Shown piece by piece: positions 1 to 64,000 of a stretch of 64,000 nucleotides of DNA. The notes beneath the pieces were generated by a model. That model worked only from the letters and a program-made list of their open reading frames with translations, had not been told where the DNA came from and searched no databases. A program made the position numbers and the translations under genes. Source of the stretch: Natrinema salifodinae (GTDB taxonomy: Archaea > Halobacteriota > Halobacteria > Halobacteriales > Natrialbaceae); assembly GCF_900110455.1 (NCBI RefSeq), contig NZ_FOIS01000004.1:124001-188000 (forward strand), written 5' to 3'. The stretch's first letter is position 1. Every line of letters begins with the position of its first letter.

Positions 1-840
1 CGGTTCGCGAGCAACATCGCCGGATCGCTGTTCCCCGACTACGACGTCGCCGAGGTCGCCGTCGAGGGACCGATCAGTCGCGACGGCGGCGGCGGGCCGC
101 TGCCGACGAGTCCCGGTGCGACGCCGGCCGACGACGTCGTCGAGCAGATCGACCGCGCGGACGAGGACGACAACGTCGACGCGCTGCTAGTGAAACTGAA
201 CACGCCAGGCGGCGAGGTCGTGCCCAGCGACGACATCCGGCTCGCGACCGAGCGGTTCGACGGGCCGACGATCGCCTACGCGACCGACGTCTGCGCCAGC
301 GGCGGCTACTGGATCGCCAGCGGCTGTGACGAACTGTGGGCCCGCGAGGGGTCGATCGTCGGCTCGATCGGCGTCATCGGCTCCCGGGTCAACGCCAGCG
401 ACCTCGCCAAGAAGGTCGGCCTCTCCTACGAGCGCTTTGCCGCCGGCGACTACAAGGACGCCGGGACGCCGCTGAAGGAGATGGACGACGACGAGCGCGC
501 GTACCTGCAGGGGCTGATCGACGACTACTACGACACCTTCGTCGAGCGGGTCAGCGACGGCCGCGACCTCGAATCGGAGTTCGTCCGCGACACCGAGGCG
601 CGGATCTACCTGGGCGAGCAAGCCGACGAGCTTGGCCTGGTCGATCACCTCGGCACCCGCCGGGAGATCGAGGACGAACTGGCGGATCGGCTCGGTGCGG
701 ACGACGTGACCGTCGAGGAGTTCGAGCCCAAGCGGCCGCTGATGGCTCGCGTCGGTGCCGGGGCCCAGCGGGTAGCCTACGCCTTCGGAGCCGGGATCGC
801 CGGCCTCGGCGACGGTCGCGGGTTCCGCCTGCGGAGCTGA
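1..840 (+). CDS. sppA: Signal peptide peptidase SppA-like serine protease (S49), 5' partial
   Basis: The reading frame is open from the first base, so the N-terminus (with any membrane anchor) lies outside the window; 279 codons are visible before TGA. S49 peptidases cut membrane-embedded remnant signal peptides with a Ser/Lys dyad. The likely Ser is in CASGGYW (codon near base 298) and the likely Lys in GDYKDAG (codon near base 454), the spacing expected of Bacillus-type SppA. The substrate-strand motif NTPGGEV and the GSIGVI segment after the Ser fit the ClpP-like fold. The visible part is one S49 domain, so this is the short SppA type rather than the E. coli tandem form. An ATG at 190 is internal to the domain and should not be used as the start. 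Confidence 0.9.
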   Translation, partial: RFASNIAGSLFPDYDVAEVAVEGPISRDGGGGPLPTSPGATPADDVVEQIDRADEDDNVDALLVKLNTPGGEVVPSDDIRLATERFDGPTIAYATDVCASGGYWIASGCDELWAREGSIVGSIGVIGSRVNASDLAKKVGLSYERFAAGDYKDAGTPLKEMDDDERAYLQGLIDDYYDTFVERVSDGRDLESEFVRDTEARIYLGEQADELGLVDHLGTRREIEDELADRLGADDVTVEEFEPKRPLMARVGAGAQRVAYAFGAGIAGLGDGRGFRLRS

Positions 841-946
841 GTTCGTCGGCCGCGGCCGCTCAGGTCGCGTTCGCGGACCGTGGCGGAACGGGAACGTCTC
901 GAACGAGTAAGTGGTTTTATCGTCGCCGGGAACCCAACGCCTATCC

Positions 947-2284
947 GTGACAACGCTGGTCGTCTGCCTCGATCGGACCGACGACGTTGGCCGCAAGACC
1001 GGCCTCCGCTCGCCAGTCGTCGGTTGGGAGGCAGTTCGCGCGCTCGTGACCGACGTCGGTCTCGCGGATCCCGAGGACTCGGGCGTCAACACCTTGCTCG
1101 AGTCACTTCGAGTCGCCCAGAACCTCCGCGACGAGAACGAGGACGTCGTCGTCGCCGTCGTCTCCGGAGACCGAGAGTCGATGGTGTCGGCCGATCGAGC
1201 GGTCGCCGAGCAACTCGACGTCCTTATCGACGACCACGACCCCGACTCCGCGGTCGTCGTGACCGACAGCGCCGAGGACGAGCGGCTGATCCCCATCGTC
1301 GAGAGCCGCGTCCGCGTCGACTCCGTCGACCGCGTCGTCGTCCGCCAGGCCCGCGACATCGAGTCGACCTACTACCTGCTCAAGCAGTTCCTCGCCGACG
1401 AGGAACTGCGCCAGACCGTCCTCGTGCCGATCGGGCTGACGCTGCTGGTCTTCCCGCTGCTGGCGACCACCGTCGGCCCCGCGGAGGGCGCAGCCGCGAT
1501 CACCACCGTCATCGGCCTGTTCCTGCTCTACAAGGGCTTCAACATCGACGAGCGCCTGACCAGGCTCACCCGCCAGACCCGGGAGTCGCTGTACTCCGGC
1601 CAGGTGTCGGTCGTCACCTACGTCGTCGCGGCCGGGCTGACCCTCGTCGGCCTGTTCGTGGGCGCGCTCGGGGTCTCGAGTCTCGAGCACACGTCCGGCG
1701 TGGTGGTTCCCGCGATGCGGTTCGTCTTCGACAGCATCCCCTGGCTGGCGATGGCCGCGCTGACCGCCAGCGCCGGCCGGCTGCTCGACGAGGCGATCGG
1801 CGAGGACCCGATCCGGCAGTCGTTTTTCAACCTGCCGTTTATCGTCCTCGCGGTGAGCCTGGTCGTCCGCGGCTTCTCCGCGTACTTCCTCGAGCAACAG
1901 AACGTGATCGACCCGTTCGTCGTCCCGGCGGCCGAACTCGGCGTCCTTCAGAACGAGCGGATCATCATGGGGGCCAGCGAACGGCTCGCGCTGTTCGTCG
2001 TCACCGCGATCGTCGTGAGCCTCATCGGGGCCCGAATCGCCGCCTCCGTCAGCGGGACGCGGGGCGAACTGGATCGTCCCGACGGCGGTTCGGACGCGGG
2101 ACTCGCGGACGGCGGGCCGCCCTCGGCACCCGACGTCGAACGCGAACCGAACGGGGGAGCCGAGGCGGCCGTCAACTCCGACGCCGACCCTGATCCGGCG
2201 CCCGATCGGACTGATCCCGAACTCACCGACGGCGGGGCCGATTCGAACGCGGGACCCGACCCGAGCGAAAACCGCGAGCGGTGA
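947..2284 (+). CDS. DUF373 family membrane protein
   Basis: 445 residues from a GTG start that gives MTTLVVCLDRTDD, the usual N-terminus of archaeal DUF373 proteins; an upstream in-frame GTG at 911 only adds a non-conserved leader. Residues 1-150 form a soluble alpha/beta-looking domain (VVCLDRTDDVGRKTG, then AVVVTDSAEDERLIPI). About six hydrophobic segments follow (for example LVPIGLTLLVFPLLATTVG and VTYVVAAGLTLVGLFVGAL). The last 100 residues are an acidic, Pro/Ala/Asp-rich tail without structure, of the kind often seen in halophiles. No enzymatic motif is recognisable and the family's function is not known. It follows sppA on the same strand after about 100 bp, so co-transcription is possible. 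Confidence 0.85.
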   Translation: MTTLVVCLDRTDDVGRKTGLRSPVVGWEAVRALVTDVGLADPEDSGVNTLLESLRVAQNLRDENEDVVVAVVSGDRESMVSADRAVAEQLDVLIDDHDPDSAVVVTDSAEDERLIPIVESRVRVDSVDRVVVRQARDIESTYYLLKQFLADEELRQTVLVPIGLTLLVFPLLATTVGPAEGAAAITTVIGLFLLYKGFNIDERLTRLTRQTRESLYSGQVSVVTYVVAAGLTLVGLFVGALGVSSLEHTSGVVVPAMRFVFDSIPWLAMAALTASAGRLLDEAIGEDPIRQSFFNLPFIVLAVSLVVRGFSAYFLEQQNVIDPFVVPAAELGVLQNERIIMGASERLALFVVTAIVVSLIGARIAASVSGTRGELDRPDGGSDAGLADGGPPSAPDVEREPNGGAEAAVNSDADPDPAPDRTDPELTDGGADSNAGPDPSENRER

Positions 2285-2333
2285 CTCCGTCCCAACTCGG
2301 TACCCATTTACCCGCACCCGGCAACCATCGACT

Positions 2334-3059
2334 ATGAGCGACGCAGACGGCGCGTGGGTGAGCCTCTTCTCCGGCGGCAAGGACTCCTCGTGGGCGCTGT
2401 ACCGGGCCCTCGCGGAGGGTCTCGACGTACAGCGGCTCGTCACCGTCCACCCCGCGGGCGACTCGTACATGTACCACGTCCCCGCGACCGACCTGGCCGG
2501 CCTGGCGGCCGAGAGCATCGGCATCGAACTGGTCGACGTCGAACCCGACGACTTCGCGGCCGAGGCGGCCGCGGACTCGAGCGCCCAGGGTGACGACGAG
2601 CTCGAACCGCTCGAAGCCGCCCTCGAAGCTCTCGATGGCGACCTCCCGGGCGGCATCGCCGGCGTCACGGCCGGCGCCGTCGAAAGCGAGTACCAGACCA
2701 GCCGGATTCAGGGGATGTGCGACCGTCTGGGCTGCGAACTCTTCGCCCCGCTGTGGCAGGAAGACCCCCGAGAGTTGGCCGACGCGATGCTCGAGGCGGG
2801 CTTCGAGATCGAAATCATCCAGGTCGCGGCCCACGGCTTGGACGAGTCGTGGCTGGGTCGGACCCTCGACCGCGAGGCGATCGCCGATCTCGAGGACCTC
2901 CACGAGGAGTACGGCGTCCACATTCTAGGCGAGGGCGGCGAGTTCGAGACGCTGGTCGTGGACGGACCGCACATGGACCGGCGGATCGACCTCGAGTACG
3001 AGACCGAGTGGGACGGAACCCGCGGAAGCCTGCGGATCACCGACGCGCGACTCGAGTAA
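2334..3059 (+). CDS. dph6: Dph6-like diphthine-ammonia ligase (PP-loop ATPase)
   Basis: 241 residues. The PP-loop SGGKDSSWALYRAL is at residues 13-26, the adenylation signature of the N-type ATP pyrophosphatase superfamily. The archaeal Dph6/TIGR00289-type features follow: HPAGDSYMYHVPATDL, GAVESEYQTSRIQGMCDRLG, PLWQEDP and GEGGEFETLVVDGP. The family is inferred to catalyse the last step of diphthamide formation on elongation factor 2, amidation of diphthine using ATP and ammonia. Length matches archaeal relatives. It lies 49 bp after the DUF373 gene. The specific reaction is by family assignment; related PP-loop proteins can act on other substrates. Confidence 0.85.
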   Translation: MSDADGAWVSLFSGGKDSSWALYRALAEGLDVQRLVTVHPAGDSYMYHVPATDLAGLAAESIGIELVDVEPDDFAAEAAADSSAQGDDELEPLEAALEALDGDLPGGIAGVTAGAVESEYQTSRIQGMCDRLGCELFAPLWQEDPRELADAMLEAGFEIEIIQVAAHGLDESWLGRTLDREAIADLEDLHEEYGVHILGEGGEFETLVVDGPHMDRRIDLEYETEWDGTRGSLRITDARLE

Positions 3060-3280
3060 AACGGGAGCACGGACGCGTTGAATATCGCGCTGCCGCGAGC
3101 GACTGGACGCGGTGATGGCGGGCCAGGCGGCGTTTCGCGAGTCGCACCGGGACTGACCGCGATTTCGCTGGCTCCCTCACGCCGCGGCGCGGCCGCCCCG
3201 GTTTCGGTGCCATCGGCGCGAAAGGCGACGTTTCGAGTGACGGCCGAACCGCTTTGCGGCTTTGCGTCGACGGTGGTGAT

Positions 3281-3748
3281 ATGATCGAAAGCGATCGTGA
3301 CCTGTTCGTTCGAGAACTGCGGGAACTCTACCACATCGAACGCGAACTGGAAGAGGTCCAGTCGGGCCTGGCCGAGGCCGCGACCGACGAGGAACTCGAG
3401 GAGTTTTTCATGGCTCACAGCGAGACGACGACGGAACAGATCGGCCGGCTCGAACCGATCTTCGACGCGATCGAGGCCGAACCGGGGCCGATCGATAATC
3501 CGGCGCTGGAGGGGCTGCGGACCGACCGCGAGGACATCGTCGGCGATCTGAACGATCCGGTGCTCGGCGATCTCGTCGAGACGGAACTGGCCCGGGGGAT
3601 CGAGCGCCTCGAGATCACGAAACTCGAGACGCTGCTCGAACTTTCCGATCGGATCGGTCACCCGAACGAGATCACGGATCGCCTCGAACGGACCAAGCAG
3701 GAGGCCGAGAACGGGCTCGAAGAAGCGAAGGAACTGACGGCGATCTAA
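3281..3748 (+). CDS. DUF892/YciE-type ferritin-like protein
   Basis: 155 residues, almost entirely helical. The start FVRELRELYHIERELEEVQSGL and the central EEFFMAHSETTTEQIGRLEPIF match the two-helix repeats of the DUF892 (YciE/YciF) ferritin-like family, which has Glu/His residues suited to binding a di-metal site. These proteins are linked to stress responses, but no reaction is established. The ATG at 3281 is preceded directly by GGTGGTGAT, a Shine-Dalgarno-like stretch; an in-frame TTG at 3254 would add nine unlikely residues. The gene converges on the nucleotidyltransferase gene, with a large palindrome in the gap. Confidence 0.8.
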   Translation: MIESDRDLFVRELRELYHIERELEEVQSGLAEAATDEELEEFFMAHSETTTEQIGRLEPIFDAIEAEPGPIDNPALEGLRTDREDIVGDLNDPVLGDLVETELARGIERLEITKLETLLELSDRIGHPNEITDRLERTKQEAENGLEEAKELTAI

Positions 3749-3932
3749 GGCCCACCGGACGAGACGGTCGGCGCGAAACTCCCTTTTCACCGCCCTCGTA
3801 GCGGAACAGGCGCGAGACGTGAGACCGGCCAGCGCGAGCGACCGACTCGAGAGCGAGCGCTGTCGGCAGCGGCGCGGAATCGAAAACGGATCGGCGGCGA
3901 ACGGTTCGACGGCGGCGGAGACGCTGGCCCCT

Positions 3933-4014
3933 ATACGGACCGCTGTAAGTCATTTCTGGCGCAACCGCAGTCCGGACTGCGGTTGCGCCGGTAAATCGTT
4001 ACAGCAGACCGTAT
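3933..4014. repeat. 82-bp two-tier palindrome between convergent genes
   Basis: The core at 3958-3989 is a perfect 32-bp inverted repeat (arm GGCGCAACCGCAGTCC). Outer arms of 16 bp (ATACGGACCGCTGTAA at 3933-3948 and its partner at 3999-4014, 14 of 16 matching) are centred on the same axis with equal 9-bp spacers. The element fills the gap between the ends of two convergent genes and its right edge touches the stop codon of the minus-strand gene. It could act as a bidirectional terminator or transcript-end hairpin, or be a small palindromic mobile repeat. It lacks a long U-tract on either side. Confidence 0.8.
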
Positions 4015-4985
4015 CAGTCCGTGCCGTTCGTAATCGTCGTGTGGGCGCCGATGAGCGCTCCCGCGAGGTCCAAATCCTCCAGACGGGTCCCCTGGTCGAT
4101 GATCGACCGCCTGATGTCGCCGTTCTGGACCGTCGCGTCGGGGAAGATGATCGTGTGTTCGAGGTTGGTGTCCTCGAGGGTTACGTCGCCCATGACGTGG
4201 ACGTTCTCCCCGATCGTGGCGTCCTCTAACGTCGCGGAGTCGGCGACCAGCGAGTCGCCGTCTAAGTGCCAGGCGACGGCGTCGAGGTAGCTCTCGGGGG
4301 TGCCGATGTCGAACCAGGCGCCCTCGAAGGTGTAGGCGCAAGTCGGCTCGCGATTCTGGAGCCACTGGACGAACCAGCCGGGTTCGTCGGGGTTGTTTCC
4401 GTCTTCGAGGTAGGTCGGGAGGAGATCAAGCGATTCCTGCGGAAAGGCGTAGCAGGCGATCGAGACGAGCGTGCTCTTGGGATCGTCCGGTTTCTCCTGG
4501 AAGTCGACGACGCGGTCGCCGTCGAGGTCGACCAGGCCGTAGGACTTGGCCTTCTCGCGGGAGCCGACATCGTAGGCGGCGAGCGTGGGCGCGTCCCGCT
4601 CCTGAAAGTAGTCGAGGAAGTCGGCGACGTCGAAGCTGATCAGGTTGTCACCGGCGATGATCAGCAGGTCGTCGTCGACGTTCTCGCGGTCGATCAGCTG
4701 GGAGAGGGCGCCGACGACGCCGAACTTGTCGTCTTCCTCGGTCGTGTCCTCGATCGAGAGCGTGGGCTTGTCGAACTCGCTGTCGGCGAGGTGGGCCTCG
4801 AAGTCGGGTGCGAACCGTTCGTTGGTGCTGACGTAGACCTCCTCGATTCGCTCGTCTTCCTCGAGCTCGGCGAAGATGCGATCGACGACGGTCGATTCGC
4901 CAATCGGGAGGAACATTTTGGGCCGATGTTTGGTGATCGGCCACATTCGGGTCGCGTACCCGCCTGCAAGGACGACGGCCTTCAT
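4014..4985 (-). CDS. Sugar-phosphate nucleotidyltransferase with C-terminal beta-helix
   Basis: 323 residues from the ATG giving MKAVVLAGGYATRMWPITKHRPKMFLP; the glycine-rich LAGG...TRM...PK motif binds the nucleotide triphosphate. The frame stays open upstream for 85 codons, but this is not conserved-looking and is rejected. Residues 1-230 are a GT-A-like nucleotidyltransferase domain (AGDNLISF carries the metal-binding Asp). Residues 245-323 contain hexapeptide-like turns (SATLEDATIGENVHVMGDV) forming a short left-handed beta-helix. The family makes NDP-sugars such as UDP-, dTDP- or GDP-sugars for glycans; which sugar cannot be told. It is divergent from the HTH/zinc-ribbon gene at 5112. 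Confidence 0.88.
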   Translation of the reverse strand: MKAVVLAGGYATRMWPITKHRPKMFLPIGESTVVDRIFAELEEDERIEEVYVSTNERFAPDFEAHLADSEFDKPTLSIEDTTEEDDKFGVVGALSQLIDRENVDDDLLIIAGDNLISFDVADFLDYFQERDAPTLAAYDVGSREKAKSYGLVDLDGDRVVDFQEKPDDPKSTLVSIACYAFPQESLDLLPTYLEDGNNPDEPGWFVQWLQNREPTCAYTFEGAWFDIGTPESYLDAVAWHLDGDSLVADSATLEDATIGENVHVMGDVTLEDTNLEHTIIFPDATVQNGDIRRSIIDQGTRLEDLDLAGALIGAHTTITNGTD

Positions 4986-5111
4986 GGCCCGAATTTCTCC
5001 TGCGGGGTCTAAGTCGTTTGCCCTTTCATAAGATCCGGTCCCCCATCCGTCGGGGGCTGATCGAGCGTCGACGGAGCAAACGGTAAAAGCGCGAACGCCG
5101 TGCATCGACGT

Positions 5112-5402
5112 ATGCGCCAGGCCGACGAAACGACGCGGCAGCGACTCGCCGACGCCCTGCGAGCCGAACCGGCGACGCCGAGCGAACTGGCAACCCAGTT
5201 CGATCTGACTCCCCACGCGGTCGTCCGCCACGTCGAACACGTCTCCCGGTCGGTCGAGGGAACCGACGAACGGCTGCTCGTCGCGCCGCCGACGTGTCGA
5301 GACTGCGGGTTCGACGACTACGACGATTTGTTGAACCTCCCCTCGCGCTGTCCCGACTGCAAGAGCGAGTCGGTCGACGAACCGACGTTCACTATCGAAT
5401 AA
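5112..5402 (+). CDS. Small HTH/zinc-ribbon transcriptional regulator
   Basis: 96 residues. The N-terminal half is a winged-helix-like segment (ETTRQRLADALRAEPATPSELATQFDLTPHAVVRHVEHV). The C-terminal half is a zinc ribbon with two cysteine pairs, CRDCGF and CPDC, spaced 22 residues. This arrangement matches the archaeal predicted regulator family COG3357. The ATG at 5112 is chosen over an in-frame GTG at 5100, which adds four residues. Divergent from the nucleotidyltransferase gene with a 126-bp shared upstream region, so autoregulation or control of that neighbour is possible but not shown. Confidence 0.8.
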   Translation: MRQADETTRQRLADALRAEPATPSELATQFDLTPHAVVRHVEHVSRSVEGTDERLLVAPPTCRDCGFDDYDDLLNLPSRCPDCKSESVDEPTFTIE

Positions 5403-5469
5403 CCGCAGGTGACAGTCGTTCCATCGTTACAGTCATCAATGCCGACTGATCCTCATCATAGTTCGACAC

Positions 5470-5507
5470 TCATATTTAGGGGGCACGCGAGAACCTGATA
5501 CGTGCCC
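5470..5507 (+). promoter_or_regulatory. TATA-like box with adjoining inverted repeat
   Basis: CATATTTA at 5471-5478 resembles a haloarchaeal TATA box. It is followed at once by a 7-bp inverted repeat, GGGCACG (5481-5487) and CGTGCCC (5501-5507), which covers the expected transcription start. An operator there could block initiation of the DUF7344-type gene whose ATG is at 5618. Alternatively the repeat forms a hairpin at the very 5' end of a leader of about 110 nt. Confidence 0.4.
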
Positions 5508-5617
5508 TCGATCGAACGGTGACGATAGTCCCATCGGCAGCGGTCGGTCGGGTCCGACCACGGACAGACCCGAACCCGTTCCGACCCGTCGTCGTTTGGC
5601 TCGAGGCTCGAGCACCT

Positions 5618-5977
5618 ATGACGTCCAGATCCCACTCGGAACTCGATGCGGTCGAGTTCGTCCAGACAGTACTCGACTGGCTCGACGACCGCGACGCGTC
5701 GGCAGAGACGCTCGACGACGCGTTCGCCCTGCTGGCCAACCAGCGCCGCCGGCTCCTGCTGGAGGTCATGCGGACCTACGACGAGGAACTGACGCTCCCG
5801 GACGCGGCCGAGGAAGTCGCCATCCGCGAGACCGGCCACAACGTGACGAACATCTCGCCCGAACACGTCACCGAGGTGTACCTCTCGCTGTACCACGATC
5901 ACCTGCCGCGCCTGGTCGACGCCGGGCTCCTCGAGTACGATCAGGAACGGGACCTGGTCGCTCCCGATGCGGTCTAA
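5618..5977 (+). CDS. DUF7344-type winged-helix protein
   Basis: 119 residues. The core ETLDDAFALLANQRRRLLLEVM begins the haloarchaeal DUF7344 winged-helix domain. It continues through LPDAAEEVAI and ends with the typical VYLSLYHDHLPRLVDAGLLEYDQERDLV. Such proteins are predicted DNA-binding regulators, often linked to sensor or light/redox responses in haloarchaea. The ATG at 5618 gives a clean N-terminus; an in-frame GTG at 5519 would start close to the predicted transcription start and add 33 low-complexity residues. Single-gene unit facing the end of the Rieske gene. Confidence 0.8.
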   Translation: MTSRSHSELDAVEFVQTVLDWLDDRDASAETLDDAFALLANQRRRLLLEVMRTYDEELTLPDAAEEVAIRETGHNVTNISPEHVTEVYLSLYHDHLPRLVDAGLLEYDQERDLVAPDAV

Positions 5978-5980
5978 CGG

Positions 5981-6487
5981 TCAGAACTCCACGTTCGAGG
6001 ATGAGGCGCGATCGAGGTCGTCGCGCTCGATCGGGCCGGGACCGACGAACTCGAACTCGTCATCCACCAGGTAAACGTCGCCGTCCGAGACGGTGACCTC
6101 GAGGTCGGTGAGATAGGCACCCTCGCAGGGACCGAAGGTGCAGCGCCCGGACTCGGCCTCAAAGTACGCGCCGTGGTTCGCACAGACGAGTTCGCCGTTT
6201 CGCATCGGCGCACCCGAGCCCTTGTCTAATTTGATGTGCGTGAGGTGCTGGCAGTAGTTGAGCCAGCACGCGATCTCGGCGGGACCGGCTTCGTCTCCAT
6301 CGCTCTCCCCGTCTCCGTCGAATCCATCCCCGTCTCCGGTCGTCGGTTCGCCGCCGTCGGCCGGCGCGGTTCTGACGAGAATCGCTTCCCGTTCTTCGTC
6401 CGACTCGTCGGTCACGCGAAAGAGAAACGTCGAGTCGGTGGGTACGTCCGGCAGCGCTGCGATCCGTCCTGCGTCGGCTGCATCCAT
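5981..6487 (-). CDS. Rieske-type 2Fe-2S protein
   Basis: 168 residues from ATG (an in-frame GTG seven codons upstream is less likely). A Rieske fold is shown by CQH (C-x-H) followed 23 residues later by VCANHG (C-x-x-H), which together bind a [2Fe-2S] cluster through two Cys and two His. The GPCEGAYL segment matches the proline loop region. A linker of about 25 residues rich in Gly, Asp and Glu (GDGDGFDGDGESDGDEAG) interrupts the domain before the first ligand pair. There is no signal peptide or catalytic domain, so this is a soluble Rieske-type electron carrier or regulatory subunit. Its partner is not evident nearby. It ends 4 bp from the convergent gene at 5618. Confidence 0.85.
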   Translation of the reverse strand: MDAADAGRIAALPDVPTDSTFLFRVTDESDEEREAILVRTAPADGGEPTTGDGDGFDGDGESDGDEAGPAEIACWLNYCQHLTHIKLDKGSGAPMRNGELVCANHGAYFEAESGRCTFGPCEGAYLTDLEVTVSDGDVYLVDDEFEFVGPGPIERDDLDRASSSNVEF

Positions 6488-6583
6488 TGGGCCGTTCTTA
6501 CCGGTCACTGGCCCTGAACGTTACGACACCGCACACGCGATTGTCTGACGGAGCTTTAAACCACTGTCCGACCAACGCGGTCC

Positions 6584-7711
6584 ATGGACTCCCTTCTCAT
6601 CTACGGTTCCTACGGCTACACCGGGCGGCTGATCGCCCGCGAGGCTGTCGCCCGGGGCGGGTCGCCCGTCGTCGCCGGCCGCGACGGGCGCGCCGTCGCC
6701 GACCAGGCCGACGACCTCGGCGTCGAGGGTCGGACGTTCGATCTCGAAGCGGGGAGCGGGACCCTCGACGCTCAACTCGCGTCCTTCGACGCCGTTCTCA
6801 ACTGTGCGGGTCCGTTCGTCGAGACGGCCGAGCCGCTGGTCGAGGCCTGCCTCGAGACGGAGACGGACTATCTGGACATCACCGGCGAGTTCGCGGTCTT
6901 CGAATTCCTCCGCCAGCGCGACCGGGCGGCCCGTCAGGCGGGGATCACGATCCTGCCTGGCGTCGGCTTCGACGTCGTCCCGTCGGACTGCCTGGCGGCC
7001 TTCCTCGCCGAGCAACTGCCCGCGGCCGACCGGTTGCGCCTCGGGATCACGGGCGGCGGCGGGCTCTCGCGGGGGACCGCCTGGACGCTCGTCGAACACC
7101 TCGGCGACGGGGGCGTCGTGCGCCGGAACGGGCGGCTCATTCAGGTGCCGGCGGCCTTCCGCACGCGCGAGATCGACTTCGGCGACGGCCCCGAACACGC
7201 GATCACGATCCCGTGGGGCGACGTCGTCACCGCGGCTCACAGCACCGGTATCGAGTCGATCGAAGTCTACGCCGCCGCGCCGCGGTGGGCGGCGACGGGA
7301 CTGTCGGCCGTCGACTCGCTCGCCTGGCTGCTCGACCGCCGTCCCGTCGCGGGCGCACTGAAGCGGCTGATCGACGCCCGTTTCGACGGCCCGGCCGAAC
7401 GGGAGTTGGCGACCGGCAGCGCCGTCGTCTGGGGCGAAGTCATCGACGAGGAAACCGACAGACGGGCCCGCGCTCGGCTCCGCACGCCGAACCCCTATGC
7501 GCTGACTGCCGAGTCGGCGGTCTCGGCCGCCGAGCGCGTCCTCGGGATCGGGGACGACGGACGGGATCGGATTCCGTCGGGATTCCAGACGCCCGCGAGC
7601 GCCTTCGGACCCGACTTCGCGCTCGAACTCTCGGGGACGGAGCGGGAACCGGTCGAGATGCCCGCCGACTCGGGCGAGTCGACCCGTCGAGTCGTCGAGT
7701 CCGACGACTGA
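6584..7711 (+). CDS. Saccharopine-reductase-like NAD(P)-dependent protein
   Basis: 375 residues. The N-terminus LIYGSYGYTGRLIAREAVARG is a Rossmann dinucleotide-binding loop of the saccharopine dehydrogenase/trans-acting enoyl reductase family. The NCAGPFVETAEPLVEACLETETDYLDITGE segment is the family signature, and LPGVGFDVVPSDCLAA follows. Members reduce diverse substrates, from saccharopine to polyketide or isoprenoid lipids, so the reaction is not predictable. Lysine is made here by the diaminopimelate route (genes from 39.3 kb), which makes a true saccharopine reductase role unlikely. The gene converges on pabC. Confidence 0.8.
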   Translation: MDSLLIYGSYGYTGRLIAREAVARGGSPVVAGRDGRAVADQADDLGVEGRTFDLEAGSGTLDAQLASFDAVLNCAGPFVETAEPLVEACLETETDYLDITGEFAVFEFLRQRDRAARQAGITILPGVGFDVVPSDCLAAFLAEQLPAADRLRLGITGGGGLSRGTAWTLVEHLGDGGVVRRNGRLIQVPAAFRTREIDFGDGPEHAITIPWGDVVTAAHSTGIESIEVYAAAPRWAATGLSAVDSLAWLLDRRPVAGALKRLIDARFDGPAERELATGSAVVWGEVIDEETDRRARARLRTPNPYALTAESAVSAAERVLGIGDDGRDRIPSGFQTPASAFGPDFALELSGTEREPVEMPADSGESTRRVVESDD

Positions 7712-7752
7712 CGCGGGTAGCTATTCTCCGCGAGCGAATTTGCATCGCCGGC

Positions 7753-8628
7753 TCAGTCCGAGTAACACGACTGCTCGACGCGCTCGTCGTACAGCCGCGA
7801 GAGCCGCTCCGTTACCGGACCGCCACCGATATCGCGACCGTCGAGCGTCGCGATCGGTCGCAGTTCCCAGGTCCGATTCGTCAGGAACGCCTCGTCGGCG
7901 TCGGAGACGTCGGCGGGCTCGTAGCGGCCCTCGCGGACCTCGATATCGGCCCGACGAGCCAGCTCGAGCACGATCTCGCGGGTGATCCCCGGCAGGACGG
8001 GGCCGTCGGTCGTCGGCGTGTACAACGCGCCGTCGCGGACGAAAAACAGGTTGCTCGTCGCGCCCTCTGTCAGTCGGCCCTCGCGGTCGCACATGAGCGC
8101 CTCGTCGGTCCCGGCGTCGAGTTCCGCACGCGCGAGGATCCCATTGAGGTAGTTGTGGGTCTTGGCCGCGGCCAGGATCGCCTGGTCGGGAATCCGGCGC
8201 GTCTCGACCGTCGCGACGGTCGCCGGGCCGTCCCAGACGGACTCGCCCTCGAGCCCGCCGCGAGGGAGGGGTTTGACGTAGACGACGACGGTCGGATCGA
8301 CCGCCGGCTGCGGGGTAAGCTTGCCCGGCTGGACGCCGCGGGTGATCGAGAGCCGGACGTAGGCGTCCGCCAGGCCGTTCGCCGCGAGCGTCTCGTCGAT
8401 CCGCGCGCGCAGGTCGTCGGGCGCCAGGCCGTGGTCGAGCGAGAGGAGGTCGCAGGTTCGTTCGAGCCGGTCGACGTGAGCGTCCCAGGCGAAGAGCGTT
8501 CCGCCGTAGGCCCGCAGGGTCTCGAAGGCGGCGTCGCCGTAGCGGAAGCCGCGGTCGTCGACGCTGACGGTCGCCTCGTCGGCGGGGACGAGTTCGCCGT
8601 CGACGTGATAGAGGTGGTCGTCGGTCAT
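7753..8628 (-). CDS. pabC: Class IV aminotransferase, probable aminodeoxychorismate lyase
   Basis: 291 residues of fold-type IV PLP enzyme. VDDRGFRYGDAAFETLRAYGG is the N-terminal signature, the Schiff-base lysine is in LAAAKTHNYLNGILA (near residue 158), and EGRLTEGATSNLFFV forms the cofactor loop. The family includes branched-chain aminotransferases and 4-amino-4-deoxychorismate lyase. The lyase assignment rests on the pabA and pabB genes on the same strand at 12.7-15.1 kb, since haloarchaea usually keep pabB, pabA and pabC together. Here about 4 kb of accessory DNA separates it from pabA, so it may have lost its operon promoter and rely on a new one. The branched-chain aminotransferase reading cannot be fully excluded. 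Confidence 0.8.
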   Translation of the reverse strand: MTDDHLYHVDGELVPADEATVSVDDRGFRYGDAAFETLRAYGGTLFAWDAHVDRLERTCDLLSLDHGLAPDDLRARIDETLAANGLADAYVRLSITRGVQPGKLTPQPAVDPTVVVYVKPLPRGGLEGESVWDGPATVATVETRRIPDQAILAAAKTHNYLNGILARAELDAGTDEALMCDREGRLTEGATSNLFFVRDGALYTPTTDGPVLPGITREIVLELARRADIEVREGRYEPADVSDADEAFLTNRTWELRPIATLDGRDIGGGPVTERLSRLYDERVEQSCYSD

Positions 8629-8810
8629 AGCGTGCGATCGCCGTCGCGTTCATCCCTTCGTCGCGCCCGGAGCACTATGAACCCACTGTCCGCCCGTCGT
8701 GAACGCACGCCGCTACCCGGGAGCGTCTCGGTCACGCAGTGCCCGTGCAGGGGGACTCCGAAGCCACGTGTTCTAATGAGGGGTAGTTGATAGGAATGTT
8801 GAGAGAGCGG

Positions 8811-8826
8811 TGCTGAATACATGGTG
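8811..8826 (+). repeat. IS-end-like motif, left copy
   Basis: TGCTGAATACATGGTG here matches, in inverted orientation, the stretch at 10763-10778 (13 of 16 positions). A related CTCT..ATTCAG motif recurs at 11705. The pair brackets the DUF4177/membrane-protein genes and fits terminal repeats of a decayed transposable unit, though no transposase is present. Confidence 0.4.
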
Positions 8827-8898
8827 CGTATCGGTCACCAAGTTTTCGTGATTACCTCTTGTAGGAATACTCCAAACGGTGGGTGGACACGATACGAT

Positions 8899-9108
8899 TC
8901 AGTCGCCGGACAGGTGGTTCCCACGAGCGATGACATACATAAGTATGATCCCCGCACCGACGGCGAGGATAAATTGCCCGATCACTGCCAGTATCGCAGC
9001 TGGACCCTGAGCACCGAGCAAGAATACGAGAGTGACCGGGACGAGACTGACGAGCGCGAATGCACCGATGAGTTTGCCGAGCGGGACTGCTTCGTATCGA
9101 ATCCAAGA
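8899..9108 (-). pseudogene. Remnant of a small membrane protein
   Basis: Read on the minus strand this stretch encodes WIRYEAVPLGKLIGAFAL, then two strongly hydrophobic helices (VSLVPVTLVFLLGA and AAILAVIGQFILAVGAGIILMYVI), and ends ARGNHLSGD-stop. The pattern is clearly that of a real membrane protein C-terminus. However, an in-frame TAG lies just upstream and no ATG or GTG precedes the first helix, so the gene appears truncated or frameshifted. The parent family is not recognised. It lies at the left side of the accessory block between pabC and pabA. Confidence 0.5.
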
Positions 9109-9289
9109 CTATCGTCGCAACGGCCCGGCGGCGTGAGGGAGTGCTCGCCATCCATTGTCCGCTTCGATGTCCGAGTGCTTGCGCGTTGTACTGCTGGGCG
9201 TCCAAGCAGACCATATTCCGTATCAGGAATGTTCCCACTATCTCGGTGGTGGAGCGGGGTATAGAGGGCTACAGTACCTACTAGTAGTG

Positions 9290-9496
9290 ATGTCCGAATC
9301 AGAAGTGACCCGCTGGGAGTACGAGACGCTTCGCCCACCGCGCGATGAGACCCAAAAAGAAGCAGAGGATCCGAAAGCAGAGTTGAATCAACTCGGTGCA
9401 GAAGGCTGGGAGTTTGTGGAGACGATCGACTACGAGGGAGGCGGCACCAAGTACCTCGTTTTCAAGCGACCTGCCCAATCGGGTGAGCCAGTATGA
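9290..9496 (+). CDS. DUF4177 domain small protein
   Basis: 68 residues. TRWEYETLRPPRDE at the N-terminus and LNQLGAEGWEFVETIDYEGGGTKYLVFKRP at the C-terminus are the complete DUF4177 signature, a small alpha/beta domain of unknown function. The ATG at 9290 starts the domain; an in-frame upstream start at 9155 adds 45 unrelated residues. Its stop overlaps the next gene's ATG (ATGA), so the two are translationally coupled. Codon use is less G/C-biased than in flanking housekeeping genes. Confidence 0.8.
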   Translation: MSESEVTRWEYETLRPPRDETQKEAEDPKAELNQLGAEGWEFVETIDYEGGGTKYLVFKRPAQSGEPV

Positions 9497-10509
9497 CTGA
9501 CAAGACCGACATCAGTACGGCCAACACGATGCGTGAGCGCTCAGGCGAGAGTCGGATTAAACTCTGGTTGCTGCTGCGCGCGAACCGCTTTCTCGTCTCC
9601 ATCGTCCTGACCAGTGCCGTGTTCGTCGCATTCGTCATCGCCGTCGCTGTCCTCGATCCACCGTTTTCACAGCAAATCGAGTCCGGCGACATGACCGACA
9701 CGATGTTCTCGACGATGATCACGGTCATCGTGACTGGGACGACACTCGTCGTCACGATCGGTCAGCTCGTCCTCTCCCAAGAGAACGGCCCGCTCGGTGA
9801 TCAACGCGAGCGGATGGCCAGTTCGATGGATGTCCGGGACTTTACTGAAGAATTAATCGGATCTCCGAGTCCTGCCGATCCATCCGAATTCCTCCGGCAG
9901 ATCATCGGAATCACGGCACAACGGACGACGGCTCTTCGAGAGTCTATTGACAAGAATGATAACGAGAACCTCCGAGAAGAGGTCGATGAATTCGCTGAAA
10001 GCGTCACTGGGAACGCTGACACGGTGCGTGACCAACTTGAGGATGCGCAGTTCGGCTCGTTCAATGTGTTATTCGCTGCACTAAATTTCAATTATAGCTG
10101 GAAAATCTTCCAAGTTGAACGTCTCGCGAACGAATACGAAGAGAGCCTCAATGAGGAAGAACGCGGCTTGCTTGACGACCTCAAAACAGCGCTGTCTCTG
10201 TTTGGTCCGGCGCGCGAACACATCAAGACGCTGTACTTCCAGTGGGCACTCATCGACTTGTCTCAGATGATTCTCTATGCTGCAGTCCCGGCATTGGCCG
10301 TTGCGGGTATCATGGTCGGAATCGTCGATGCGGGGACGTTCCCAGGAAGCACACTCGGTCTCGATCACATCATCCTCGTCGTGGGCGGTGCGTTTGCGGT
10401 GACGCTCGTTCCATTCATGCTGTTCGTCTCGTACGTCCTTCGCATCGTCACCATAGCAAAACGGACACTTGCCATCGAGCCGCTGATCCTCCGCGAATCA
10501 CAACGCTAA
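9493..10509 (+). CDS. Four-TM membrane protein coupled to DUF4177
   Basis: 338 residues. Two transmembrane helices lie near the N-terminus (residues about 32-54 VSIVLTSAVFVAFVIAVAVL and 72-94 TMITVIVTGTTLVVTIGQLVL). A long hydrophilic, helical loop of about 150 residues follows, then two more helices (about 255-280 and 292-320). The loop is rich in Glu, Asn and Asp and likely faces the cytoplasm. No enzyme or transporter motif is seen and the family is not recognised by name. It overlaps the DUF4177 gene by 4 bp, so the pair probably works together. The region is more A+T-rich than the genome average here, consistent with later acquisition. Confidence 0.75.
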   Translation: MTDKTDISTANTMRERSGESRIKLWLLLRANRFLVSIVLTSAVFVAFVIAVAVLDPPFSQQIESGDMTDTMFSTMITVIVTGTTLVVTIGQLVLSQENGPLGDQRERMASSMDVRDFTEELIGSPSPADPSEFLRQIIGITAQRTTALRESIDKNDNENLREEVDEFAESVTGNADTVRDQLEDAQFGSFNVLFAALNFNYSWKIFQVERLANEYEESLNEEERGLLDDLKTALSLFGPAREHIKTLYFQWALIDLSQMILYAAVPALAVAGIMVGIVDAGTFPGSTLGLDHIILVVGGAFAVTLVPFMLFVSYVLRIVTIAKRTLAIEPLILRESQR

Positions 10510-10652
10510 GATCCGACGCAGAACTCAAACCTCAGACACGGTTGGATGTGGACGCTTCGTGAGGTACTGAGGTTAGTCACTCTCTGAACGGGCGTCGATT
10601 GCTCGCGTCCCGCCACAGTTCCAATACCGTCCTCCGCGAGGAGATCAACACA

Positions 10653-10800
10653 GGCGCTGTTGAATGCCTTTGGGAAATTCCCCAACCCCATTGCAGCCTC
10701 TAACATCGAAAATATAGCCCGAAACGATTCGTCGCCCCTAATCCATTGGAATGACCGATGGACACTCTATATTCAGCAGGCCGTTTGTATCAGCCACCGA
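10653..10800 (+). repeat. IS-remnant-like unit A in gene-free stretch 10510-10866
   Basis: It begins GGCGCTGTTGAATGCCT and contains CACTCTATATTCAGCA at 10763-10778. A second unit at 11654 begins GGCTCTGTTGAAATCCT and carries CTCTGCATTCAGTA, so both units share head and tail motifs but differ in length and interior. No transposase frame is present, which fits MITE-like or internally deleted IS remnants. Nothing else was recognised in the 357-bp gap. Confidence 0.45.
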
Positions 10801-10968
10801 GGTTCTCAAAGGACCGACTGATTCAAACCGGTCTACCACCGGTGCTACCTGAAGAGATTATCCCGCTTGACCACCGAGGACCTATATGCAGCGGTGCGAC
10901 CAGCCAACGAGATCGTCCGGGAGCGTGGGTGTGAGGGCCTGGAACCGAAGCTCGAAGGGGAGAATAGC

Positions 10969-11622
10969 GTGACCGACGACCCCCTCCCAGCCGAACACCT
11001 CTCGCCGCTCGCCACGCTCGTCGACGAGGTACTCGCGAGCGTCGGCTACGAGGTGGCGGCTGCCACCGACGCCATTGACGATGCTGTCCCCGGCTACGGC
11101 GGTCTATTCGACCCCGCGACCACCCCGGCCGAGTTGCGTCGCGCGCTCGAAAGCCTGCTCGCGTCGGGACTCACCCGGCCATCCGTCCCCGAGCCGACGA
11201 GCGACACATTCGTCCTCTACGTCGACGGCAGTTCACGCGGCAACCCCGGCCCCGCAGGTGCGGGCGCTGTCATCATGGACGCTGCAGAGGACCAACTCGC
11301 CCGTCTCGGCCGGCCCGTCGGCTCCCGGACGGGGAACAACACCGCCGAATACGTCGCCCTCCAGCTCGGGCTCTCCGAACTGCTGGCTCGCTACGAGCCA
11401 CGCAGGCTGGAGGTGCGCATCGATTCGATGACGGTCATCCGAGACGTCTGGGGTGGCGATGACCCGACGGAACCGGGCGTCGAGACGTACAGCGAGGCCG
11501 TCACGGCGGCACTGTCGAGCATCCCGGAACAGCGGTACACGCATCTGGCCGACAGCGACCCGAACCCCGCCGACGCACTGGCGACAGTAGGAACCGATAT
11601 CGCGACCTTCGGACCTGGATAG
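10969..11622 (+). CDS. RNase H-fold protein, likely ribonuclease HI type
   Basis: 217 residues from GTG. An N-terminal helical part (LSPLATLVDEVLASVGYEVAAATDAIDDAVPGYGGLFDP, residues 10-50) precedes an RNase H domain from about residue 85. All four acidic catalytic positions are visible: YVDGSSRGNPGPAGAG, NTAEYVAL, RIDSMTVI and DSDPNPADALA. Type I RNase H cuts RNA in RNA/DNA hybrids. The start is uncertain: the frame is open back to a TTG at 10867, but the GTG at 10969 has a GGGGAG Shine-Dalgarno-like stretch six bases upstream, and codons before it are less G/C-biased. It sits in the accessory block between IS-like remnants, yet its codon use resembles the core genome. Confidence 0.85.
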   Translation: MTDDPLPAEHLSPLATLVDEVLASVGYEVAAATDAIDDAVPGYGGLFDPATTPAELRRALESLLASGLTRPSVPEPTSDTFVLYVDGSSRGNPGPAGAGAVIMDAAEDQLARLGRPVGSRTGNNTAEYVALQLGLSELLARYEPRRLEVRIDSMTVIRDVWGGDDPTEPGVETYSEAVTAALSSIPEQRYTHLADSDPNPADALATVGTDIATFGPG

Positions 11623-11653
11623 TAGCGTTACGCCGCTTAACATTCGAAATCCC

Positions 11654-11735
11654 GGCTCTGTTGAAATCCTCAGACGCTATTAGAAACCTCATGCTGACTA
11701 CAACCTCTGCATTCAGTATACTGTTCTTGACAGCT
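11654..11735 (+). repeat. IS-remnant-like unit B
   Basis: Starts with GGCTCTGTTGAAATCCT at 11654-11670 and contains CTCTGCATTCAGTATAC near 11705-11721. These correspond to the head and tail motifs of the unit at 10653, with a shorter interior. It follows the RNase H gene directly. Confidence 0.4.
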
Positions 11736-11917
11736 ATCGGTGAAATCGATTGTTGCTCCGGTACTGACTCGACCTATACTAACCGCTCGAGTGGTCTACT
11801 CCTCCCCCTCCTAAGCGAACGTAACAATATCAGTTATCGAGGTCTTCTCTCTTTCCTTACCAGTCGGGTGGCGTCGCTGTGACGCTCGTTTCGGCCGATT
11901 GATCTCGACTTGCGGGA

Positions 11918-11966
11918 AGCGGCGCGCGCTCTGCCTGCCGCGCGTTGCCCGCCCCCATAGGGGTAC
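11918..11966 (+). repeat. GC-rich dispersed repeat, copy 1
   Basis: This stretch contains GCGGCGCGCGCTCTGC followed by TTGCCCGCCCCCATAGGGG. The reverse complement of 62640-62692 carries the same order of blocks (ACGGCGCGC...GCGCCGCGC, then TTGCCCTGCCCCCTTAGGGG). Both copies lie in A+T-richer accessory DNA. Each contains two hairpins. Confidence 0.55.
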
Positions 11967-11970
11967 CGCG

Positions 11971-11995
11971 TTTTCTGTACACAATGTACACAAAA
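11971..11995. promoter_or_regulatory. TGTACA palindrome, operator-like
   Basis: TTTTCTGTACACA joined to ATGTACACAAAA forms a 25-bp near-perfect inverted repeat with arms TTTTcTGTACA and TGTACAcAAAA. The symmetry and length suit a dimeric regulator's operator. It lies between the copy 1 repeat and a TATA-like box at 12071, about 90 bp upstream of it. Confidence 0.4.
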
Positions 11996-12070
11996 CGAAG
12001 CAACCACGACCTTCGTCCCCTCTCTCGAAGCAACATCTCTCGAACTAACCGGTCAGTATCCTAACGTTCT

Positions 12071-12080
12071 TTAGTATAAA
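12071..12080 (+). promoter_or_regulatory. TATA-like box upstream of candidate RNA
   Basis: TTAGTATAAA fits the haloarchaeal TATA consensus. Initiation about 26 nt downstream would fall at about 12100, exactly where a series of stable hairpins begins. Confidence 0.4.
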
Positions 12081-12099
12081 TTGCGTGTCTCACAGACGA

Positions 12100-12176
12100 G
12101 CACGAAAGTGCGCCGAGCCGGAGTGCCCAGGACCAACCACGCACTCCGGCTCCCACAGCCCCCGCGTAGCGGGAGC
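12100..12176 (+). ncRNA. Candidate structured RNA with GAAA-tetraloop hairpin
   Basis: Three consecutive hairpins are predicted: GCAC-GAAA-GTGC (12100-12111); a perfect 12-bp stem GAGCCGGAGTGC/GCACTCCGGCTC (12115-12126 with 12141-12152, 14-nt loop); and CCCGC-GTA-GCGGG (12161-12173). A TATA-like box sits 20-30 nt upstream of the first. No open frame covers it convincingly on either strand. It could be a small regulatory RNA, a structured leader for the zinc-ribbon gene at 12298, or the hairpin end of a lost transposon. Identity unknown. Confidence 0.4.
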
Positions 12177-12297
12177 AATCCACCATTGACGTTGGCGAAA
12201 TAAAGAAGTGCCGACGTCCCGCCGTCCAGTCGTCGCTGTCGTTGATTCGCTCGCCGGATTGTATTCCGCTGCATCGGGGCCGATACCGAAGCTATCC

Positions 12298-12477
12298 ATG
12301 GTCTCGAGCGTTGCACTCCACTGCGATTGTGGTACCGACGTCCGTATCGCGACGACCGACGATCCGGCACGGTGTCCGGACTGCGGGACAGCATTCGCGC
12401 TGTCGCTCGTCGAACACCTCGACGATCACGATGCACCCAGCTATCGCCACGGCACTCGATCGTATCGCGGCCCGTGA
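12298..12477 (+). CDS. Small zinc-ribbon protein
   Basis: 59 residues. Two cysteine pairs, HCDCG (C-x-C) and CPDCG (C-x-x-C), 18 residues apart, form a probable zinc ribbon. A Val/Arg/Thr stretch (TDVRIATTDDPAR) lies between them and a polar His/Asp-rich tail follows. The ATG at 12298 is chosen because it starts just before the ribbon. The 3' end overlaps the next gene by 47 bp in another frame. Paired zinc-ribbon and HalOD1 genes point to a signalling role, but this is inference from adjacency. Confidence 0.6.
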   Translation: MVSSVALHCDCGTDVRIATTDDPARCPDCGTAFALSLVEHLDDHDAPSYRHGTRSYRGP

Positions 12478-12649
12478 GGGCCGCGACCGGACGGCCTTGC
12501 CCCCGCTGTACGAGGCCGTCGATCCCGAGGTGCTGGGCGCGCTGCTCGAGTTGAACCCGGACGTTACAGTCCGGTTCGAGTACGAGGACTACCGCGTCGT
12601 GATCGCTCCCAACCCGCACGACGTGAAGGTGATCGACGCGGATCGGTAG
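12431..12649 (+). CDS. Stand-alone HalOD1 output-domain protein
   Basis: 72 residues that make up one HalOD1 domain: ALDRIAAREGRDRTALPPLYEAVDPEVLGALLE, then VTVRFEYEDYRVVIAPN. HalOD1 is a haloarchaeal output domain usually found alone or at the C-terminus of signalling proteins; its target is unknown. The start at 12431 overlaps the zinc-ribbon gene; an internal GTG near 12471 would remove the overlap but shorten the first helix. The gene ends 36 bp from the convergent pabA stop. Confidence 0.75.
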   Translation: MHPAIATALDRIAAREGRDRTALPPLYEAVDPEVLGALLELNPDVTVRFEYEDYRVVIAPNPHDVKVIDADR

Positions 12650-12685
12650 CGGCTCACCGATCGGTCCTCCCGGCCGACCGGTCGG

Positions 12686-13357
12686 TCACTCGTCGACTCG
12701 AGCGGCGAACCGACGGAAGTTCGCGATCATCTCCTTACCGAGCGCGAGTGAGATCTCGTCGCCGCGGCCGTCCTCGGCCGCACCCGTCGCCGCGTCCGAG
12801 TGAGCCCGCGTGAGGATGCTCTCGGGGTGGAACTGCACGCCGACGTGGGGCTTCTCCCGGTGGCGAACCGCCATCAGGACGCCGCGCTCGTCGGTCGTCC
12901 GAGCGGTCTCTTCCAACGGGGACGGCAGGTCCGCGCGGTCGACCGCCAGCGAGTGGTAGCGCCCGACCTGGAAGTCCGACGGGAGCCCGGCGAAGATCCC
13001 CTCGCCGTCGTGGCTCACCGTCGAGGGTTTCCCGTGGACGACTTCGGAGGCGTGGACGACCGGTGCGCCGTTTGCTGCACACAGCGCCTGGTGGCCCAGA
13101 CAGACGCCCAGAATCGGGTAGTCGGTTTCCGCGAACAGCGGGATCGAGATCCCGGCCTCCTGCGGGGTTCCTGGACCAGGCGAGACGACGATTCCCGTGG
13201 GATCGAGGTCGCGAACGCCTGTGAGGTCGATCTCGTCGTTGCGCCGGACGATCACCTCGTCCGCGACTTCGCCGACGTACTGGACGAGGTTGTACGCGAA
13301 CGAGTCGTAGTTGTCGACGACGAGAATTCGGGCGTCGGCGGTCGGGGCGTCAGTCAT
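12686..13357 (-). CDS. pabA: Aminodeoxychorismate/anthranilate synthase amidotransferase subunit
   Basis: 223 residues, class I glutamine amidotransferase. The nucleophile Cys is in [11 protein letters not shown] and the His/Glu pair in [12 protein letters not shown]; the N-terminus [20 protein letters not shown] is typical of the TrpG/PabA group. It releases ammonia from glutamine for the chorismate-aminating partner subunit encoded just upstream. Its ATG lies within the end of pabB (8-bp overlap, ATGACTGA), showing translational coupling. PabA rather than TrpG is preferred because the partner is PabB-like and a pabC candidate is on the same strand, but such subunits can be shared with anthranilate synthase. 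Confidence 0.9.
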
Positions 13358-15056
13358 TCGACTCACCTCCCGCGTTCGGTCCCGTCTCGTCGGCGTCGAC
13401 GCCGTCCTCCGCCGACTCGAGGCCCATTTCGGCCCGCTCGCCCAGCGCCTCGTCGACGGCGGCCAGCAGCGCGCGGGCCTTGGCGAGCGTCTCGTCGTAC
13501 TCGCTGTCGGGATCCGAATCGTGGACGATGCCCGCGCCCACCCGGAGGTGGTACTCGTCGGCCTGGCGGACCAGCGTCCGGATGACAATGTTCAGCGTCG
13601 CCCGACCGTCGAAGCCGAAGATGCCGACGCTGCCCGTGTAGGGGCCGCGCCTAGTCGCCTCGAGTTCGTCGATGAGCTCCATCGTGCGGGGTTTCGGCGC
13701 GCCGGTGATCGTGCCGCCGGGGAAGACGGCCGCGACGGCGTCGGCGAGCGTCTCGTCGGGGCGCAGGCGGCCGGTGACGTTCGAGACCAGGTGCATCACC
13801 TCGGAGTAGCGGTCGATCCGCCGGTACTCCGCGACGTCGACGGAACCGTACTCACAGACCTTCCCGAGGTCGTTGCGTTCGAGGTCGACCAGCATCGCGT
13901 GTTCGGCGCGTTCCTTCTCGTCGGTCAGCAGGTCCGCCTCGAGTTCGTCGTCTTCCGCGGGCGTCTCGCCGCGCGGGCGCGTGCCGGCGATCGGCTCCGT
14001 TCGGACGAGATCACCGATGCGTTCGCCCTCTCCCTCTCGCGGACGCTGCCCGCTCGCGGATTCCGAGGTGCCGTGCACCTCGCGCTCGAGCAGGAGTTCG
14101 GGGCTCGCGCTCACCAGGTCGGCCGCCCGGAACTCGAGCAGCCCCGAGTAGGGCGCCGGGTTCACCCGCCGCAGGGCGTCGTAGGCCGCGACCGGGTGGA
14201 CCGCGGCGGGGGCGACCAGGCGCTGAGAAATATTCGCCTGGAAGGTGTCGCCGTCGCGGATGTACTCCTTGACCCGATGGACGCGGTCGGCGAAGGCCTC
14301 GCGGCCGCAGTCGCTCTCGAAGGTTGCTTCCGGGGCCGAGACGGGCGGCTCGCCGATCGTCGGATCGCCCTCGCGGACGGCCCGGGCGAGGTCGAGCGCG
14401 CGGGTCCGGCCGCGCTCGTAGGCCGCCTCGAGGTCGGCGTCTGTCGGCTCGCCGCCGTCGGCGGGGTCGTCGACGCGCGGACACGCTGTGATCCGCAGCG
14501 TCACGTCGCCGTCCCCATCGGTCGGGGCCTCCCAGGCGGCGAGCCGATCGTAGACCGCGACCTCGAGCCGGGGCAGTCCCCGGTCGTCGACGGCCGAGTC
14601 GGGCAGGGCCTCGAGTTCGCGGGCGATATCGTACGAGAGCCAGCCGACGGCGCCGCAGGGGAAGGGCACGTCGCAGTCGCCGCGGGCGAGCCGGTCGCCG
14701 GCGAGCAGTCCTTCGAGCGCGGCCAGGCTCGGTGCCTGGCCGTCTCCCTCCTCGTCGGGTCCCGCTCTCCACCGTGGGACCGCGTCGGGGCCGACGGTGA
14801 GCCGGTCGACCGGATCGACGCCGAAGTAGCCCCAGCCGGCCTGGCCGCCGGTCGTCTCGAGGAAGGCGTTGCCGTCGCCGTCCCGAGCGCGCCGGTAGAC
14901 AAGGAACGGATCGGCGACGGACACGCGGACTTCGACCGGAACTCGGAGCCCCGGGCGCGTCGCCGTGGCGTCACGACCGCTCGCTTCGTCGCCCGCACGC
15001 CCGCGAGCGGCGGCACGAAACGAGTCGAGCGTCGTGACGACGCGCGGATCGCTCAT
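13350..15056 (-). CDS. pabB: Aminodeoxychorismate synthase component I
   Basis: 568 residues, chorismate-binding enzyme family. The C-terminal catalytic domain (about 250-540) shows [55 protein letters not shown] and [18 protein letters not shown], the ordered signature of PabB/TrpE. The PIAGTRPRG segment has Ala at the position that is Lys in many PabB enzymes and Ala in TrpE-like ones, so paralogue assignment by motif alone is not clean. The enzyme aminates chorismate using ammonia from PabA. ATG at 15056 preferred to an upstream frame extension. An acidic insertion lies at about residues 330-345. It heads a unit with pabA and, ancestrally, probably pabC. Confidence 0.85.
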
Positions 15057-15248
15057 GGCCGTCGAAAGGAGGCCGGCGGATAATCCTCTTGCGATTACGG
15101 GGGCGGGGACGCGACGCAACCGACCAGGCGATCGAGACTGATCGGGTGGCGAAAATATCGGACCGGCTGCGATCGGGGCGATGAAAACGAGACGGCAATC
15201 TGTGCGACGCGAGAGACGGGGTCGGGTCGGATTCGGTCTCGGGTGTCG

Positions 15249-15998
15249 TTACCGGACTTCCGCGCGGTCGATCCAGCCCTGAATGCGCTTCTCCGAGATA
15301 TCGGTCTGGTCGGCCAGGTCGGCGGCGTCCGCGGCGGCGAGTTCGCCGATGGTTTCGACACCCGCTCCGGCAAGCCGGTCGGCGTAGGCCGGGCCGATGC
15401 CCTTGATCGAGTCGACCGGTTCTTGGTTGGTCTCCTCGGGTTCCGGTTCGGCGTCGGTTTCAGGCTCAGCCTCGGCCTCGGCGGCCGCGTCCTCGGGCGC
15501 TTCGGATTCAGCTTCGGGCTCGGGTTCGGCCTCGACTTCGTCCGTGTCGGCCTCGGGTTCAGCTTCGGCGGTTTCGGCTTCGGATTCGGTGGTCTCAGTC
15601 GCCGTCTCCGATTCGGTTTCCACCGCGTCGACATCGACGTCGTCGGGTTCGGCTTCCTCGACGGGCGACTTCTCGGCCGTCTTTTCGGTCGTCGGCGCCG
15701 CGTCCTCGGTCTCCGGACTGGTCGCTTCGGCCGGTTCGGCAGCCTCCTCCGGGGCGTCGGTCGGCTCCGTCATCGACTCGGTCGAACTCGACGCGGTCGA
15801 CCCGCTCGCGGCCGACTGCGGCGGTTCGGCGGTCGTTCCCTCGGCGGTGTCGCGCTCGGCGTCGACGGCCTCGTTCCCGTTTCCGTCGTCCGCCGATCGT
15901 TCCCGCTCGACCGTTACCCCCACCTCTCGGGAGTGCCCGCGCTCCGAGTCCGACTCGTCGAACCCCAACAGGGACTTCAGCTTTTGGAAGATTGCCAT
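15249..15998 (-). CDS. Acidic protein with C-terminal helix-hairpin-helix domain
   Basis: 249 residues in three parts. Residues 1-20 (MAIFQKLKSLLGFDESDSE) form a short amphipathic helix. About 160 residues of Glu/Thr/Ala/Pro-rich low-complexity sequence follow (repeats of the EPEAE and ETET kind). The C-terminal 55 residues are a helix-hairpin-helix DNA-binding or protein-binding domain (DSIKGIGPAYADRLAGAGVETIGELAAADAADLADQ). The same domain occurs at the C-terminus of many haloarchaeal proteins and in topoisomerase and ligase tails. The function is unknown; the layout suggests a tethered nucleic-acid-binding module. Located between pabB and aroE on the same strand. Confidence 0.8.
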   Translation of the reverse strand: MAIFQKLKSLLGFDESDSERGHSREVGVTVERERSADDGNGNEAVDAERDTAEGTTAEPPQSAASGSTASSSTESMTEPTDAPEEAAEPAEATSPETEDAAPTTEKTAEKSPVEEAEPDDVDVDAVETESETATETTESEAETAEAEPEADTDEVEAEPEPEAESEAPEDAAAEAEAEPETDAEPEPEETNQEPVDSIKGIGPAYADRLAGAGVETIGELAAADAADLADQTDISEKRIQGWIDRAEVR

Positions 15999-16078
15999 TA
16001 TCTCGATGTAGTCGGCTCCGACACTTAAATTCGCCTGATACTGTCAGCACGAACGGGGTCACGGCCGTTGGTTTTCGC

Positions 16079-16882
16079 TTACAGCCGCTCGCGCAGCGCC
16101 CGGTTCATCGCATCGACCGGCGCCTCCTCGCCCGTCCAGATCTCGAAGGCCTCGACACCCTGGTAGAGCAGCATCCACGCGCCGTCGACGGTCGTCGCGC
16201 CGGCGTCGGCCGCGTCGCGCAACAGCCGCGTCTCCAGCGGCCGGTAGACCGCATCGAGCACGGCCAGATCGCCGTGAAGCGCGTCGCCGGGCACCGGCGT
16301 CTCGTCCTCCTCCATCCCGACGCTCGTAGCGTTGACCAGCACGTCCGCCTCGGCGACCAGGCGATCGAGCGCTGCGAGCCCGTGTCCGCTCGCGCCCGGG
16401 ACCTCGTCGGCGAGGTCGTGGGCCGTCGATTCGGTCCGGTTGGCGATCGCGACCGTCGCGCCGGCGTCGGCGAGTCCGAACGCGATCGCCCGACCGGCAC
16501 CGCCGGCGCCGACGACGACCGCCTGTGCGCCGTCGACGGTCACGTCGTGGTCGCGCAGCGCGCGCAACGCACCGATCGCGTCGGTGTTGTACCCCGTCGG
16601 TGGACCCGACCCGGAGAAATCGATCGTATTGACCGCGCCGATGCGGGCGGCCAGGTCCTCTGGGGTGACGATCTCCAGCGCCTCTTGCTTGAACGGGATG
16701 GTCACGTTCAGTCCCGCGATCCCGAGCGCGTCGGCGCCCTCGATCGCGTTCGCCAGATCGTCCCGCTCGGGTTCGAACGTCACGTAGCGGGCGTCGAGCC
16801 CGCGTTCGTCGTAGGCGGCCTCGTGCATCGGCGGCGACAGCGAGTGTCCCACCGGGTTGCCGAGGAGCCCGAACACGTCCAT
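16079..16882 (-). CDS. aroE: Shikimate dehydrogenase
   Basis: 267 residues. The shikimate site motif [17 protein letters not shown], the catalytic Lys in [11 protein letters not shown] and Asp in YNTDAIGA are all present. The NADP-binding loop is [30 protein letters not shown]. The enzyme reduces 3-dehydroshikimate to shikimate with NADPH in the cytoplasm, upstream of chorismate and so of the nearby pab enzymes. The start at 16882 gives [12 protein letters not shown]; an ATG two codons earlier (16888) is nearly as good. The upstream continuation to 16918 looks non-conserved. Confidence 0.93.
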
Positions 16883-16998
16883 GGCCATCTCGCCCGAGAC
16901 TCGACGCGCCGGAGACATAATGGGTCCGGCTTCGCCGGAGCGAGCGATCGACGACCGTTTCTGGTCGTTTTATGATCCGCTCGTGAGTAACCGCGTCT

Positions 16999-17958
16999 AT
17001 GCTCTCGGGAACGGCGCTGTCTTTCCTCCTGTTGGCGGCCGGAATCGCCGCGCTGTACGCCGGCGCCGAACTCCTCGTCGCCGGAGCCGGCCGCCTGGCG
17101 CTGGGGATCGGACTCCGGGCCGCGACCGTCGGGGTGACGGTGATCGCGTTCGCGACGACCGCACCCGAACTGTTCGTCTCGACGATCGGCGCGCTGAACG
17201 TCTCGACCGACATCGGCCTCGGCGCGGTCGTCGGCTCGAACATCGCGAACATCGGCCTGGTGCTCGGGGCCGCCGCGGTCATCAAACCGCTGCCGATCGG
17301 CGAGCGGGTGATGCGCCGGCACGTCCCCGTGATGGTGCTCGCGGCGATCCTGCTGGTCGGACTCGGGGCGAACGGCCGGATCGGCCGGCTCGAAGGAGCG
17401 GTGTTTCTCCTGGTGCTCGCGGGGTTCACGGCGTTTCTCATGTACTACGTCAACGCCGATCCCGCGCCCGTCGGCGACGAACTCGACGCCGACGACGCCG
17501 ACGCCGGATCGAGCGTCTCGATCCGCGACGTCGCGCTCGTCCTCGGCGGCCTGGTCGCGCTCGTGGTCGGCTCGCGGTGGCTCGTCGCCGGTGGAACGGG
17601 ACTGCTGTCGGCGCTGGGCGTCTCGGATCTGGTCATCGGCCTGACGGTGCTCGCGCTCGGGACGTCGCTGCCGGAACTGGCCGCCTCGGTCGTGGGTGCG
17701 ATCCGCGACGAGTCGGCGTTCGCCGTCGGCAACGTCGTCGGCTCGAACATCTACAACATCCTCGCGGTGCTCGGCGTCGTGGCCCTGATCACGCCGATCG
17801 AGATCGAACCGTCGACGCTCCGGTTCGAACTCCCGATCATGATCGCCTTCACCGTCGTCTTGGTCGGAATAATGCGGTACAGACGACGGATCACCCGAGT
17901 CGACGGGGTGCTCTTGCTCGCGGGCTACGCCGGGTTCATCTACCTGCTCGTTCCCTGA
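16999..17958 (+). CDS. Calcium/sodium (cation/H+) antiporter, CaCA family
   Basis: 319 residues with about ten transmembrane helices in two inverted halves. Both alpha repeats are clear: VIAFATTAPELFVS with GAVVGSNIANIGLVLG (about 50-95), and VLALGTSLPELAASVVGA with VGNVVGSNIYNILAVLG (about 215-260). The conserved acidic residues in the two PEL motifs bind the cation in this family. An acidic loop (DELDADDADAGSS) separates the halves on the cytoplasmic side. Typical length for archaeal/bacterial YrbG-type exchangers. Which ions are exchanged cannot be told. Divergent from aroE. Confidence 0.9.
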   Translation: MLSGTALSFLLLAAGIAALYAGAELLVAGAGRLALGIGLRAATVGVTVIAFATTAPELFVSTIGALNVSTDIGLGAVVGSNIANIGLVLGAAAVIKPLPIGERVMRRHVPVMVLAAILLVGLGANGRIGRLEGAVFLLVLAGFTAFLMYYVNADPAPVGDELDADDADAGSSVSIRDVALVLGGLVALVVGSRWLVAGGTGLLSALGVSDLVIGLTVLALGTSLPELAASVVGAIRDESAFAVGNVVGSNIYNILAVLGVVALITPIEIEPSTLRFELPIMIAFTVVLVGIMRYRRRITRVDGVLLLAGYAGFIYLLVP

Positions 17959-18024
17959 CGCCGCCGCCAACCGCCTCTCAGCAATGGAATCCGATGAGTT
18001 CACACGGACCCCGGCGCTCCTCCG

Positions 18025-19368
18025 TTAGAGTTGAAGCGGGGTCCCGTCGCGGGCGTCGCCCGAGGTCGTGATTCGGTCCAGCCGCCGCCCGAGGTGTTCG
18101 CGGACCAGCGAGACCAGGGCGTTTTCCCGGCCGTCGCCGGTGATCGCGCCCACTCGCGGATCCTCGTCCGCGTCCGACTCGTCGATCGTCACGACCATCG
18201 CCGACTCGCGGTCGGCGAAGACGACGCGACCGTGGTGGTCGCCCTCGATCGGCGCGTTGAGCCAGTCGAACTGGGGCTCGCAGACGGTCGCGCCCGGAAC
18301 CGCCGATCGGACGGTGTCCCGAACGCGCGGCGAGCACGAGCCGACGTACACGTCGACTCCCCGGTCGGCCGCGTCGCGCCACCGCTCGAGACACGCCTGG
18401 CGGACCGTCCCCGCGTGGGGGACGGTGACGAACAGCTCCTCCGCGGCGCCGTCGACGATCTCGCGTTCCCTGGCGACGATCTCGTCTCGTTCCGTGATCG
18501 TCCAGCAGGTATCGACGCGGGCGTCGGCGCTGCCGCCGTTGGTGGCCGCGTGCAGCTGCGGTTCGGGTGCGTCCGGGTCGCGTCGGGGATCCCGGGAGTC
18601 CGAGCCGAGATCGGCGGCCTCGGCCAGCGGCCCGTCGACCAGCCAATCGGCCTCCCACTGCGGCGCGTCGGTCGCGAGTTCGACGCGATCCGCACCGGCG
18701 TCGTAGTCGACGAGTCCGACGTCCGCGAGCGCGGGGAGGTGCTTGTGGACGAGCGACGTGACGACGGTCTCTCGCGCCGGCTCGTCGCCGTCTTCCCGCG
18801 AGACGATCGCGGCGGCGAGATCGTCGATGGGGACGGCCTCACGACGGGACGCGAGGGCGGCACAGATCGTCCGGCGCCGCGGCTCGCGAAGCGTCTCGAG
18901 CGTGCGATCCAGCGTCGTCTCGTCCGCCGGGAACGCCTCGCCGGTCGGATCCGAAAGCAGCGTCCGGACCCAGTCGGTCGACAGCATCGGGTGCGCGGCG
19001 AGCGCGACGGTCGTCTCGCTCCCGTCGGTGTGCTGGGTCAGCACGCCGACGTCGACCAGGCGCGGGACGTGGGCGTGGACGAGCGAGACGTGGATCCGCT
19101 CGCAGTGGTTGTCGGGAACGATCGGACAGCCGCGTTCCGTGGCCGCGACTTCGGTCGCGAGTTCGGGGACCGGCATCGAGGACGATATCGACGTCGATGT
19201 CGCAGACGTCTCGGGGAGAGCGGGGAGATCGGTCTCGGTTTCGGTCTCGGTCTCGGTCGATAGCGCGTCCCCGCGGTCGAGCAGCGCGGCGAGCAGGTAC
19301 CGTCGCTGCGGGGCCGCGAGGACGTCTAACGCAGTTGTCGTCCGTTCGCTGTCCGGGGGTGAACTCAT
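18025..19368 (-). CDS. Tandem DUF7344 regulator with C-terminal ligand-like domain
   Basis: 447 residues. Two DUF7344-type winged-helix units occur in tandem: residues about 10-130 (ALDVLAAPQRRYLLAALLD ... VSLVHAHVPRLVDVGVL) and 155-245 (TLETLREPRRRTICAALAS ... SLVHKHLPALADVGLVDYD). The last 150 residues form an alpha/beta domain (EIVDGAAEELFVTVPHAGTVRQACLERWRDAADRGVDVYVG) like the TrmB-type or phospholipase-D-like C-terminal domains of haloarchaeal regulators. A TETETETET stretch near residue 37 reflects a simple-sequence repeat in the DNA. Probably a DNA-binding regulator; its signal and targets are unknown. It neighbours the Bat-like sensor on the same strand. Confidence 0.75.
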   Translation of the reverse strand: MSSPPDSERTTTALDVLAAPQRRYLLAALLDRGDALSTETETETETDLPALPETSATSTSISSSMPVPELATEVAATERGCPIVPDNHCERIHVSLVHAHVPRLVDVGVLTQHTDGSETTVALAAHPMLSTDWVRTLLSDPTGEAFPADETTLDRTLETLREPRRRTICAALASRREAVPIDDLAAAIVSREDGDEPARETVVTSLVHKHLPALADVGLVDYDAGADRVELATDAPQWEADWLVDGPLAEAADLGSDSRDPRRDPDAPEPQLHAATNGGSADARVDTCWTITERDEIVAREREIVDGAAEELFVTVPHAGTVRQACLERWRDAADRGVDVYVGSCSPRVRDTVRSAVPGATVCEPQFDWLNAPIEGDHHGRVVFADRESAMVVTIDESDADEDPRVGAITGDGRENALVSLVREHLGRRLDRITTSGDARDGTPLQL

Positions 19369-19450
19369 TGCCCGATAGAGACAGCCTGCGGGGGAAAGAA
19401 GTGTACCAGCATGCTCTGGTATCGCTGTGCGGTATCGCTTGGTGGTACGG

Positions 19451-21493
19451 TCAGTCGGCCGACCCGAAGTACGCCGAGAGCAGTTTCGCCTGCGCGACCC
19501 GAAGGTGCTGGTGGAACGTCTGGCGGGCGATTCCGAGCCGTTCGGCGATCTCGGCGGCGTCGCTGTTCCGAGTCGGCCACTCGAAGTAGCCGCCGTGATA
19601 GGCCGCCTCCAGCGCCAGGCGCTGTTTCTCGGTCAGCATCGACTCGACCGTCCGCCGGAAGTCCCCGCGGGTCTCGACCGGTCGCTCGACGGTCTGTTTC
19701 GAGACGAGCCTGGTATCGGGATAGGCCGACGTGATCACGTCGACGAGTTCCCGGAGGTTCGCGTCGGGGCTCACCTGCACCGTCAGGTCTGCGACGCCGT
19801 CGCGAACGGTTTTCGACTGGAGCCGTGCGCCGTACTCCGCGAGCAGGTCGGGGATCGTCGAGCCGCGGACGACGAGCTCCCAGTAACACTCGTCGTCGCC
19901 GGCGTCGATACACCGTAGGTCCGTGATCGCGTCGTCGTCGCGTGCGATCTCGCGGACGCGTTCGGTGTCGGCGTTCGCCGTCGTGAGGTAGTAGACGAAC
20001 GCCCGGTCGGTCAGCGGCAGCACGTGGTCGATCGACAGCTCACACGAGAGGTCGTCCGAGAGCCGGATACAGGCGTCGCCCCGGTCGCTCGACTCGAACT
20101 CGAGTTCGACGGCGGTATCCCTGTAGAGGAGCCGCCGGACCGTCATCGCGTTGATCGCGTGCCCGATCGTGCCGCCGAACTCCCGTAACACCTCCCGCTC
20201 CCGATCGGCGAAGGCCGATGGCTCGTCGGCGGCGATGACGAGCGCGCCGAGGGGGCGGTCGCTCGCGACGATTGGCACGACGGCGACCGCGCCGTAGTCG
20301 TGCTCGCGGGCGTGGGTCCGCCACGCTTCGACCGACTGCTCGTCGAGGTGGCGGTATCGCTGGACGGCCCGCGTGTCGAACGGCGAGGCACCATCCGCGA
20401 CTGGGGGCGGATCGATGAACGTCGAGAGGAGTTCTTCGGTGTGCTCGTCCGCCGCGTCGATTCCCGCCCACGTCTCCGGCTCCCACGAGTAGCCGGGACT
20501 CGTCGCGGGGGCATCGGCTCGCCCGATGGCCGCGAATCGGTACGCGTCGGCGGCCGCGAACTCCTCGACGACCGCCGTCTCGATCTCGTCTCTGGTTTCG
20601 GCCGCGACCATCGTCTCGTCGATCGTCCGGACGATCGCGTTGAGGCGCTCGAGGCGCTCGAGTTCCCGCTCGCGGGCTTTGCGGTCGGTGATGTTGCGGC
20701 CGACGCCGGTAAACCCCAACACCTCGCCGTCGCCGTCGGTGATCCTGGCGCTGTTGAACTCGTAGGGGATTCGGGCCCCGTCGTTGGTGAGAATGCGTCC
20801 CTCAGCCGTCACACGCTCGCCTTCCTCGAGGATCCGCTCGATCGCGTCGCGGATGTGGTCCCGGTCCTCCGGCGCGATGAACGTGAGCGGGTGCATGCCG
20901 GCGAGTTCGTCCGGGTCGTAGCCGGTCACCTGCTGGAACTGGGCGTTCCACTCGATCAGATTTCCCTCGGCGTCGTACGCGTAGAGGATGTCCGGTTGCG
21001 CCGCGAGGATGCTCTCGGTGAGCGCCTTCTCCGTCCGCAACTCCCGTTCGCGCTCGTAGGCCTCGGTGCGATCGTTGACGAACCAGGCGTACCCGACTAC
21101 TTCGTCGTCTTCGTGGATCGGGGCGAGGACTTCGCGGGCCCAGAACCGCTCGCCGTCGCTCTGGAGGCGCCACCCCTCGGTCTCCGCCTTCCCGACGGAT
21201 CGCGCTCGCTCGAGGATGCGTTCCGGACGATCGGCGTCGCGATCGTCCGCCGGGAAGAGTGTCCGGTAGTGCGTTCCGACGATCTCGTCCGTGTCGTAGC
21301 CCGTGAGGTGTCGAGCCCCCTCGTTCCAGATGGCAACGCGGCCCTCGTCGTCGAACAGGGCGACGGCGTGGTCGCTGACGAGGTCGCTCAGATCGCGGAC
21401 TCCGAGGTTGAAGTCGACCGACTGATCCCCTGTATCAGTCGCGCGACCCGTTTCGTCCGAGCCGTTCGTACAGTTCGACGGATGATCGTTCAT
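19451..21493 (-). CDS. Bat-like PAS-PAS-GAF sensor with HTH_10 output
   Basis: 680 residues. PAS 1 spans about 30-150 (SDHAVALFDDEGRVAIWNEGARHLTGYDTDEIVG). PAS 2 with PAC spans about 165-285 (YAYDAEGNLIEWNAQFQQVTGYDPDELAG ... GFTGVGRNITDRK). A short coiled coil leads to a GAF domain (about 290-450). Then comes the domain found in bacterio-opsin activators, and finally HTH_10 (LTEKQRLALEAAYHGGYFEWPTRNSDAAEIAERLGIARQT, about 610-670). This is a one-component soluble sensor-regulator. No histidine kinase or receiver domain is present. It may sense redox state, oxygen or light through the PAS/GAF part and bind DNA through HTH_10; ligand and targets are unknown. The 33-bp hairpin upstream may lie in its leader or promoter. 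Confidence 0.9.
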   Translation of the reverse strand: MNDHPSNCTNGSDETGRATDTGDQSVDFNLGVRDLSDLVSDHAVALFDDEGRVAIWNEGARHLTGYDTDEIVGTHYRTLFPADDRDADRPERILERARSVGKAETEGWRLQSDGERFWAREVLAPIHEDDEVVGYAWFVNDRTEAYERERELRTEKALTESILAAQPDILYAYDAEGNLIEWNAQFQQVTGYDPDELAGMHPLTFIAPEDRDHIRDAIERILEEGERVTAEGRILTNDGARIPYEFNSARITDGDGEVLGFTGVGRNITDRKARERELERLERLNAIVRTIDETMVAAETRDEIETAVVEEFAAADAYRFAAIGRADAPATSPGYSWEPETWAGIDAADEHTEELLSTFIDPPPVADGASPFDTRAVQRYRHLDEQSVEAWRTHAREHDYGAVAVVPIVASDRPLGALVIAADEPSAFADREREVLREFGGTIGHAINAMTVRRLLYRDTAVELEFESSDRGDACIRLSDDLSCELSIDHVLPLTDRAFVYYLTTANADTERVREIARDDDAITDLRCIDAGDDECYWELVVRGSTIPDLLAEYGARLQSKTVRDGVADLTVQVSPDANLRELVDVITSAYPDTRLVSKQTVERPVETRGDFRRTVESMLTEKQRLALEAAYHGGYFEWPTRNSDAAEIAERLGIARQTFHQHLRVAQAKLLSAYFGSAD

Positions 21494-21537
21494 TGATCAG
21501 CCAGTAAGGTTGATGGAATGTTAGCACGCAACATCAG

Positions 21538-21570
21538 AAAAACCACTGGTGGCTCTCGCCACGGGTTTTT
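21538..21570. terminator. Hairpin flanked by A5 and T5
   Basis: AAAAACC at 21538-21544 pairs with GGTTTTT at 21564-21570, and the inner GTGGC-TCTC-GCCAC forms a 5-bp stem with a 4-nt loop. It resembles an intrinsic terminator in both directions. It lies 45 bp upstream of the start of the minus-strand Bat-like gene, so it may instead be a leader or regulatory hairpin. Confidence 0.4.
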
Positions 21571-22184
21571 GACCGAAGGCCGAAATCAACAATAGTGTCC
21601 AAATATCAAAGGTTGTAATCCAATATCTGTGAATAGGGAACGATATTGGTATAAATAGCAAAGTCTGGTAAATAGTTGACAAAGGACCGGTCGAGAGGAT
21701 GACTGGAGAAGTGACCAGGTCGGAGACCGAGTACCCAGACTACTCGCAGACGGCAAGTGCTACGTGGCGAAATTTGATACGGTGAGGAGGGGGCGGACAG
21801 TGGTCACCGTCAGGGCATCTGCCGTCCGCGTTGCACGACCGATCATTCGCCTTGAGAGACGCGAGTGATTCGTCACTTGATCGGCAGCGAGTACTTTCGA
21901 TCTGGCACGGAGTTCATCGGCCGGCAGATAACGTTTCGACCTGTGATGGCTACACCGTCGCCGAGTTGCCGTACACGATACTGTTATCGAAGTCAACAGC
22001 GATTGGTGTTGCGTAATGGCTACGGTATCTGACGGCCCTCTCTTGATTGGGTTCGAGTGACCTGTTCGACTACGACGAGCGAAACTACACCGAAATAGGC
22101 ACCCCCAGTCTCAGAAATATGAGGTGGTTGAAATATTCTACCTATTCGACAATATTTTAGTGCAACAAGTAAAAATAACTCCAG

Positions 22185-22301
22185 ATGGAAGCGATTGATA
22201 ACATACTGTTGTATGGGATATCTATGATACTATTCTCTATATTTTCTCTCCAATATGATTTGGTCTTCCATAGTATCGGCGTGAGTATAGGAACTCTATG
22301 A
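22185..22301 (+). CDS. Possible 38-residue membrane micropeptide
   Basis: ATG to TGA without interruption. The product is hydrophobic (ILLYGISMILFSIFSLQ) with a short N-terminal MEAIDN, as expected for a single-pass micropeptide. No Shine-Dalgarno is obvious; an A+T-rich AAAAATAACT precedes it. In DNA this A+T-rich a short hydrophobic frame can occur by chance. Confidence 0.2.
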   Translation: MEAIDNILLYGISMILFSIFSLQYDLVFHSIGVSIGTL

Positions 22302-22544
22302 ATGCTGATTTGTACGATATCAACACTAATTAAAACAGCTATGTCCGTGGGGTTGCCAAGATAAAGAGTTTTTCTGCCATTACTGTGTAACTATATACTA
22401 TATTTGAATATAGGGGTAGAATGTCTGGACGGTAGCCCGCTCATACAACTACTTAGTACGAGAACTGCGAGTCAAGAGACCGACTTACGTCCGGATCAAG
22501 CCGAAAGCGCAGACTATTCGTCTCCCCGGCACCGACGCTCGCCC

Positions 22545-23948
22545 GTGATCGCCATCGTCGAGAGCCGGGCCGACCGCGCCTCTGAGCACGTCTGCGACCG
22601 CCTCCGCGAGCGCGCCGACTGGGACGAACGGACCGACGACACCAGGCCGGCGGCCGAGGGCGGCGGCACCTACTACCGAATCGAGGACGCCGAACTCCGC
22701 TCGTTCGACGACCTCCACATCGACCTCGAGCGGCCGGCCGCGGCCTTCGACTGCGACCCCGACCTGCTCGTCTTCGCCTCGCGGCACTCGGGCGACACCG
22801 GCCCGCTGCTGACGGGCCACTTCACGGGGAACTTCGGGCCCGCCGAGTTCGGCGGCGAGCCCGACGCGCTGGCCGAGGCCGCGCCGAACGCCCTGGTTCG
22901 GCTGTTCGCGGCCTTCGAGGAGTACGCACCCGAGAAATACGACGTCGGGATGGAGTGTACCCACCACGGCCCGACCGACGTGGGCTGTCCGTCGCTGTTC
23001 GCCGAACTCGGCAGCGACGACGAGCAGTGGGACGACCCCGCCGGGGCCGGGGCAGTCGCCCGCGCGATTCTGGACCTGCGGGATGTCGACCCCCACCGCG
23101 AGCGACAGCTCGTCGGCTTCGGCGGCAACCACTACGCCCCGCGGTTCGAGCGGGTCGTCCGCGAGACCGAGTGGGCGGTCGGCCACATGGCGGCCGACTG
23201 GGCGCTCGAAGCCATGGACCATCCGACGGCCCACCGCGAGGTCCTCGAACGGGCCTTCGAGGCCAGCGACGCCGAGATCGCGCTGCTCGACGGCGAGTGG
23301 CCGGTGCTCGAGGAGACGCTCGACGACCTCGACGTCGACTGCCGGATCGTGGGCGAGACCTGGCTGCGCGAGGTCGACGACCGCCCGCTCGATCTAGTCG
23401 ACGCGGTCGAGGCCGACCTCGGGGCCGTCGCGGACGGGATCCGCTTCGGCGACCGAGTCGCGGACCCGGACTCGTTTACCGTCGTCGACCTGCCGGCGGA
23501 CCTCGTCGACACCGCGGAGGGGATCGATCCCGACCGCGTTCGGGCGATCGTCGAGGCCCACGCCGTCGCCTTCGAGACCGAAAACGGCGGGAGCCGCGTC
23601 GGCGCGCGCCTGGCGGTCCCCGATGCCGGTACTGACACCGACTCCGATGCCGACGTCGACGCTCCCGCGGACGACTCGACGGCTCCCCGTCCCCGTCGGG
23701 AGATTATCGAGCGCCTGGCCGACGTTCTCGCGGAGAAGTTCGACGCGGTTCGGGTCGAAGACGACGCGGTCGTCGCCGAGGAGACGGCCTTCGATCCGAG
23801 CCTGGCTCGCGAGGCCGGCGTCCCGGAAGGGCCGAAGTTCGGCGCGCTCGCCGACGGCGAGCCCGTCACCGTCGACGGGGAAACGGTCAGTCCCGAGAGA
23901 GTTCGGTCCGAACGAACGCGCCGATTTCCGTTCCGATCGGACCGCTAA
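22545..23948 (+). CDS. dtdA: D-aminoacyl-tRNA deacylase, archaeal DTD2 type
   Basis: 467 residues from GTG (VIAIVESRADRASEHV). The frame stays open upstream for 47 codons through A+T-rich DNA, which is rejected. Family features are YYRIEDAELRSFDDLHIDLE, LLVFASRHSGDTGPLLTGHFTGNFG, GMECTHHGPTDV and GFGGNHYAPRFERV. The conserved His and Glu of the ECTHHGP and GGNHYAPR motifs lie in the active-site region. The enzyme hydrolyses D-amino acids, and other mis-acylated residues, from tRNA and is the archaeal/plant counterpart of bacterial DTD. The C-terminal 150 residues are an extra region typical of haloarchaeal forms with an acidic linker (DTDSDADVDAPADD). It precedes ftsZ1 on the same strand. Confidence 0.9.
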   Translation: MIAIVESRADRASEHVCDRLRERADWDERTDDTRPAAEGGGTYYRIEDAELRSFDDLHIDLERPAAAFDCDPDLLVFASRHSGDTGPLLTGHFTGNFGPAEFGGEPDALAEAAPNALVRLFAAFEEYAPEKYDVGMECTHHGPTDVGCPSLFAELGSDDEQWDDPAGAGAVARAILDLRDVDPHRERQLVGFGGNHYAPRFERVVRETEWAVGHMAADWALEAMDHPTAHREVLERAFEASDAEIALLDGEWPVLEETLDDLDVDCRIVGETWLREVDDRPLDLVDAVEADLGAVADGIRFGDRVADPDSFTVVDLPADLVDTAEGIDPDRVRAIVEAHAVAFETENGGSRVGARLAVPDAGTDTDSDADVDAPADDSTAPRPRREIIERLADVLAEKFDAVRVEDDAVVAEETAFDPSLAREAGVPEGPKFGALADGEPVTVDGETVSPERVRSERTRRFPFRSDR

Positions 23949-24094
23949 CCGACAGTAATAACCTTATACTCGGTCCTTTCAGGCGAATTCGTCCCTACGG
24001 CCGACCGACACGTAAGAATTTATTAACGTGTCAGACAGGTGGCTGACGTGTAGGGGAAAGGTAATTATGCTCCATCTTTTAGACAGGGCCAAGA

Positions 24095-25270
24095 ATGGAC
24101 TCCATCATCGACGATGCAATCGACGAGGCCGAAGACGGGGAGCCCGCGGAGGCCCCCGCCGACGCCGCGCCTCAGGACGGACAGTCCGCCGGCGACGGGT
24201 CGAGCGGCCGACAGACGGGTACGATGACCGACGAGGAACTCGAAGACGTTCTCCAGGACCTCCAGACCGACATCACGGTCGTCGGCTGCGGCGGTGCCGG
24301 CGGCAACACCATCAACCGAATGCACGAGGAGGGAATCCACGGCGCGAAACTGGTTGCCGCCAACACCGACGTGCAACACCTCGTGGAGATCGAGGCCGAC
24401 ACCAAGATCCTGATGGGCGAAGAGAAGACCGGCGGCCGCGGCGCCGGCTCCCTGCCGCAGGTCGGCGAGGAGGCCGCCCTCGAGAGCCAGCAGGATATCT
24501 ACGACGCCATCGACGGCTCCGACATGGTCTTCGTCACGGCCGGACTCGGCGGCGGCACCGGCACCGGCTCCGCACCGGTCGTCGCCAAGGCCGCTCGCGA
24601 GGCCGGCGCGCTGACGATTTCGATCGTCACGACGCCGTTCACCGCCGAGGGCGAGGTCCGCCGGACCAACGCCGAGGCCGGCCTCGAGCGCCTGCGCGAC
24701 GTTTCCGACACCGTCATCGTCGTTCCCAACGACCGCCTGCTCGACTCCGTCGGCAAACTGCCCGTCCGCCAGGCGTTCAAGGTCTCCGACGAGGTGCTGA
24801 TGCGCTCGGTCAAGGGTATCACGGAACTCATCACGAAGCCGGGCCTCGTCAACCTGGACTTCGCCGACGTCCGCACCGTCATGGAACGGGGCGGCGTCGC
24901 CATGATCGGCCTCGGCGAAGCCGACTCCGAGGCCAAGGCCGAAGACTCGGTCAAGACCGCGCTGCGGTCGCCGCTACTGGACGTCGACATTTCGGGCGCG
25001 AGCTCCGCGCTCGTCAACGTCACCGGCGGCAACGACATGGCCATCGAGGAGGCCGAGGGCGTCGTCGAGGAGATCTACGACCGAATCGACCCCGACGCCC
25101 GCATCATCTGGGGGACCTCGATCGACGAGAGCCTCGAGGGCAGCATGCGGACGATGATCGTCGTCACCGGCGTCGAATCGCCGCAGATCTACGGCCGCCC
25201 CGACGAGGAGACCGTCCAGCCGGAGATGCCCGGCCAGGCGGGGGGCGACGACATCGACTTCGTCGACTGA
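24095..25270 (+). CDS. ftsZ1: Cell division protein FtsZ1
   Basis: 391 residues. The tubulin/FtsZ signature [13 protein letters not shown] is near residue 150 and the N-terminal nucleotide loop is [31 protein letters not shown]. The T7-loop [11 protein letters not shown] supplies the catalytic Asp for the adjoining subunit. The N-terminus [13 protein letters not shown] and the acidic/Gly-rich leader match haloarchaeal FtsZ1 rather than FtsZ2 or CetZ. It forms GTP-dependent filaments at mid-cell and scaffolds division. The C-terminus is short and ends DDIDFVD. TTTATTAAC (near 24018) and CTTTTAGAC (near 24075) upstream are candidate TATA elements. Confidence 0.95.
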
Positions 25271-25562
25271 TTGCCGCGATCGAACGCCGCGACGGCGATC
25301 GACGCGTTACTCGTCGATACCGACTTCAAGCCTCAGGAGTCCATTTTCCATCGATCGGCGCAGTTCACTCTTGTGGCCGACCGGAATCGGAGTTAGAATC
25401 GTAACTGGAGCCACTCCGAACCAGGCGCAGCCACCGCTCGTCTCGTTGCGACGTCGCTCTCGCGGGTCGCGTATCGCGTCCCGTGTGACGCGTAGGCCGC
25501 GCGCCACTGCAGAAACCGATCCGGTTCGCTCGCGGTGATCGAGCGGTCGCGATCGACGTCGA

Positions 25563-25904
25563 TCAGTCGTCGGCGGTCGCCGCGCCCGACCCGCCGTCGC
25601 TGGCGCGTTCGAGGTCGCCCTCGATGCTTGGCGGGTACTTCCCGCGGTCGAGCGTGAGGTCGGACTGCGGACGCGCCATACAGGTCAGCGCGTAGTTCTC
25701 GGCCTCTTCCTCGGTGAGTCCCCGCGCGGCGGGTTGGGTAACCTCGCCCTCGACGATCTCGGCGGAGCAGGCCAGGCACATCCCGACTCGGCAGGAGTAC
25801 TCCTGAGCGATCCCCTCCTCGAGACATCGGCTGAGGATCGTCTCCTTGTCGGTGCAGGTGATCGTCTCACCCGTTCCGACGAACTCGATAGTGTACTCAG
25901 TCAT
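25563..25904 (-). CDS. [2Fe-2S] ferredoxin
   Basis: 113 residues. The plant-type cluster motif C-x4-C-x2-C is in YSCRVGMCLACSAEI, and the fourth Cys in ALTCMARPQSDLTL. The N-terminus MTEYTIEFVGTGETITC is the beta-grasp strand. The C-terminal tail of about 25 acidic and small residues is a halophile feature. It lacks the large N-terminal insertion of the main haloarchaeal plant-type ferredoxin, so this is a shorter paralogue. A soluble one-electron carrier; the partner is unknown. It is divergent from the geranylgeranyl reductase, a flavoenzyme that needs reductant, so a link is conceivable but inferred. Confidence 0.9.
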   Translation of the reverse strand: MTEYTIEFVGTGETITCTDKETILSRCLEEGIAQEYSCRVGMCLACSAEIVEGEVTQPAARGLTEEEAENYALTCMARPQSDLTLDRGKYPPSIEGDLERASDGGSGAATADD

Positions 25905-26093
25905 ACGGCCCGGTACGAAAGACCTCACTAAAACTCTTTATCTCAACGCGGAAACCCAAGCGCGCGGTTTTCGGGGCCGGCGTCGGGACTCGAGTCCCGA
26001 CGCGTCGGATGGGACCGAGAGCTGATTCTGTTCCCGATAGTCCGACACAGCGACCATAAAACGTTTTCTTACCGCGGTGTCCACAACTTGGGT

Positions 26094-27500
26094 ATGAGTA
26101 CGCAGGAGCAGTCGGCCGCCGCCACGACGACACGGACCCAGTCGCCGGACGCCGTCGTCGTCGGCGCCGGAACTGCAGGGTGCTACGCCGCAGCGACCAT
26201 CGCGCGGGAGGGGTACGACGTCGTCATCCTCGAACGCAAGTCCGAGGAGGAAGCGGGCCACATCGCCTGCGGCGACGCACTGAAGGGCGCGAGCGCGTTC
26301 CCCGAATCGATTCCCAAATCGCAGATCGAGCCCGCCTTCACGAACACGGCCGTCGACCACGGGCGCTTCGAGATCCCCCAGGAGGACACCGTCCTCGAGA
26401 TCCCCGTCCCCGGCGAACTGGCCGTCATCGACCGCTGGGAGTACGGCCGCCGGATCATCGAAGGGGCCGACGAAGCGGGGGTTGACCTCCACTACAATAC
26501 CGTCGTCCAGAACGTCGTCCAGGCCGACGACGGCCGCGTCACGGGGGTCGAAGCGATTCGCGAGGGCGAATCCCTCGAGTACGAAGCCGACATCGTCATC
26601 GACGCCGCGGGCTCGCTGTCCGTGTTGCAGGACAACGTCGACTTCTCGGAGTCGACCTTCGACACGAACGTCAACTACAGCCACTTTTGTTCGGCCTACC
26701 GCGAGATCGTCCACGTCGAAGAGCCCGTCGAGTGGGACGACGCGCTGGTCTTCAAGCCGACCGAGCGGGCCGCGGGCTACCTCTGGTACTTCCCGCGCAC
26801 GGAAACGGAGATCAACGCCGGGCTGGGCTTCCAGATGACCGAGGAGCCGATGAAGCTCGTCGACGACCTCAAGCGCGACCTCGAGAACCGCACCGAATTC
26901 CGGAACGCGGAGGTCGAGGACAAGCTCGGCGCCGCCCTCCCGACGCGACGGCCCTACGACTCCGCCGTCCACCCCGGCTACATGGCCGTCGGCGACGCCG
27001 CCGGTCACGTCAACCCCACGACGGGCGGGGGCATCGCCGGCGCTGCCTACGCCGGTAAGTACGCCGCCGACCAGGCCATCGAGGCGCTCGAGACCGACGA
27101 CTACGGCGAGGACATGCTCTGGAAGTACAACGAGCGCGTAATGGACCACTTCGGCGCGCGCTACGCCGCCTTAGACGTCTACAACATCCTCTCGACGGCC
27201 GTCGACGTCGACGACCTGATGGGACTGCTCGCGGCGATGCCTGGCGAGAAACTCGCCGAGGCCCTCTACTCGGGCAGCACGGATATCGGGCTCAAGCTCA
27301 AACTCGAGGCGCTGCTCAAGAGCCGCGGCCACTGGGGCACGATCTGGAACCTCTACAAGACCAAGCGCCGGGCAGACGAGCTGCTCGCCCACTACGAGAA
27401 GTATCCGACGAGCCCCGAGGGACTCTCGGGCTGGCAGGATCGGCGCGACGAGCTGATGGACGCGGTCTACGAGACGACCGGGGCCGACCCCAAGTACTAA
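26094..27500 (+). CDS. Geranylgeranyl reductase family flavoprotein
   Basis: 468 residues. The FAD-binding Rossmann loop is VVVGAGTAGCYAAATIAREGYDVVILERK (residues about 20-48), and the second FAD motif GYMAVGDAAGHVNPTTGGGIAGAAYAG is near 300. HIACGDALKG carries the substrate-site Cys region typical of archaeal digeranylgeranylglycerophospholipid reductases. The enzyme saturates the isoprenoid chains of archaeal membrane lipids. Several paralogues exist in haloarchaea and the C-terminal 100 residues here (LLKSRGHWGTIWNLYKTKRRADELL) are helical. The specific substrate (lipid, quinone or carotenoid precursor) is not determined. A TATA-like stretch cannot be assigned with confidence. Confidence 0.88.
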   Translation: MSTQEQSAAATTTRTQSPDAVVVGAGTAGCYAAATIAREGYDVVILERKSEEEAGHIACGDALKGASAFPESIPKSQIEPAFTNTAVDHGRFEIPQEDTVLEIPVPGELAVIDRWEYGRRIIEGADEAGVDLHYNTVVQNVVQADDGRVTGVEAIREGESLEYEADIVIDAAGSLSVLQDNVDFSESTFDTNVNYSHFCSAYREIVHVEEPVEWDDALVFKPTERAAGYLWYFPRTETEINAGLGFQMTEEPMKLVDDLKRDLENRTEFRNAEVEDKLGAALPTRRPYDSAVHPGYMAVGDAAGHVNPTTGGGIAGAAYAGKYAADQAIEALETDDYGEDMLWKYNERVMDHFGARYAALDVYNILSTAVDVDDLMGLLAAMPGEKLAEALYSGSTDIGLKLKLEALLKSRGHWGTIWNLYKTKRRADELLAHYEKYPTSPEGLSGWQDRRDELMDAVYETTGADPKY

Positions 27501-27507
27501 CAGCGGA

Positions 27508-27800
27508 ATTTCACGCTGCGGTCCGGTTCGCTCGCGACGGGAATGCCGTCACGAGCGAACTATCCTTCGGTGAAGTTTCGATCAAAAGCCTCCTCCTTCC
27601 CGTTCGGCGTCGCGAAGCGACGTCTTCAGGTCAATCGTCGGCCCGCTCGCTCACTACGTTCGCTCGCGGTCAGTACCGGTGACGGCCTGCCCTCCCCCGC
27701 TGAGCGGACGCTTGCGTCCGCGATGCACGGAAGAGCTTGCTCTTCCGGTGGGTCGCGGACTCCTCAGAGCGCTCGGTGCCCGCTTCCGGCCGATAATCGA
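27508..27800. repeat. Dispersed intergenic repeat, copy 1
   Basis: This convergent gap shares ordered blocks with 34380-34590: TCGTCGGCCCGCTCGC, then GTGACGGCCTGCCCT, then a GTCGCGGACTCCT-like block, then GCTCGGTGCCCGCT and a final GACCGAT/GGCCGAT-like end. It includes small hairpins (GGAAGAGC-TTGC-TCTTCC, GCGGACGC-TTGC-GTCCGC). No protein is encoded convincingly. Confidence 0.6.
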
Positions 27801-27845
27801 TCGAGACGTTCGGATCGGTCGGACACTGGAGACGAGGCATCCGAC

Positions 27846-29126
27846 TCAGGGGCGCTCGCGACCGATCCGCTCGATCGCACCCGCCAGCACGTCGATCCCG
27901 TGGCCGATGCTCGCCTCGTCGATGTCGAAGGTCGCCGTGTGGTGGCCGCCGGGGTGGTCGGTGCCGACGCCGACGTAGCAGGCGTTCCCGCCGTTTTCCT
28001 GAACCGCTCGCATCAGGAAGGTCGCGTCCTCGCTGCCGCCGAGTTCGTCCCGTTCGAGGACACGCTCGACGCCAGGCGTCTCGCCCGCGACGTCGGCGAC
28101 GATCGAGACGAGTGCTTCGTCGCTCGTCGCGCTCGGCGCTTCGGCGCCGGGCTCGACGTCGACCTCGCAGTCGTGCATCTCGGCGGCGCTCCGGAGGACC
28201 CGCCGGGTCCGGCGTTTCATATACTCCATGAGGTCGGTCGTTTTGCCGCGGACTTCGGCGACGAGCCTGGCCTCGTCCGGAATGACGTTGGCGGCGCTGC
28301 CGCCTTCCACGACGCCCGCGTTGACCCGGGTCGCGCCGTCGTTGTGCCGGGGGATGCCGTAGAGGTTCTGGACGGCCGTCGCCATCGCCTGGACGGCGTT
28401 GCGACCCTGTTCGGGGTGGCCGCCCGCGTGGGCGGACTCGCCCGCGAACTCGGCTTCGAGGTGCGAGACCGCGAGGAAGCCGTCGATGCCGGCGACGATC
28501 TCGCCGGTCGGGTGGTCGAGGCCGATGTGGACCGCAAGCAGGGAGTCGACGTCCCGAATGTGCTCGCTCTCGGCCATCGACTTGGCGCCGCCGACGACCT
28601 CCTCGGCGGGCTGGAAGAACACCTTCAACGTGCCCGAGAAGTCGCTCTCGGCGATCCGCTCGAGCACGCTGACGCCGATGGTAGCGTGGGCGTCGTGGCC
28701 GCAGGCGTGCATCGCGCCCTCGCGTTCGGAGCGAAACCCCGCCGCGGCGGGCCGGTGGTCCGGGTCGTCGGACTCCGTTCGGGGGAGAGCGTCGATGTCG
28801 ACGCGCAGGCCGACGGTCGGTCCCTCGCCGCGCTCGAGGACGGCGACCGCACCCGTGTAGCCGCCCTCGAGTCGCTCGAGGAGGTCGTCGTCGACGCCCG
28901 CGGTACGGGCCTGCTCGTACCAGTGGGTGAGTTCCGCGTCACCGGGCAGGGCCATCCGGTGCTCGCCCGCGAGGGCGTCCGGTCCGACGTGCAGTTCGGC
29001 GAGTTCGTCGCCGAGTCGCGACTCGAGTTCGTCGACGATCCGGGCGGTGGTGTAGAACTCGCGCCAGGCGGGTTCGGGAGTGCGGTGCAGGTCGCGGCGC
29101 AGCGAGACGAGATCGTCCGCGGTCAT
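27846..29126 (-). CDS. M20 family amidohydrolase, AbgA-like
   Basis: 426 residues. Metal-binding and catalytic motifs of M20D peptidases are present: LRVDIDALP, MHACGHDAHATIGVSVLER, FFQPAEEVVGGAKSM and the late HTATFDIDE. The dimerisation domain lies at about 200-320 (ESAHAGGHPEQGRNAVQAM). The closest recognised relatives are the p-aminobenzoyl-glutamate hydrolase A subunit and indole-acetyl-amino-acid hydrolases. The extended N-terminal segment with HVGPDALAGEHRMALPGDAELTHWYEQAR is typical of the AbgA type. Substrate is likely an N-acyl or aminobenzoyl amino acid; a link with the pab genes in the window is only suggestive. Ends in the convergent repeat region. Confidence 0.85.
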   Translation of the reverse strand: MTADDLVSLRRDLHRTPEPAWREFYTTARIVDELESRLGDELAELHVGPDALAGEHRMALPGDAELTHWYEQARTAGVDDDLLERLEGGYTGAVAVLERGEGPTVGLRVDIDALPRTESDDPDHRPAAAGFRSEREGAMHACGHDAHATIGVSVLERIAESDFSGTLKVFFQPAEEVVGGAKSMAESEHIRDVDSLLAVHIGLDHPTGEIVAGIDGFLAVSHLEAEFAGESAHAGGHPEQGRNAVQAMATAVQNLYGIPRHNDGATRVNAGVVEGGSAANVIPDEARLVAEVRGKTTDLMEYMKRRTRRVLRSAAEMHDCEVDVEPGAEAPSATSDEALVSIVADVAGETPGVERVLERDELGGSEDATFLMRAVQENGGNACYVGVGTDHPGGHHTATFDIDEASIGHGIDVLAGAIERIGRERP

Positions 29127-29168
29127 ACCTCGACCTCGACGGGAACGGTGAAAAATACTAGTGAGAGG

Positions 29169-29504
29169 TCAGTTTCCGCGACCCGCGCCGTGGATCTGCT
29201 CGACCTCGGCCTCGATGTGGACCGAGTCCGGGAAGTCCTGCGAGGCGATGTTTCGCGCGAGGTTGTCGTGGCCGTGAATCTCGAGTTCGCGGGTGAAAAC
29301 CGTGTAGTCCCACGAGGAGAACTGCCGATCGTCGTCGGCGTGGAGTCGGCAGTGCTGGGGGACCGAGAGCTTCTCCGGCGGATGGGAGTGCGGGCCTTTC
29401 AGCGCCGCTCCCTTTCGCTCTGCGGTGGCTTTGATGTCCTCGACGATACCATCGAGTGCGGCTCGATCGCCGCTCTGGAGGGTGAGACGGGTGACGAAGG
29501 TCAT
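29169..29504 (-). CDS. uS10/mL48-like protein (ribosomal S10 paralogue)
   Basis: 111 residues. MTFVTRLTLQSGDRAALDGIVEDIKATAERKGAALKGPHSHPPEKLSVPQ has the strand-helix order of ribosomal protein uS10, where the loop after KGP normally contacts 16S rRNA. The C-terminal part (SSWDYTVFTRELEIHGHDNLARNIASQDFPDSVHIEAEV) completes the alpha/beta fold. It is not the canonical rps10, which sits next to EF-1alpha in archaea. It may bind RNA or be a specialised ribosome component. It lies upstream of the M20 gene on the same strand with a 42-bp gap, so co-transcription is likely. Confidence 0.75.
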   Translation of the reverse strand: MTFVTRLTLQSGDRAALDGIVEDIKATAERKGAALKGPHSHPPEKLSVPQHCRLHADDDRQFSSWDYTVFTRELEIHGHDNLARNIASQDFPDSVHIEAEVEQIHGAGRGN

Positions 29505-29751
29505 GGCTGGTGCTGTCGAATACGTCCACGGTGGGCGCGTAAAAACTTGCTGAGACGCGGTGGTTCCGGCCCTGGTCCTGAGCCCGATCTCAAGTCCCGG
29601 GTCCGGCCGCCGTTGCCGTCACTACGCGGCCGAGCGGCTGAACGACTGCGGACGATCGGCGGCCGATCGCCTGCGAATCGACTCCCGCAATCAGTGTACG
29701 CTGGACGAACAGTCCGATATTCTCTTAACGTCGCACCTGTTAGCCCAGTTA

Positions 29752-30183
29752 ATGGCAGTCGAAGCTACGAGCGCAGGCGCGATCCTCTTCCGCGATACGC
29801 GGGGCCGGCGCGAGTATCTTCTACTCAAGAGCCGCCCAGGGGACTGGGAGTTCCCGAAGGGCGGTGTCGAAGGAGATGAAGAACTACAACAGACGGCTAT
29901 CCGCGAAGTAAAGGAAGAGGCAGGTATCGAACAGTTCCGGCTACTCGACGGCTTTCGCAAGGACTACGATTACGTCTTCGAGGCGAACGGCAAGACCATC
30001 CACAAGACCGTTCACCTCTTCATTGCGAAGTCGTTCGAGGCAAGCGCGGAACTCTCGAACGAACACCGTGACCTGCAGTGGCGCGATTACGAACAGGCGG
30101 TAAACACCGTCACGCAGGACGGCCCCCGCGAGATCCTCGAACAGGCCCACGAGTTCCTCGACGAACACGAGGACGAAGAGTAG
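29752..30183 (+). CDS. Nudix hydrolase, bis(5'-nucleosyl)-tetraphosphatase-like
   Basis: 143 residues. The full Nudix box GGVEGDEELQQTAIREVKEEAGI fits G-x5-E-x7-R-E-U-x-E-E-x-G-U. The N-terminus ATSAGAILFRDTRGRREYLLLKSRPGDWEFPKG and the late VHLFIAKSFEASAELSNEHRDLQWRDYEQA match archaeal/eukaryotic Ap4A hydrolases. The enzyme probably removes dinucleoside polyphosphates or other Nudix substrates. The ATG at 29752 directly precedes the fold; the frame upstream to 29560 is rejected. TCTCTTAACG and GTTAGC upstream are weak promoter candidates. Confidence 0.85.
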   Translation: MAVEATSAGAILFRDTRGRREYLLLKSRPGDWEFPKGGVEGDEELQQTAIREVKEEAGIEQFRLLDGFRKDYDYVFEANGKTIHKTVHLFIAKSFEASAELSNEHRDLQWRDYEQAVNTVTQDGPREILEQAHEFLDEHEDEE

Positions 30184-30442
30184 TCGCATCCGGACGGCCC
30201 TCCGGCCGTCTCACGGATCACGGCACCGGCACCGTCATCACTCCCGTGACACGCCGCCCGTCGATTCCCGATCTGCGACGATTCGTCGGCCCGTTCTGAG
30301 TGGAGATAAACCGGTCAGCGACGGTGCTGCGGTTTTCTCACCGCCACCAACTCCGCCGGCGTCACCCGCCGTTGGCCCGCCCTCGTTCTCGCTCGTCGAC
30401 CGATCGAACAGCGCTTTTGCGCTCGCGTTTCTAAGGGCCACC

Positions 30443-31525
30443 GTGGACCCACACACTGCCGAGTTCGGGTTCGAACTACGCGTCTGCCGGTGGGCCGAGA
30501 TGGCCTGGCCGCCCGGCGAACCGGCCGGCGACGACAGCGAAATCATCGTCGCCCGCCAGCTCGGAACGAAGGGGCGCCGCTGGGACACGATCGTCCTCGA
30601 GTGCGATCCCGAGGGGCTTCGCCGGCGAGCGAACTTCGGCCCCGATCGGCTGGACGGCGACCTTCGCCACGTCGTCCGGAACGCGCCCGCGGAGTGGACC
30701 TACTACCGCGACGCCCTTCCACATCCCGGCTACCCCTGGCGGTACGTCCGCGAGGCGATCCACCGCGCCGACGACCGCGGCATTCTCGAGACCCGCAAGT
30801 CGGGGAACCGGATCGAGATCCGCCGGAAGTGGCCCTATCCCGATTGGGTCGATCGGATCGTCGCCATCGAGAACAAACCCGACTTGGACGCCAGCGCCGC
30901 CCGCGCGCTCGGCTCGCAACTCGAGTACGACGTCGCCGTCGGCCTGGCCGACGAGGTCTGGGTCGCGACCCGGCCGACGGGCGAGCGCGTCGAACCCGTC
31001 CTCTTCGAGGATCTGCCGGTCGAGGCGGGGATCCTGGCGTTCGATCCCGCGGCCCCGACCGCCGAGGTGGCCTGGTACCCGCGCTCGCTCGCGGTCGACG
31101 AGCCGGGGACCCGGATCCTCGAGCGGCCCGACGGCGGCGCTCGGGACGACTCGGCGGCCCGGTTCGAGTACGTCGAGCCCGAGGCGAAGGCCGAAAAGCG
31201 GCTCGCAATCGCCGAGCGGGCCTACGAGCGCGGCTGGCGATCGTTTGTCGATACGATGCGTCCCGACTGCCGGCACTTTCAGTTACGGGCCGACGGAGTC
31301 GGAGACGCCGAGGCGGCCGGCTCGGGGACGGCCGGCCAGGCGCTGCCCTACTGCGCCGCCAAGGGGTGTGCCCAGACGGCCGCCGAGTGCGCCGGCACCT
31401 GTCCCGACTTCGAGCCGGAGCCGCCGGCCTGGCGAACCCGCGGCTGGCCGATCGAGGGCGGACCGGGAACCCGATACAAAGAGATTCTCGACCGACGCCG
31501 GCGGCGACGGCGGTCCGGGCTGTAG
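30443..31525 (+). CDS. DUF5787 protein with PD-(D/E)XK-like core and Cys cluster
   Basis: 360 residues from GTG. The segment RRWDTIVLECD (Asp48) followed by IVAIENKPDL (Glu143, Lys145) and GSQLEYDVAVGLADEVWVAT (Gln159) resembles a PD-(D/E)XK nuclease core. A cysteine cluster lies near the C-terminus (C276, C304, C309, C316, C320), together with C15 in LRVCRWAE. A spread of one N-terminal and several C-terminal cysteines is reminiscent of Fe-S nucleases such as Cas4/AddB, but no specific family beyond haloarchaeal DUF5787 is recognised. It ends in an Arg-rich tail. The function is unknown; a DNA repair or processing role is inference from the fold only. Confidence 0.7.
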   Translation: MDPHTAEFGFELRVCRWAEMAWPPGEPAGDDSEIIVARQLGTKGRRWDTIVLECDPEGLRRRANFGPDRLDGDLRHVVRNAPAEWTYYRDALPHPGYPWRYVREAIHRADDRGILETRKSGNRIEIRRKWPYPDWVDRIVAIENKPDLDASAARALGSQLEYDVAVGLADEVWVATRPTGERVEPVLFEDLPVEAGILAFDPAAPTAEVAWYPRSLAVDEPGTRILERPDGGARDDSAARFEYVEPEAKAEKRLAIAERAYERGWRSFVDTMRPDCRHFQLRADGVGDAEAAGSGTAGQALPYCAAKGCAQTAAECAGTCPDFEPEPPAWRTRGWPIEGGPGTRYKEILDRRRRRRRSGL

Positions 31526-31569
31526 CAGCTGCCAGACCCGACCGTCGCGACCCCAAGATCCCAACTGCT

Positions 31570-32073
31570 TCAGTCCGACACGTCGACCTCGAGGTCCTCG
31601 CGCTCGACGGCCAGGCGGAACGTAGGAACGGTGCGGTACTCGACTTCGACGACGCCCTTGCGGCGCAGGCTCTGGAGGCCCGAGCGGACGTCCTCGGCCT
31701 CGGGGTCGACGTCGTACTCGTCCCGGAGCGCGTGCAACACCGAGACGACGCTCTCGGACTCCGCCTCGGGTCCGGCCAACACCGCGACGATCTGCGCCTG
31801 GAGTTCGGGCACGCGGATCCGGGAGGGGACCCCCTCGTCCTCCGGATCGCTCTCAATCCCGGGCTCGACGTCGACCAGGTCGGCCGCCTCGGCGGTCGCC
31901 CGGATCAGGCTGTTGTCGTCCCGGAAGTAGTAGTCGCCGAGTTCGTTCTCCAAGTACTGGTGGACCTCGCTGCCGCTGTCTAACTCCCACCGCTCCTGGA
32001 GCTCGGAATTCTTCGTCGGCTGTAGCTCCACCACGTCCGCCAACCGTTCTTTGGCCTCCTCCGAGAGGGTCAT
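31570..32073 (-). CDS. DUF5797-type HTH protein
   Basis: 167 residues. The N-terminal MTLSEEAKERLADVVELQPTKNSELQERWELDSGSEVHQYLENELGDYYFRDDNSLIRAT is a winged-helix-like region characteristic of haloarchaeal DUF5797. The C-terminal half (VPELQAQIVAVLAGPEAESESVVSVLHALRDEYDVDPEAEDVRSGLQSLRRKGVVEVEYRTVPTFRLA) is a second winged-helix-like unit. A small predicted DNA-binding protein without known targets. The ATG at 32073 begins the domain; the frame upstream is not conserved-looking. Confidence 0.7.
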   Translation of the reverse strand: MTLSEEAKERLADVVELQPTKNSELQERWELDSGSEVHQYLENELGDYYFRDDNSLIRATAEAADLVDVEPGIESDPEDEGVPSRIRVPELQAQIVAVLAGPEAESESVVSVLHALRDEYDVDPEAEDVRSGLQSLRRKGVVEVEYRTVPTFRLAVEREDLEVDVSD

Positions 32074-32281
32074 CGTGGCATCGTATGCGGATCCGCTACT
32101 TTTGCGTTGCGTCACGCCCGATTCAGCGCGGCAGTCACTTGACTCGGTCGTACGACGGCGTTGAAAGCCCCGAACACCGCGTTCAGTCTCGCTCGGCAAA
32201 AACGGTCGGACGGGGACGAGTCGATCGGCGATCGGTCTCCGTCGGCGCTCTTTCGCGCGATACCGGTTCGTTCCGGCCCGG

Positions 32282-33571
32282 TCAATCGTCTCCGACGACC
32301 GGCACCGACGCCGTCGTCTCGAGGGTCTCTTCGACCTGCGTGTAGACGAGGATCGCCCCGAGGACGGCCAGGCCGGTGCCGAAGACGAACGGCACTTCGA
32401 AGCCGTACCCGACGAGCGCGCCCGACGACAGCGGACCGAGCGCGATCCCGTAGCCGAACGCCATCGTGAGGATCGAAAGCTTCGACCCCGACTCGCCCTC
32501 GCCGGCCAGGTCGCCCGCCAGGGCCAGCGACGGCGCGAACACCATCGCGGCGGCGACGCCCTGGAACAGCCTGGCGACGAACATCAGCGCGGAGGAGAGG
32601 AGATAGCCCTGCGCGAGCGTCGTCGGGATCAGCAACACCATGCCGGCGACGATGAACGGCCGCCGGCCGTAGCGGTCGCAAGCCCGTCCGATCGGGGTCT
32701 GGAGGGCGACCTGCGAGATGATAAACGCCGCGAACTGGAGGCCGAACCAGGTCGCGCCCTGCTCTAAGCGCGCGTTCACCTGCGGCTGGATGGTCGCGAA
32801 CAGCGCGATCGCGGTCGCCATGAACAGCGACGCGACGCCGAGGGTGAAGATCGGATCGAGCAGGTTCGGTCCCGAGCGGTCGCGGATCGGGATCGAGAGG
32901 TCCGCGCCGGCGTTGGCCGCCGTCGACTCCGGATCGGAGACGAGGACCGTCACCAGCAGGTAGCTCGTCGTCGCTGCGATCGTCGCGATGTAGAAGGCGG
33001 CCTCGAATCCGCCGACCGTCACCCCGCCGGGGAGCGCGTAGGGGCCGCGGCTCACGACGGCGCCGGCCACGGCGGGTCCGGCTCCGAAGCCGACCAGGCG
33101 AAAGGTGTTGTAGACGCCCATGTTCCCGCCGCGGTCCCCGCGGGTCGCGAGTTCGTTCACGAGCGCGACCGACGACGGGACGATGAAGGCGACGCTGACG
33201 CCCTGCAGCCCGCGGATGGCCAGCAGCGAGAGGTACGTCTCCGCGAAGACGTAGGCCAGGTTCGTCATCGCCAGGCCGGCGAGCCCGATCAGGATAAACG
33301 GCTTCCGGCGGCCGAGTCGGTCCGAGAACCGACCCGTGAACGGTTGGACGCTGCTGTTGAGAAAGCCGAACAGCGAGAGGATGACGCCGATGATCATCGA
33401 CTCTCCGAGGCCGAACGCCGTCCCGCCGACGACGTCGCTGGTCACGTACAGCGGGATGACGATGATCAGAAACGAGTTGCCGATTCCGTCGGCCATCCGG
33501 GCGCCGGCCAGGGCGAGCACCCGCCGGTCGACGGCGAACGGCGCGATCAGCCGCTCCGCGAGTCGTCGCAT
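32282..33571 (-). CDS. MFS transporter
   Basis: 429 residues with about 12 transmembrane helices. The MFS motif-A-like loop between helices 2 and 3 is GRFSDRLGRRKPFILIG, and its second-half counterpart is IGRACDRYGRRPFIVAG. The first half begins DRRVLALAGARMADGIGNSFLIIVIPLY. The architecture fits drug/metabolite or multidrug efflux MFS proteins, but the substrate cannot be predicted. The N-terminus has no signal peptide. It is divergent from the DUF5789 gene with 125 bp between them. Confidence 0.9.
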   Translation of the reverse strand: MRRLAERLIAPFAVDRRVLALAGARMADGIGNSFLIIVIPLYVTSDVVGGTAFGLGESMIIGVILSLFGFLNSSVQPFTGRFSDRLGRRKPFILIGLAGLAMTNLAYVFAETYLSLLAIRGLQGVSVAFIVPSSVALVNELATRGDRGGNMGVYNTFRLVGFGAGPAVAGAVVSRGPYALPGGVTVGGFEAAFYIATIAATTSYLLVTVLVSDPESTAANAGADLSIPIRDRSGPNLLDPIFTLGVASLFMATAIALFATIQPQVNARLEQGATWFGLQFAAFIISQVALQTPIGRACDRYGRRPFIVAGMVLLIPTTLAQGYLLSSALMFVARLFQGVAAAMVFAPSLALAGDLAGEGESGSKLSILTMAFGYGIALGPLSSGALVGYGFEVPFVFGTGLAVLGAILVYTQVEETLETTASVPVVGDD

Positions 33572-33696
33572 CGACTCTACGTGCGGTAGCGTGCCCGATT
33601 ATAGTTTCGAACCGAAACGTTGACCGGTATCAATCGACGGGACAGTCCGTCCGACCCGGGGAGAGCTACAAGCCACCCGCTAGCGTCCGTTCACTC

Positions 33697-33951
33697 ATGA
33701 CCGACGTCAAACTCAGCCGCGTCGAAACCGTCCTCGACGACCTCGACTATCCCGCCTCGAACGATCAGGCGGCCGCCGAATTCGAGGACGTCACGCTCCT
33801 GCTCGCCGACGGCGAACGAAACCTGGGCGACCTCGTCGAGCGGATCGACAGCGATCGCTTCGAGTCGGTCGACGACCTCAAGTCGGCGTTGCACAACGTC
33901 CTCCCGCGGGAGGCCGTCGGCGAGCCATACCAGTCGGAAGGCGAGGGATAG
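33697..33951 (+). CDS. DUF5789 family small protein
   Basis: 84 residues. KLSRVETVLDDLDYPASNDQAAAEFEDVTLLLADGERNLGDLVERIDSDRFESVDDLKSALHNVLPREAVGEPYQ is the full haloarchaeal DUF5789 sequence. It is highly acidic and helical. No function is known. The ATG at 33697 lies at the start of the conserved block. Followed by tfs after 116 bp on the same strand. Confidence 0.8.
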   Translation: MTDVKLSRVETVLDDLDYPASNDQAAAEFEDVTLLLADGERNLGDLVERIDSDRFESVDDLKSALHNVLPREAVGEPYQSEGEG

Positions 33952-34067
33952 GGACGAGCATCGCCGCCTGGCGACCGAGGCTCGGTCCGCATCCTTCCAT
34001 CTGCCGGATTCGGGGACGGCGGTAAACGGGTCCCTTAAGTCGCTCGACCCCCGTAGCCCGGACAACG

Positions 34068-34376
34068 ATGGAATTCTGCGACGAATGCGGTTCGATGATG
34101 AAGGCCGACGACGGGCTCTGGGAGTGCGGCAGTTGCGGCTTTACGAAGCCGAAAGGCGACGCCGACCAGTACATCGTCACCGACGATCAGGAAGCCGGCG
34201 AGATCATCGAGTCCTCCGGCGAGACCTCGCTGCCCGAGACCGACGCTCGCTGCCCCGAGTGTGGCAACGACCGCGCCCACTGGTACATGCAACAGATCCG
34301 CGCGGCCGACGAGTCCGAGACCCGCTTTTTCATCTGTACCGAGTGCGAGCACAAGTGGCGCGAGGACGACAACTAA
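34068..34376 (+). CDS. tfs: Transcription factor S (TFIIS-like cleavage factor)
   Basis: 102 residues. The N-terminal zinc ribbon (CDECGSMM and CGSCGF) and the C-terminal TFIIS-type ribbon (CPECGND and CTECEHKW) are intact. The acidic DE pair in the tip loop (RAADESETRFF) is the dinucleotide that enters the RNA polymerase funnel to promote cleavage of backtracked RNA. Length and layout match archaeal TFS. It converges on trmI through a repeat-filled gap. Confidence 0.95.
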   Translation: MEFCDECGSMMKADDGLWECGSCGFTKPKGDADQYIVTDDQEAGEIIESSGETSLPETDARCPECGNDRAHWYMQQIRAADESETRFFICTECEHKWREDDN

Positions 34377-34379
34377 CAA

Positions 34380-34590
34380 ACTTTTGCGCTGCGGGTGCGC
34401 CGAAGGCGCACCCTCGGCAAAGCGTTGCTGAAAAGCGCTCCTCCCTCCGTTCCGAGCACAGTGCGCTCTCCACGTCGGTCGTCGGCCCGCTCGCAGCCAC
34501 TGGCTGCTCGCGGTCGATGACGATGTGACGTGACGGCCTGCCCTTCCCCGGGTCACGGACACCTCGCGGTGCTCGGAGCCCGCTCTCGAC
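34380..34590. repeat. Dispersed intergenic repeat, copy 2
   Basis: Located in the convergent gap between tfs and trmI. It shares ordered blocks with 27508-27800 (TCGTCGGCCCGCTCGC, GTGACGGCCTGCCC, GTCACGGACACCT, GCTCGGAGCCCGCT). It opens with a hairpin, GGGTGCGCC-GAA-GGCGCACCC at 34396-34416, just after the tfs stop, which may serve as an RNA end signal. Confidence 0.6.
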
Positions 34591-34618
34591 CGATGAGTGA
34601 ACAGTAAAACGCGTCTCG

Positions 34619-35413
34619 TTACTCGTTGCGCGCGATCGTCAGATACCCCGTGTGACCCACGGGCGCGGTCGACGGCCGCGAACCGCGGTCGTCGAACTGC
34701 ATCTCGCGTTGGATCGTCTCGCGGGTGCGGACGTTCGCCAGGCCGACCTCGCGAGCGGTCTCCGCGACCTCGCGGGTCGACTCGACGAACGGGCTGTAGA
34801 CGGCGACGAAGCCGCCGTCGACGAGCAGTTCGGGCGCGTGCTCGACGACGTCGGGCGCGTCGCCAGTATCGAGGGTGAGCACGTCGAACGACGAGGGTTC
34901 GAGGCCATCGAGTTCCTCGAGAACGTCGCCGGTCCGGACGTCGACCGCGTCGCCGACACCGCCTAAGGCCATGTTCTCGCGGGCAACGTCTGCGAATTCC
35001 GCGTCGCGCTCGTAGGTCACGACCGAGGCGCCGGCCCGCGCCATCGAGGCCGCGAGCACGCCCGTCCCGGTGCCGGCGTCGAGCACGCGGTCGCCCCGCG
35101 CGATTCCCGTCTCGCCGATCACCAGACCGATGTCGCGGGGGACCATCGGCGCACCGGTGCGCTCGAAGTGATGGAAGAGGTCCGGGCCGCGCAGTCGGCG
35201 GACGTGGAATTCGTCGCCCAGATGCGTCTCGAGGGTGTCGCCTGGCTGGACGTCTTCGGGAACGTCGAGTACGCCGAGGTCGGTGCCCATCTCCTCGCCC
35301 GGTTCGACCAGGTACTCGCGGTCGCCGCGGACGAGCAGGACGGGGACGCGGTCGTCGCCGTTACCGTCGCTCTCGGCCCCGGATTCGTCGTCAGCGTTGT
35401 CGGCTCCGCTCAC
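34619..35413 (-). CDS. trmI: tRNA (adenine-N1)-methyltransferase TrmI
   Basis: 264 residues from GTG, 4 nt after the nac stop, so the two are likely co-translated. The SAM-binding loop is VLDAGTGTGVLAASMARAGASVVTYERD. The N-terminal beta-barrel region (VPVLLVRGDREYLVEPGEEMGTDLGVLD ... HVRRLRGPDLFHHFERTGAPMVPRDIGLVI) is the family's typical lead-in. Archaeal TrmI methylates A57 and A58 in the T-loop of tRNA. The C-terminal QFDDRGSRPSTAPVGHTGYLTIARN matches the family end. The frame upstream of the GTG runs inside nac and is rejected. An acidic stretch follows the start. Confidence 0.9.
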   Translation of the reverse strand: MSGADNADDESGAESDGNGDDRVPVLLVRGDREYLVEPGEEMGTDLGVLDVPEDVQPGDTLETHLGDEFHVRRLRGPDLFHHFERTGAPMVPRDIGLVIGETGIARGDRVLDAGTGTGVLAASMARAGASVVTYERDAEFADVARENMALGGVGDAVDVRTGDVLEELDGLEPSSFDVLTLDTGDAPDVVEHAPELLVDGGFVAVYSPFVESTREVAETAREVGLANVRTRETIQREMQFDDRGSRPSTAPVGHTGYLTIARNE

Positions 35414-35417
35414 GGCG

Positions 35418-35807
35418 TCACTCGAGGGTTTCGACCGCGGCGGCGAGGTCGCCGTCGTTCTCCTCGAGGGCCGCGCGGGCCTCGTCTTCGCTGACGCCAG
35501 CCCGCGTGGCGACGAGTTCGACGTCCCCGTCGGGGATCTCGGGTTCGGCCTCGGCGCCGGCATCGGCATCGGTACCGGCGTCGCCGCCGGCCGCACCGGA
35601 CTCGACCTGTTCCGGCGAGCCGATGATCTGGTAGGTCTCCTGGCCGCGAGCGTCCATCTTGGTGACCTCGGCGTCGTCGAACACGAGGTCGTACTCGTCG
35701 GTCCGAATGATGACCTCCTCGGCGTCGACGTCCTCGACGTCGATGCCCATCTGCTTCATCATCTGTTCCATCTTGCGCGGATTGAGTCCACCGCCTCCTC
35801 CGAACAT
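35418..35807 (-). CDS. nac: Nascent polypeptide-associated complex protein (NAC)
   Basis: 129 residues. [63 protein letters not shown] is the NAC core, which forms a homodimeric barrel that binds ribosomes. A Gly/Ala/Asp/Glu linker leads to a C-terminal UBA domain ([34 protein letters not shown]). The ATG at 35807 is preferred over a GTG three codons upstream. NAC binds nascent chains at the ribosome exit. Operon with trmI. Confidence 0.93.
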
Positions 35808-35918
35808 ACTCGCCACGTCGCCTCGGGCGCCCTTTTACTTTGTCGTTCGGCCCAGGCGGGTCGAGCGCCCGCGCTCCGACCGACGTTTTCAATCGCATTC
35901 GCCGCCACGTGCGACGTG

Positions 35919-36602
35919 ATGGCCGACGACCGCGAATCCGAACCCGAACCCGAATCCGAATCCGAATCCGAACTCGGACTCGAACTCGAACGCCTGGTGG
36001 AACTGCTCGCACTGAAAGACGAGCGGCGGACGGGGTGGGACCTCCGCGGGATTGAGGAGCCGGAGTCGGTCGCGGCCCACACCTGGGGCGTGGCGACGCT
36101 GTGTCTGTTCTACGCCGACCGGGCCGGCGAGGACGTCGATCGCGACCGGGCGGTGGCGATGGCGCTGGTCCACGACCTCGCGGAGGCGCGCACGGGGGAC
36201 ATCGCGACTCGGGCGGAAGACGGAAAACAGCGCGTCTCCGGCGAGGAAAAGGAGGCGTTGGAACGAAGCGCAATTACAGACCTCCTGAAACCGTTTGCGG
36301 ATCGCGACGGCGACCGCAGCGACTATCTGGCGCTGTGGGAGGAGTACGAAGCCCGCGAGACGCCCACCGCGCGGTTCGTCAAGGACATGGACCTGATCGA
36401 CAACTGCCTTCAGGCGCTCGCGTACGAACGCGGCGATCGGTACGACGAGACCGACGCGAACGACGCCTTCACGCAGTACGAGAACCTCGATGAGTTCTTC
36501 GCCACGGCCGCACCCCGCGTTCGGACGACGGTCGGCGAGGACCTGTTTGCGGCGATCAAAGCGCGATACGAGCGGGCGATCGGCAGGGACTGCCAGTTGT
36601 AG
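35919..36602 (+). CDS. HD-domain 5'-nucleotidase-like phosphohydrolase
   Basis: 227 residues. After an acidic repeat near the start (EPEPESESESELGLELE) the HD domain shows AHTWGVATLCLFY, LVHDLAEARTGDIAT and the later FVKDMDLIDNCLQA. The His, His-Asp and Asp ligands of an HD metal site are present. The order of motifs matches the YfbR/HDDC2-like deoxynucleotidase group. The N-terminal low-complexity run comes from a hexanucleotide-like repeat in the DNA. Divergent from nac with a 111-bp gap. Substrate not determined. Confidence 0.82.
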   Translation: MADDRESEPEPESESESELGLELERLVELLALKDERRTGWDLRGIEEPESVAAHTWGVATLCLFYADRAGEDVDRDRAVAMALVHDLAEARTGDIATRAEDGKQRVSGEEKEALERSAITDLLKPFADRDGDRSDYLALWEEYEARETPTARFVKDMDLIDNCLQALAYERGDRYDETDANDAFTQYENLDEFFATAAPRVRTTVGEDLFAAIKARYERAIGRDCQL

Positions 36603-36629
36603 TTGTAGCCGGCGTTCAGGGTTCGGTTC

Positions 36630-37118
36630 TCAGCCGTCAGCGGGCGCACCCTCCCGCACGTTCACGGCCATTCCGGTGTCGAAGTCCGCAATCGCGCCCG
36701 CGGCGAGTTGGGCCGTCCCGACCGCGAGCAACTCGCCGCGCTCGTGGACGATCAGGACCTCGTCGCCTGGCCGGATCTCCGCGCCGGCCTCGAGGACAAA
36801 CTTCGCGAAGACGTTCTTCTCGTCGCGGACGAACGGTTCGCTTTCGTCATCGACGACGACGCGATAGGCGGGGTGGTCGAGCGCGGCGTCGAGCCGACGC
36901 CCGCCCTCGAGGCCGAGCGTAAAGCGGCCGTCGGTCCCGAAGGAGACGATCCGGCCCCGCTCGGCGAGGATCTGCTGGGGACGGCCCGAGGTGGTCCGTT
37001 TGATCGTCAGCGATTCGTCGGGCGGGAACAGCGCCGCGCCAGCACCCGCGCCGAACTGGTAGTCCGCGATGGTCCGGAGCTCCGGCAGGCCCGCGCTCCC
37101 GTTAGTCGGGTCACTCAT
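36630..37118 (-). CDS. PUA-domain RNA-binding protein
   Basis: 162 residues. The C-terminal half is a PUA domain (NVFAKFVLEAGAEIRPGDEVLIVHERGELLAVGTAQLAAGAI, then MAVNVREG), a beta-barrel that binds structured RNA and is found in archaeosine and pseudouridine enzymes. The N-terminal part (LPELRTIADYQFGAGAGAALFP ... LTIKRTTSGRPQQIL) is the conserved lead-in of a stand-alone archaeal PUA family. No catalytic domain is attached, so it may be a partner or RNA chaperone. ATG at 37118 selected. Confidence 0.82.
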   Translation of the reverse strand: MSDPTNGSAGLPELRTIADYQFGAGAGAALFPPDESLTIKRTTSGRPQQILAERGRIVSFGTDGRFTLGLEGGRRLDAALDHPAYRVVVDDESEPFVRDEKNVFAKFVLEAGAEIRPGDEVLIVHERGELLAVGTAQLAAGAIADFDTGMAVNVREGAPADG

Positions 37119-37299
37119 CGGTCGGGGTTTGACGCGCCGAGTCGAAAGCCCTTCGACCTGCCATCGGGCGCCGACGGTCGGCGGCGAGAACAACGCGCGG
37201 CCCGTACGGACTATCACGCGGCCACGACGATACGTCGCGGTAATAACCACAACGAGATAGAGACTGTTATAATAGTCGGTGCAATACTATCGGCACCGT

Positions 37300-37476
37300 A
37301 TGGACGTCACGCAAATCGGTCTCGGGGCTGGCCTGCTCGTCCTCGGTACCTTGACCCTGGCCGGGCCTGCCACGATCGTTTCGGGGCCGTTTACGTACCT
37401 CTTGTCGGGGGCGACGCTACTCGTGACGGGATACGCGCTGTTGCTCGGACTCTGGAAGAACCAGAACCCGAACTAA
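37300..37476 (+). CDS. Small two-helix membrane protein
   Basis: 58 residues. Two transmembrane helices (IGLGAGLLVLGTLTLAGPATI and FTYLLSGATLLVTGYALLLGLW) joined by a short VSGP turn, with a polar KNQNPN tail. The ATG at 37300 is preceded by a T/A-rich promoter-like region (GTTATAATAG near 37268). No family is recognised. It is divergent from the PUA gene. Confidence 0.55.
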   Translation: MDVTQIGLGAGLLVLGTLTLAGPATIVSGPFTYLLSGATLLVTGYALLLGLWKNQNPN

Positions 37477-37569
37477 GAGTGGAGTCGGCTCGCGGTCGTC
37501 CGCCTGCGTCGCCGTTTTCGGTCGTCGATCCCGGCTGCGCGAGTACTGATGCTTACTGGCGTCGCGGTC

Positions 37570-38067
37570 TTACAGCAGGAACGTCTCGTGGCGCTCGCCG
37601 AGGTCGAGGAAGGAGTCGGCCTCTTCGACGAGTTCCTCGGCCGTCGAGGACTCGAAGGCCATCACTTCGACGCGGACGCCCTCGTGGCGCAGGTGCGAGC
37701 AGAGCCGCGAAAAGTCGCCGTCGCCCGTACAGAGGACGATCGTGTCGACGTGATTCGCGAGCGTCACCGCGTCGAGGCTCATGCCGACGTCCCAGTCGGC
37801 CTTCTTGGTCCCGTCGGAGAAGGTCTTGATGTCCTTGATCTTCGGCTCGAAGCCGATATCGACCAACGCCTCGAAGAAGCTCTCTTCTTCCGGTGCGTCC
37901 GCGCGAATGACGTAGGCGATCGCGCGGGTAAGCTGGCGATCCTGGACGGCCTTATCGAGCAGCGCGGAGTAGTCGATGTTGCGGCTGTGGAGGCTCTGTG
38001 CGGTGTGATAGAGGTTCTGGGCGTCGACGAGGACGGCGACGCGCTGGCCGGGATGAATTTCGGTCAC
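37570..38067 (-). CDS. NYN-domain (LabA/DUF88-like) putative RNase
   Basis: 165 residues from the GTG giving MTEIHPGQRVAVLVDAQNLY. PIN/NYN acidic positions are visible: VLVDAQNLYH, KKADWDVGMSLDAV and VLCTGDGDFSRLCSHLR. The LabA-like NYN fold is a metal-dependent ribonuclease-type domain. An earlier GTG at 38082 is also possible and adds five residues. The last strand VEVMAFESSTAEELVEEADSFLDL completes the domain. RNA substrate unknown. Confidence 0.85.
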   Translation of the reverse strand: MTEIHPGQRVAVLVDAQNLYHTAQSLHSRNIDYSALLDKAVQDRQLTRAIAYVIRADAPEEESFFEALVDIGFEPKIKDIKTFSDGTKKADWDVGMSLDAVTLANHVDTIVLCTGDGDFSRLCSHLRHEGVRVEVMAFESSTAEELVEEADSFLDLGERHETFLL

Positions 38068-38182
38068 GTCTCGAAGCGTCACGGGCGAACGTAAAAAATC
38101 GCGTCGGTCGACCGGTCGGCGCCTCCGGGAGCGGCCAGCGGTCTCCGGAAGCGGTCAACGGTCTGCAATCGAAGCCCGCGGC

Positions 38183-39007
38183 TTAGCTCCGGAGCTTCTG
38201 AATCCGCTTTTCGGTCGGCGGGTGCGTCGCGAACAGCTTCTGAAGCAGGGAGCGGTCGGCGTTGAAGATACACAGCGCGCTGACGCTGTCGTCGACTTTC
38301 GATTCGCGGCCCTGAGCGCCCTGGGAAATCTTCTCCAGCGCGCGGGCGAGCGGGTCGCCGCTGCCGATGTACTGGCGGGCATCGTCGTCGGCGACGTACT
38401 CGCGGTACCGCGAGATGGCGAGCACGAAGACCATCACGAGCATCTGGGCGATGTTCGAGATCATCATGCCGACGAAGATGCTGCCGATGTTGCGGTCGTC
38501 GCCCATCATGTAGATCATGTAGGCGACCCAGCCGACCATCATCCCGATGGACTGGCCCAGCACCATCGTGACGACGTCGCGGTTCTTGATGTGGGCCAAC
38601 TCGTGGGCGATGACGCCCTCGAGTTCGTCCCGCTGAAGCAGCCGGATGAGCTCTGTCGAGACGACGACGATGCCGTTGCCCTTCCGGCCGGTCGCGAAGG
38701 CGTTCGGCACGCCCATGTCCATGACCATCAGTTTGGGCTTGTCGATGCCCATGTCCCGGCAGAGCGACTCGGTCATCTGATGAACGTCCCGGTACTGGCC
38801 CTCCTCGGGCATCTCCTCCGCACCCCTGGTCGCGGACCAGGTGCCGATCTTGTACTGGATGAACGGCAGCGCGATCAGCCCGAGCAGGACCAGCGGCCAG
38901 GCGCCGGTCCCGAACATCGCCAGGCCGAAGGCGCCGACGAACATGTAGAAGGCGAATAGGATCGAGCCGACGATCGCCATCCGCACTTTTAGTCCGAAAT
39001 CTGTCAT
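38183..39007 (-). CDS. htpX: HtpX-like M48 zinc metalloprotease
   Basis: 274 residues. The zinc site HELAH is in VIAHELAHIKNRDVVTM and the third ligand Glu is in REYVADDDA. Two N-terminal membrane helices (AIVGSILFAFYMFVGAFGLAMF and WPLVLLGLIALPFIQY) and two further ones after the HELAH motif anchor the protease. NAFATGRKGNGIVVVST is a typical HtpX strand. It degrades misfolded membrane proteins in bacteria; archaeal forms are assumed similar. Ends 115 bp before the NYN gene on the same strand. Confidence 0.92.
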   Translation of the reverse strand: MTDFGLKVRMAIVGSILFAFYMFVGAFGLAMFGTGAWPLVLLGLIALPFIQYKIGTWSATRGAEEMPEEGQYRDVHQMTESLCRDMGIDKPKLMVMDMGVPNAFATGRKGNGIVVVSTELIRLLQRDELEGVIAHELAHIKNRDVVTMVLGQSIGMMVGWVAYMIYMMGDDRNIGSIFVGMMISNIAQMLVMVFVLAISRYREYVADDDARQYIGSGDPLARALEKISQGAQGRESKVDDSVSALCIFNADRSLLQKLFATHPPTEKRIQKLRS

Positions 39008-39364
39008 GGTAACCGGTAAGTCGTCGTCCGGGATAAATTTCGCGGAATTTCATGCGATCGACTAGCACAACTTGGCCGACCGGTTCGATAGAAGACACAA
39101 CGGATAAGTCGGTTCGGTACCGTTGCACGGACATGCGTCGCGTCGCTCGTCCGACCGCTGGTTCCGTCGCGAGCGGCGTCTGCCCTCGTTTTACTAAACG
39201 CAAACGTGCGTGAGAGTGCTCGCGGCGGGCGTGGCACCCCCGTCCCGGGCACGGTTCGACCGCGCACGGCCGTCACCGATTACCGACCACCTGCGGCCGA
39301 TCGGAACCGACACACCCTACCGATCGGAGCCTGACACACGACCCATAGAACCCACCAATCGACC
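39008..39364. other. Divergent htpX/dapA intergenic region
   Basis: 357 bp without a gene. It holds an A/T-rich promoter-like CGTTTTACTAAACG near 39188 and, just upstream of dapA, two near-identical direct repeats (39297-39315 and 39320-39339). No known riboswitch was recognised. Confidence 0.5.
39297..39339 (+). repeat. Tandem direct repeat upstream of dapA
   Basis: CCGATCGGAACCGACACAC and CCGATCGGAGCCTGACACAC start 23 bp apart, about two helical turns, and differ by one substitution and one inserted base. Each contains the palindrome CCGATCGG. They end 25 bp before the dapA ATG, a position suited to a regulator of lysine biosynthesis or to leader function. Confidence 0.5.
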
Positions 39365-40288
39365 ATGACAGACATCGACCTTTCGGGCGTCTTCCCGGCG
39401 ATGTGTACGCCCTTCGACGAGGACGAACGGATCGACTTCGAAACACTCCAGCGAGATGCCCAGCGGCTCGAGACCGCGGGCGTCGACGGGCTCGTCCCCG
39501 TCGGCTCGACCGGCGAATCGGCGACGCTGACCCACGACGAGCACGTCCGCGTCGTCGAGGCGGTCATCGAGGCCGTCGACGACGTCCCCGTCATCGCGGG
39601 CACCGGCTCGAACAACACCCGCGAGGCGCTCGAACTCTCGGAGCGGGCCGCCGACGCCGGCGCCGACGGCCTGTTGCTCATCTCGCCGTACTACAACAAG
39701 CCCGAACAGCGGGGGCTGATCGAGCACTACCGGACGATCGCCGACGCCGTTGACCTCCCGCAGATCGTCTACAACGTCCCCTCGCGGACGGGCCGGAACA
39801 TCGAGCCCGACACCGCCGCCGAACTGGCGCGCCACGAGAACATCACGGGCTTCAAGGCCGCCAGCGGCGATCTGGGCCAGATCGGCGAGATCGTCGAGCG
39901 CACGGCCGACGAGGACTTCGCGGTCCTCTCGGGCGACGATGCGCTCACGCTGCCGATCCTCTCGGTCGGCGGCTCCGGGACGATCAGCGTCGCGGCGAAC
40001 ATCGAACCCGAGCGGACCTGCGCGATGGTCGGCGCGGCGCTGGACGGCGACTACGAGCGCGCCCGCGGGATCCACCACGAACTCGGCCCGCTGTTCCGCG
40101 AACTGTTCGTCGAGACCAACCCGATCCCGGTCAAGGAAGCGATGGCAATCCGCGGCTACGGACCCGCCAGGCTGCGCTCGCCGCTGACCAGACTCGCCGA
40201 GGAATACCGCGACGACCTCGAGGCCGTCCTCGACGACCTCGAGCGCGAGCGGACGGAAGTCGCCGACGCGACGGAGGGCGATCGATGA
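39365..40288 (+). CDS. dapA: 4-hydroxy-tetrahydrodipicolinate synthase
   Basis: 307 residues. The class I aldolase signature GVFPAMCTPFDEDERIDF, GLVPVGSTGESATLTHDEH, the Tyr-bearing SPYYNKPEQRG and the Schiff-base Lys in ITGFKAASGD are all present. It condenses pyruvate and aspartate semialdehyde at the start of the diaminopimelate branch of lysine synthesis. It overlaps dapB by 4 bp (ATGA) in a dapA-dapB-dapD operon. The DHDPS/NAL family also includes other aldolases; the operon fixes the role. Confidence 0.95.
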   Translation: MTDIDLSGVFPAMCTPFDEDERIDFETLQRDAQRLETAGVDGLVPVGSTGESATLTHDEHVRVVEAVIEAVDDVPVIAGTGSNNTREALELSERAADAGADGLLLISPYYNKPEQRGLIEHYRTIADAVDLPQIVYNVPSRTGRNIEPDTAAELARHENITGFKAASGDLGQIGEIVERTADEDFAVLSGDDALTLPILSVGGSGTISVAANIEPERTCAMVGAALDGDYERARGIHHELGPLFRELFVETNPIPVKEAMAIRGYGPARLRSPLTRLAEEYRDDLEAVLDDLERERTEVADATEGDR

Positions 40289-41052
40289 CGGTCCGGCTGG
40301 GCGTCACCGGCGCGACCGGCCGCATGGGCTGGGAAGTGCTCGCCGCCGCGACCGATCGGGCGGACTGCGAGGTCGTTTTCGCGGTCAACCGCGAGCCGGA
40401 CGGCGAGACCGTCGCAGACGTCGAGATCGAGCCCGCAGCTGAGTTCGACGCGCTGGTCGTCGACCGCGAACCGAGTGCGGTGATCGACTTCACCGGGCCG
40501 GAGTCCGCCGTCGACTACGTCGAAGCCTGCGCCGACGCCGACGTTCCGTTCGTCACCGGCACGACCGGATTTGACGACGACCAGCGCGGGGCGCTCGAGG
40601 CCGCCAGCGAGGAGATTCCCGTGCTCCACGCGCCAAACTTCGCCCGCGGCGTCCAGGCGCTCGTGAACGTCGTCGGCGAGGCGGTGCAGAATCTTCCGGG
40701 GTACGACGTCGAACTGGTCGAGACCCACCACAACGCCAAGCGCGACGCCCCCAGCGGCACCGCCAACCGGCTGCTCGAGGAGATCGAAGCGAACGGCGAC
40801 TTCGGCGAGCGCACGCACGGCCGCGAGGGCGAGGCCCCCCGCGAGGAAAGTGAGATCGGCGTCCACGCGCTGCGCGCGGGCGACATCACGGGTGAACACG
40901 AGATCGTCCTCGCGGGCAACCACGAGGAGGTCCGGCTCACCCACCGCGCGGAGGACCGCGGCGTCTTCGCCGCCGGCGCGGTCGACGCCGCGACGTGGAT
41001 CGCTGGACAAAAGGCGGGTTGGTACGACTTCGCGGACGTGATCAGCGAATGA
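40285..41052 (+). CDS. dapB: 4-hydroxy-tetrahydrodipicolinate reductase
   Basis: 255 residues. The NAD(P)-binding loop VTGATGRMGWEV is at the N-terminus and the signature ETHHNAKRDAPSGTA with the catalytic His/Lys is near residue 150. DFTGPE and TGTTGFDD are the other conserved segments. It reduces the DapA product to tetrahydrodipicolinate. Coupled on both sides by 4-bp overlaps. Confidence 0.95.
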   Translation: MTVRLGVTGATGRMGWEVLAAATDRADCEVVFAVNREPDGETVADVEIEPAAEFDALVVDREPSAVIDFTGPESAVDYVEACADADVPFVTGTTGFDDDQRGALEAASEEIPVLHAPNFARGVQALVNVVGEAVQNLPGYDVELVETHHNAKRDAPSGTANRLLEEIEANGDFGERTHGREGEAPREESEIGVHALRAGDITGEHEIVLAGNHEEVRLTHRAEDRGVFAAGAVDAATWIAGQKAGWYDFADVISE

Positions 41053-41930
41053 GCGCACTCGAGAGCGAAATCGGCGAGCTGTGGGAGCGCAAGCAGAACG
41101 GTGACGTCAGCGCGGCGACGGCGGGCGAAGACGAGTTCGCCACCCTCGAAGCCTTCCTCGAGGCCCTCGAGGACGGCGAGATCCGCGCCGCCGAGAAGCG
41201 CGGCAGCGCCGAGCAGAGCTCGGCTGGCTCCCGGACGTCGTCCGGGAACGACGAGTGGGTGGTCAACGAGTGGGTCAAGCAGGGCATCCTGCTGAACTTC
41301 GGCCTGCGGGAGAACCAGGCGTACGACTACGGCGGCGTCGACCACTACGACGTGCTGCCGCTGCGCGAGACCGAGGATCTCGGCGCCCGCGGAACCCGGA
41401 ACACGCCCGACGGGACGACGATCCGCCGCGGGGCCTACCTCGGCTCGGACTGCATCATGATGAGCCCGAGCTTCGTCAACATCGGCGCTCACGTCGGCGA
41501 CGGCACGCTCGTCGACTCCTGTGACACGGTCGGCTCCTGCGCCCAGATCGGCGAGAACGTCAAGCTCGGCGCGAACACCCTCATCGGCGGCGTGCTCGAA
41601 CCCGTCGAGAACGCGCCGGTCATCGTCGAAGACAACGTCTCGCTGGGCGCCGGCTGTCGGGTCACCAGCGGCTTCGTCGTCGGCGAGAACAGCGTCGTCG
41701 GCGAAAACACGCTCCTGACGCCCCGAATTCCGGTCTACGACCTCGTCGAGGAAGAAGTACTGTACGGCGAACTGCCAGCGAACCGCCGCGCATTTACCCG
41801 CTTCGTCGAGTCCTCGGTCAGCGACCACGACCTCTTCGAGGGCGGCGCCTACAAGCCCGCCGTCGTCGCGACCGACCTCGAGACGGAGACCCTCGAGGCG
41901 ACCGAGCGCGAGGACGCGCTACGGGAGTAA
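41049..41930 (+). CDS. dapD: Tetrahydrodipicolinate N-succinyltransferase
   Basis: 293 residues. The left-handed beta-helix hexapeptide region runs from about residue 125 (RRGAYLGSDCIMMSPSFVNIGAHVGDGTLVDSCDTVGSCAQIGENVKLGANTLIGGVLEP). This is the fold of DapD acyltransferases, which succinylate tetrahydrodipicolinate. An upstream helical domain (MSALESEIGELWERKQNG) contains a Ser/Gly-rich linker. It shows that lysine is made by the succinylase branch. It starts inside the dapB stop (ATGA). Confidence 0.92.
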   Translation: MSALESEIGELWERKQNGDVSAATAGEDEFATLEAFLEALEDGEIRAAEKRGSAEQSSAGSRTSSGNDEWVVNEWVKQGILLNFGLRENQAYDYGGVDHYDVLPLRETEDLGARGTRNTPDGTTIRRGAYLGSDCIMMSPSFVNIGAHVGDGTLVDSCDTVGSCAQIGENVKLGANTLIGGVLEPVENAPVIVEDNVSLGAGCRVTSGFVVGENSVVGENTLLTPRIPVYDLVEEEVLYGELPANRRAFTRFVESSVSDHDLFEGGAYKPAVVATDLETETLEATEREDALRE

Positions 41931-42120
41931 GCGGCTCGGTTTTCGCGTTCGTATTTTCGCTATCCGCGGGGATCGTCCTCGCCGTCGGTCACCTCGATTT
42001 ACTTCGAGAGGCGTCCGAGCGACTGACCGCGAGGCGGGCGGCGGACGAACCGGCGGATCGAACGGCAGGAATGCGGCGGAACCCAAACGCTTGAATTCTC
42101 GCGGTCGCTTTAGAGAGACA

Positions 42121-43443
42121 ATGACTGACCTCGCGGAGTCGCCGGCCGTTCGCCGGCTCGCGGACTGGGATCCGGCCGACCTCCAGTCGCTCGTCGGCGA
42201 GTACGGCTCGCCGCTGTACGTCCTCGATCTCGAGCGCGTCCGACAGAACTATCGACGGCTCGAGGCCGCCTTTCCCGATGCGGAGATCCTCTATGCGGTG
42301 AAAGCGAACGCGCTGGGTGACGTTCTTACGACGCTACGCGAAGCAGGCGCCGGCCTCGAATGCGCCTCCGCCGGCGAAGTGAAACGGGCGCTCGACGCCG
42401 GGGCCTCGGGCGACGAGGTCCACTACACCGCGGTCAACCCGCCCGCCCGCGACCTCGACTGGCTCGTCGACGCCTGGCGGGATCATCCGGACCTGACGGT
42501 CACCGCCGGCTCCGAGGACACGATCGATCGCCTGGCCGACCGTGGCTACAACGGGCGGCTCTGTCTCCGGGTCAATCCGGGGATCGGCGCGGGCCACCAC
42601 GAGAAGGTGCGGACGGGTGCGGCCGCGAAGTTCGGCGTGCCGGCCGAGCGGGCGGTCGAGGTGCTCGCGAACGCCGCCGACCGCGGCTTCGACGTCGTCG
42701 GGATCCACGCCCACGTCGGCTCCGGGGTCTCGAGCGACCAGCTCGACGCCCACCGGGAGTTCGTCGCGCGGATGGGCGATCTGGCGCGAGACGTAAGCGA
42801 GGCACTCGGCGGAAGTGGCCTCGAGTTCGTCGACGTCGGCGGCGGCTTCGGCGTGCCCTACCGGGAAGACGAGGAGCCGCTGGAGCTGGGGAGCGTCGCC
42901 GACGCGACCCGCGAGGCGCTCGGCGAGCTGGACGCGCGACTGACGATCGAACCAGGCCGGTACTTCGTGGCGGACGCGGGCGTGCTCCTGACTGCGGTCA
43001 ACACCGTCAAGGCAGCCCGCGAGACGACCGTCGTGGGCGTCGACGCGGGGATGACGACGCTGCTCCGGCCCGCGATGTACGACGCGTATCACCCGATCCG
43101 GAACGTGACCGTCGACGCGGCGGCCGCGAACGGCGACGACGGTAGCGAACGAGAGCGGCTCCCGCAGACCGTCGCCGGTCCCATCTGCGAGAGCGGCGAC
43201 GTCTTCTGTTCGGACCGCGAACTCCCGAAAAGCGAGCGGGGAGACGTCCTCGCGATCGGCAACGCGGGCGCCTACGGCTACGAGATGGCGAACCAGTACA
43301 ACTCCCGGCCCCGGCCCGCGTCGGTCGTCGTCGACGGCAACGCGGTTTGGGTCTCGCGACAGCGGGAGGATGTCGAAGACGTGATACGTCCGGAGCGGGC
43401 GGCGAGCGACGGATTGAAGACGACACCGCCCCGAGGAGAGTGA
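42121..43443 (+). CDS. lysA: Diaminopimelate decarboxylase
   Basis: 440 residues. The PLP lysine is in EILYAVKANALGDVLT (about residue 62). The family signatures GLECASAGEVKRAL, HAHVGSGV, DVGGGFGVPY and the active-site Cys in ICESGDVF are present. Alanine-racemase-type fold III. It removes the terminal carboxylate of meso-diaminopimelate to give L-lysine. The ATG at 42121 is preferred over one ten codons upstream. It follows dapD after 190 bp and precedes dapF after 73 bp. Confidence 0.95.
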   Translation: MTDLAESPAVRRLADWDPADLQSLVGEYGSPLYVLDLERVRQNYRRLEAAFPDAEILYAVKANALGDVLTTLREAGAGLECASAGEVKRALDAGASGDEVHYTAVNPPARDLDWLVDAWRDHPDLTVTAGSEDTIDRLADRGYNGRLCLRVNPGIGAGHHEKVRTGAAAKFGVPAERAVEVLANAADRGFDVVGIHAHVGSGVSSDQLDAHREFVARMGDLARDVSEALGGSGLEFVDVGGGFGVPYREDEEPLELGSVADATREALGELDARLTIEPGRYFVADAGVLLTAVNTVKAARETTVVGVDAGMTTLLRPAMYDAYHPIRNVTVDAAAANGDDGSERERLPQTVAGPICESGDVFCSDRELPKSERGDVLAIGNAGAYGYEMANQYNSRPRPASVVVDGNAVWVSRQREDVEDVIRPERAASDGLKTTPPRGE

Positions 43444-43516
43444 CACGACGACCCGTGGTCGCCGGTCGCGGACATCCCCGACGGCGACCGCGAGTGCACA
43501 CACCACTGATCGCACG

Positions 43517-44401
43517 ATGAGCGTTCCATTCCAGAAGTACCACGGCACCGGCAACGACTTTCTAATTATCCACGCGGACGAATACGTCCCCGACCGAGGC
43601 GCGCTCGCCGAACGCGAGTGCGACCGTGACGACGGCGTCGGTGCCGACGGCATCCTCTATCTCGCCCTCGAAGAGCGGTTCAGCCCGCCGCGCGTCGTCA
43701 TGACGCTGGTCCAGCCCGACGGCGCGACGGCCCCGATGTGCGGCAACGGCGCGCGCTGTGCCGCCGAGTGGGCCATGCGGCGGACCGGCGCCGACAGCGT
43801 GATGATCGATACCCAGGCCGGCACCCTGCGCGCCGACCGGACCGACGCGGACGACATCATCATCGAAATGGGAACGCCCACGTTCGACCCCGCCGAGGTC
43901 CCGGTCCGGGCCGACGAACCGGTCTTCGGGGAAGAGATCGAGGGCCTCGACGTGACGATGGTCAACACCGGCGTCCCCCACGCCGTCGCGTTCGTCGACG
44001 ACGTTCCCGACGAGTTCTTCGAATCGGAAGTCAGTCGGTCCTCGTCCGACGCGATCGACGACGTCGATCTCGAGACGATCGCCCCGCCCGTCCGCTACGG
44101 TGACGCATTCCCGAAGGGGACGAACGTCACGATCGCCAGCCCCGACGGCTCCGGCGGCTTCCGCCAGCGGACCTACGAGCGCGGCGTCGAGGGCGAAACG
44201 GACTCCTGTGGCACCGGCGCGGTCGCGATCGCCGTCGTCGCGCGCCGACTCGGCCGCACCGACGCCGACCCCGTCGCCGTCTCGCCGCCAGGCGGCGACC
44301 TGCGAGTGAGCTTCAACGAGCGCGGGAACGCGACGCTGGCCGGGCCCGTCGAACACGAGTTCGACGGCGAAGTGACCGTCGAGTCGCCGGCCGAGCAGTG
44401 A
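43517..44401 (+). CDS. dapF: Diaminopimelate epimerase
   Basis: 294 residues. Both catalytic cysteines are visible in symmetric halves: MCGNGARCAAEW (about 75) and DSCGTGAVAIAV (about 230). The N-terminus VPFQKYHGTGNDFLIIHAD is diagnostic. The enzyme interconverts LL- and meso-diaminopimelate without a cofactor. An overlap with dapE (GTGA) links the two translationally. Confidence 0.95.
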   Translation: MSVPFQKYHGTGNDFLIIHADEYVPDRGALAERECDRDDGVGADGILYLALEERFSPPRVVMTLVQPDGATAPMCGNGARCAAEWAMRRTGADSVMIDTQAGTLRADRTDADDIIIEMGTPTFDPAEVPVRADEPVFGEEIEGLDVTMVNTGVPHAVAFVDDVPDEFFESEVSRSSSDAIDDVDLETIAPPVRYGDAFPKGTNVTIASPDGSGGFRQRTYERGVEGETDSCGTGAVAIAVVARRLGRTDADPVAVSPPGGDLRVSFNERGNATLAGPVEHEFDGEVTVESPAEQ

Positions 44402-45540
44402 GCGCGTTCGATCCCATCGACTTCCTCGCGGAAGCCGTCCGGCAGCCCTCCCACGAGGACGTCGACCCGATGCGGGAGATCCTCTGCGAGACCCTCGAAG
44501 ACCGCGGCGTCGCGCCCCGGGTCGACGCCGGCGGAAACGTGCTCGCGACCCGCGGGCCGGTCGACGCCGACACGCACGTCGTGCTGAACACCCACATCGA
44601 CACCGTCTCGCCGCACGTACCGTTCGAGCGCGACGCGGACGGTCCCGAAGCCGGCGGGGACGGGGGCGGAGGCGGGGGCGACGTGATTCGCGGTCGCGGC
44701 TCCTGCGACGCGAAGGGGCCCCTCGCCGCGTTGCTCGCAGCCTTCTTCGCGGTCGAGCCGACCAACGGCCGAGTCACGCTCGCGATCACCCCCGATGAGG
44801 AACTGCTCTCGACGGGCGCGTACGATCTGGTCTCGGGCGAGGACTCGCCCACCCGAGACGCGGACGCGGTGATCGTCGGCGAACCCACCGACCTCGACGT
44901 CTGCACGGCCGCGAAGGGGCGCTTTCAGGGAACGGTCCATCTCTCCGGCGCGAACGCCCACGCCGCCGAGCCCGAGACAGGAACCGACGCCGTCGCCGCC
45001 CTCGAAGGGACGCTCGCGGCGATCCGGACGTTCGACGAGCGCGACGACGCGCCGCCGACTCACCCGCAACTCGGGGCGGCGACGCTCACCCCTACTGTCG
45101 TCGAGGGCGGCGAGGCCACGAACCAGGTGCCCGCCGACTGCGCGCTGACGGTCGACCGCCGGAGCGTCCCCCCGGAGACCGCCGACGAGTTTCACGAGGC
45201 GCTGACCGCACACCTGCGAGCCGCCGTCCCCGAGGACGTCGGCCTCGAATTCCGCTTTACTGACCGGCCGACGCCGTTCCTCGAGGCCTGGGACACCGAT
45301 CCCGACGCGCGGATCGTCGACCTCCTCGCGGACGCGGCCGGCGGCGACGTCCGCCCCTTCACCGCGGCGACGGAGGCCTCCTACTTCGCGGCCGACGCGC
45401 CGACGGTCGTCTTCGGGCCAGGCGTGCTCGCCGACGACGAGGGCGCCGTCGCGCACGCGCCGCGGGAGTACGTGCGGGTCGAAGCCGTCCGCGAGGCGGC
45501 GCGAGCGCTGGAGGCAACGCTGGCCGGCCTGGTCGCGTAA
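44398..45540 (+). CDS. dapE: Succinyl-diaminopimelate desuccinylase
   Basis: 380 residues from GTG. An M20 peptidase with metal motifs VVLNTHIDTVSPH, RGSCDAKGPLAALLAAF and ITPDEELLSTGAYDLV, plus the dimerisation domain in the middle (GRFQGTVHLSGANAHAAEPETGTDAVAAL). It hydrolyses N-succinyl-LL-diaminopimelate to succinate and LL-diaminopimelate. The role is set by the dap context since M20 enzymes are hard to separate. A Gly/Asp-rich insert (DGPEAGGDGGGGGGD) follows the first motif. The aminotransferase (DapC-like) is not in this cluster. Confidence 0.92.
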   Translation: MSAFDPIDFLAEAVRQPSHEDVDPMREILCETLEDRGVAPRVDAGGNVLATRGPVDADTHVVLNTHIDTVSPHVPFERDADGPEAGGDGGGGGGDVIRGRGSCDAKGPLAALLAAFFAVEPTNGRVTLAITPDEELLSTGAYDLVSGEDSPTRDADAVIVGEPTDLDVCTAAKGRFQGTVHLSGANAHAAEPETGTDAVAALEGTLAAIRTFDERDDAPPTHPQLGAATLTPTVVEGGEATNQVPADCALTVDRRSVPPETADEFHEALTAHLRAAVPEDVGLEFRFTDRPTPFLEAWDTDPDARIVDLLADAAGGDVRPFTAATEASYFAADAPTVVFGPGVLADDEGAVAHAPREYVRVEAVREAARALEATLAGLVA

Positions 45541-45733
45541 CGGGCTCGCTACGAGACGACCGATCGAACGTATTTTCCGCTTCTTTCGACCGTTCGTCGA
45601 GCTATGCACGAGGCCCGTCAAATGTGGGCGCATAGGTTCATCTACTCCCGCGGCGTACTAGCGACCGGATCACCGTCGGGTAGCGATGCGACGGTTCGAT
45701 CGCCGAGCGGCGGGAGATCCAGGGGAGAGACCG

Positions 45734-46138
45734 ATGGTAACAACCGAGACACGCGCGGAGATAGAGGAGTACCTCGGGCGAGTGCCGAGCTGGATTACGG
45801 CGCTCCCGGAGCCGGCCGCGGAGCACGGCTGGGAGATGGTACGGGACCTGCAGTTAGCGGAGACCGAGTTGACGACGCGGGAGAAGTCCCTCGTCGGCCT
45901 CGGAGCGGCGGCGGCCATGCAGTGTCCGTACTGCATCCGCTTTCACAAGGCGGAAGCGGAACTCGAGGAAGTCACGGACGACGAAATGGCCGAAGCGGTC
46001 GCCGTCGCGGGCGACGTTCGGTACTTTTCGACGATCCTCCACGGGGCGGAAGTGGAGTTCGAGGAGTTCGCGGACGAAACGGCGGACATCGTCGACCACG
46101 TCGAGCGACAGCGGGCGGCCGTCTCGGGCGACGACTGA
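45734..46138 (+). CDS. AhpD-like carboxymuconolactone decarboxylase family protein
   Basis: 134 residues. The redox motif CPYCIRFH (C-x-x-C with a following His) is in GAAAAMQCPYCIRFHKAEAELEEV, the mark of AhpD-type peroxidase partners. Helical throughout. GGGGAGAGACCG upstream of the ATG gives a plausible ribosome-binding site, and an in-frame start at 45686 is rejected. It probably assists in peroxide or thiol metabolism; its partner is not nearby. Confidence 0.85.
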   Translation: MVTTETRAEIEEYLGRVPSWITALPEPAAEHGWEMVRDLQLAETELTTREKSLVGLGAAAAMQCPYCIRFHKAEAELEEVTDDEMAEAVAVAGDVRYFSTILHGAEVEFEEFADETADIVDHVERQRAAVSGDD

Positions 46139-46213
46139 GCGGTCGGCTTCGGTCGATTTATTTTCGGATCAGACGATCGAGAGCCTCGCGCTCGCGCGGT
46201 CGGAAGCGACCGA

Positions 46214-46630
46214 TCAGATCGACATCAGCGCGATCGCGACCACACTCAGGGCGATCGCCGCGACCTTGCGGGGCGTGACGGTCTCATCGAAGGCGACGAT
46301 GCCGGTCAGCGAGCTAACGACGATAAAGAGGCCGTAGATCGGCACGACGATGCTCACCGGCCCTAACTCTAGCGCCCGGTAGTAGGTCAACAGCCCAACG
46401 GTCAACAGCAGGCCCATCACCACGATGTGAGGCGTGCGCGGGTGCCGGAGGTACGACAGCACCGGAAGGCCGCGATAGACGATCACCAGGCCGACCGTGA
46501 GGAACATGACCGAGTTCGAGAGGAAGACGGCAAGCGTGCTGGGCAGGTCGGTCATCGCGATCGAGAGCAGCGGGGCGACCAGGCTGTAGGTGAGACAGGC
46601 GAACAGCGAGAGGCCGAGGTAGCGCCGCAT
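46214..46630 (-). CDS. Half-size EamA-type membrane transporter subunit
   Basis: 138 residues from ATG, with four or five transmembrane helices (LGLSLFACLTYSLVAPLLSIAM, LAVFLSNSVMFLTVGLVIVY and others). ALELGPVSIVVPIYGLFIVVSSLTGIVAFDETVT matches the second half of an EamA (drug/metabolite transporter) repeat. Its start overlaps the stop of the homologous upstream gene by one base (TGATG). The two genes probably form a heterodimer equal to one 10-TM EamA transporter. Substrate unknown. Confidence 0.8.
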   Translation of the reverse strand: MRRYLGLSLFACLTYSLVAPLLSIAMTDLPSTLAVFLSNSVMFLTVGLVIVYRGLPVLSYLRHPRTPHIVVMGLLLTVGLLTYYRALELGPVSIVVPIYGLFIVVSSLTGIVAFDETVTPRKVAAIALSVVAIALMSI

Positions 46631-47052
46631 CACTCCTCACCTCCGGCGGCGAGGTAGATCGCGACCGCCGCGACGACGATGCCGGCCGCGCGGGTGGCGG
46701 TCAGCTCCTCGCCGAGGAAGGCGATTCCGATGATCGAACTCCCGACGATGAACAGCCCGTAGATCGGAACGACGATGCTGACCGGCCCGCGCTCGAGCGC
46801 CTGGTAGTAGGCGAGGATGCCCGAGGAGAGGAACAGCCCGGCGACGTAGACGATTCCCGCCGCGGGGGTGGTCACGGCGGTCGGATCGCCGGTGTCCGTC
46901 GCGACGAGTACGACGGTCGTCAGGCCCAGGAAGATCGTCGTCGAGAGGAAGAGCGCGACTGCGGGCGGCACGTCCCGCGTCACGACGCTCGTCAGCGGTG
47001 CCATCAGCCCGTAGGACACGAGCGCGACGAGCACCCAGAGGAGGTATTCCAT
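46630..47052 (-). CDS. Half-size EamA-type membrane transporter subunit, paralogue
   Basis: 140 residues, related to the following gene: both contain YYxALExGPVSIVVPIYGLFIV. Four or five transmembrane helices (LLWVLVALVSYGLMAPLTSVV, ALFLSTTIFLGLTTVVLVA, IVYVAGLFLSSGILAYYQAL and others). Two adjacent half-size EamA genes are a recognised primitive arrangement. The transcription order places this paralogue first. Divergent from nothing nearby; purB follows on the same strand further upstream. Confidence 0.8.
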   Translation of the reverse strand: MEYLLWVLVALVSYGLMAPLTSVVTRDVPPAVALFLSTTIFLGLTTVVLVATDTGDPTAVTTPAAGIVYVAGLFLSSGILAYYQALERGPVSIVVPIYGLFIVGSSIIGIAFLGEELTATRAAGIVVAAVAIYLAAGGEE

Positions 47053-47155
47053 ACTCGGGTCTCGGGAGACGGTGACCTATACAGTCACGATTCCGGAATC
47101 GCACGCCGGGATCGGAATCGGCGGTCGAACGCGGGACGGGGACTGTACTACTCGA

Positions 47156-48550
47156 CTACTCGATCCGCTCGAGGTCGTCGACCAGGTCGCTCGCGATCCC
47201 GGTATACCCCGACGGCGTCAGCGCGTGCAGTTCCTCGCGGACGTCTTCGTCGACGTCCAGCTCGTCGAACAGTTCGCGGAAATCATCGAGGGCGACGTCC
47301 TTCCCGCGGGAGATCGCCTTGACGCGCTCGTAGGCGTCCGCCTGGCCCTCGCGTCGGAGGATGGTCTGGACGGCCTCGCCGATGATCTCGGGGGTCGACT
47401 CGAGGTCGTCGCGCATGACCTGCTCGTTGGGGACGACCTTCGAAAGCCCCGCGGCGGTCTTCGTGTAGCCGATCAGGCAGTGGGCGAGGGCGGTGCCAAT
47501 GTTGCGCTTGACCGTCGAGTCCGAGAGGTCCCGCTGGAGCCGGGAGGTCGTGACGTAGTCCGCGAGGAAGGTCAGGTCCGAGTTGGCCTTCGAGAGGTTG
47601 CCCTCGCTGTTCTCGAAGTCGATCGGGTTGACCTTGTGGGGCATCGTCGACGAGCCCGTCTCGCCCTCGACGGCTTCCTGGCCGAGGTAGCGGTCGGAGA
47701 CGTAGAGCCACACGTCCAGATCGAGGTCGAGCAGGACGTCGTTGGCCCCGCGGAAGGCGTCGAACAGCGCCGCGAGGTCGTCGCAGGGGTTGACCTGCGT
47801 CGTCAGCGGCTCGAACTCGAGGCCGAGCCCCGTGACGAACTCCTCGGCGAAGGCCTGCCAGTCGACGTCGGGGTAGGCCGCCCGGTGGGCGGCGTAGGTG
47901 CCGGACGCGCCGCCGAGTTTGCCCCGCAGGTCGTCGGTCGCCTGGCGGATGCGGCCGGTAGCGCGACCCAGCCGGGAGGCGTAGACGGCCAGTTCCTTGC
48001 CGAAGGTGGTCGGCGTGGCGGGCTGGCCGTGGGTGCGCGCGAGCATCGGGAGGTCGCGGTACTCGCGGGCCATGTCGGCGAGGGTGTCGCGAACGTCGTA
48101 CAGTTCCGGCAGGAGCACCTCGTCGACCGCGTCGCTGACGAGCAGCCGATGGGCGAGGTTGTTCACGTCCTCACTGGTCAGCCCGAAGTGGATCCAGGCC
48201 GAGGCGTCGCTGTCCTCGGGCAGCCGGTGGCGGACGAAGTACTCGACGGCCTTGACGTCGTGGTTCGTCGCCTCGAATCCGGCGTGGCCCTCGGACTCGA
48301 GTTTCTTGATCAGGCGGGCGTCCTCCGCGGCGAAGCCCTCGTAGAGGGCCCGCAACCGTTTGCGCTCCTCGAGGTCGAGTTCCAGCGGCGTCGCCGCCAG
48401 GTCGGCGAGCGCGATCAGGTACTCGACTTCGACGCGGACGCGGGCGCGCATGAGCGCGGCCTCGCTCGCGTACGGCGACAGCGGTGCGGTCCGGCCGTCG
48501 TACCGGCCGTCCAGCGGCGAGACGGCGTACAGGGCGTCGGTCTCCGTCAT
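47156..48550 (-). CDS. purB: Adenylosuccinate lyase
   Basis: 464 residues. The fumarase/aspartase superfamily signature is GSSTMPHKVNPIDFENSEGN. The N-terminus ALYAVSPLDGRYDGRTAPLSPYASEAALMRARV is typical of bacterial/archaeal PurB, and the conserved HFGLTSEDVNNLAH and ARTHGQPATPTTFGKEL regions are present. It acts twice in purine synthesis, releasing fumarate from SAICAR and adenylosuccinate. Divergent from the PurN-PurH gene with a shared 177-bp control region that contains two identical motifs. Confidence 0.95.
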   Translation of the reverse strand: MTETDALYAVSPLDGRYDGRTAPLSPYASEAALMRARVRVEVEYLIALADLAATPLELDLEERKRLRALYEGFAAEDARLIKKLESEGHAGFEATNHDVKAVEYFVRHRLPEDSDASAWIHFGLTSEDVNNLAHRLLVSDAVDEVLLPELYDVRDTLADMAREYRDLPMLARTHGQPATPTTFGKELAVYASRLGRATGRIRQATDDLRGKLGGASGTYAAHRAAYPDVDWQAFAEEFVTGLGLEFEPLTTQVNPCDDLAALFDAFRGANDVLLDLDLDVWLYVSDRYLGQEAVEGETGSSTMPHKVNPIDFENSEGNLSKANSDLTFLADYVTTSRLQRDLSDSTVKRNIGTALAHCLIGYTKTAAGLSKVVPNEQVMRDDLESTPEIIGEAVQTILRREGQADAYERVKAISRGKDVALDDFRELFDELDVDEDVREELHALTPSGYTGIASDLVDDLERIE

Positions 48551-48613
48551 ACTGGCCGTTGGTCCGGCCCGTCGCAAAAGCGTATCGAAACCGCGACCCG
48601 CGAGAGGCCACGA

Positions 48614-48675
48614 GTGTGCATACCTCCGCGTGATGGGTGGCGAATATGGCCGTAATAATACACAGGTGTGCATAC
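48614..48675. promoter_or_regulatory. Paired TGTGCATAC motifs in the purB/purH control region
   Basis: GTGTGCATAC occurs at 48614-48623 and again at 48666-48675, 52 bp apart, close to five helical turns. A/T-rich sequence between them (CGTAATAATACAC) is the likely promoter core. The two copies, in the same orientation, could bind a purine-pathway regulator controlling both divergent genes. Confidence 0.5.
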
Positions 48676-48727
48676 ATCGGGGATCAAGACCGCAACCACT
48701 TTGCCGCTCGCGGGCGCGGGTTCAATC

Positions 48728-50359
48728 ATGACGCGAATCGCCGGGATGGCCGGCAACCGAGGGCGCAACCTGTTGAACATCGCCGACCGACGGCCTGGCG
48801 GGGCCGAGTTCGCCGTCGTCCTGACGACCGACCCGGACGCGCCGGTGCTCGAGGGCGCGGCCGAGCGCGATATTCCGACCGAAGTCGTCTCCGTCGAGGA
48901 CGACATGAGCCGCCGCGAGCACGAGGCGGCGGTCGTCGAGGCGCTGGCCGACTACGAGTTCGACCTGGTCTGCCTGGACGGCTACATGCGGATCCTCTCG
49001 GACGCGTTCCTCGACGAAGCGCCGACGACGCTGAACGTCCACCCCGCCCTGCTGCCGTCGTTCCCCGGGATGGACGCCTGGGGCGACGCGCTCGACGCCG
49101 GCGTCTCGGTGACGGGCTGTACGGTCCACGTCGTCACGGACGCGACCGACGAGGACGGCGCGGTCGTCGAGAGCGAGGTCGACGCCGGTCCGATCGTCAC
49201 CCAGGAGCCGATCCCCGTCTACGAGGGCGACGACGAGGAGTCCCTGAAGGAGCGCGTCCTCTACGAGGGCGAGTTCCGCGCGTACCCCCGCGCCGTGAAG
49301 TGGTTCGCCGAGGGCGCGGTCGACGTGGACCGCGAGGCCGGTGAGGTCACCGTCGAGGCCGACGCGCCGACCGTCCCTGACGCCGAGGGGCTGCCCGCGC
49401 GCCGGCTCACCTCGAGCGATCGGGCCGATACGCTCCGCTACGGGGAGAACCCCCACCAGAACGCGGCGGTTTACGCCGACTACACCTGCGACGAGGCCAG
49501 CGTCGTCCACGCCGACCAGCTCAACGAGGGCGCGAAGGCGCTGTCGTACAACAACTACAACGACGCCGACGGCGCGCTGAACCTGATCAAGGAGTTCGAC
49601 GAGCCCGCGGCGGCGGTCATCAAGCACACCAATCCGGCGGGCTGCGCCACGGCGGATTCGCTCGCCGAGGCCTACGAGAAGGCCCTCTCGACGGACCCGA
49701 TGAGCGCCTTCGGCGGCATCGTCGCGCTCAATCGGGAGTGCGACGCCGCCACCGCAGAACAGATCATCGACTCGTTCAAGGAGGTCGTCGTCGCGCCGGG
49801 CTACACCGACGACGCGCTCGAAGTGCTCTTCGAGAAGGAGAACCTGCGGGTGCTCGACGTGGGCGAACTCGGCGATCGTACCGAGCGGTTTACGGAGAAA
49901 CCGCTCGTCGGCGGCCGCCTGGTCCAAGAGCGCGACCGCCAGGCGGTCTCGGCCGACGACCTGGAGATCGTCACCGAGCGCGAGCCCACCGACGAGGAAC
50001 TCGAGACGATGGTCTTCGCCTGGCAGACCCTCAAGCACGTCAAGTCAAACGGGATCCTCTTTGCGGACGGCACCGAGACGGTCGGCATCGGCATGGGACA
50101 GGTCTCCCGCGTCGACGCGGTCCGCCTGGCGGCGATGAAGGCAGACGAGCACGCCGAGGGGAAAGACGCCGAGGGCGCGGTCATGGCCTCGGACGCGTTC
50201 TTCCCGTTCCCGGACGGCATCGAGGAGGCCGCCGAGGCCGGCATCGAGGCAGTCATCCAGCCTGGCGGCTCGGTCAACGACGAGGACGTGATCGAGGCGG
50301 CGGACGAGCACGGGATAGCGATGGCGTTTACGGGTCAGCGCTCGTTCAGACACGATTAG
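48728..50359 (+). CDS. purH: PurN-PurH fusion: formyltransferase plus AICAR transformylase
   Basis: 543 residues. The N-terminal 200 residues resemble GAR formyltransferase: MAGNRGRNLLNIAD, then LNVHPALLPSFPG with the Asn/His active-site pair, and DAGPIVTQEPIPV. From about 230 the AICAR transformylase domain begins (LRYGENPHQNAAVYADYT, LSYNNYNDADGALN, VIKHTNPAGCATA, AFGGIVALN). The usual N-terminal IMP cyclohydrolase (MGS-like) domain of PurH is absent. The protein therefore probably formylates AICAR while IMP closure needs a separate enzyme such as PurO. The role of the PurN-like domain is inferred. The ATG at 48728 is chosen. Confidence 0.9.
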   Translation: MTRIAGMAGNRGRNLLNIADRRPGGAEFAVVLTTDPDAPVLEGAAERDIPTEVVSVEDDMSRREHEAAVVEALADYEFDLVCLDGYMRILSDAFLDEAPTTLNVHPALLPSFPGMDAWGDALDAGVSVTGCTVHVVTDATDEDGAVVESEVDAGPIVTQEPIPVYEGDDEESLKERVLYEGEFRAYPRAVKWFAEGAVDVDREAGEVTVEADAPTVPDAEGLPARRLTSSDRADTLRYGENPHQNAAVYADYTCDEASVVHADQLNEGAKALSYNNYNDADGALNLIKEFDEPAAAVIKHTNPAGCATADSLAEAYEKALSTDPMSAFGGIVALNRECDAATAEQIIDSFKEVVVAPGYTDDALEVLFEKENLRVLDVGELGDRTERFTEKPLVGGRLVQERDRQAVSADDLEIVTEREPTDEELETMVFAWQTLKHVKSNGILFADGTETVGIGMGQVSRVDAVRLAAMKADEHAEGKDAEGAVMASDAFFPFPDGIEEAAEAGIEAVIQPGGSVNDEDVIEAADEHGIAMAFTGQRSFRHD

Positions 50360-50584
50360 GACCGCGAGCGATGCGCGGTTCGGAGCGAACGTCGTGAGCG
50401 AGAACCGCGGGAACGCGAACGGGCGTAACGCGCCCGTGAGCAGGAGCGGAGCGAGCGGCTTTTCGGTCGAGAAAAGGTGGATGCCGCGATGGCGTTTCTC
50501 CGCTCCGTTTAGCGGACCGGTATCGGCGGCGGATGGATTATCAAAACCGTTAGTGAACGGCAGTGAGGATTCCGGGAGGAACGA
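50360..50584. repeat. Low-complexity convergent intergenic stretch
   Basis: 225 bp of GAGCGAGAACCGCGGGAACGC-like repetitive sequence with short inverted segments (GCGCGGTTCGGAGCGAACG). It follows the purH stop and precedes the end of the convergent small membrane gene. No coding potential recognised. Confidence 0.4.
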
Positions 50585-50812
50585 TCATCGATTCATTCGG
50601 TACAACCCCGTTCGAACGATGACGACCCCCGCGAACAGCGTTATCACACCCGTGAGCGCCCACTGTGCCGATCTCCCGGTGATCGGTTCGCACTCTGTGG
50701 CGCACAGAACGGGATCTATCTGGACGATTCCGAGACCTTGAACGGTCCATAAGATCCCGAGAAACGATACGACGACGCCGAGGATCGTCAATACGGTCGC
50801 TCTCGTATTCAC
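50585..50812 (-). CDS. Small two-helix membrane protein
   Basis: 75 residues from GTG. Helix 1 is TVLTILGVVVSFLGILWTVQGLGIV and helix 2 SAQWALTGVITLFAGVVIVRTGLY. A loop with two cysteines (VLCATECEPITGR) lies between them, possibly extracytoplasmic. A/T-rich promoter-like sequence (GCAATTAAACTATTCC near 50830) lies upstream. No family name recognised. Confidence 0.6.
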   Translation of the reverse strand: MNTRATVLTILGVVVSFLGILWTVQGLGIVQIDPVLCATECEPITGRSAQWALTGVITLFAGVVIVRTGLYRMNR

Positions 50813-51043
50813 GGTGAGTATACGACGAGGAGAGCAATTAAACTATTCCAGATAGCGTTCGTGTTGAATTTATGATCTCGCTGTACTTGAAGGAGTGGTC
50901 ACCTGATCCGGAACGACCGACCGCGACAGAGACGCGCCGTGCATCTCGCAGCGACTCGGCGATTTCCCGAACGACCGTCAGTAGCACGGTGCGGCATCCC
51001 GCTGCGTTTCTCGCGGGACCTTTCGTTCCCTCCGTTAGCAGTA

Positions 51044-51050
51044 GTTATAA
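51044..51050 (+). promoter_or_regulatory. TATA-like box upstream of candidate RNA
   Basis: GTTATAA at this position is followed 26-32 nt later by the GGAAGCC stem that opens the structured region, the distance expected between a haloarchaeal TATA box and the transcription start. Confidence 0.4.
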
Positions 51051-51075
51051 GTCACCATAGGTCAACAACCCAACC

Positions 51076-51172
51076 GGAAGCCGGTCTCCGAATACGAGAG
51101 TAGGGGGCTCGTCGAAACGCCCCGGGTGCTGGAACCACCCGAGACCTGGCTTCCAATCCCCGCAACGGGATT
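51076..51172 (+). ncRNA. Candidate structured RNA with three-way junction
   Basis: A 13-bp closing stem (51076-51088 with 51141-51154, one bulged T) encloses two adjacent hairpins: GGGGC/GCCCC (51104-51108 with 51119-51123) and GGGTG/CACCC (51124-51128 with 51136-51140, loop CTGGAAC). There are no unpaired bases between the two hairpins or between the second one and the closing stem, which suits coaxial stacking. A fourth hairpin AATCCC/GGGATT (51155-51160 with 51167-51172) abuts the closing stem. A TATA-like box lies about 26 nt upstream of the first stem. No open frame fits. It is not a tRNA, 5S, 7S or RNase P RNA by its motifs. It could be a small RNA or a ligand-binding leader of the zinc-finger gene at 51296. 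Confidence 0.5.
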
Positions 51173-51295
51173 CGAAAGCCATGATTGCGTACATTCTACC
51201 GGGATATAAACGTCCCGCACGACTGACGTATCGCCCGCCACGACCAGCGATCGCCCCGTCGGAGAGAGTCGCCCGAGCGGCGGCTGGAGGTCGCG

Positions 51296-51457
51296 ATGCG
51301 TAACGACGTCGAAACCGACGACTTCGAGACGCCGTCGCTGCCGACGTGTCCGGTCTGTGGCGCGCCCGTCACGCTACTCATCGCGACCGGTCCCGTCGAG
51401 GGAACCGCCAGGCCCTGCGGCTGTTCCGTCCCGCCGGGGACCCTCCAACGCGACTAA
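51296..51457 (+). CDS. 53-residue CPxCG-type zinc-finger protein
   Basis: ATG-to-TAA frame with a strong ribosome-binding site, GGAGGT, five bases before the ATG. The product has CPVCG at residues 18-22 and CGC at 41-43, giving two cysteine pairs 20 residues apart, as in small haloarchaeal zinc-finger proteins. The first 17 residues are acidic (RNDVETDDFETPSLP). It is shorter than usual annotation cut-offs but has consistent codon bias. A TATA-like GGGATATAAACG near 51200 may give it its own promoter downstream of the candidate RNA. Function unknown; such proteins can regulate biofilm, motility or RNA functions. Confidence 0.7.
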   Translation: MRNDVETDDFETPSLPTCPVCGAPVTLLIATGPVEGTARPCGCSVPPGTLQRD

Positions 51458-51854
51458 CCGCGCGAGTTCGACCCGCGGGGGCGTCCTGCCATCCTCGCAC
51501 CCCCGTTCCCAAGACGCCCGAGACTCCGAACTTCGCGCGACTCCCGGCGGACAGCCGGCCGTTCGACGGCGGTCGGGACGTTCGAAACCACCGCTCTCAC
51601 CACCGAACCCACCGCGTCCGTGACCTCGGCAGCGGACTCGCCGCCGCCGAGTCCGATCGAGCGGCCGGCCCGCAATCCGGGTTCGCCGTCGAGCATTTGG
51701 GCCCTGTCTCGGCGTGTTCGCCGCGATGCAGTTCGCCAGGCGGGGAGCGATGGACGGCGGCCGACGCGCTCGTCTTCGGTCGCGGGCGAATGGAAGGTCA
51801 AAGCGGCGTTTGAGTTTGGGGGAGGTTCTTTTCCGTTCCGTGCGGTCCGTCGGT
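51458..51854. other. Gene-free stretch before the SIMPL gene
   Basis: 397 bp with high G+C and no convincing gene on either strand. Several overlapping frames are open only because stop codons are rare in this composition. A T-rich CTTTTCCG near 51829 may belong to the promoter of the next gene. Confidence 0.4.
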
Positions 51855-52625
51855 ATGGAGATGCCCACGGACATGGATCGACGACAGTTCCTCGCGGCCT
51901 CGGGGGTCGGACTCGCGGCGACGATGGCCGGCTGTACCGGCAGCCCGCTCAGTAGCGACGGCGACGACCCGGGCGCGGAATCGGACGGCAACGAGAGCAC
52001 AGATAGCGGCGAGATTACGGTCAGCGCCGGCGGCCAGGTCGACGCGGAGCCGGATCGGGCGGTCGTCGATATCGGCGTCGAGGCGACCGGCGAGAGCGCC
52101 GAGGCGGTGACCGACGAGCTGGCGACCGGGGCCGACGAACTCCGCGAAACGTTCGACGAGTTGGGAGTCCCCGAGGAGAACGTCGAAGAGGGCCGATACC
52201 GGGTCCACCCGACCCGCGCTCGAGAGGCGGAGGGATTCGAGGGATCGCACTCCTTCGAGGTGACGCTGAGCGACGTCGACCGCGTCGGCGAGGTCATCGA
52301 CGCGGCGATCGCGGCCGGCGCTGACAACGTGGGGAGGGTGAACTTCTCGCTCCAGGAGGAGACGCGCGCGGCCCTCCGGAAGGACGCGATCGACGCGGCC
52401 CTGGCGAACGCGGACGACGAGGCGGCGCACATCGCCGACAACCGCGGCGTCGACCTCGCGGGGACGACGAACGTCACGACCGGCGACGTGCAGGTCCATC
52501 CGGTTCGAGAGGCGTACACCGGTGCCGACGCGGCGGAGGACGCGGCGGCACCGCCGACGGAGATCGAGGCCGACCCCGTCAGCGTGAACGCCGACGTGAC
52601 CGTGACCTACTCGTTCGACGGGTAA
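51855..52625 (+). CDS. SIMPL-domain (DUF541) lipoprotein
   Basis: 256 residues. The N-terminal MDRRQFLAASGVGLAATMAGC is a twin-arginine signal with a lipobox Cys, so the protein is exported folded and lipid-anchored. A Gly/Asp/Ser linker follows, then the SIMPL domain (ITVSAGGQVDAEPDRAVVDIGVEATGESAEAVTDELATGADELRETFDELGVPEENVEEGRYRVHPT) to the end. SIMPL proteins are periplasmic or cell-surface in bacteria, with no known reaction. ATG codons at 51855, 51861 and 51873 all give an intact signal; the shortest starts right at MDRRQF. Confidence 0.82.
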   Translation: MEMPTDMDRRQFLAASGVGLAATMAGCTGSPLSSDGDDPGAESDGNESTDSGEITVSAGGQVDAEPDRAVVDIGVEATGESAEAVTDELATGADELRETFDELGVPEENVEEGRYRVHPTRAREAEGFEGSHSFEVTLSDVDRVGEVIDAAIAAGADNVGRVNFSLQEETRAALRKDAIDAALANADDEAAHIADNRGVDLAGTTNVTTGDVQVHPVREAYTGADAAEDAAAPPTEIEADPVSVNADVTVTYSFDG

Positions 52626-52701
52626 CCGGCCGTCCCGCCGCCCTCGATCGGTTTTCGACGCCGCGTCGGACCGGGTTTCGGCCCACCTAAAATCGAACGA
52701 C

Positions 52702-52725
52702 TTTTAGATTGTTAGGTGAGCCTAA
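52702..52725 (+). promoter_or_regulatory. TATA box plus DtxR/IdeR-type iron box
   Basis: CTTTTAGA at 52701-52708 is the TATA box. It is followed by TTAGGTGAGCCTAA at 52712-52725, a palindrome (TTAGG-N4-CCTAA) matching the iron-dependent DtxR/SirR-type operator. The ATG at 52731 lies about 26 bp from the TATA centre, so the transcript is probably leaderless and the bound repressor would cover the start site. Iron limitation would then derepress the gene. Confidence 0.7.
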
Positions 52726-52730
52726 ATTAC

Positions 52731-53903
52731 ATGGGAACGACGCGGCAGTTCGATCGAAGCCGACGCGCGTTCGTCGCGACGGGGATCGCGGCCGGGAGCG
52801 CGGCGCTCGCGGGGTGTATCACCGGCGACGGAAGCGGAGGATCGGGGGACGAGGACTCCTACACGGTGACGATGGCACCGATGGGGGAGGTCGAGTTCGA
52901 CGGGGTTCCCGAGGACGCCTTCGTCACGTTCACGCAGTACGCGGACATGGCGGTCGCGCTCGGGCACGGCGACGCGGTCACCACACTGTTCGCGCCCGAG
53001 ATGTCGGGATCGACGATGAACAAGTTCTACGACCGACTCGAGGGCGTGTCCTTCGACTGGGCGGGGCTCGAGAACCCCCTCGAAGACGGCGTGACGAAAG
53101 AAGAGCTCTATAATTACGAGAGCGACGTCCACTTCCTCGATCCGTCGTACGTGCTGACGACCCAGGACGACTGGGCGCAGTCGGACGTCGAGGAGATCGC
53201 CGAGACGGTCGGCCCGTGGATCGGGAGCTACCACAGCGGCGTCCAGAGCGAACCGGCCGAGGCGTACGCCGACAGCTATGAGTACTACACGCTCTGGGAG
53301 CTCTTCGAGACGGTCGCGGCCGTCTTCCGGGAAGCGCAGCGGTACGAGGACCTCGCCGCGGTCTACGAGGACCTGCGCTCGCACATCGAATCGAACCTGC
53401 CCTCCGGAGACGAGCGGCCGACAGTCGCCCGGGTCACGCTGGGCGACGGCGTGTTCTACGCCTACCACCTCAACACGTCTGGCTTCTGGCAGGCGGAGAC
53501 GCGCCCGCTCGGCGCTCACGACGCCCTCGCCGACGTGGAGTGGTCCGGCGATTGGGGCGAAGTCGACTACGAGACGATGCTCGACGCCGATCCCGACGTC
53601 ATCCTCCATCTCTGGGGAATCACGTCGAACTACGACGTCGAAGGCGTCCGCGAGCGACTCGAGAACCACGCCGCGGGCAGCGAGTTAGCGGCCGTGCGGA
53701 ACGATCGGGTCGTCGCCAGCGGCATGCGCTACCAGGGGCCGATCATGAACCTCTTCCAGCTCGAGATGACGGCCAAACAGCTCTATCCCGAGCAGTTCGG
53801 CGAGTGGCCTGGCTACGAGTCCGGCGCGTCCTACCCCGAAATTCCCGAGGGCGAACAGCTATTCGACCGCCAGCGCGTCGCGGACATCGTTACCGGAGCG
53901 TGA
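52731..53903 (+). CDS. Iron-siderophore ABC substrate-binding lipoprotein
   Basis: 390 residues. Signal SRRAFVATGIAAGSAALAGC carries a twin-arginine stretch and lipobox Cys, anchoring the protein outside the membrane. The mature part is a class III periplasmic-binding fold: VEFDGVPEDAFVTFTQYADMAVALGHGDAVTT, then DPDVILHLW, and the C-terminal lobe AVRNDRVVASGMRYQGPIMNLFQLEMTAKQLYPEQF. The family binds ferric siderophores or haem. No permease or ATPase lies next to it. Iron control is shown by the box upstream. The next gene starts 3 nt after this one ends. Confidence 0.88.
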   Translation: MGTTRQFDRSRRAFVATGIAAGSAALAGCITGDGSGGSGDEDSYTVTMAPMGEVEFDGVPEDAFVTFTQYADMAVALGHGDAVTTLFAPEMSGSTMNKFYDRLEGVSFDWAGLENPLEDGVTKEELYNYESDVHFLDPSYVLTTQDDWAQSDVEEIAETVGPWIGSYHSGVQSEPAEAYADSYEYYTLWELFETVAAVFREAQRYEDLAAVYEDLRSHIESNLPSGDERPTVARVTLGDGVFYAYHLNTSGFWQAETRPLGAHDALADVEWSGDWGEVDYETMLDADPDVILHLWGITSNYDVEGVRERLENHAAGSELAAVRNDRVVASGMRYQGPIMNLFQLEMTAKQLYPEQFGEWPGYESGASYPEIPEGEQLFDRQRVADIVTGA

Positions 53904-53906
53904 CGT

Positions 53907-54887
53907 ATGCCGGCCGACGCCAACGAGCGAGACGGGAGCGACGCCGAGTCCGACGCCGCTGGCGGCCGCAAATTCGACGCCGACGTTGCCATCGTCGGCG
54001 GCGGGCCGGCCGGCTGTTCCGCCGGCGTCTTCACCGCCAGGGACGGCCTCGAAACGGTCGTCTTCGACCGCGGCCCCTCCTCGCTGCGGCGCTGCGTCTC
54101 CCTCGAGAACTACCTCGGCTTCCCCCGCGGGATCGACGTCGAGACCTTCCTCGAACTGGCGCGGGACCACGCCGACCAGGCGGGCTGTCGGCTCCGGGAC
54201 GATTTCGTCGAATCGGTGACGGCGCTCGACGGCGCCGGCAGCGGCTTCCGCGTCGAACCACAGGAAGGCGAGCCGATCACGGCCCGATTCGTGATCGCCG
54301 CGACGAAGTACGACGGGGAGTACCTCCGCGGGCTCGATACCGACGACGCGCTGTTCGTTACCGAGGAGTCCGGCGACGAACCGGTCGAGCGGTTCGACCG
54401 CGACTATCCCGACGCCGAGGGCCGAACGCCGGTCGACGGGCTCTACGTCGCCGGGCCGCTGGCCGGCTGCGGCGACCAGGCGATCGTCGCGGCCGGCCAC
54501 GGGGCCACGGTCGCTCGCGCGCTGCTCCGGGACCGGCGTCGGGACGAGGGGTACTGGGGACGGTTCGCGAGCCGCTACGACTGGCGGCGCGACGCTGCCG
54601 ATCGGCGGGACGAGTGGGCCGACCCCGAGCGGTGGGTCGAACGCTTCGAGGCCGACGCGCCCGCCGACCGCGATGCGACCGAGATTCGCCGGCTCGCCGA
54701 GGCCTACGCCGCCGAGCGCGACGCCGACTATCTCGATCCCGAGACCGCGGCCCGACGCGCCGACGCGGGAACGCGTCGCCTGGCGGCGGCCCTCGACGAC
54801 GAACTGTTGCTCGATGCGATCGACGACGACGCGATCCGCGAGCGGGCCGCGGCGCTGGAGCGATCGGACTCGCCTGGCGATCGGTAA
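53907..54887 (+). CDS. Thioredoxin-reductase-like FAD oxidoreductase
   Basis: 326 residues. The FAD loop VAIVGGGPAGCSAGVFTARDGLETVVFDRG is near residue 27, and the second FAD-side motif VDGLYVAGPLAGCGDQAIVAAGHGATVARALL is near 175. The CxxC redox pair of true thioredoxin reductases is missing; RRCVSLENYLGFPRG takes that region. The NADP-binding half is reduced, and the C-terminal 130 residues are acidic and helical. It is in an operon with the siderophore-binding protein (3-nt gap), so a role in releasing iron by reduction of ferric siderophore is a reasonable guess. Confidence 0.8.
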   Translation: MPADANERDGSDAESDAAGGRKFDADVAIVGGGPAGCSAGVFTARDGLETVVFDRGPSSLRRCVSLENYLGFPRGIDVETFLELARDHADQAGCRLRDDFVESVTALDGAGSGFRVEPQEGEPITARFVIAATKYDGEYLRGLDTDDALFVTEESGDEPVERFDRDYPDAEGRTPVDGLYVAGPLAGCGDQAIVAAGHGATVARALLRDRRRDEGYWGRFASRYDWRRDAADRRDEWADPERWVERFEADAPADRDATEIRRLAEAYAAERDADYLDPETAARRADAGTRRLAAALDDELLLDAIDDDAIRERAAALERSDSPGDR

Positions 54888-55021
54888 GGGCGATCGCCGT
54901 CGCAGAAGTCTGACTCGGAAACTGCTAAGCCGCGCGATCGCCGCGGAGATGCGCCGCTCCGGCGATCGTCTCGGTTCGGAACAAACGGAAACCGAATCAG
55001 CGGTCGGGAGCCGACTGGATT

Positions 55022-56101
55022 TCAGTCGTCGGCGGGGACCGCTCGGGCGTCGGCTCGCTCGGAAGCCATCGCGAGCACGTCGTCGAAGAAGTCGAGGGTG
55101 TCCTCCGGGCCGGGGTTGGCCTCGGGGTGGTACTGGCGGGTGATGACGTCGTATTCGATGCCGTCGATCCCTTCCGGCGTGTCGTCGTTGACGTTGATCT
55201 GGGTGACCTCGAGGTGTTCACCCGGATCGGCGACCGTGTAGCCGTGGTTCTGGGTCGTCATGACGACCTGGCCGGTCTCGAGGTCGAGGACGGGCTGGTT
55301 GACGCCGCGGTGGCCGAAGTCCATCTTCTCGGTGGTGCCGCCAAGTGCCTCGGCGACGATCTGTTGGCCGAGACAGATGCCGGCGACGGGCGTGTCCTCG
55401 ACGAACGCCTCGACGAGCGCGATCGCTTCCTCGTAGTTGACCGGGTCGCCGGGGCCGTTCGAGATGAACAGGACGTCCGGGTCGAGGGACTCGACGTCCG
55501 CGACGGCAGCGTCGTGGGGCAGCACGTGGACCGTCGCGTCGCGGGCGAGTAGCGAGTCGACGATCGACCCCTTCGCGCCGCAGTCGACGAGGGCGACGTC
55601 GACCCCCTCGTTGTCGGCGCCGTAGACCTCGTGTTCGTCGACGCTGACCTGGGCGCCGATCTCGGTGTGCTCGCTCATCGCCTCGCACTGCTCGAGTTCG
55701 GCAATCGCGTCTTCCTCGGTGACGTCCTCGCCGACGGCGATGCCGCACTTCATAGCGCCGCCGTCGCGGATCTCGGTGACGACCTCGCGCGTGTCGAGGT
55801 GGTCGATCGCCGGGACGCCCTCCGATTCGAGCCACTCGGCGACGTCAGCGGTGAATTCCTTGGCGATCGCGGCCCGCGGGTGAACTCGGTCGTCCTCGAA
55901 CCGCTCCTCGCGGACGCCGTAGTTTCCGATCAGCGGGTACGAGAAGGTCAGCACCTGCTCTTCGTAGGAGGGGTCGGTCAGGCTCTCCTCGTAGCCCGTA
56001 TACGCTGTTGTGAAGACGAGTTCACCGCGAGCCGTTCCCGGAGCGCGACCGCGTCCCTCGAGTACGCGGCCGTCCTCCAGTGCGACGTAGGCTTCCGTCA
56101 T
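55022..56101 (-). CDS. carA: Carbamoyl-phosphate synthase small subunit
   Basis: 359 residues. The glutaminase nucleophile Cys is in VAGICLGQQIVAEALGG, and the His/Glu pair is in RQYHPEANPGPEDT. The N-terminal domain (AYVALEDGRVLEGRG ... FTTAYTGYEESLTDPSY) is the family lead-in. It releases ammonia from glutamine for carbamoyl phosphate synthesis, used in arginine and pyrimidine pathways. Its partner carB is not in this window. Divergent from the Lrp-type gene with 102 bp between. Confidence 0.95.
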   Translation of the reverse strand: MTEAYVALEDGRVLEGRGRAPGTARGELVFTTAYTGYEESLTDPSYEEQVLTFSYPLIGNYGVREERFEDDRVHPRAAIAKEFTADVAEWLESEGVPAIDHLDTREVVTEIRDGGAMKCGIAVGEDVTEEDAIAELEQCEAMSEHTEIGAQVSVDEHEVYGADNEGVDVALVDCGAKGSIVDSLLARDATVHVLPHDAAVADVESLDPDVLFISNGPGDPVNYEEAIALVEAFVEDTPVAGICLGQQIVAEALGGTTEKMDFGHRGVNQPVLDLETGQVVMTTQNHGYTVADPGEHLEVTQINVNDDTPEGIDGIEYDVITRQYHPEANPGPEDTLDFFDDVLAMASERADARAVPADD

Positions 56102-56203
56102 TACGATCTACGTATCGGATGGCCCGTCATAAGTGTTGCCTTCGAAGCTCAGTTACGAATTTCGTAATCGGTAAGTGCCGGTCACCCGTAGTCACGCATC
56201 TCA

Positions 56204-56617
56204 ATGGACGACCTGGACCGACAGATACTCGATATTCTCCGACGAGACGCCCGGACGCCGTACACCGAGATCGCCGACGAGGTAGGGACGAGCGAGGGGA
56301 CCGTACGAAACCGCGTCGAGCGGATGATGGACGACGACGTCATCGAACGCTTTACGATCTCGACCCGGACCGGCAACGTCCAGGCGATGATCGAGCTCAG
56401 CGTCGCGGTCGAGGTCGACACCAAGGCCGTCTCCGAGCGGATCGCCGAGTGGGACGAGGTCGATTTCGTCTGGATGGTTTCCGGCGAGCAGGACGTCGTA
56501 CTCGTCGTCGACGCCGCGGACACGCGCGGGGTCAACGACCTCATCACGAAGGCCCGCGATCAGGAGGAGGTCGTGAGCACGAAGACGCGGCTGATCCTCG
56601 ACGAAGAACTGGGCTAA
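56204..56617 (+). CDS. Lrp/AsnC-family regulator
   Basis: 137 residues. The N-terminal winged helix (LDRQILDILRRDARTPYTEIADEVGTSEGTVRNRVERMMDDDVIERFTI) is followed by an RAM-type ligand-binding domain (VQAMIELSVAVEVDTKAVSERIAEWDEVDFVWMVSGEQDVVLVVDAADTRGVNDLITKARDQEEVVSTKTRLIL). Such proteins respond to amino acids. Divergent from carA, so it may control carbamoyl phosphate synthesis. The stop overlaps the end of the convergent PHP gene. Confidence 0.9.
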   Translation: MDDLDRQILDILRRDARTPYTEIADEVGTSEGTVRNRVERMMDDDVIERFTISTRTGNVQAMIELSVAVEVDTKAVSERIAEWDEVDFVWMVSGEQDVVLVVDAADTRGVNDLITKARDQEEVVSTKTRLILDEELG

Positions 56618-57435
56618 TCGGTGTCCGAGGGCAGTTCGGTTCCGGCCTCGGCATCGGTCCCATCCTCATCCTCCGCCTTCATTCGCTCGCCGACCTCGAC
56701 CTCGCCGCCGGCGTCCGTCGTCTCGTCCTCGCCAGGCGGCGTTCCGACGCCAGGCGTCGGCCGTTCGATGGCGTCGATCACGCGCTTGCGGCGGTGGACC
56801 GAGCGATACCCGCGACGGAGGAGCCGGTCGAACGACGATCCGGAGACGCGGGCGCTGACGCGATCGTCGCGAATCGCGTCGACCAGCGCTTCGGGCGTGA
56901 GCCGCTCGGCCTCGACGACCGTGTACGCTCGCCCCACCTCGAACGGGTAGTGAGCGTCGCTGCCCCCGACCATCGGGAGGTCGCGCTTATCGGCTAACTT
57001 GGTGACGAGCGGGCGCGATCGCGGGTGTTTGCCGTTGACTTCGATCGCGTCGAAGGGGACGTCTTCGAGTTCCCGCACCGTGCTGTTGCGAAACGGATGG
57101 GCGACGATCGCGGCGCAATCGTGGTCGTGAGCCAATTCGACGGCTTCGCCGGGCGAGAGCGCTTCGGGCTCTGTCTCCGCGGGCGGATCGGGACCGACGA
57201 CGAGGACGTGGCCTCGATCGGTCGTGATCTCGATTCCGGGTAGCGTCTCGACGTGGACGGCCGGATCGAAGGGAGTGTAGTAGTCGTGGTTGGTCGTCGC
57301 GATGCCATCGAGTCCGCGCCGCCTGGCCGCCGCGACGAGCAGCCGGACACCGAGTGGGTCGAACCGGTCTCCCAGCGATCGCCGCCCGTGGAAGAATCGC
57401 GTGTGCGTATGGAGGTCGACGGCGTACGTTCTCAT
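56614..57435 (-). CDS. PHP-domain phosphoesterase-like protein
   Basis: 273 residues. The PHP motifs DLHTHTRFFHG, TTNHDYYTPF, PGIEITTDRGHVLV, IVAHPFRNST and GGSDAHYPFEVGRAYT give the usual His/Asp metal cluster. Such proteins hydrolyse phosphoesters in histidinol phosphate, DNA polymerase or tRNA pathways. The last 60 residues are a Gly/Asp/Glu-rich, acidic tail. Frame from 57552 to 57435 is rejected because MRTYAVDLHTHT is the natural start. Confidence 0.82.
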   Translation of the reverse strand: MRTYAVDLHTHTRFFHGRRSLGDRFDPLGVRLLVAAARRRGLDGIATTNHDYYTPFDPAVHVETLPGIEITTDRGHVLVVGPDPPAETEPEALSPGEAVELAHDHDCAAIVAHPFRNSTVRELEDVPFDAIEVNGKHPRSRPLVTKLADKRDLPMVGGSDAHYPFEVGRAYTVVEAERLTPEALVDAIRDDRVSARVSGSSFDRLLRRGYRSVHRRKRVIDAIERPTPGVGTPPGEDETTDAGGEVEVGERMKAEDEDGTDAEAGTELPSDTD

Positions 57436-57490
57436 AGTGGGGCAGACGCCGGGCAGGTCCTTTTGCCTGCGGCCGGCATCTACTGCGCGT

Positions 57491-58462
57491 ATGGAATCGG
57501 ACGGTCCGAACGAGGAGCGGACGGCCGACGGTAACCGCGTGCTCGTCCTCAATCCCGTCAGCGGCAGCCAAGATCACGTCGACGACGTCGTCGAACTCGC
57601 CGGCGAGCACGGGTTCGAGATTCGCCGGACCGAGGACGCCGGCGACGCGATGCGCCTGGCCCGCCAGGCCGCGCCCGAAGCCGACCTGGTCGCGGCGGCC
57701 GGGGGCGACGGCACGCTCAACGAGGTCGTCAACGGGGTCGCGGCCGCGGACGCGCTCGAGACGACGACCGTCGCCGTCGTCCCCGCCGGAACGGGGAACA
57801 ACTTCGCGACGAACATCGGGATCGAGGGGATCGAACACGCGTTCGCGGTCGTCGAGGAGGGTCGGCGACGGGAGATCGATCTCGGGCTCGCGAACGACCG
57901 GGTCTTCGTCAACTCTTGCGTCGGCGGCGTCACAGCCGAAGCGAGCAGCGAGACGTCCTCGGCGAGCAAGGAAGAGTTGGGCGTGCTCGCGTACGTCAAG
58001 GAGACCGTCGACGCGCTCGGCGAGTTCGACGCGCTCCCGCTGCGGGTGGAGACGGCCGCGGGGCCGAACGGAGAGCGGGCCAGGGCCTGGGAGGGCCAGG
58101 CGCTGTTCGTCCTCGTCGGGAACTGCCGGCGGTTCACCGGCGCGCGGACGGCCCAGGCCGCGGTCGAGGACGGCCTGTTCGAGGTCACGATCGTCGAGGA
58201 CGCGCCGACGAGGAACTTACTCAGCGACGCGGCGCTTGAGGGTCTGTTCGGCCGCGAGAGCGATCACATCGTCCGCCGGCGGGCGCCGTCGCTCGCGATC
58301 GAGAGCCGCCGGGACTCCGTGGAGTACAGCCTCGACGGCGAAATGCTCGAGACCGAGACCATCGAACTCGAGACGAAGCCGAGTGCGCTCAGGCTCGTCG
58401 TCGGCGACGCCTATCGGCCGGATCCGGACGGCGACGGCGGGGACGTGTGGCCGTTCGCGTGA
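57491..58462 (+). CDS. Diacylglycerol-kinase-type lipid kinase (YegS-like)
   Basis: 323 residues. The catalytic Gly-rich loop AAAGGDGTLNEVVNGVA and the PAGTGNNFATN motif define the DAGK family. The N-terminal NPVSGS is the first nucleotide-binding loop. A C-terminal beta-rich domain (FVLVGNCRRFTGARTAQAAVEDGLFEVTIVED ... SLDGEMLETETIELETKPSALRLVV) completes the fold. It phosphorylates a lipid alcohol, perhaps an archaeol-type or isoprenoid diol; the substrate is not known. Divergent from the PHP gene, with 55 bp between. Confidence 0.88.
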   Translation: MESDGPNEERTADGNRVLVLNPVSGSQDHVDDVVELAGEHGFEIRRTEDAGDAMRLARQAAPEADLVAAAGGDGTLNEVVNGVAAADALETTTVAVVPAGTGNNFATNIGIEGIEHAFAVVEEGRRREIDLGLANDRVFVNSCVGGVTAEASSETSSASKEELGVLAYVKETVDALGEFDALPLRVETAAGPNGERARAWEGQALFVLVGNCRRFTGARTAQAAVEDGLFEVTIVEDAPTRNLLSDAALEGLFGRESDHIVRRRAPSLAIESRRDSVEYSLDGEMLETETIELETKPSALRLVVGDAYRPDPDGDGGDVWPFA

Positions 58463-58541
58463 TCCCGATAGTCCCGAGGACGATTCGAAACGACCGCGAT
58501 GAGACGATACTGGTTTCAAGAGCCACCGTAATTGGGCTTGT

Positions 58542-59102
58542 ATGAGCACGCCGCAAGAGGACCAGCAACACGAGAACGCCCGACAGGACGTGATCGCCGT
58601 CGACGCCGACGACAACGAACTCGAGTTGGTCAACCGACTCGACGCCCACACCGGCGACGGAATTCGCCACCGCGCATTCACCTCACTCGTCTTCGATGGC
58701 GACGGCAACATCCTGCTCGCCCAGCGAGCGCCCGACAAGCGCCTGTGGGGAACCCACTGGGACGGCACCGTCGCCTCCCACCCCGTCGAAGGCCAGAGTC
58801 AAGAGGAGGCGACCCGCGAACGGCTCGAGGAAGAACTGGGCATCACGCCCGACCAGTACGATGACCTGCAGCTGACCGACCGCTTCGAGTACAAACGTTA
58901 CTTCGAGAACGCGGGCGTCGAGCACGAGGTCTGTGCCGTCCTCAAGCTGACGCTGTCGGACCGCAGTCTCGATCCCAACGAAGAGGAGGTCGCCGGCTTG
59001 ATGTGGGTCCCCTACGAGCGGCTCCACTCGAACCCGGAGTGGTACCGGCAGCTCCGGCTCTGCCCGTGGTTCGAGATCGCCATGCGCCGAGACGTCCGCT
59101 AG
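58542..59102 (+). CDS. idi: Type 1 isopentenyl-diphosphate delta-isomerase
   Basis: 186 residues, Nudix fold. The type 1 IDI features are VFDGDGNILLAQRAPDKRLWGTHWDGTVASHP, EEATRERLEEELGI (Nudix-like), FEYKRYFENAGVEHEVCAVLKL and DPNEEEVAGLMWVP. It interconverts isopentenyl and dimethylallyl diphosphate for archaeal lipid and carotenoid synthesis. One oddity: the catalytic Cys position (in E. coli WTNSVCGHP) is Ala here (WDGTVASHP). The metal-binding acidic residues look kept. Located before the glycosyltransferase operon, 259 bp away. Confidence 0.9.
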   Translation: MSTPQEDQQHENARQDVIAVDADDNELELVNRLDAHTGDGIRHRAFTSLVFDGDGNILLAQRAPDKRLWGTHWDGTVASHPVEGQSQEEATRERLEEELGITPDQYDDLQLTDRFEYKRYFENAGVEHEVCAVLKLTLSDRSLDPNEEEVAGLMWVPYERLHSNPEWYRQLRLCPWFEIAMRRDVR

Positions 59103-59361
59103 CGGCCGCCGATCCACGCCGAACGTCCGGCGGGCCGCAAACGTATCGGACGCCGAACACCCGGTACGACTACTCGGCGCGGAAACTGATTTTGGACCGA
59201 CGTCACACCCGCCCGTGACCGATCGGTGCGGAGGGAACCGGCTGGTATCGACCCGCGAACAGCGGCGACGGTGTCCGCCCCTCGGAACCGAACACTGTCC
59301 GGAAACACTACACGAACGGGGGGTTTATTAGCCAGTGTCGACACATGGCGGATAGACTGCG

Positions 59362-60759
59362 ATGGTCACTGGCACGCTTAGACGGCTTCTTCGGGGGAGT
59401 ATTCTCACGTCGTCCGCGTCGGCAGCGGGGTCGACCGCCGCGGGGACGACGGCGTCGGAGCCGTCGCCCGACGCGGCGCGGGACGCCGACGGGTCGCTCG
59501 ATATCTGTCTGCTGAGCTACCGATCGAACCCCTACTCCGGCGGACAGGGCGTCTACGTAACGCACCTCAGTCGGGCGCTGACCGACCTCGGTCACTCCGT
59601 CGACGTCATCTCGGGCAAGCCCTATCCCGACCTCGACGACGACGTCCGCCTGGTGAAGTTGCCCGGCGAGAACATCGTGGACGAACTCGATCGGCTGGGG
59701 CAGTTCGAGCCGTCGTATCTGCGCGATCCGCTCGCTCTCTACGAGTGGCTGAGCGCCCTCACCGGCGGCTTTCCGGATCCGTACGCCTTCGGTCGCCGCG
59801 TGGTCGACTACTTCGAGGAGCACGAGTCCGACTACGACGTGATCCACGACAACCAGTCGCTGTGTTACGGGCTGCAGACGCTCCGCGAACGGGGACACCC
59901 GGTCGTGGCGACAGTCCACCATCCGATCACCGTCGACCGCGACGCGGCCCTCGACGCGGCCGATAGTCGGGGCGAGCGACTGCTGATCCGCCGGTGGTAT
60001 CGATTCCTCCGGATGCAACGGAGGGTGGTCCGGGATCTCCCGGACGTCCTCACCGTCTCCGAATCGGCCAAACGACGGACCGTGACCGACTTCGGAGCCG
60101 ACCCCGACGCGATCCGGGTCGTCCACAACGGCATCGACACGGACCTGTTCGCGCCCGTCGACCGCGACCGAGGCCCCGATCGCGACCGCCCGCGCGTGAT
60201 GACGACCGTCAGCGCCGACGTCCCGCTGAAGGGGGCGCGCTATCTGCTCGAGGCCTTCGCCGCGGTCCGCGAGTCCGTCGACGCCGAACTGGTCGTCGTC
60301 GGCGAGTTCGACGAGGGCGGCGACTGCGACCGACTGATCTCGGAGTTGGGCATCGGAGACGCGATCGAAACTCACAGCGGGATCAGCGACGAGCGGATGG
60401 TCGAACTCTACGGGACCGCCGACGTCGCCGTCGTCCCGTCGCTCTACGAAGGCTTCGGGCTCCCCGCGGGCGAGGCCCTGGCTTGTGGCGTCCCGGTCGT
60501 CGCGACCACCGGCGGGGCCCTCCCCGAAGTGGTCGGCGACGCCGGCGTCCTCGTCGAGCCAGGCGACGCCGACGCGATGGCCGAAGCCGTCCGCGACCTG
60601 CTCGGCGACGACGAGCGCCGGCGCCGGCTCGGCGAACGGGGACGGGAGCGGATCGTCGCGGAGTTCGACTGGGAACGGGCCGCCCGCGAGACGGTCCAAG
60701 CGTATCGGACCGCCATCGAGCGGCGGGGCCGGGCGCAGCGCCAGCAGCGGGAGGCCTGA
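59362..60759 (+). CDS. GT4 family glycosyltransferase
   Basis: 465 residues. GT-B fold with the N-terminal acceptor half (ICLLSYRSNPYSGGQGVYVTHLSRALTDLGHSVDVISG) and the C-terminal donor-binding half. The donor motif E-x7-E is in PSLYEGFGLPAGEALACGVPVVATTGGALPEVVGD. GIDTDLFAPVD and DVPLKGARYLLEAFAAV are typical GT4 segments. The N-terminal 45 residues are Ser/Ala/Thr-rich with no signal peptide. The sugar donor is unknown. It is first of three co-directional genes, 2 nt before the methyltransferase. Confidence 0.9.
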   Translation: MVTGTLRRLLRGSILTSSASAAGSTAAGTTASEPSPDAARDADGSLDICLLSYRSNPYSGGQGVYVTHLSRALTDLGHSVDVISGKPYPDLDDDVRLVKLPGENIVDELDRLGQFEPSYLRDPLALYEWLSALTGGFPDPYAFGRRVVDYFEEHESDYDVIHDNQSLCYGLQTLRERGHPVVATVHHPITVDRDAALDAADSRGERLLIRRWYRFLRMQRRVVRDLPDVLTVSESAKRRTVTDFGADPDAIRVVHNGIDTDLFAPVDRDRGPDRDRPRVMTTVSADVPLKGARYLLEAFAAVRESVDAELVVVGEFDEGGDCDRLISELGIGDAIETHSGISDERMVELYGTADVAVVPSLYEGFGLPAGEALACGVPVVATTGGALPEVVGDAGVLVEPGDADAMAEAVRDLLGDDERRRRLGERGRERIVAEFDWERAARETVQAYRTAIERRGRAQRQQREA

Positions 60760-60761
60760 GG

Positions 60762-61484
60762 ATGGAGACGATCGACTTCGACCGCATCGCGCCGTCCCCG
60801 GAGACGCGCGTGCTCGACGTCGGCTGCGGCGAGGGCCGGCACGTCCACGCCGCCGCCCTCGAGACCGTCGCGGAGGTCGTCGGCGTCGACCTCGACCCGG
60901 CGAACCTGGCCGCTGCGCGGGCGGACTACGACGAGTACGTTGCCGGCGAGTCCGACGTGCCGGTCACCTTCTGTGCGGGGGACGCGCTCCGGCTCCCCTT
61001 CGCGGACGGCGCCTTCGACGTCGTCTGCTGTACCGAGGTGCTGGAGCACCTGCCCGACTACGAGTCGGCGCTGGACGAACTCCGGCGAGTCTGCGCGCCT
61101 GGCGGAACGCTCGCGGTGAGCGTCCCGAGAGCGGGCCCCGAACGGATCTGCTGGGCGCTGTCCGACGAGTACCACGAGGTGGAGGGCGGCCACGTCCGCA
61201 TCTTCGACCGCGAGGAACTGCGAGCCGCTATCGAGCGGCGGGGCTTCCGGCGGGTCGACGGCCACTTCGCCCATGCCCTGCACGTGCCCTACTGGTGGCT
61301 GAAGTGTCTCTGGTGGGACCGCGACCAGCGGGACGAGGCGCCGCTGCCGCTGCGGGCCTACGACCGGTTCCTCGAGTGGGACGTCATGGAGTCGCCGCGG
61401 CCGGTGCGGCTGCTCGAACGGGCACTCGATCCCCTCGTCGGCAAGAGCGTCGTCTACTACTTCCGACTGGAGGGGCGGGCGTGA
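60762..61484 (+). CDS. SAM-dependent methyltransferase (class I)
   Basis: 240 residues. The SAM-binding motifs are VLDVGCGEGRHVHAAAL, VVGVDLDPANLAAAR, CAGDALRLPFADGAFDVVCCTEVLEHLPDYESALDELRRVCAPGGTLAVSVPR. The C-terminal half (GGHVRIFDREELRAAIERRGFRRVDGHFAHALHVPYWWLKCLWW) is aromatic-rich. Substrate unknown; the neighbours suggest a glycan or lipid-linked sugar. It starts 2 nt after the glycosyltransferase and overlaps the next gene by 4 nt (GTGA). Confidence 0.9.
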   Translation: METIDFDRIAPSPETRVLDVGCGEGRHVHAAALETVAEVVGVDLDPANLAAARADYDEYVAGESDVPVTFCAGDALRLPFADGAFDVVCCTEVLEHLPDYESALDELRRVCAPGGTLAVSVPRAGPERICWALSDEYHEVEGGHVRIFDREELRAAIERRGFRRVDGHFAHALHVPYWWLKCLWWDRDQRDEAPLPLRAYDRFLEWDVMESPRPVRLLERALDPLVGKSVVYYFRLEGRA

Positions 61485-62548
61485 GCGACGGCCGCGACCG
61501 ATCGCCGGCGTCGCCGTCGCTCGCCGACTGGGGGCTCGGACCGGCGGTCGAGTACGTCGAGCGCGTCCAGCGCGCCGACGGGTTGATCCCCTGGTACCCC
61601 GACGGCCCGGCCGACCCCTGGGACCACGTCGAAAGCGCGATGGCCCTGTCGGTCGCCGGCCGCGACGAGGCCGCCCGCCGCGCGTACCGCTGGGTCGCCG
61701 ACGCACAGCACGACGACGGGGCGCTGTGGGCCACCTACGGCGATCCCGAAGGCGATGAGGGCGCCCACGACGGCGACGAACCGCGGAAGGAAACCCACCG
61801 CAGCGCCTACGTCGCCGTCGGCGCGTATCACCACTACCGCTGTACCGGCGACCGCGACTTCCTCGCGGAGCTGTGGCCGACCGTCCGCGACGCCCTCGCG
61901 TTCGCCCGCCGCCACCAGGCGCCGACCGGCGAGATCTACTGGAGCGTCGGCGCGGACGGGTCGGTCTACGAGGACGCGCTCGTCGCCGGCTGTTCCTCGC
62001 TGTACAAGAGCCTGGCCTGCGGCGCGGCGATCGCCGGCGAACTCGGCCGCGAGGACGCCCGCGACCGGTGGCTCGAGGCTCGCACCCGCCTGGGCGAGGC
62101 GCTTCGCTCGCGACCGGACCGGTTCGATCGCACCTGGGAGAGCAAATCGCGGTACGCGATGGACTGGTTCTATCCCGTCCTCTGTGGCGTGGTGACCGGC
62201 GACCCGGCGCGGGACCGGCTCGAGGACGGGATGGATCGCTTCCTCGAGGACGGGCTGGGCTGTCGCTGCGTCGCGGACGAGCCGTGGGTGACCGTCGCCG
62301 AGTCCTGCGAACTCGTGGTTTCGCTGGCCGCGGTGGGGCGGCAAGCGCGTGCGCGTGAGATCTACGAGTGGCTGTTCCAGTGGACCGACGATGACGGCGT
62401 CTTCTGGACGGGCTACCAGTTCGAGGACGAGGCGTTCTGGCCGGGCAAGCGGCCGACGTGGACCGGCGGGGCCGCGGTGCTTGCTGCTGATGCGTTGTCG
62501 GGGATGTCGGGGGCCGCGGATCTGTTTACTGATCCGCTAGGCGAATGA
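61481..62548 (+). CDS. Alpha/alpha-toroid (terpenoid cyclase/glycosidase-like) protein
   Basis: 355 residues from GTG. The repeated helical pairs (PAVEYVERVQRADGLIPWYPDGPADPWDHVESAMALSVAG; AYRWVADAQHDDGALWATYG; YAMDWFYPVLCGVVTGDPA; IYEWLFQWTDDDGVFWTGYQFEDEAFWPGKRPTWTGGAAVLAADAL) match the alpha/alpha-toroid fold of prenyltransferase and glycoside hydrolase superfamilies. Acidic residues in WDHVESAMAL and EDEAFWP may be catalytic. It is usually called 'prenyltransferase' in haloarchaea, but the catalytic role is untested. It completes the operon, perhaps acting on the same glycan. Confidence 0.75.
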   Translation: MSDGRDRSPASPSLADWGLGPAVEYVERVQRADGLIPWYPDGPADPWDHVESAMALSVAGRDEAARRAYRWVADAQHDDGALWATYGDPEGDEGAHDGDEPRKETHRSAYVAVGAYHHYRCTGDRDFLAELWPTVRDALAFARRHQAPTGEIYWSVGADGSVYEDALVAGCSSLYKSLACGAAIAGELGREDARDRWLEARTRLGEALRSRPDRFDRTWESKSRYAMDWFYPVLCGVVTGDPARDRLEDGMDRFLEDGLGCRCVADEPWVTVAESCELVVSLAAVGRQARAREIYEWLFQWTDDDGVFWTGYQFEDEAFWPGKRPTWTGGAAVLAADALSGMSGAADLFTDPLGE

Positions 62549-62882
62549 CTTGATCGGGGCGAGCGTTCAGGTTCGCTAGAAAGGATACGAATAGAGGGTA
62601 ACGAGGGTTAGAAGACTGAGTGCGGTCAAATTCACGCTTGTGCCCCTAAGGGGGCAGGGCAATTGCGCGGCGCGCGCTCTGCGCGCCGTGCTAGCGAAAA
62701 GTCAGACTGGGCGATTCGAGACGGTACAACGGCGCTATCCCAACAGTAGGAGAGGATGGGACCTCGATAACGAGTGTTGTCGAGTCTGCTTAGGAGAGAA
62801 GAGAGCAGACTATGACCGAACGATAAGTACAGGGTGTGTATGTGCCATCCGGTCAGAAGGTGAGATCCATCTCTGTAGCTCC
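62549..62882. other. Gap after the toroid gene, start of A+T-richer DNA
   Basis: 334 bp without a clear gene. It holds the second copy of a GC-rich repeat (62640-62692) and then sequence of lower G+C leading to the end of the lipoprotein gene. A longer plus-strand frame crosses it but lacks a plausible protein. Confidence 0.45.
62640..62692 (-). repeat. GC-rich dispersed repeat, copy 2 (inverted)
   Basis: Contains two hairpins: TGCCCC-TAAG-GGGGCA (62641-62656) and CGGCGCGC-GCTCT-GCGCGCCG (62668-62688). The reverse complement matches 11918-11966 in block order and most bases. It lies 90 bp after the toroid stop, where it may also serve as a transcript end. Confidence 0.55.
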
Positions 62883-63452
62883 TCAGGGAAACTCGACAGT
62901 AAAGTTTCCAGTCGCACTATAATCAGTTCCCCAAAAACCGTCATCCGAAAGGGTGGCCTCGGTTCCAATCCACAGTTCTTGAGGATCCTGTTCGTGATCT
63001 ACAGCAAGAAGAAGATCCATCCTCACGCTTCCGCGGCCGATGTCAGTAGTGTCGGCCATGTCCAAGATGGTCGTCGATGGGTCGTCACCGTCCTGAGAGA
63101 GCGTCGCTTTGTATGCGTGGGCCTCTTCCCGAAGAGAGATCCCGGCTGGGGAGAAGCCAGCAGTGTATGGCGGAGAGCGGAATTTGAGTCGAAGTGAGTC
63201 GAGTCGAATGCCATCTGGCTGCCACGAAGCGATAAAGAATGGATAGTACTCGCGTTTCCCGTCATCAGTGAACTGTTTTTGGAACTGAACTCGCAATACA
63301 TTCTCGCCGTTCTCGCTAAACGGCAGTATGACACTCCCATCGTCTTCGATCACGTCATCGGCGGTGAGTGGTGTCTCACCTCCCACCGTGGTACACCCAG
63401 CTAAGGGTATAGTCATCAATCCGCTTGTAGCGAGATACCGTCGCCTATTCAT
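62883..63452 (-). CDS. Hypothetical lipoprotein
   Basis: 189 residues. The signal RRRYLATSGLMTIPLAGC has a twin-arginine-like RRR and a lipobox Cys, so it is probably exported and lipid-anchored. The mature part is beta-strand-rich (VILPFSENGENVLRVQFQKQF, REYYPFFIASWQPDGIRLDSLRLKF, DDGFWGTDYSATGNFTVEF). No family is recognised. The ATG at 63452 overlaps the remnant gene upstream; a longer frame back to 63629 runs through that remnant. Codon use is less G/C-rich than the core genome. Confidence 0.65.
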   Translation of the reverse strand: MNRRRYLATSGLMTIPLAGCTTVGGETPLTADDVIEDDGSVILPFSENGENVLRVQFQKQFTDDGKREYYPFFIASWQPDGIRLDSLRLKFRSPPYTAGFSPAGISLREEAHAYKATLSQDGDDPSTTILDMADTTDIGRGSVRMDLLLAVDHEQDPQELWIGTEATLSDDGFWGTDYSATGNFTVEFP

Positions 63453-63598
63453 GATATATTGTGATTGGATATAATTAAGTATCTTCTGATCAGTTTCGGA
63501 TGAGAAATCCCCCCGGTATTGTACGGGACCACCGCTGGCGGCATCGCTATTCCCTGCTCCTCGAAAAACTCGAGCAGCGCGGGATCGAATTTCGTCAT
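63449..63598 (-). pseudogene. Truncated phiH1-type repressor
   Basis: The 49-codon frame starts WMTKFDPALLEFFEEQGIA (ATG at 63598) and then loses similarity after AMPPAVV, ending in A+T-rich sequence. WMTKFDPALLEF is the usual start of haloarchaeal phiH1-like winged-helix repressors, so this is the first helix of a second copy with the rest deleted. It follows the intact repressor's stop in the same frame. Confidence 0.55.
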
Positions 63599-63625
63599 CC
63601 ACGATACCAGCGGCGCATTCAGTGA

Positions 63626-63892
63626 TCAATTCTCGTTTGGCTCGAGATCGTCGGCATCCAACTCCCCGGCGAGATACTGTTCGCCAGCCTCGTTGATCTC
63701 GTAATATCCCCGTTCGACTCGAGTGACAAATTCATACTCAACGAGTACAGTGAGCCGTCGAGTGACTTCCTCACGGCTACGATCGATGTTTTTCGCGATC
63801 ACGGCCGGCGACAGGATCATCCCCGACGATTGCAGTGCCTCGAGAATTCGCTCGTCGGTTGGCATCTGCATCCAGTCGCCGGGTCGGCGCAT
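63626..63892 (-). CDS. phiH1-like winged-helix repressor
   Basis: 88 residues. MRRPGDWMQMPTDERILEALQSSGMILSPAVIAKNIDRSREEVTRRLTVLVEYEFVTRVERGYYEINEAGEQYLAGELDADDLEP is the complete phiH1-repressor-like fold: a winged helix with a recognition helix near residues 40-55. The relatives control lysogeny in haloviruses and occur in proviruses and genome islands. The ATG at 63892 starts the conserved MRRPGDWM. Its position beside a truncated copy and A+T-richer DNA suggests the edge of an accessory or proviral segment that continues beyond the window. Confidence 0.8.
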   Translation of the reverse strand: MRRPGDWMQMPTDERILEALQSSGMILSPAVIAKNIDRSREEVTRRLTVLVEYEFVTRVERGYYEINEAGEQYLAGELDADDLEPNEN

Positions 63893-64000
63893 GCTCGTGC
63901 AGTCTGAAAACGGAGGAATACGCCTGTCGATGCACCAGAGCTCGCTCAATTTTAATTGAGAGATAGCTCAACGTCTAGTGAGAGAATTTATGTCGATGGA

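Follow-up and report, generated by a model that had tools for sequence, protein, structure and literature searches.

The analysed stretch of DNA, a window of 64,000 nt from a 4.27-Mb Natrinema salifodinae genome, contains a compact cassette between two genes that, from their translations, we take to be purH and a SIMPL-domain gene. On the plus strand, to which all coordinates below refer, the cassette opens with a TATA box (GTTATAA, 51044–51050), continues into a leader with extensive self-complementarity and ends in two short open reading frames. The first (uORF, 51181–51303) encodes a basic peptide of 40 residues, MIAYILPGYKRPARLTYRPPRPAIAPSERVARAAAGGRDA, and has a conserved ATG and frame; the second (51296–51457) overlaps it by 8 nt and encodes a small CPxCG zinc-finger protein of 53 residues. 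A preliminary description of the locus had pointed out the TATA box, a 13-bp closing stem, two abutting hairpins and a fourth hairpin. Each of these is present, and the feature goes further than that account: it includes a third strand (51176–51180) and the uORF, and it occurs in many copies.

The leader (51044–51180) is predicted to form a three-way junction with an additional hairpin at its side. Its closing stem, P1, comprises 13 bp between strand 1 (GGAAGCCGGTCTC, 51076–51088) and the 3′ strand GAGACC-T-GGCTTCC (51141–51154), with U51147 bulged. The linker from P1 to P2 contains an optional mini-hairpin in the minimum free energy fold (TAC GAGA GTA, 51093–51102), where other copies show CGC-GAGA-GCG or GC-AACC-GC, or lack an insert. 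P2 (51104–51123; stem 51104–51108/51119–51123) abuts P3 (51124–51140; stem 51124–51128/51136–51140), which itself abuts the 3′ strand of P1, so that there is no linker at either junction. P4 (AATCCC/GGGATT, 51155–51172; stem 51155–51160/51167–51172) lies beside P1 and is followed by strand 3 (CGAAAGCC, 51173–51180), which adjoins the start codon. Strand 3 is the rival of strand 1 for strand 2, the GGCTTCC half of the P1 3′ strand (51148–51154), which is used by both of the folds discussed below.

The TATA box is near-invariant in 51 aligned copies (consensus over copies CAGTAG[A/T]TATAAGT), and P1 begins 26 nt past it in the window. Overall, the span from TATA box to P1 measures 41 nt in 29 of the 30 matches to the pattern and 40 nt in the remaining one, even though the sequence between the two is variable. 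Such fixed spacing across changing sequence suggests that the foot of P1 is the expected transcription start. From this spacing and archaeal promoter geometry we infer that the leader is transcribed and that the putative start region lies at 51071–51076, about 21–26 nt past the TATA box.

Folding energy on its own left it undecided whether the structure is real (plus strand z −1.78, with 12 of 200 shuffles as stable; the minus strand gives no weaker a fold, z −2.10), and the question was therefore settled on comparative evidence. In an alignment of 101 copies, namely those aligned to a first covariance model, 92.6% of cells are complementary versus 87.5% after shuffling. Double-change cells number 126, compared with 34.6 in shuffles and with 0 of 500 shuffles reaching the observed value, and double-sided changes occur at 16 pairs; these counts lean towards the model structure because the alignment was fitted to it and the copies are mutually related. 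Sliding the partner strand by 1–3 columns reduces pairing to 22–52%. Covariation is seen in all four stems and is strong in the fast-evolving P4, where 5 of 5 pairs show double-sided changes. The P3 stem GGGTG/CACCC is near-invariant and encloses a hypervariable loop of 5–9 nt, but it is exchanged for GACGTG/CACGTC or GAGTG/CACTC in distant copies. Two plasmid copies (L051 and L053) share 92% identity over 970 nt and yet differ by a compensatory exchange in P4. Haladaptatus copies, and single ones in other groups, show this architecture again although their primary sequence is different. At the level of sequence comparison, these observations confirm the three-way junction at 51076–51154, together with P4, as a real and previously uncatalogued RNA family. 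The preliminary description had proposed a folded RNA and named a lack of compensatory changes as grounds for refuting it; such changes were found, and both the covariation and the loss of pairing on sliding agree with that proposal. Separately, we observed that the P3 loop (51129–51135 in the window) is wholly different between the orthologous loci L002 and L009, which retain 92% identity over 3 kb despite the replacement, and that the P3 stem is invariant between them.

Known RNA classes did not account for the structure. Rfam gave no match at the gathering threshold in the whole window and none even at E ≤ 5 within 50800–51500, and a search of the window for tRNA and tmRNA with ARAGORN returned only a tRNA-Thr (13676–13765) and did not detect the leader. 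The earlier statement that the RNA belongs to no known class thus stands as far as Rfam is concerned. Hammerhead ribozymes have a conserved core, and a hammerhead-like ribozyme was rejected on the ground that the junction lacks a conserved single-stranded core. We also considered CreTA, an RNA toxin–antitoxin system of haloarchaea that has CRISPR-like repeats and is tied to cas loci (PMC9458426). Both are small RNA-based cassettes in haloarchaea, Natrinema included, but P4 varies freely and is not repeat-like, and the copies are dispersed and ORF-linked; CreTA was rejected on these grounds.

Of 100 related genomes covered by a DNA search, 43 contain the unit, mostly in several copies each, and the best matches take in the TATA box too. 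With the covariance model we counted 6 copies in the window's genome, 26–28 in two congeners and 29–32 in two other Natrialbaceae genera; some congeners carry no copy. A second covariance model, built from three genera, traced the family across Natrialbaceae and into Haladaptatus, which belongs to another family and has up to 12 copies, with single copies in a few other families of Halobacteriales. The few positives in a 247-genome sample of the phylum all fall within the same order, and phage and viral collections contained no match to the unit. At four places (L044, L180, G001:C67 and G009:C1) the cassette occurs in tandem pairs 0.5–1.1 kb apart.

The genomic setting of the copies varies. 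Among other genomes of the genus, no copy was found within 1.5 kb of the SIMPL locus (25 genomes) or of the purH locus (28 genomes). Species-specific sites, together with the existence of tandem and plasmid copies and with homology between some relatives that ends at the edges of the unit, could be taken to indicate a mobile, MITE-like cassette whose terminal structure serves movement rather than regulation. We regard this as highly improbable: neither terminal inverted repeats nor target duplications were recognised, synteny between species is preserved for some copies, and the structure goes with a start codon and reading frames, not with the ends of an element. The 110 flanking ORFs that we inspected include no recurrent neighbour (the top Pfam family occurs in just 4) and reveal no defence or mobile-gene neighbourhood. 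The genes on either side of one copy bear no relation to those of another, and the cassette therefore stands alone.

The preliminary description had left it between a leader and an independent sRNA, and the copies favour the former. Nearly all of about 140 distinct copies lead directly into an ORF right after the structure; the exceptions (L150, L174 and L256), which have a 15-residue uORF without a zinc finger or no ORF, look decayed. The start codon lies directly 3′ of strand 3 in both Natrialbaceae and Haladaptatus, even though the coding genes differ. Because the start codon and the coupled ORFs come after the structure, the sRNA alternative was rejected; judged by its placement, the family is a cis leader, the 5′ leader of a short mRNA.

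The proposed association with a zinc-finger gene was likewise upheld, in the form of an overlapping ORF pair behind the leader. In Natrialbaceae the uORF varies in length, typically between about 30 and 50 codons, but its stop overlaps the zinc-finger start by 4, 8 or 11 nt in 103 of 108 copies, compared with 11 of 216 in control frames. A coding test of the uORF N-terminus (pN/pS 0.64–0.95) is uninformative, as silent sites there are constrained too, and the stop–start overlap is decisive instead. The two products differ sharply in charge, with a median pI of 11.7 for the uORF peptide and 4.3 for the zinc finger.

The Cys pattern of the 53-residue zinc finger is invariant in 52 relatives, and searches of Pfam and NCBIfam found no family for it. 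Its structure model is of moderate quality (mean pLDDT 75.9) and weakly zinc-ribbon-like; the structures that match it best, ribosomal proteins with a zinc ribbon, fall short of significance. In copies from other genera, the downstream ORF encodes small Cys-rich proteins of other types (ECYRCDR..CCEHC, CPHCESVVVG..SCGC) and overlaps the uORF in the same manner. The Haladaptatus leader instead opens a gene whose annotation is SWIM zinc-finger protein and whose product scores above the cut-off for Pfam SWIM. Haladaptatus plasmids (NZ_CP085340 and NZ_CP085302) carry up to 17 places on one plasmid at which a similar leader joins the start of a SWIM gene. For L051, L053, L380 and L381 the uORF is absent from the annotation listed in the PLSDB table, itself incomplete, as is the zinc finger in several records, and the family thus seems largely unannotated.

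Small zinc fingers paired with small basic proteins have been described in Halobacterium salinarum. Brz/Brb and OE2447F/Bp4 are pairs of this kind, and Bp4 (45 residues) overlaps its zinc-finger ORF by 7 bp (PMC2253796, PMC3184054). The cassette resembles these pairs in layout, combining an acidic CPxCG zinc finger with a basic protein in overlapping ORFs. It differs in that the known pairs adjoin Bat-type regulators, whereas no adjacent regulator of the Bat/HTH-10 type recurs among the 110 flanking ORFs. In addition, the available text of the two papers describes no structured leader for those pairs (PMC2253796, PMC3184054).

Within the leader, strand 2 is complementary to two partners. In P1 it pairs with GGAAGCC of strand 1, and it is also complementary to AAGCC of strand 3 (51176–51180), a pairing that would extend P4 to the AUG. 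The copies' own duplexes between strands 2 and 3 are more stable than shuffled combinations (0 of 2000 in each of three sets: all copies, the home family and the outgroups). Where strand 2 has GG, strand 3 has CC in 100 copies and GC in 13; where its first base differs, strand 3 has GC in 19 copies and CC in 1. All three strands change together, from GGAAGCC/GGCTTCC/AAGCC in Natrialbaceae to GGAAGACC/GGTCTTCC/AAGACC in Haladaptatus, and further co-changes are found in L239 (GGGTT/AACCC) and L119 (GGTTT/AACC). Variants of strand 3 include AAGACC, CAACCC and GATAGCC. Within the home family the pairing between strands 2 and 3 is often just 3–5 bp with an internal loop; moreover, copies that are related do not count as independent. 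Strand 3 thus covaries with the P1 3′ strand, which argues that two mutually exclusive folds are under selection. Upper P1, P2 and P3 can persist in both folds, as expected for a strand exchange. The fold with P1 and an open start is favoured by a median of 6–7 kcal/mol in modelled energies; access to its alternative would thus require a factor.

These features fit a translational switch. Transcription from the TATA box at 51044 would begin at the foot of P1, and the leader would fold into the P1–P2–P3 junction and then P4, with strand 3 (51176–51180) and the AUG at 51181 free. In the alternative fold strand 3 would displace strand 1 from strand 2, and the extended P4 would end at the start codon, while upper P1, P2 and P3 could remain in place. 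We infer that the exchange acts on translation by gating initiation at 51181, where the basic-peptide ORF would be translated, with the downstream zinc finger expressed through stop–start coupling. Because the leader can apparently flip its shape right before the start codon, it probably controls the amount of protein made. That the leader is a translational switch of a short mRNA, and one member of a dispersed gene family, is the reading to which we give fairly good odds. As the trigger we would first suspect a product of the cassette itself, either the basic peptide or the zinc finger (autoregulation), and then a metal or small-molecule ligand. Autoregulated structured leaders are familiar from genes for RNA-binding proteins, such as cspA-like and ribosomal-protein leaders. 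The cassette resembles them in that one structured leader precedes many paralogues of a small protein of nucleic-acid-binding type, with binding of the product being putative here.

A ligand-sensing leader, as raised in the preliminary description, is possible. A true riboswitch for a ligand or ion would treat the P1–P2–P3 junction as the aptamer and the strand exchange as the expression platform; zinc or another metal would suit the genes, which come from several unrelated families and are all small, Cys-rich predicted zinc binders. Mutually exclusive pairings at the expression signal are indeed found in the sequence, and like translational riboswitches the leader is structured and places such stems by the start codon. 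It differs from them in having no Rfam match and in a pairing that abuts the AUG itself rather than masking a Shine-Dalgarno sequence. Few unpaired bases are invariant across copies, mainly the GAA of the P2 loop (GAA(A) is kept at its 3′ side, Haladaptatus copies included). Combined with the hypervariable P3 loop, this is unlike a typical metabolite aptamer and makes a protein- or translation-sensing leader at least as likely as a ligand-sensing one. Up to 32 copies per genome, preceding paralogues rather than transport or biosynthesis genes, also argue against a riboswitch, which we consider rather unlikely. Binding of a ligand and of the product are both candidates only, and we therefore do not file the leader as a riboswitch. 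For comparison, one natural archaeal riboswitch with experimental demonstration is cited in a 2021 paper, which gives the fluoride riboswitch of Thermococcus kodakarensis as the archaeal example (PMC8241225).

Leaderless mRNAs predominate in haloarchaea (72% in Haloferax volcanii), and structured leaders are described as "not typical" (PMC4983044). That background, and the fact that strand 3 ends exactly at the AUG, would agree with a 5′ UTR whose structure is constitutive and serves to protect or process the mRNA, for instance by cleavage next to the start codon to yield a leaderless form, with strand 3 as part of a processing hairpin. Such a UTR, to which we assign only a small probability, less than that of a riboswitch, leaves unexplained why strand 2 keeps its pairing with strands 1 and 3 alike in different clades.

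More broadly, the translational switch may represent a new class of archaeal RNA, present in up to dozens of copies per genome, in which a swap between junction and start-codon hairpin drives basic-peptide plus zinc-finger or SWIM genes in response to a common signal; we would put the chances of this at about even. If so, it would be prominent among the native RNA control elements of haloarchaea, many-copied and common to unrelated zinc-finger families. As a mark of genes under common control, it would also offer a handle on many uncharacterised small archaeal zinc-finger proteins, unannotated uORFs included.

Codons 6–12 of the uORF contain a palindrome (CGGGA-TATAAACG-TCCCG, 51200–51217). 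This inverted repeat covaries (32 double-change cells versus 10.8 in shuffles), and it holds unusually conserved codons of a kind that GC-rich genomes seldom use (TAT, AAA). An RNA hairpin (a possible P5), an operator and a lineage-specific promoter are all candidate roles for it. A second TATA-like box lies within it (51203–51208), and the TATAAA is strongly kept in Natrinema-type copies, whereas other genera replace it by CTTAAA, CAAAAA or CATAAG. A promoter of the zinc finger's own, which the preliminary description had allowed for, is thus doubtful and at most lineage-specific.

Further motifs lie upstream. In Haladaptatus (L253, L242, L231 and others), the TATA box has inverted repeats on both sides, about 45 nt ahead of the leader; these are operator-like, CACTACGTAGTACATCGATGGTTTTAATACCATGTACTACATAGT for example, and differ from copy to copy. 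In one subfamily (L002, L003, L006, L009 and L012), the motif ACTCG-N10-TA-N-TT is conserved about 35 nt before the TATA box and is possibly an activator site.
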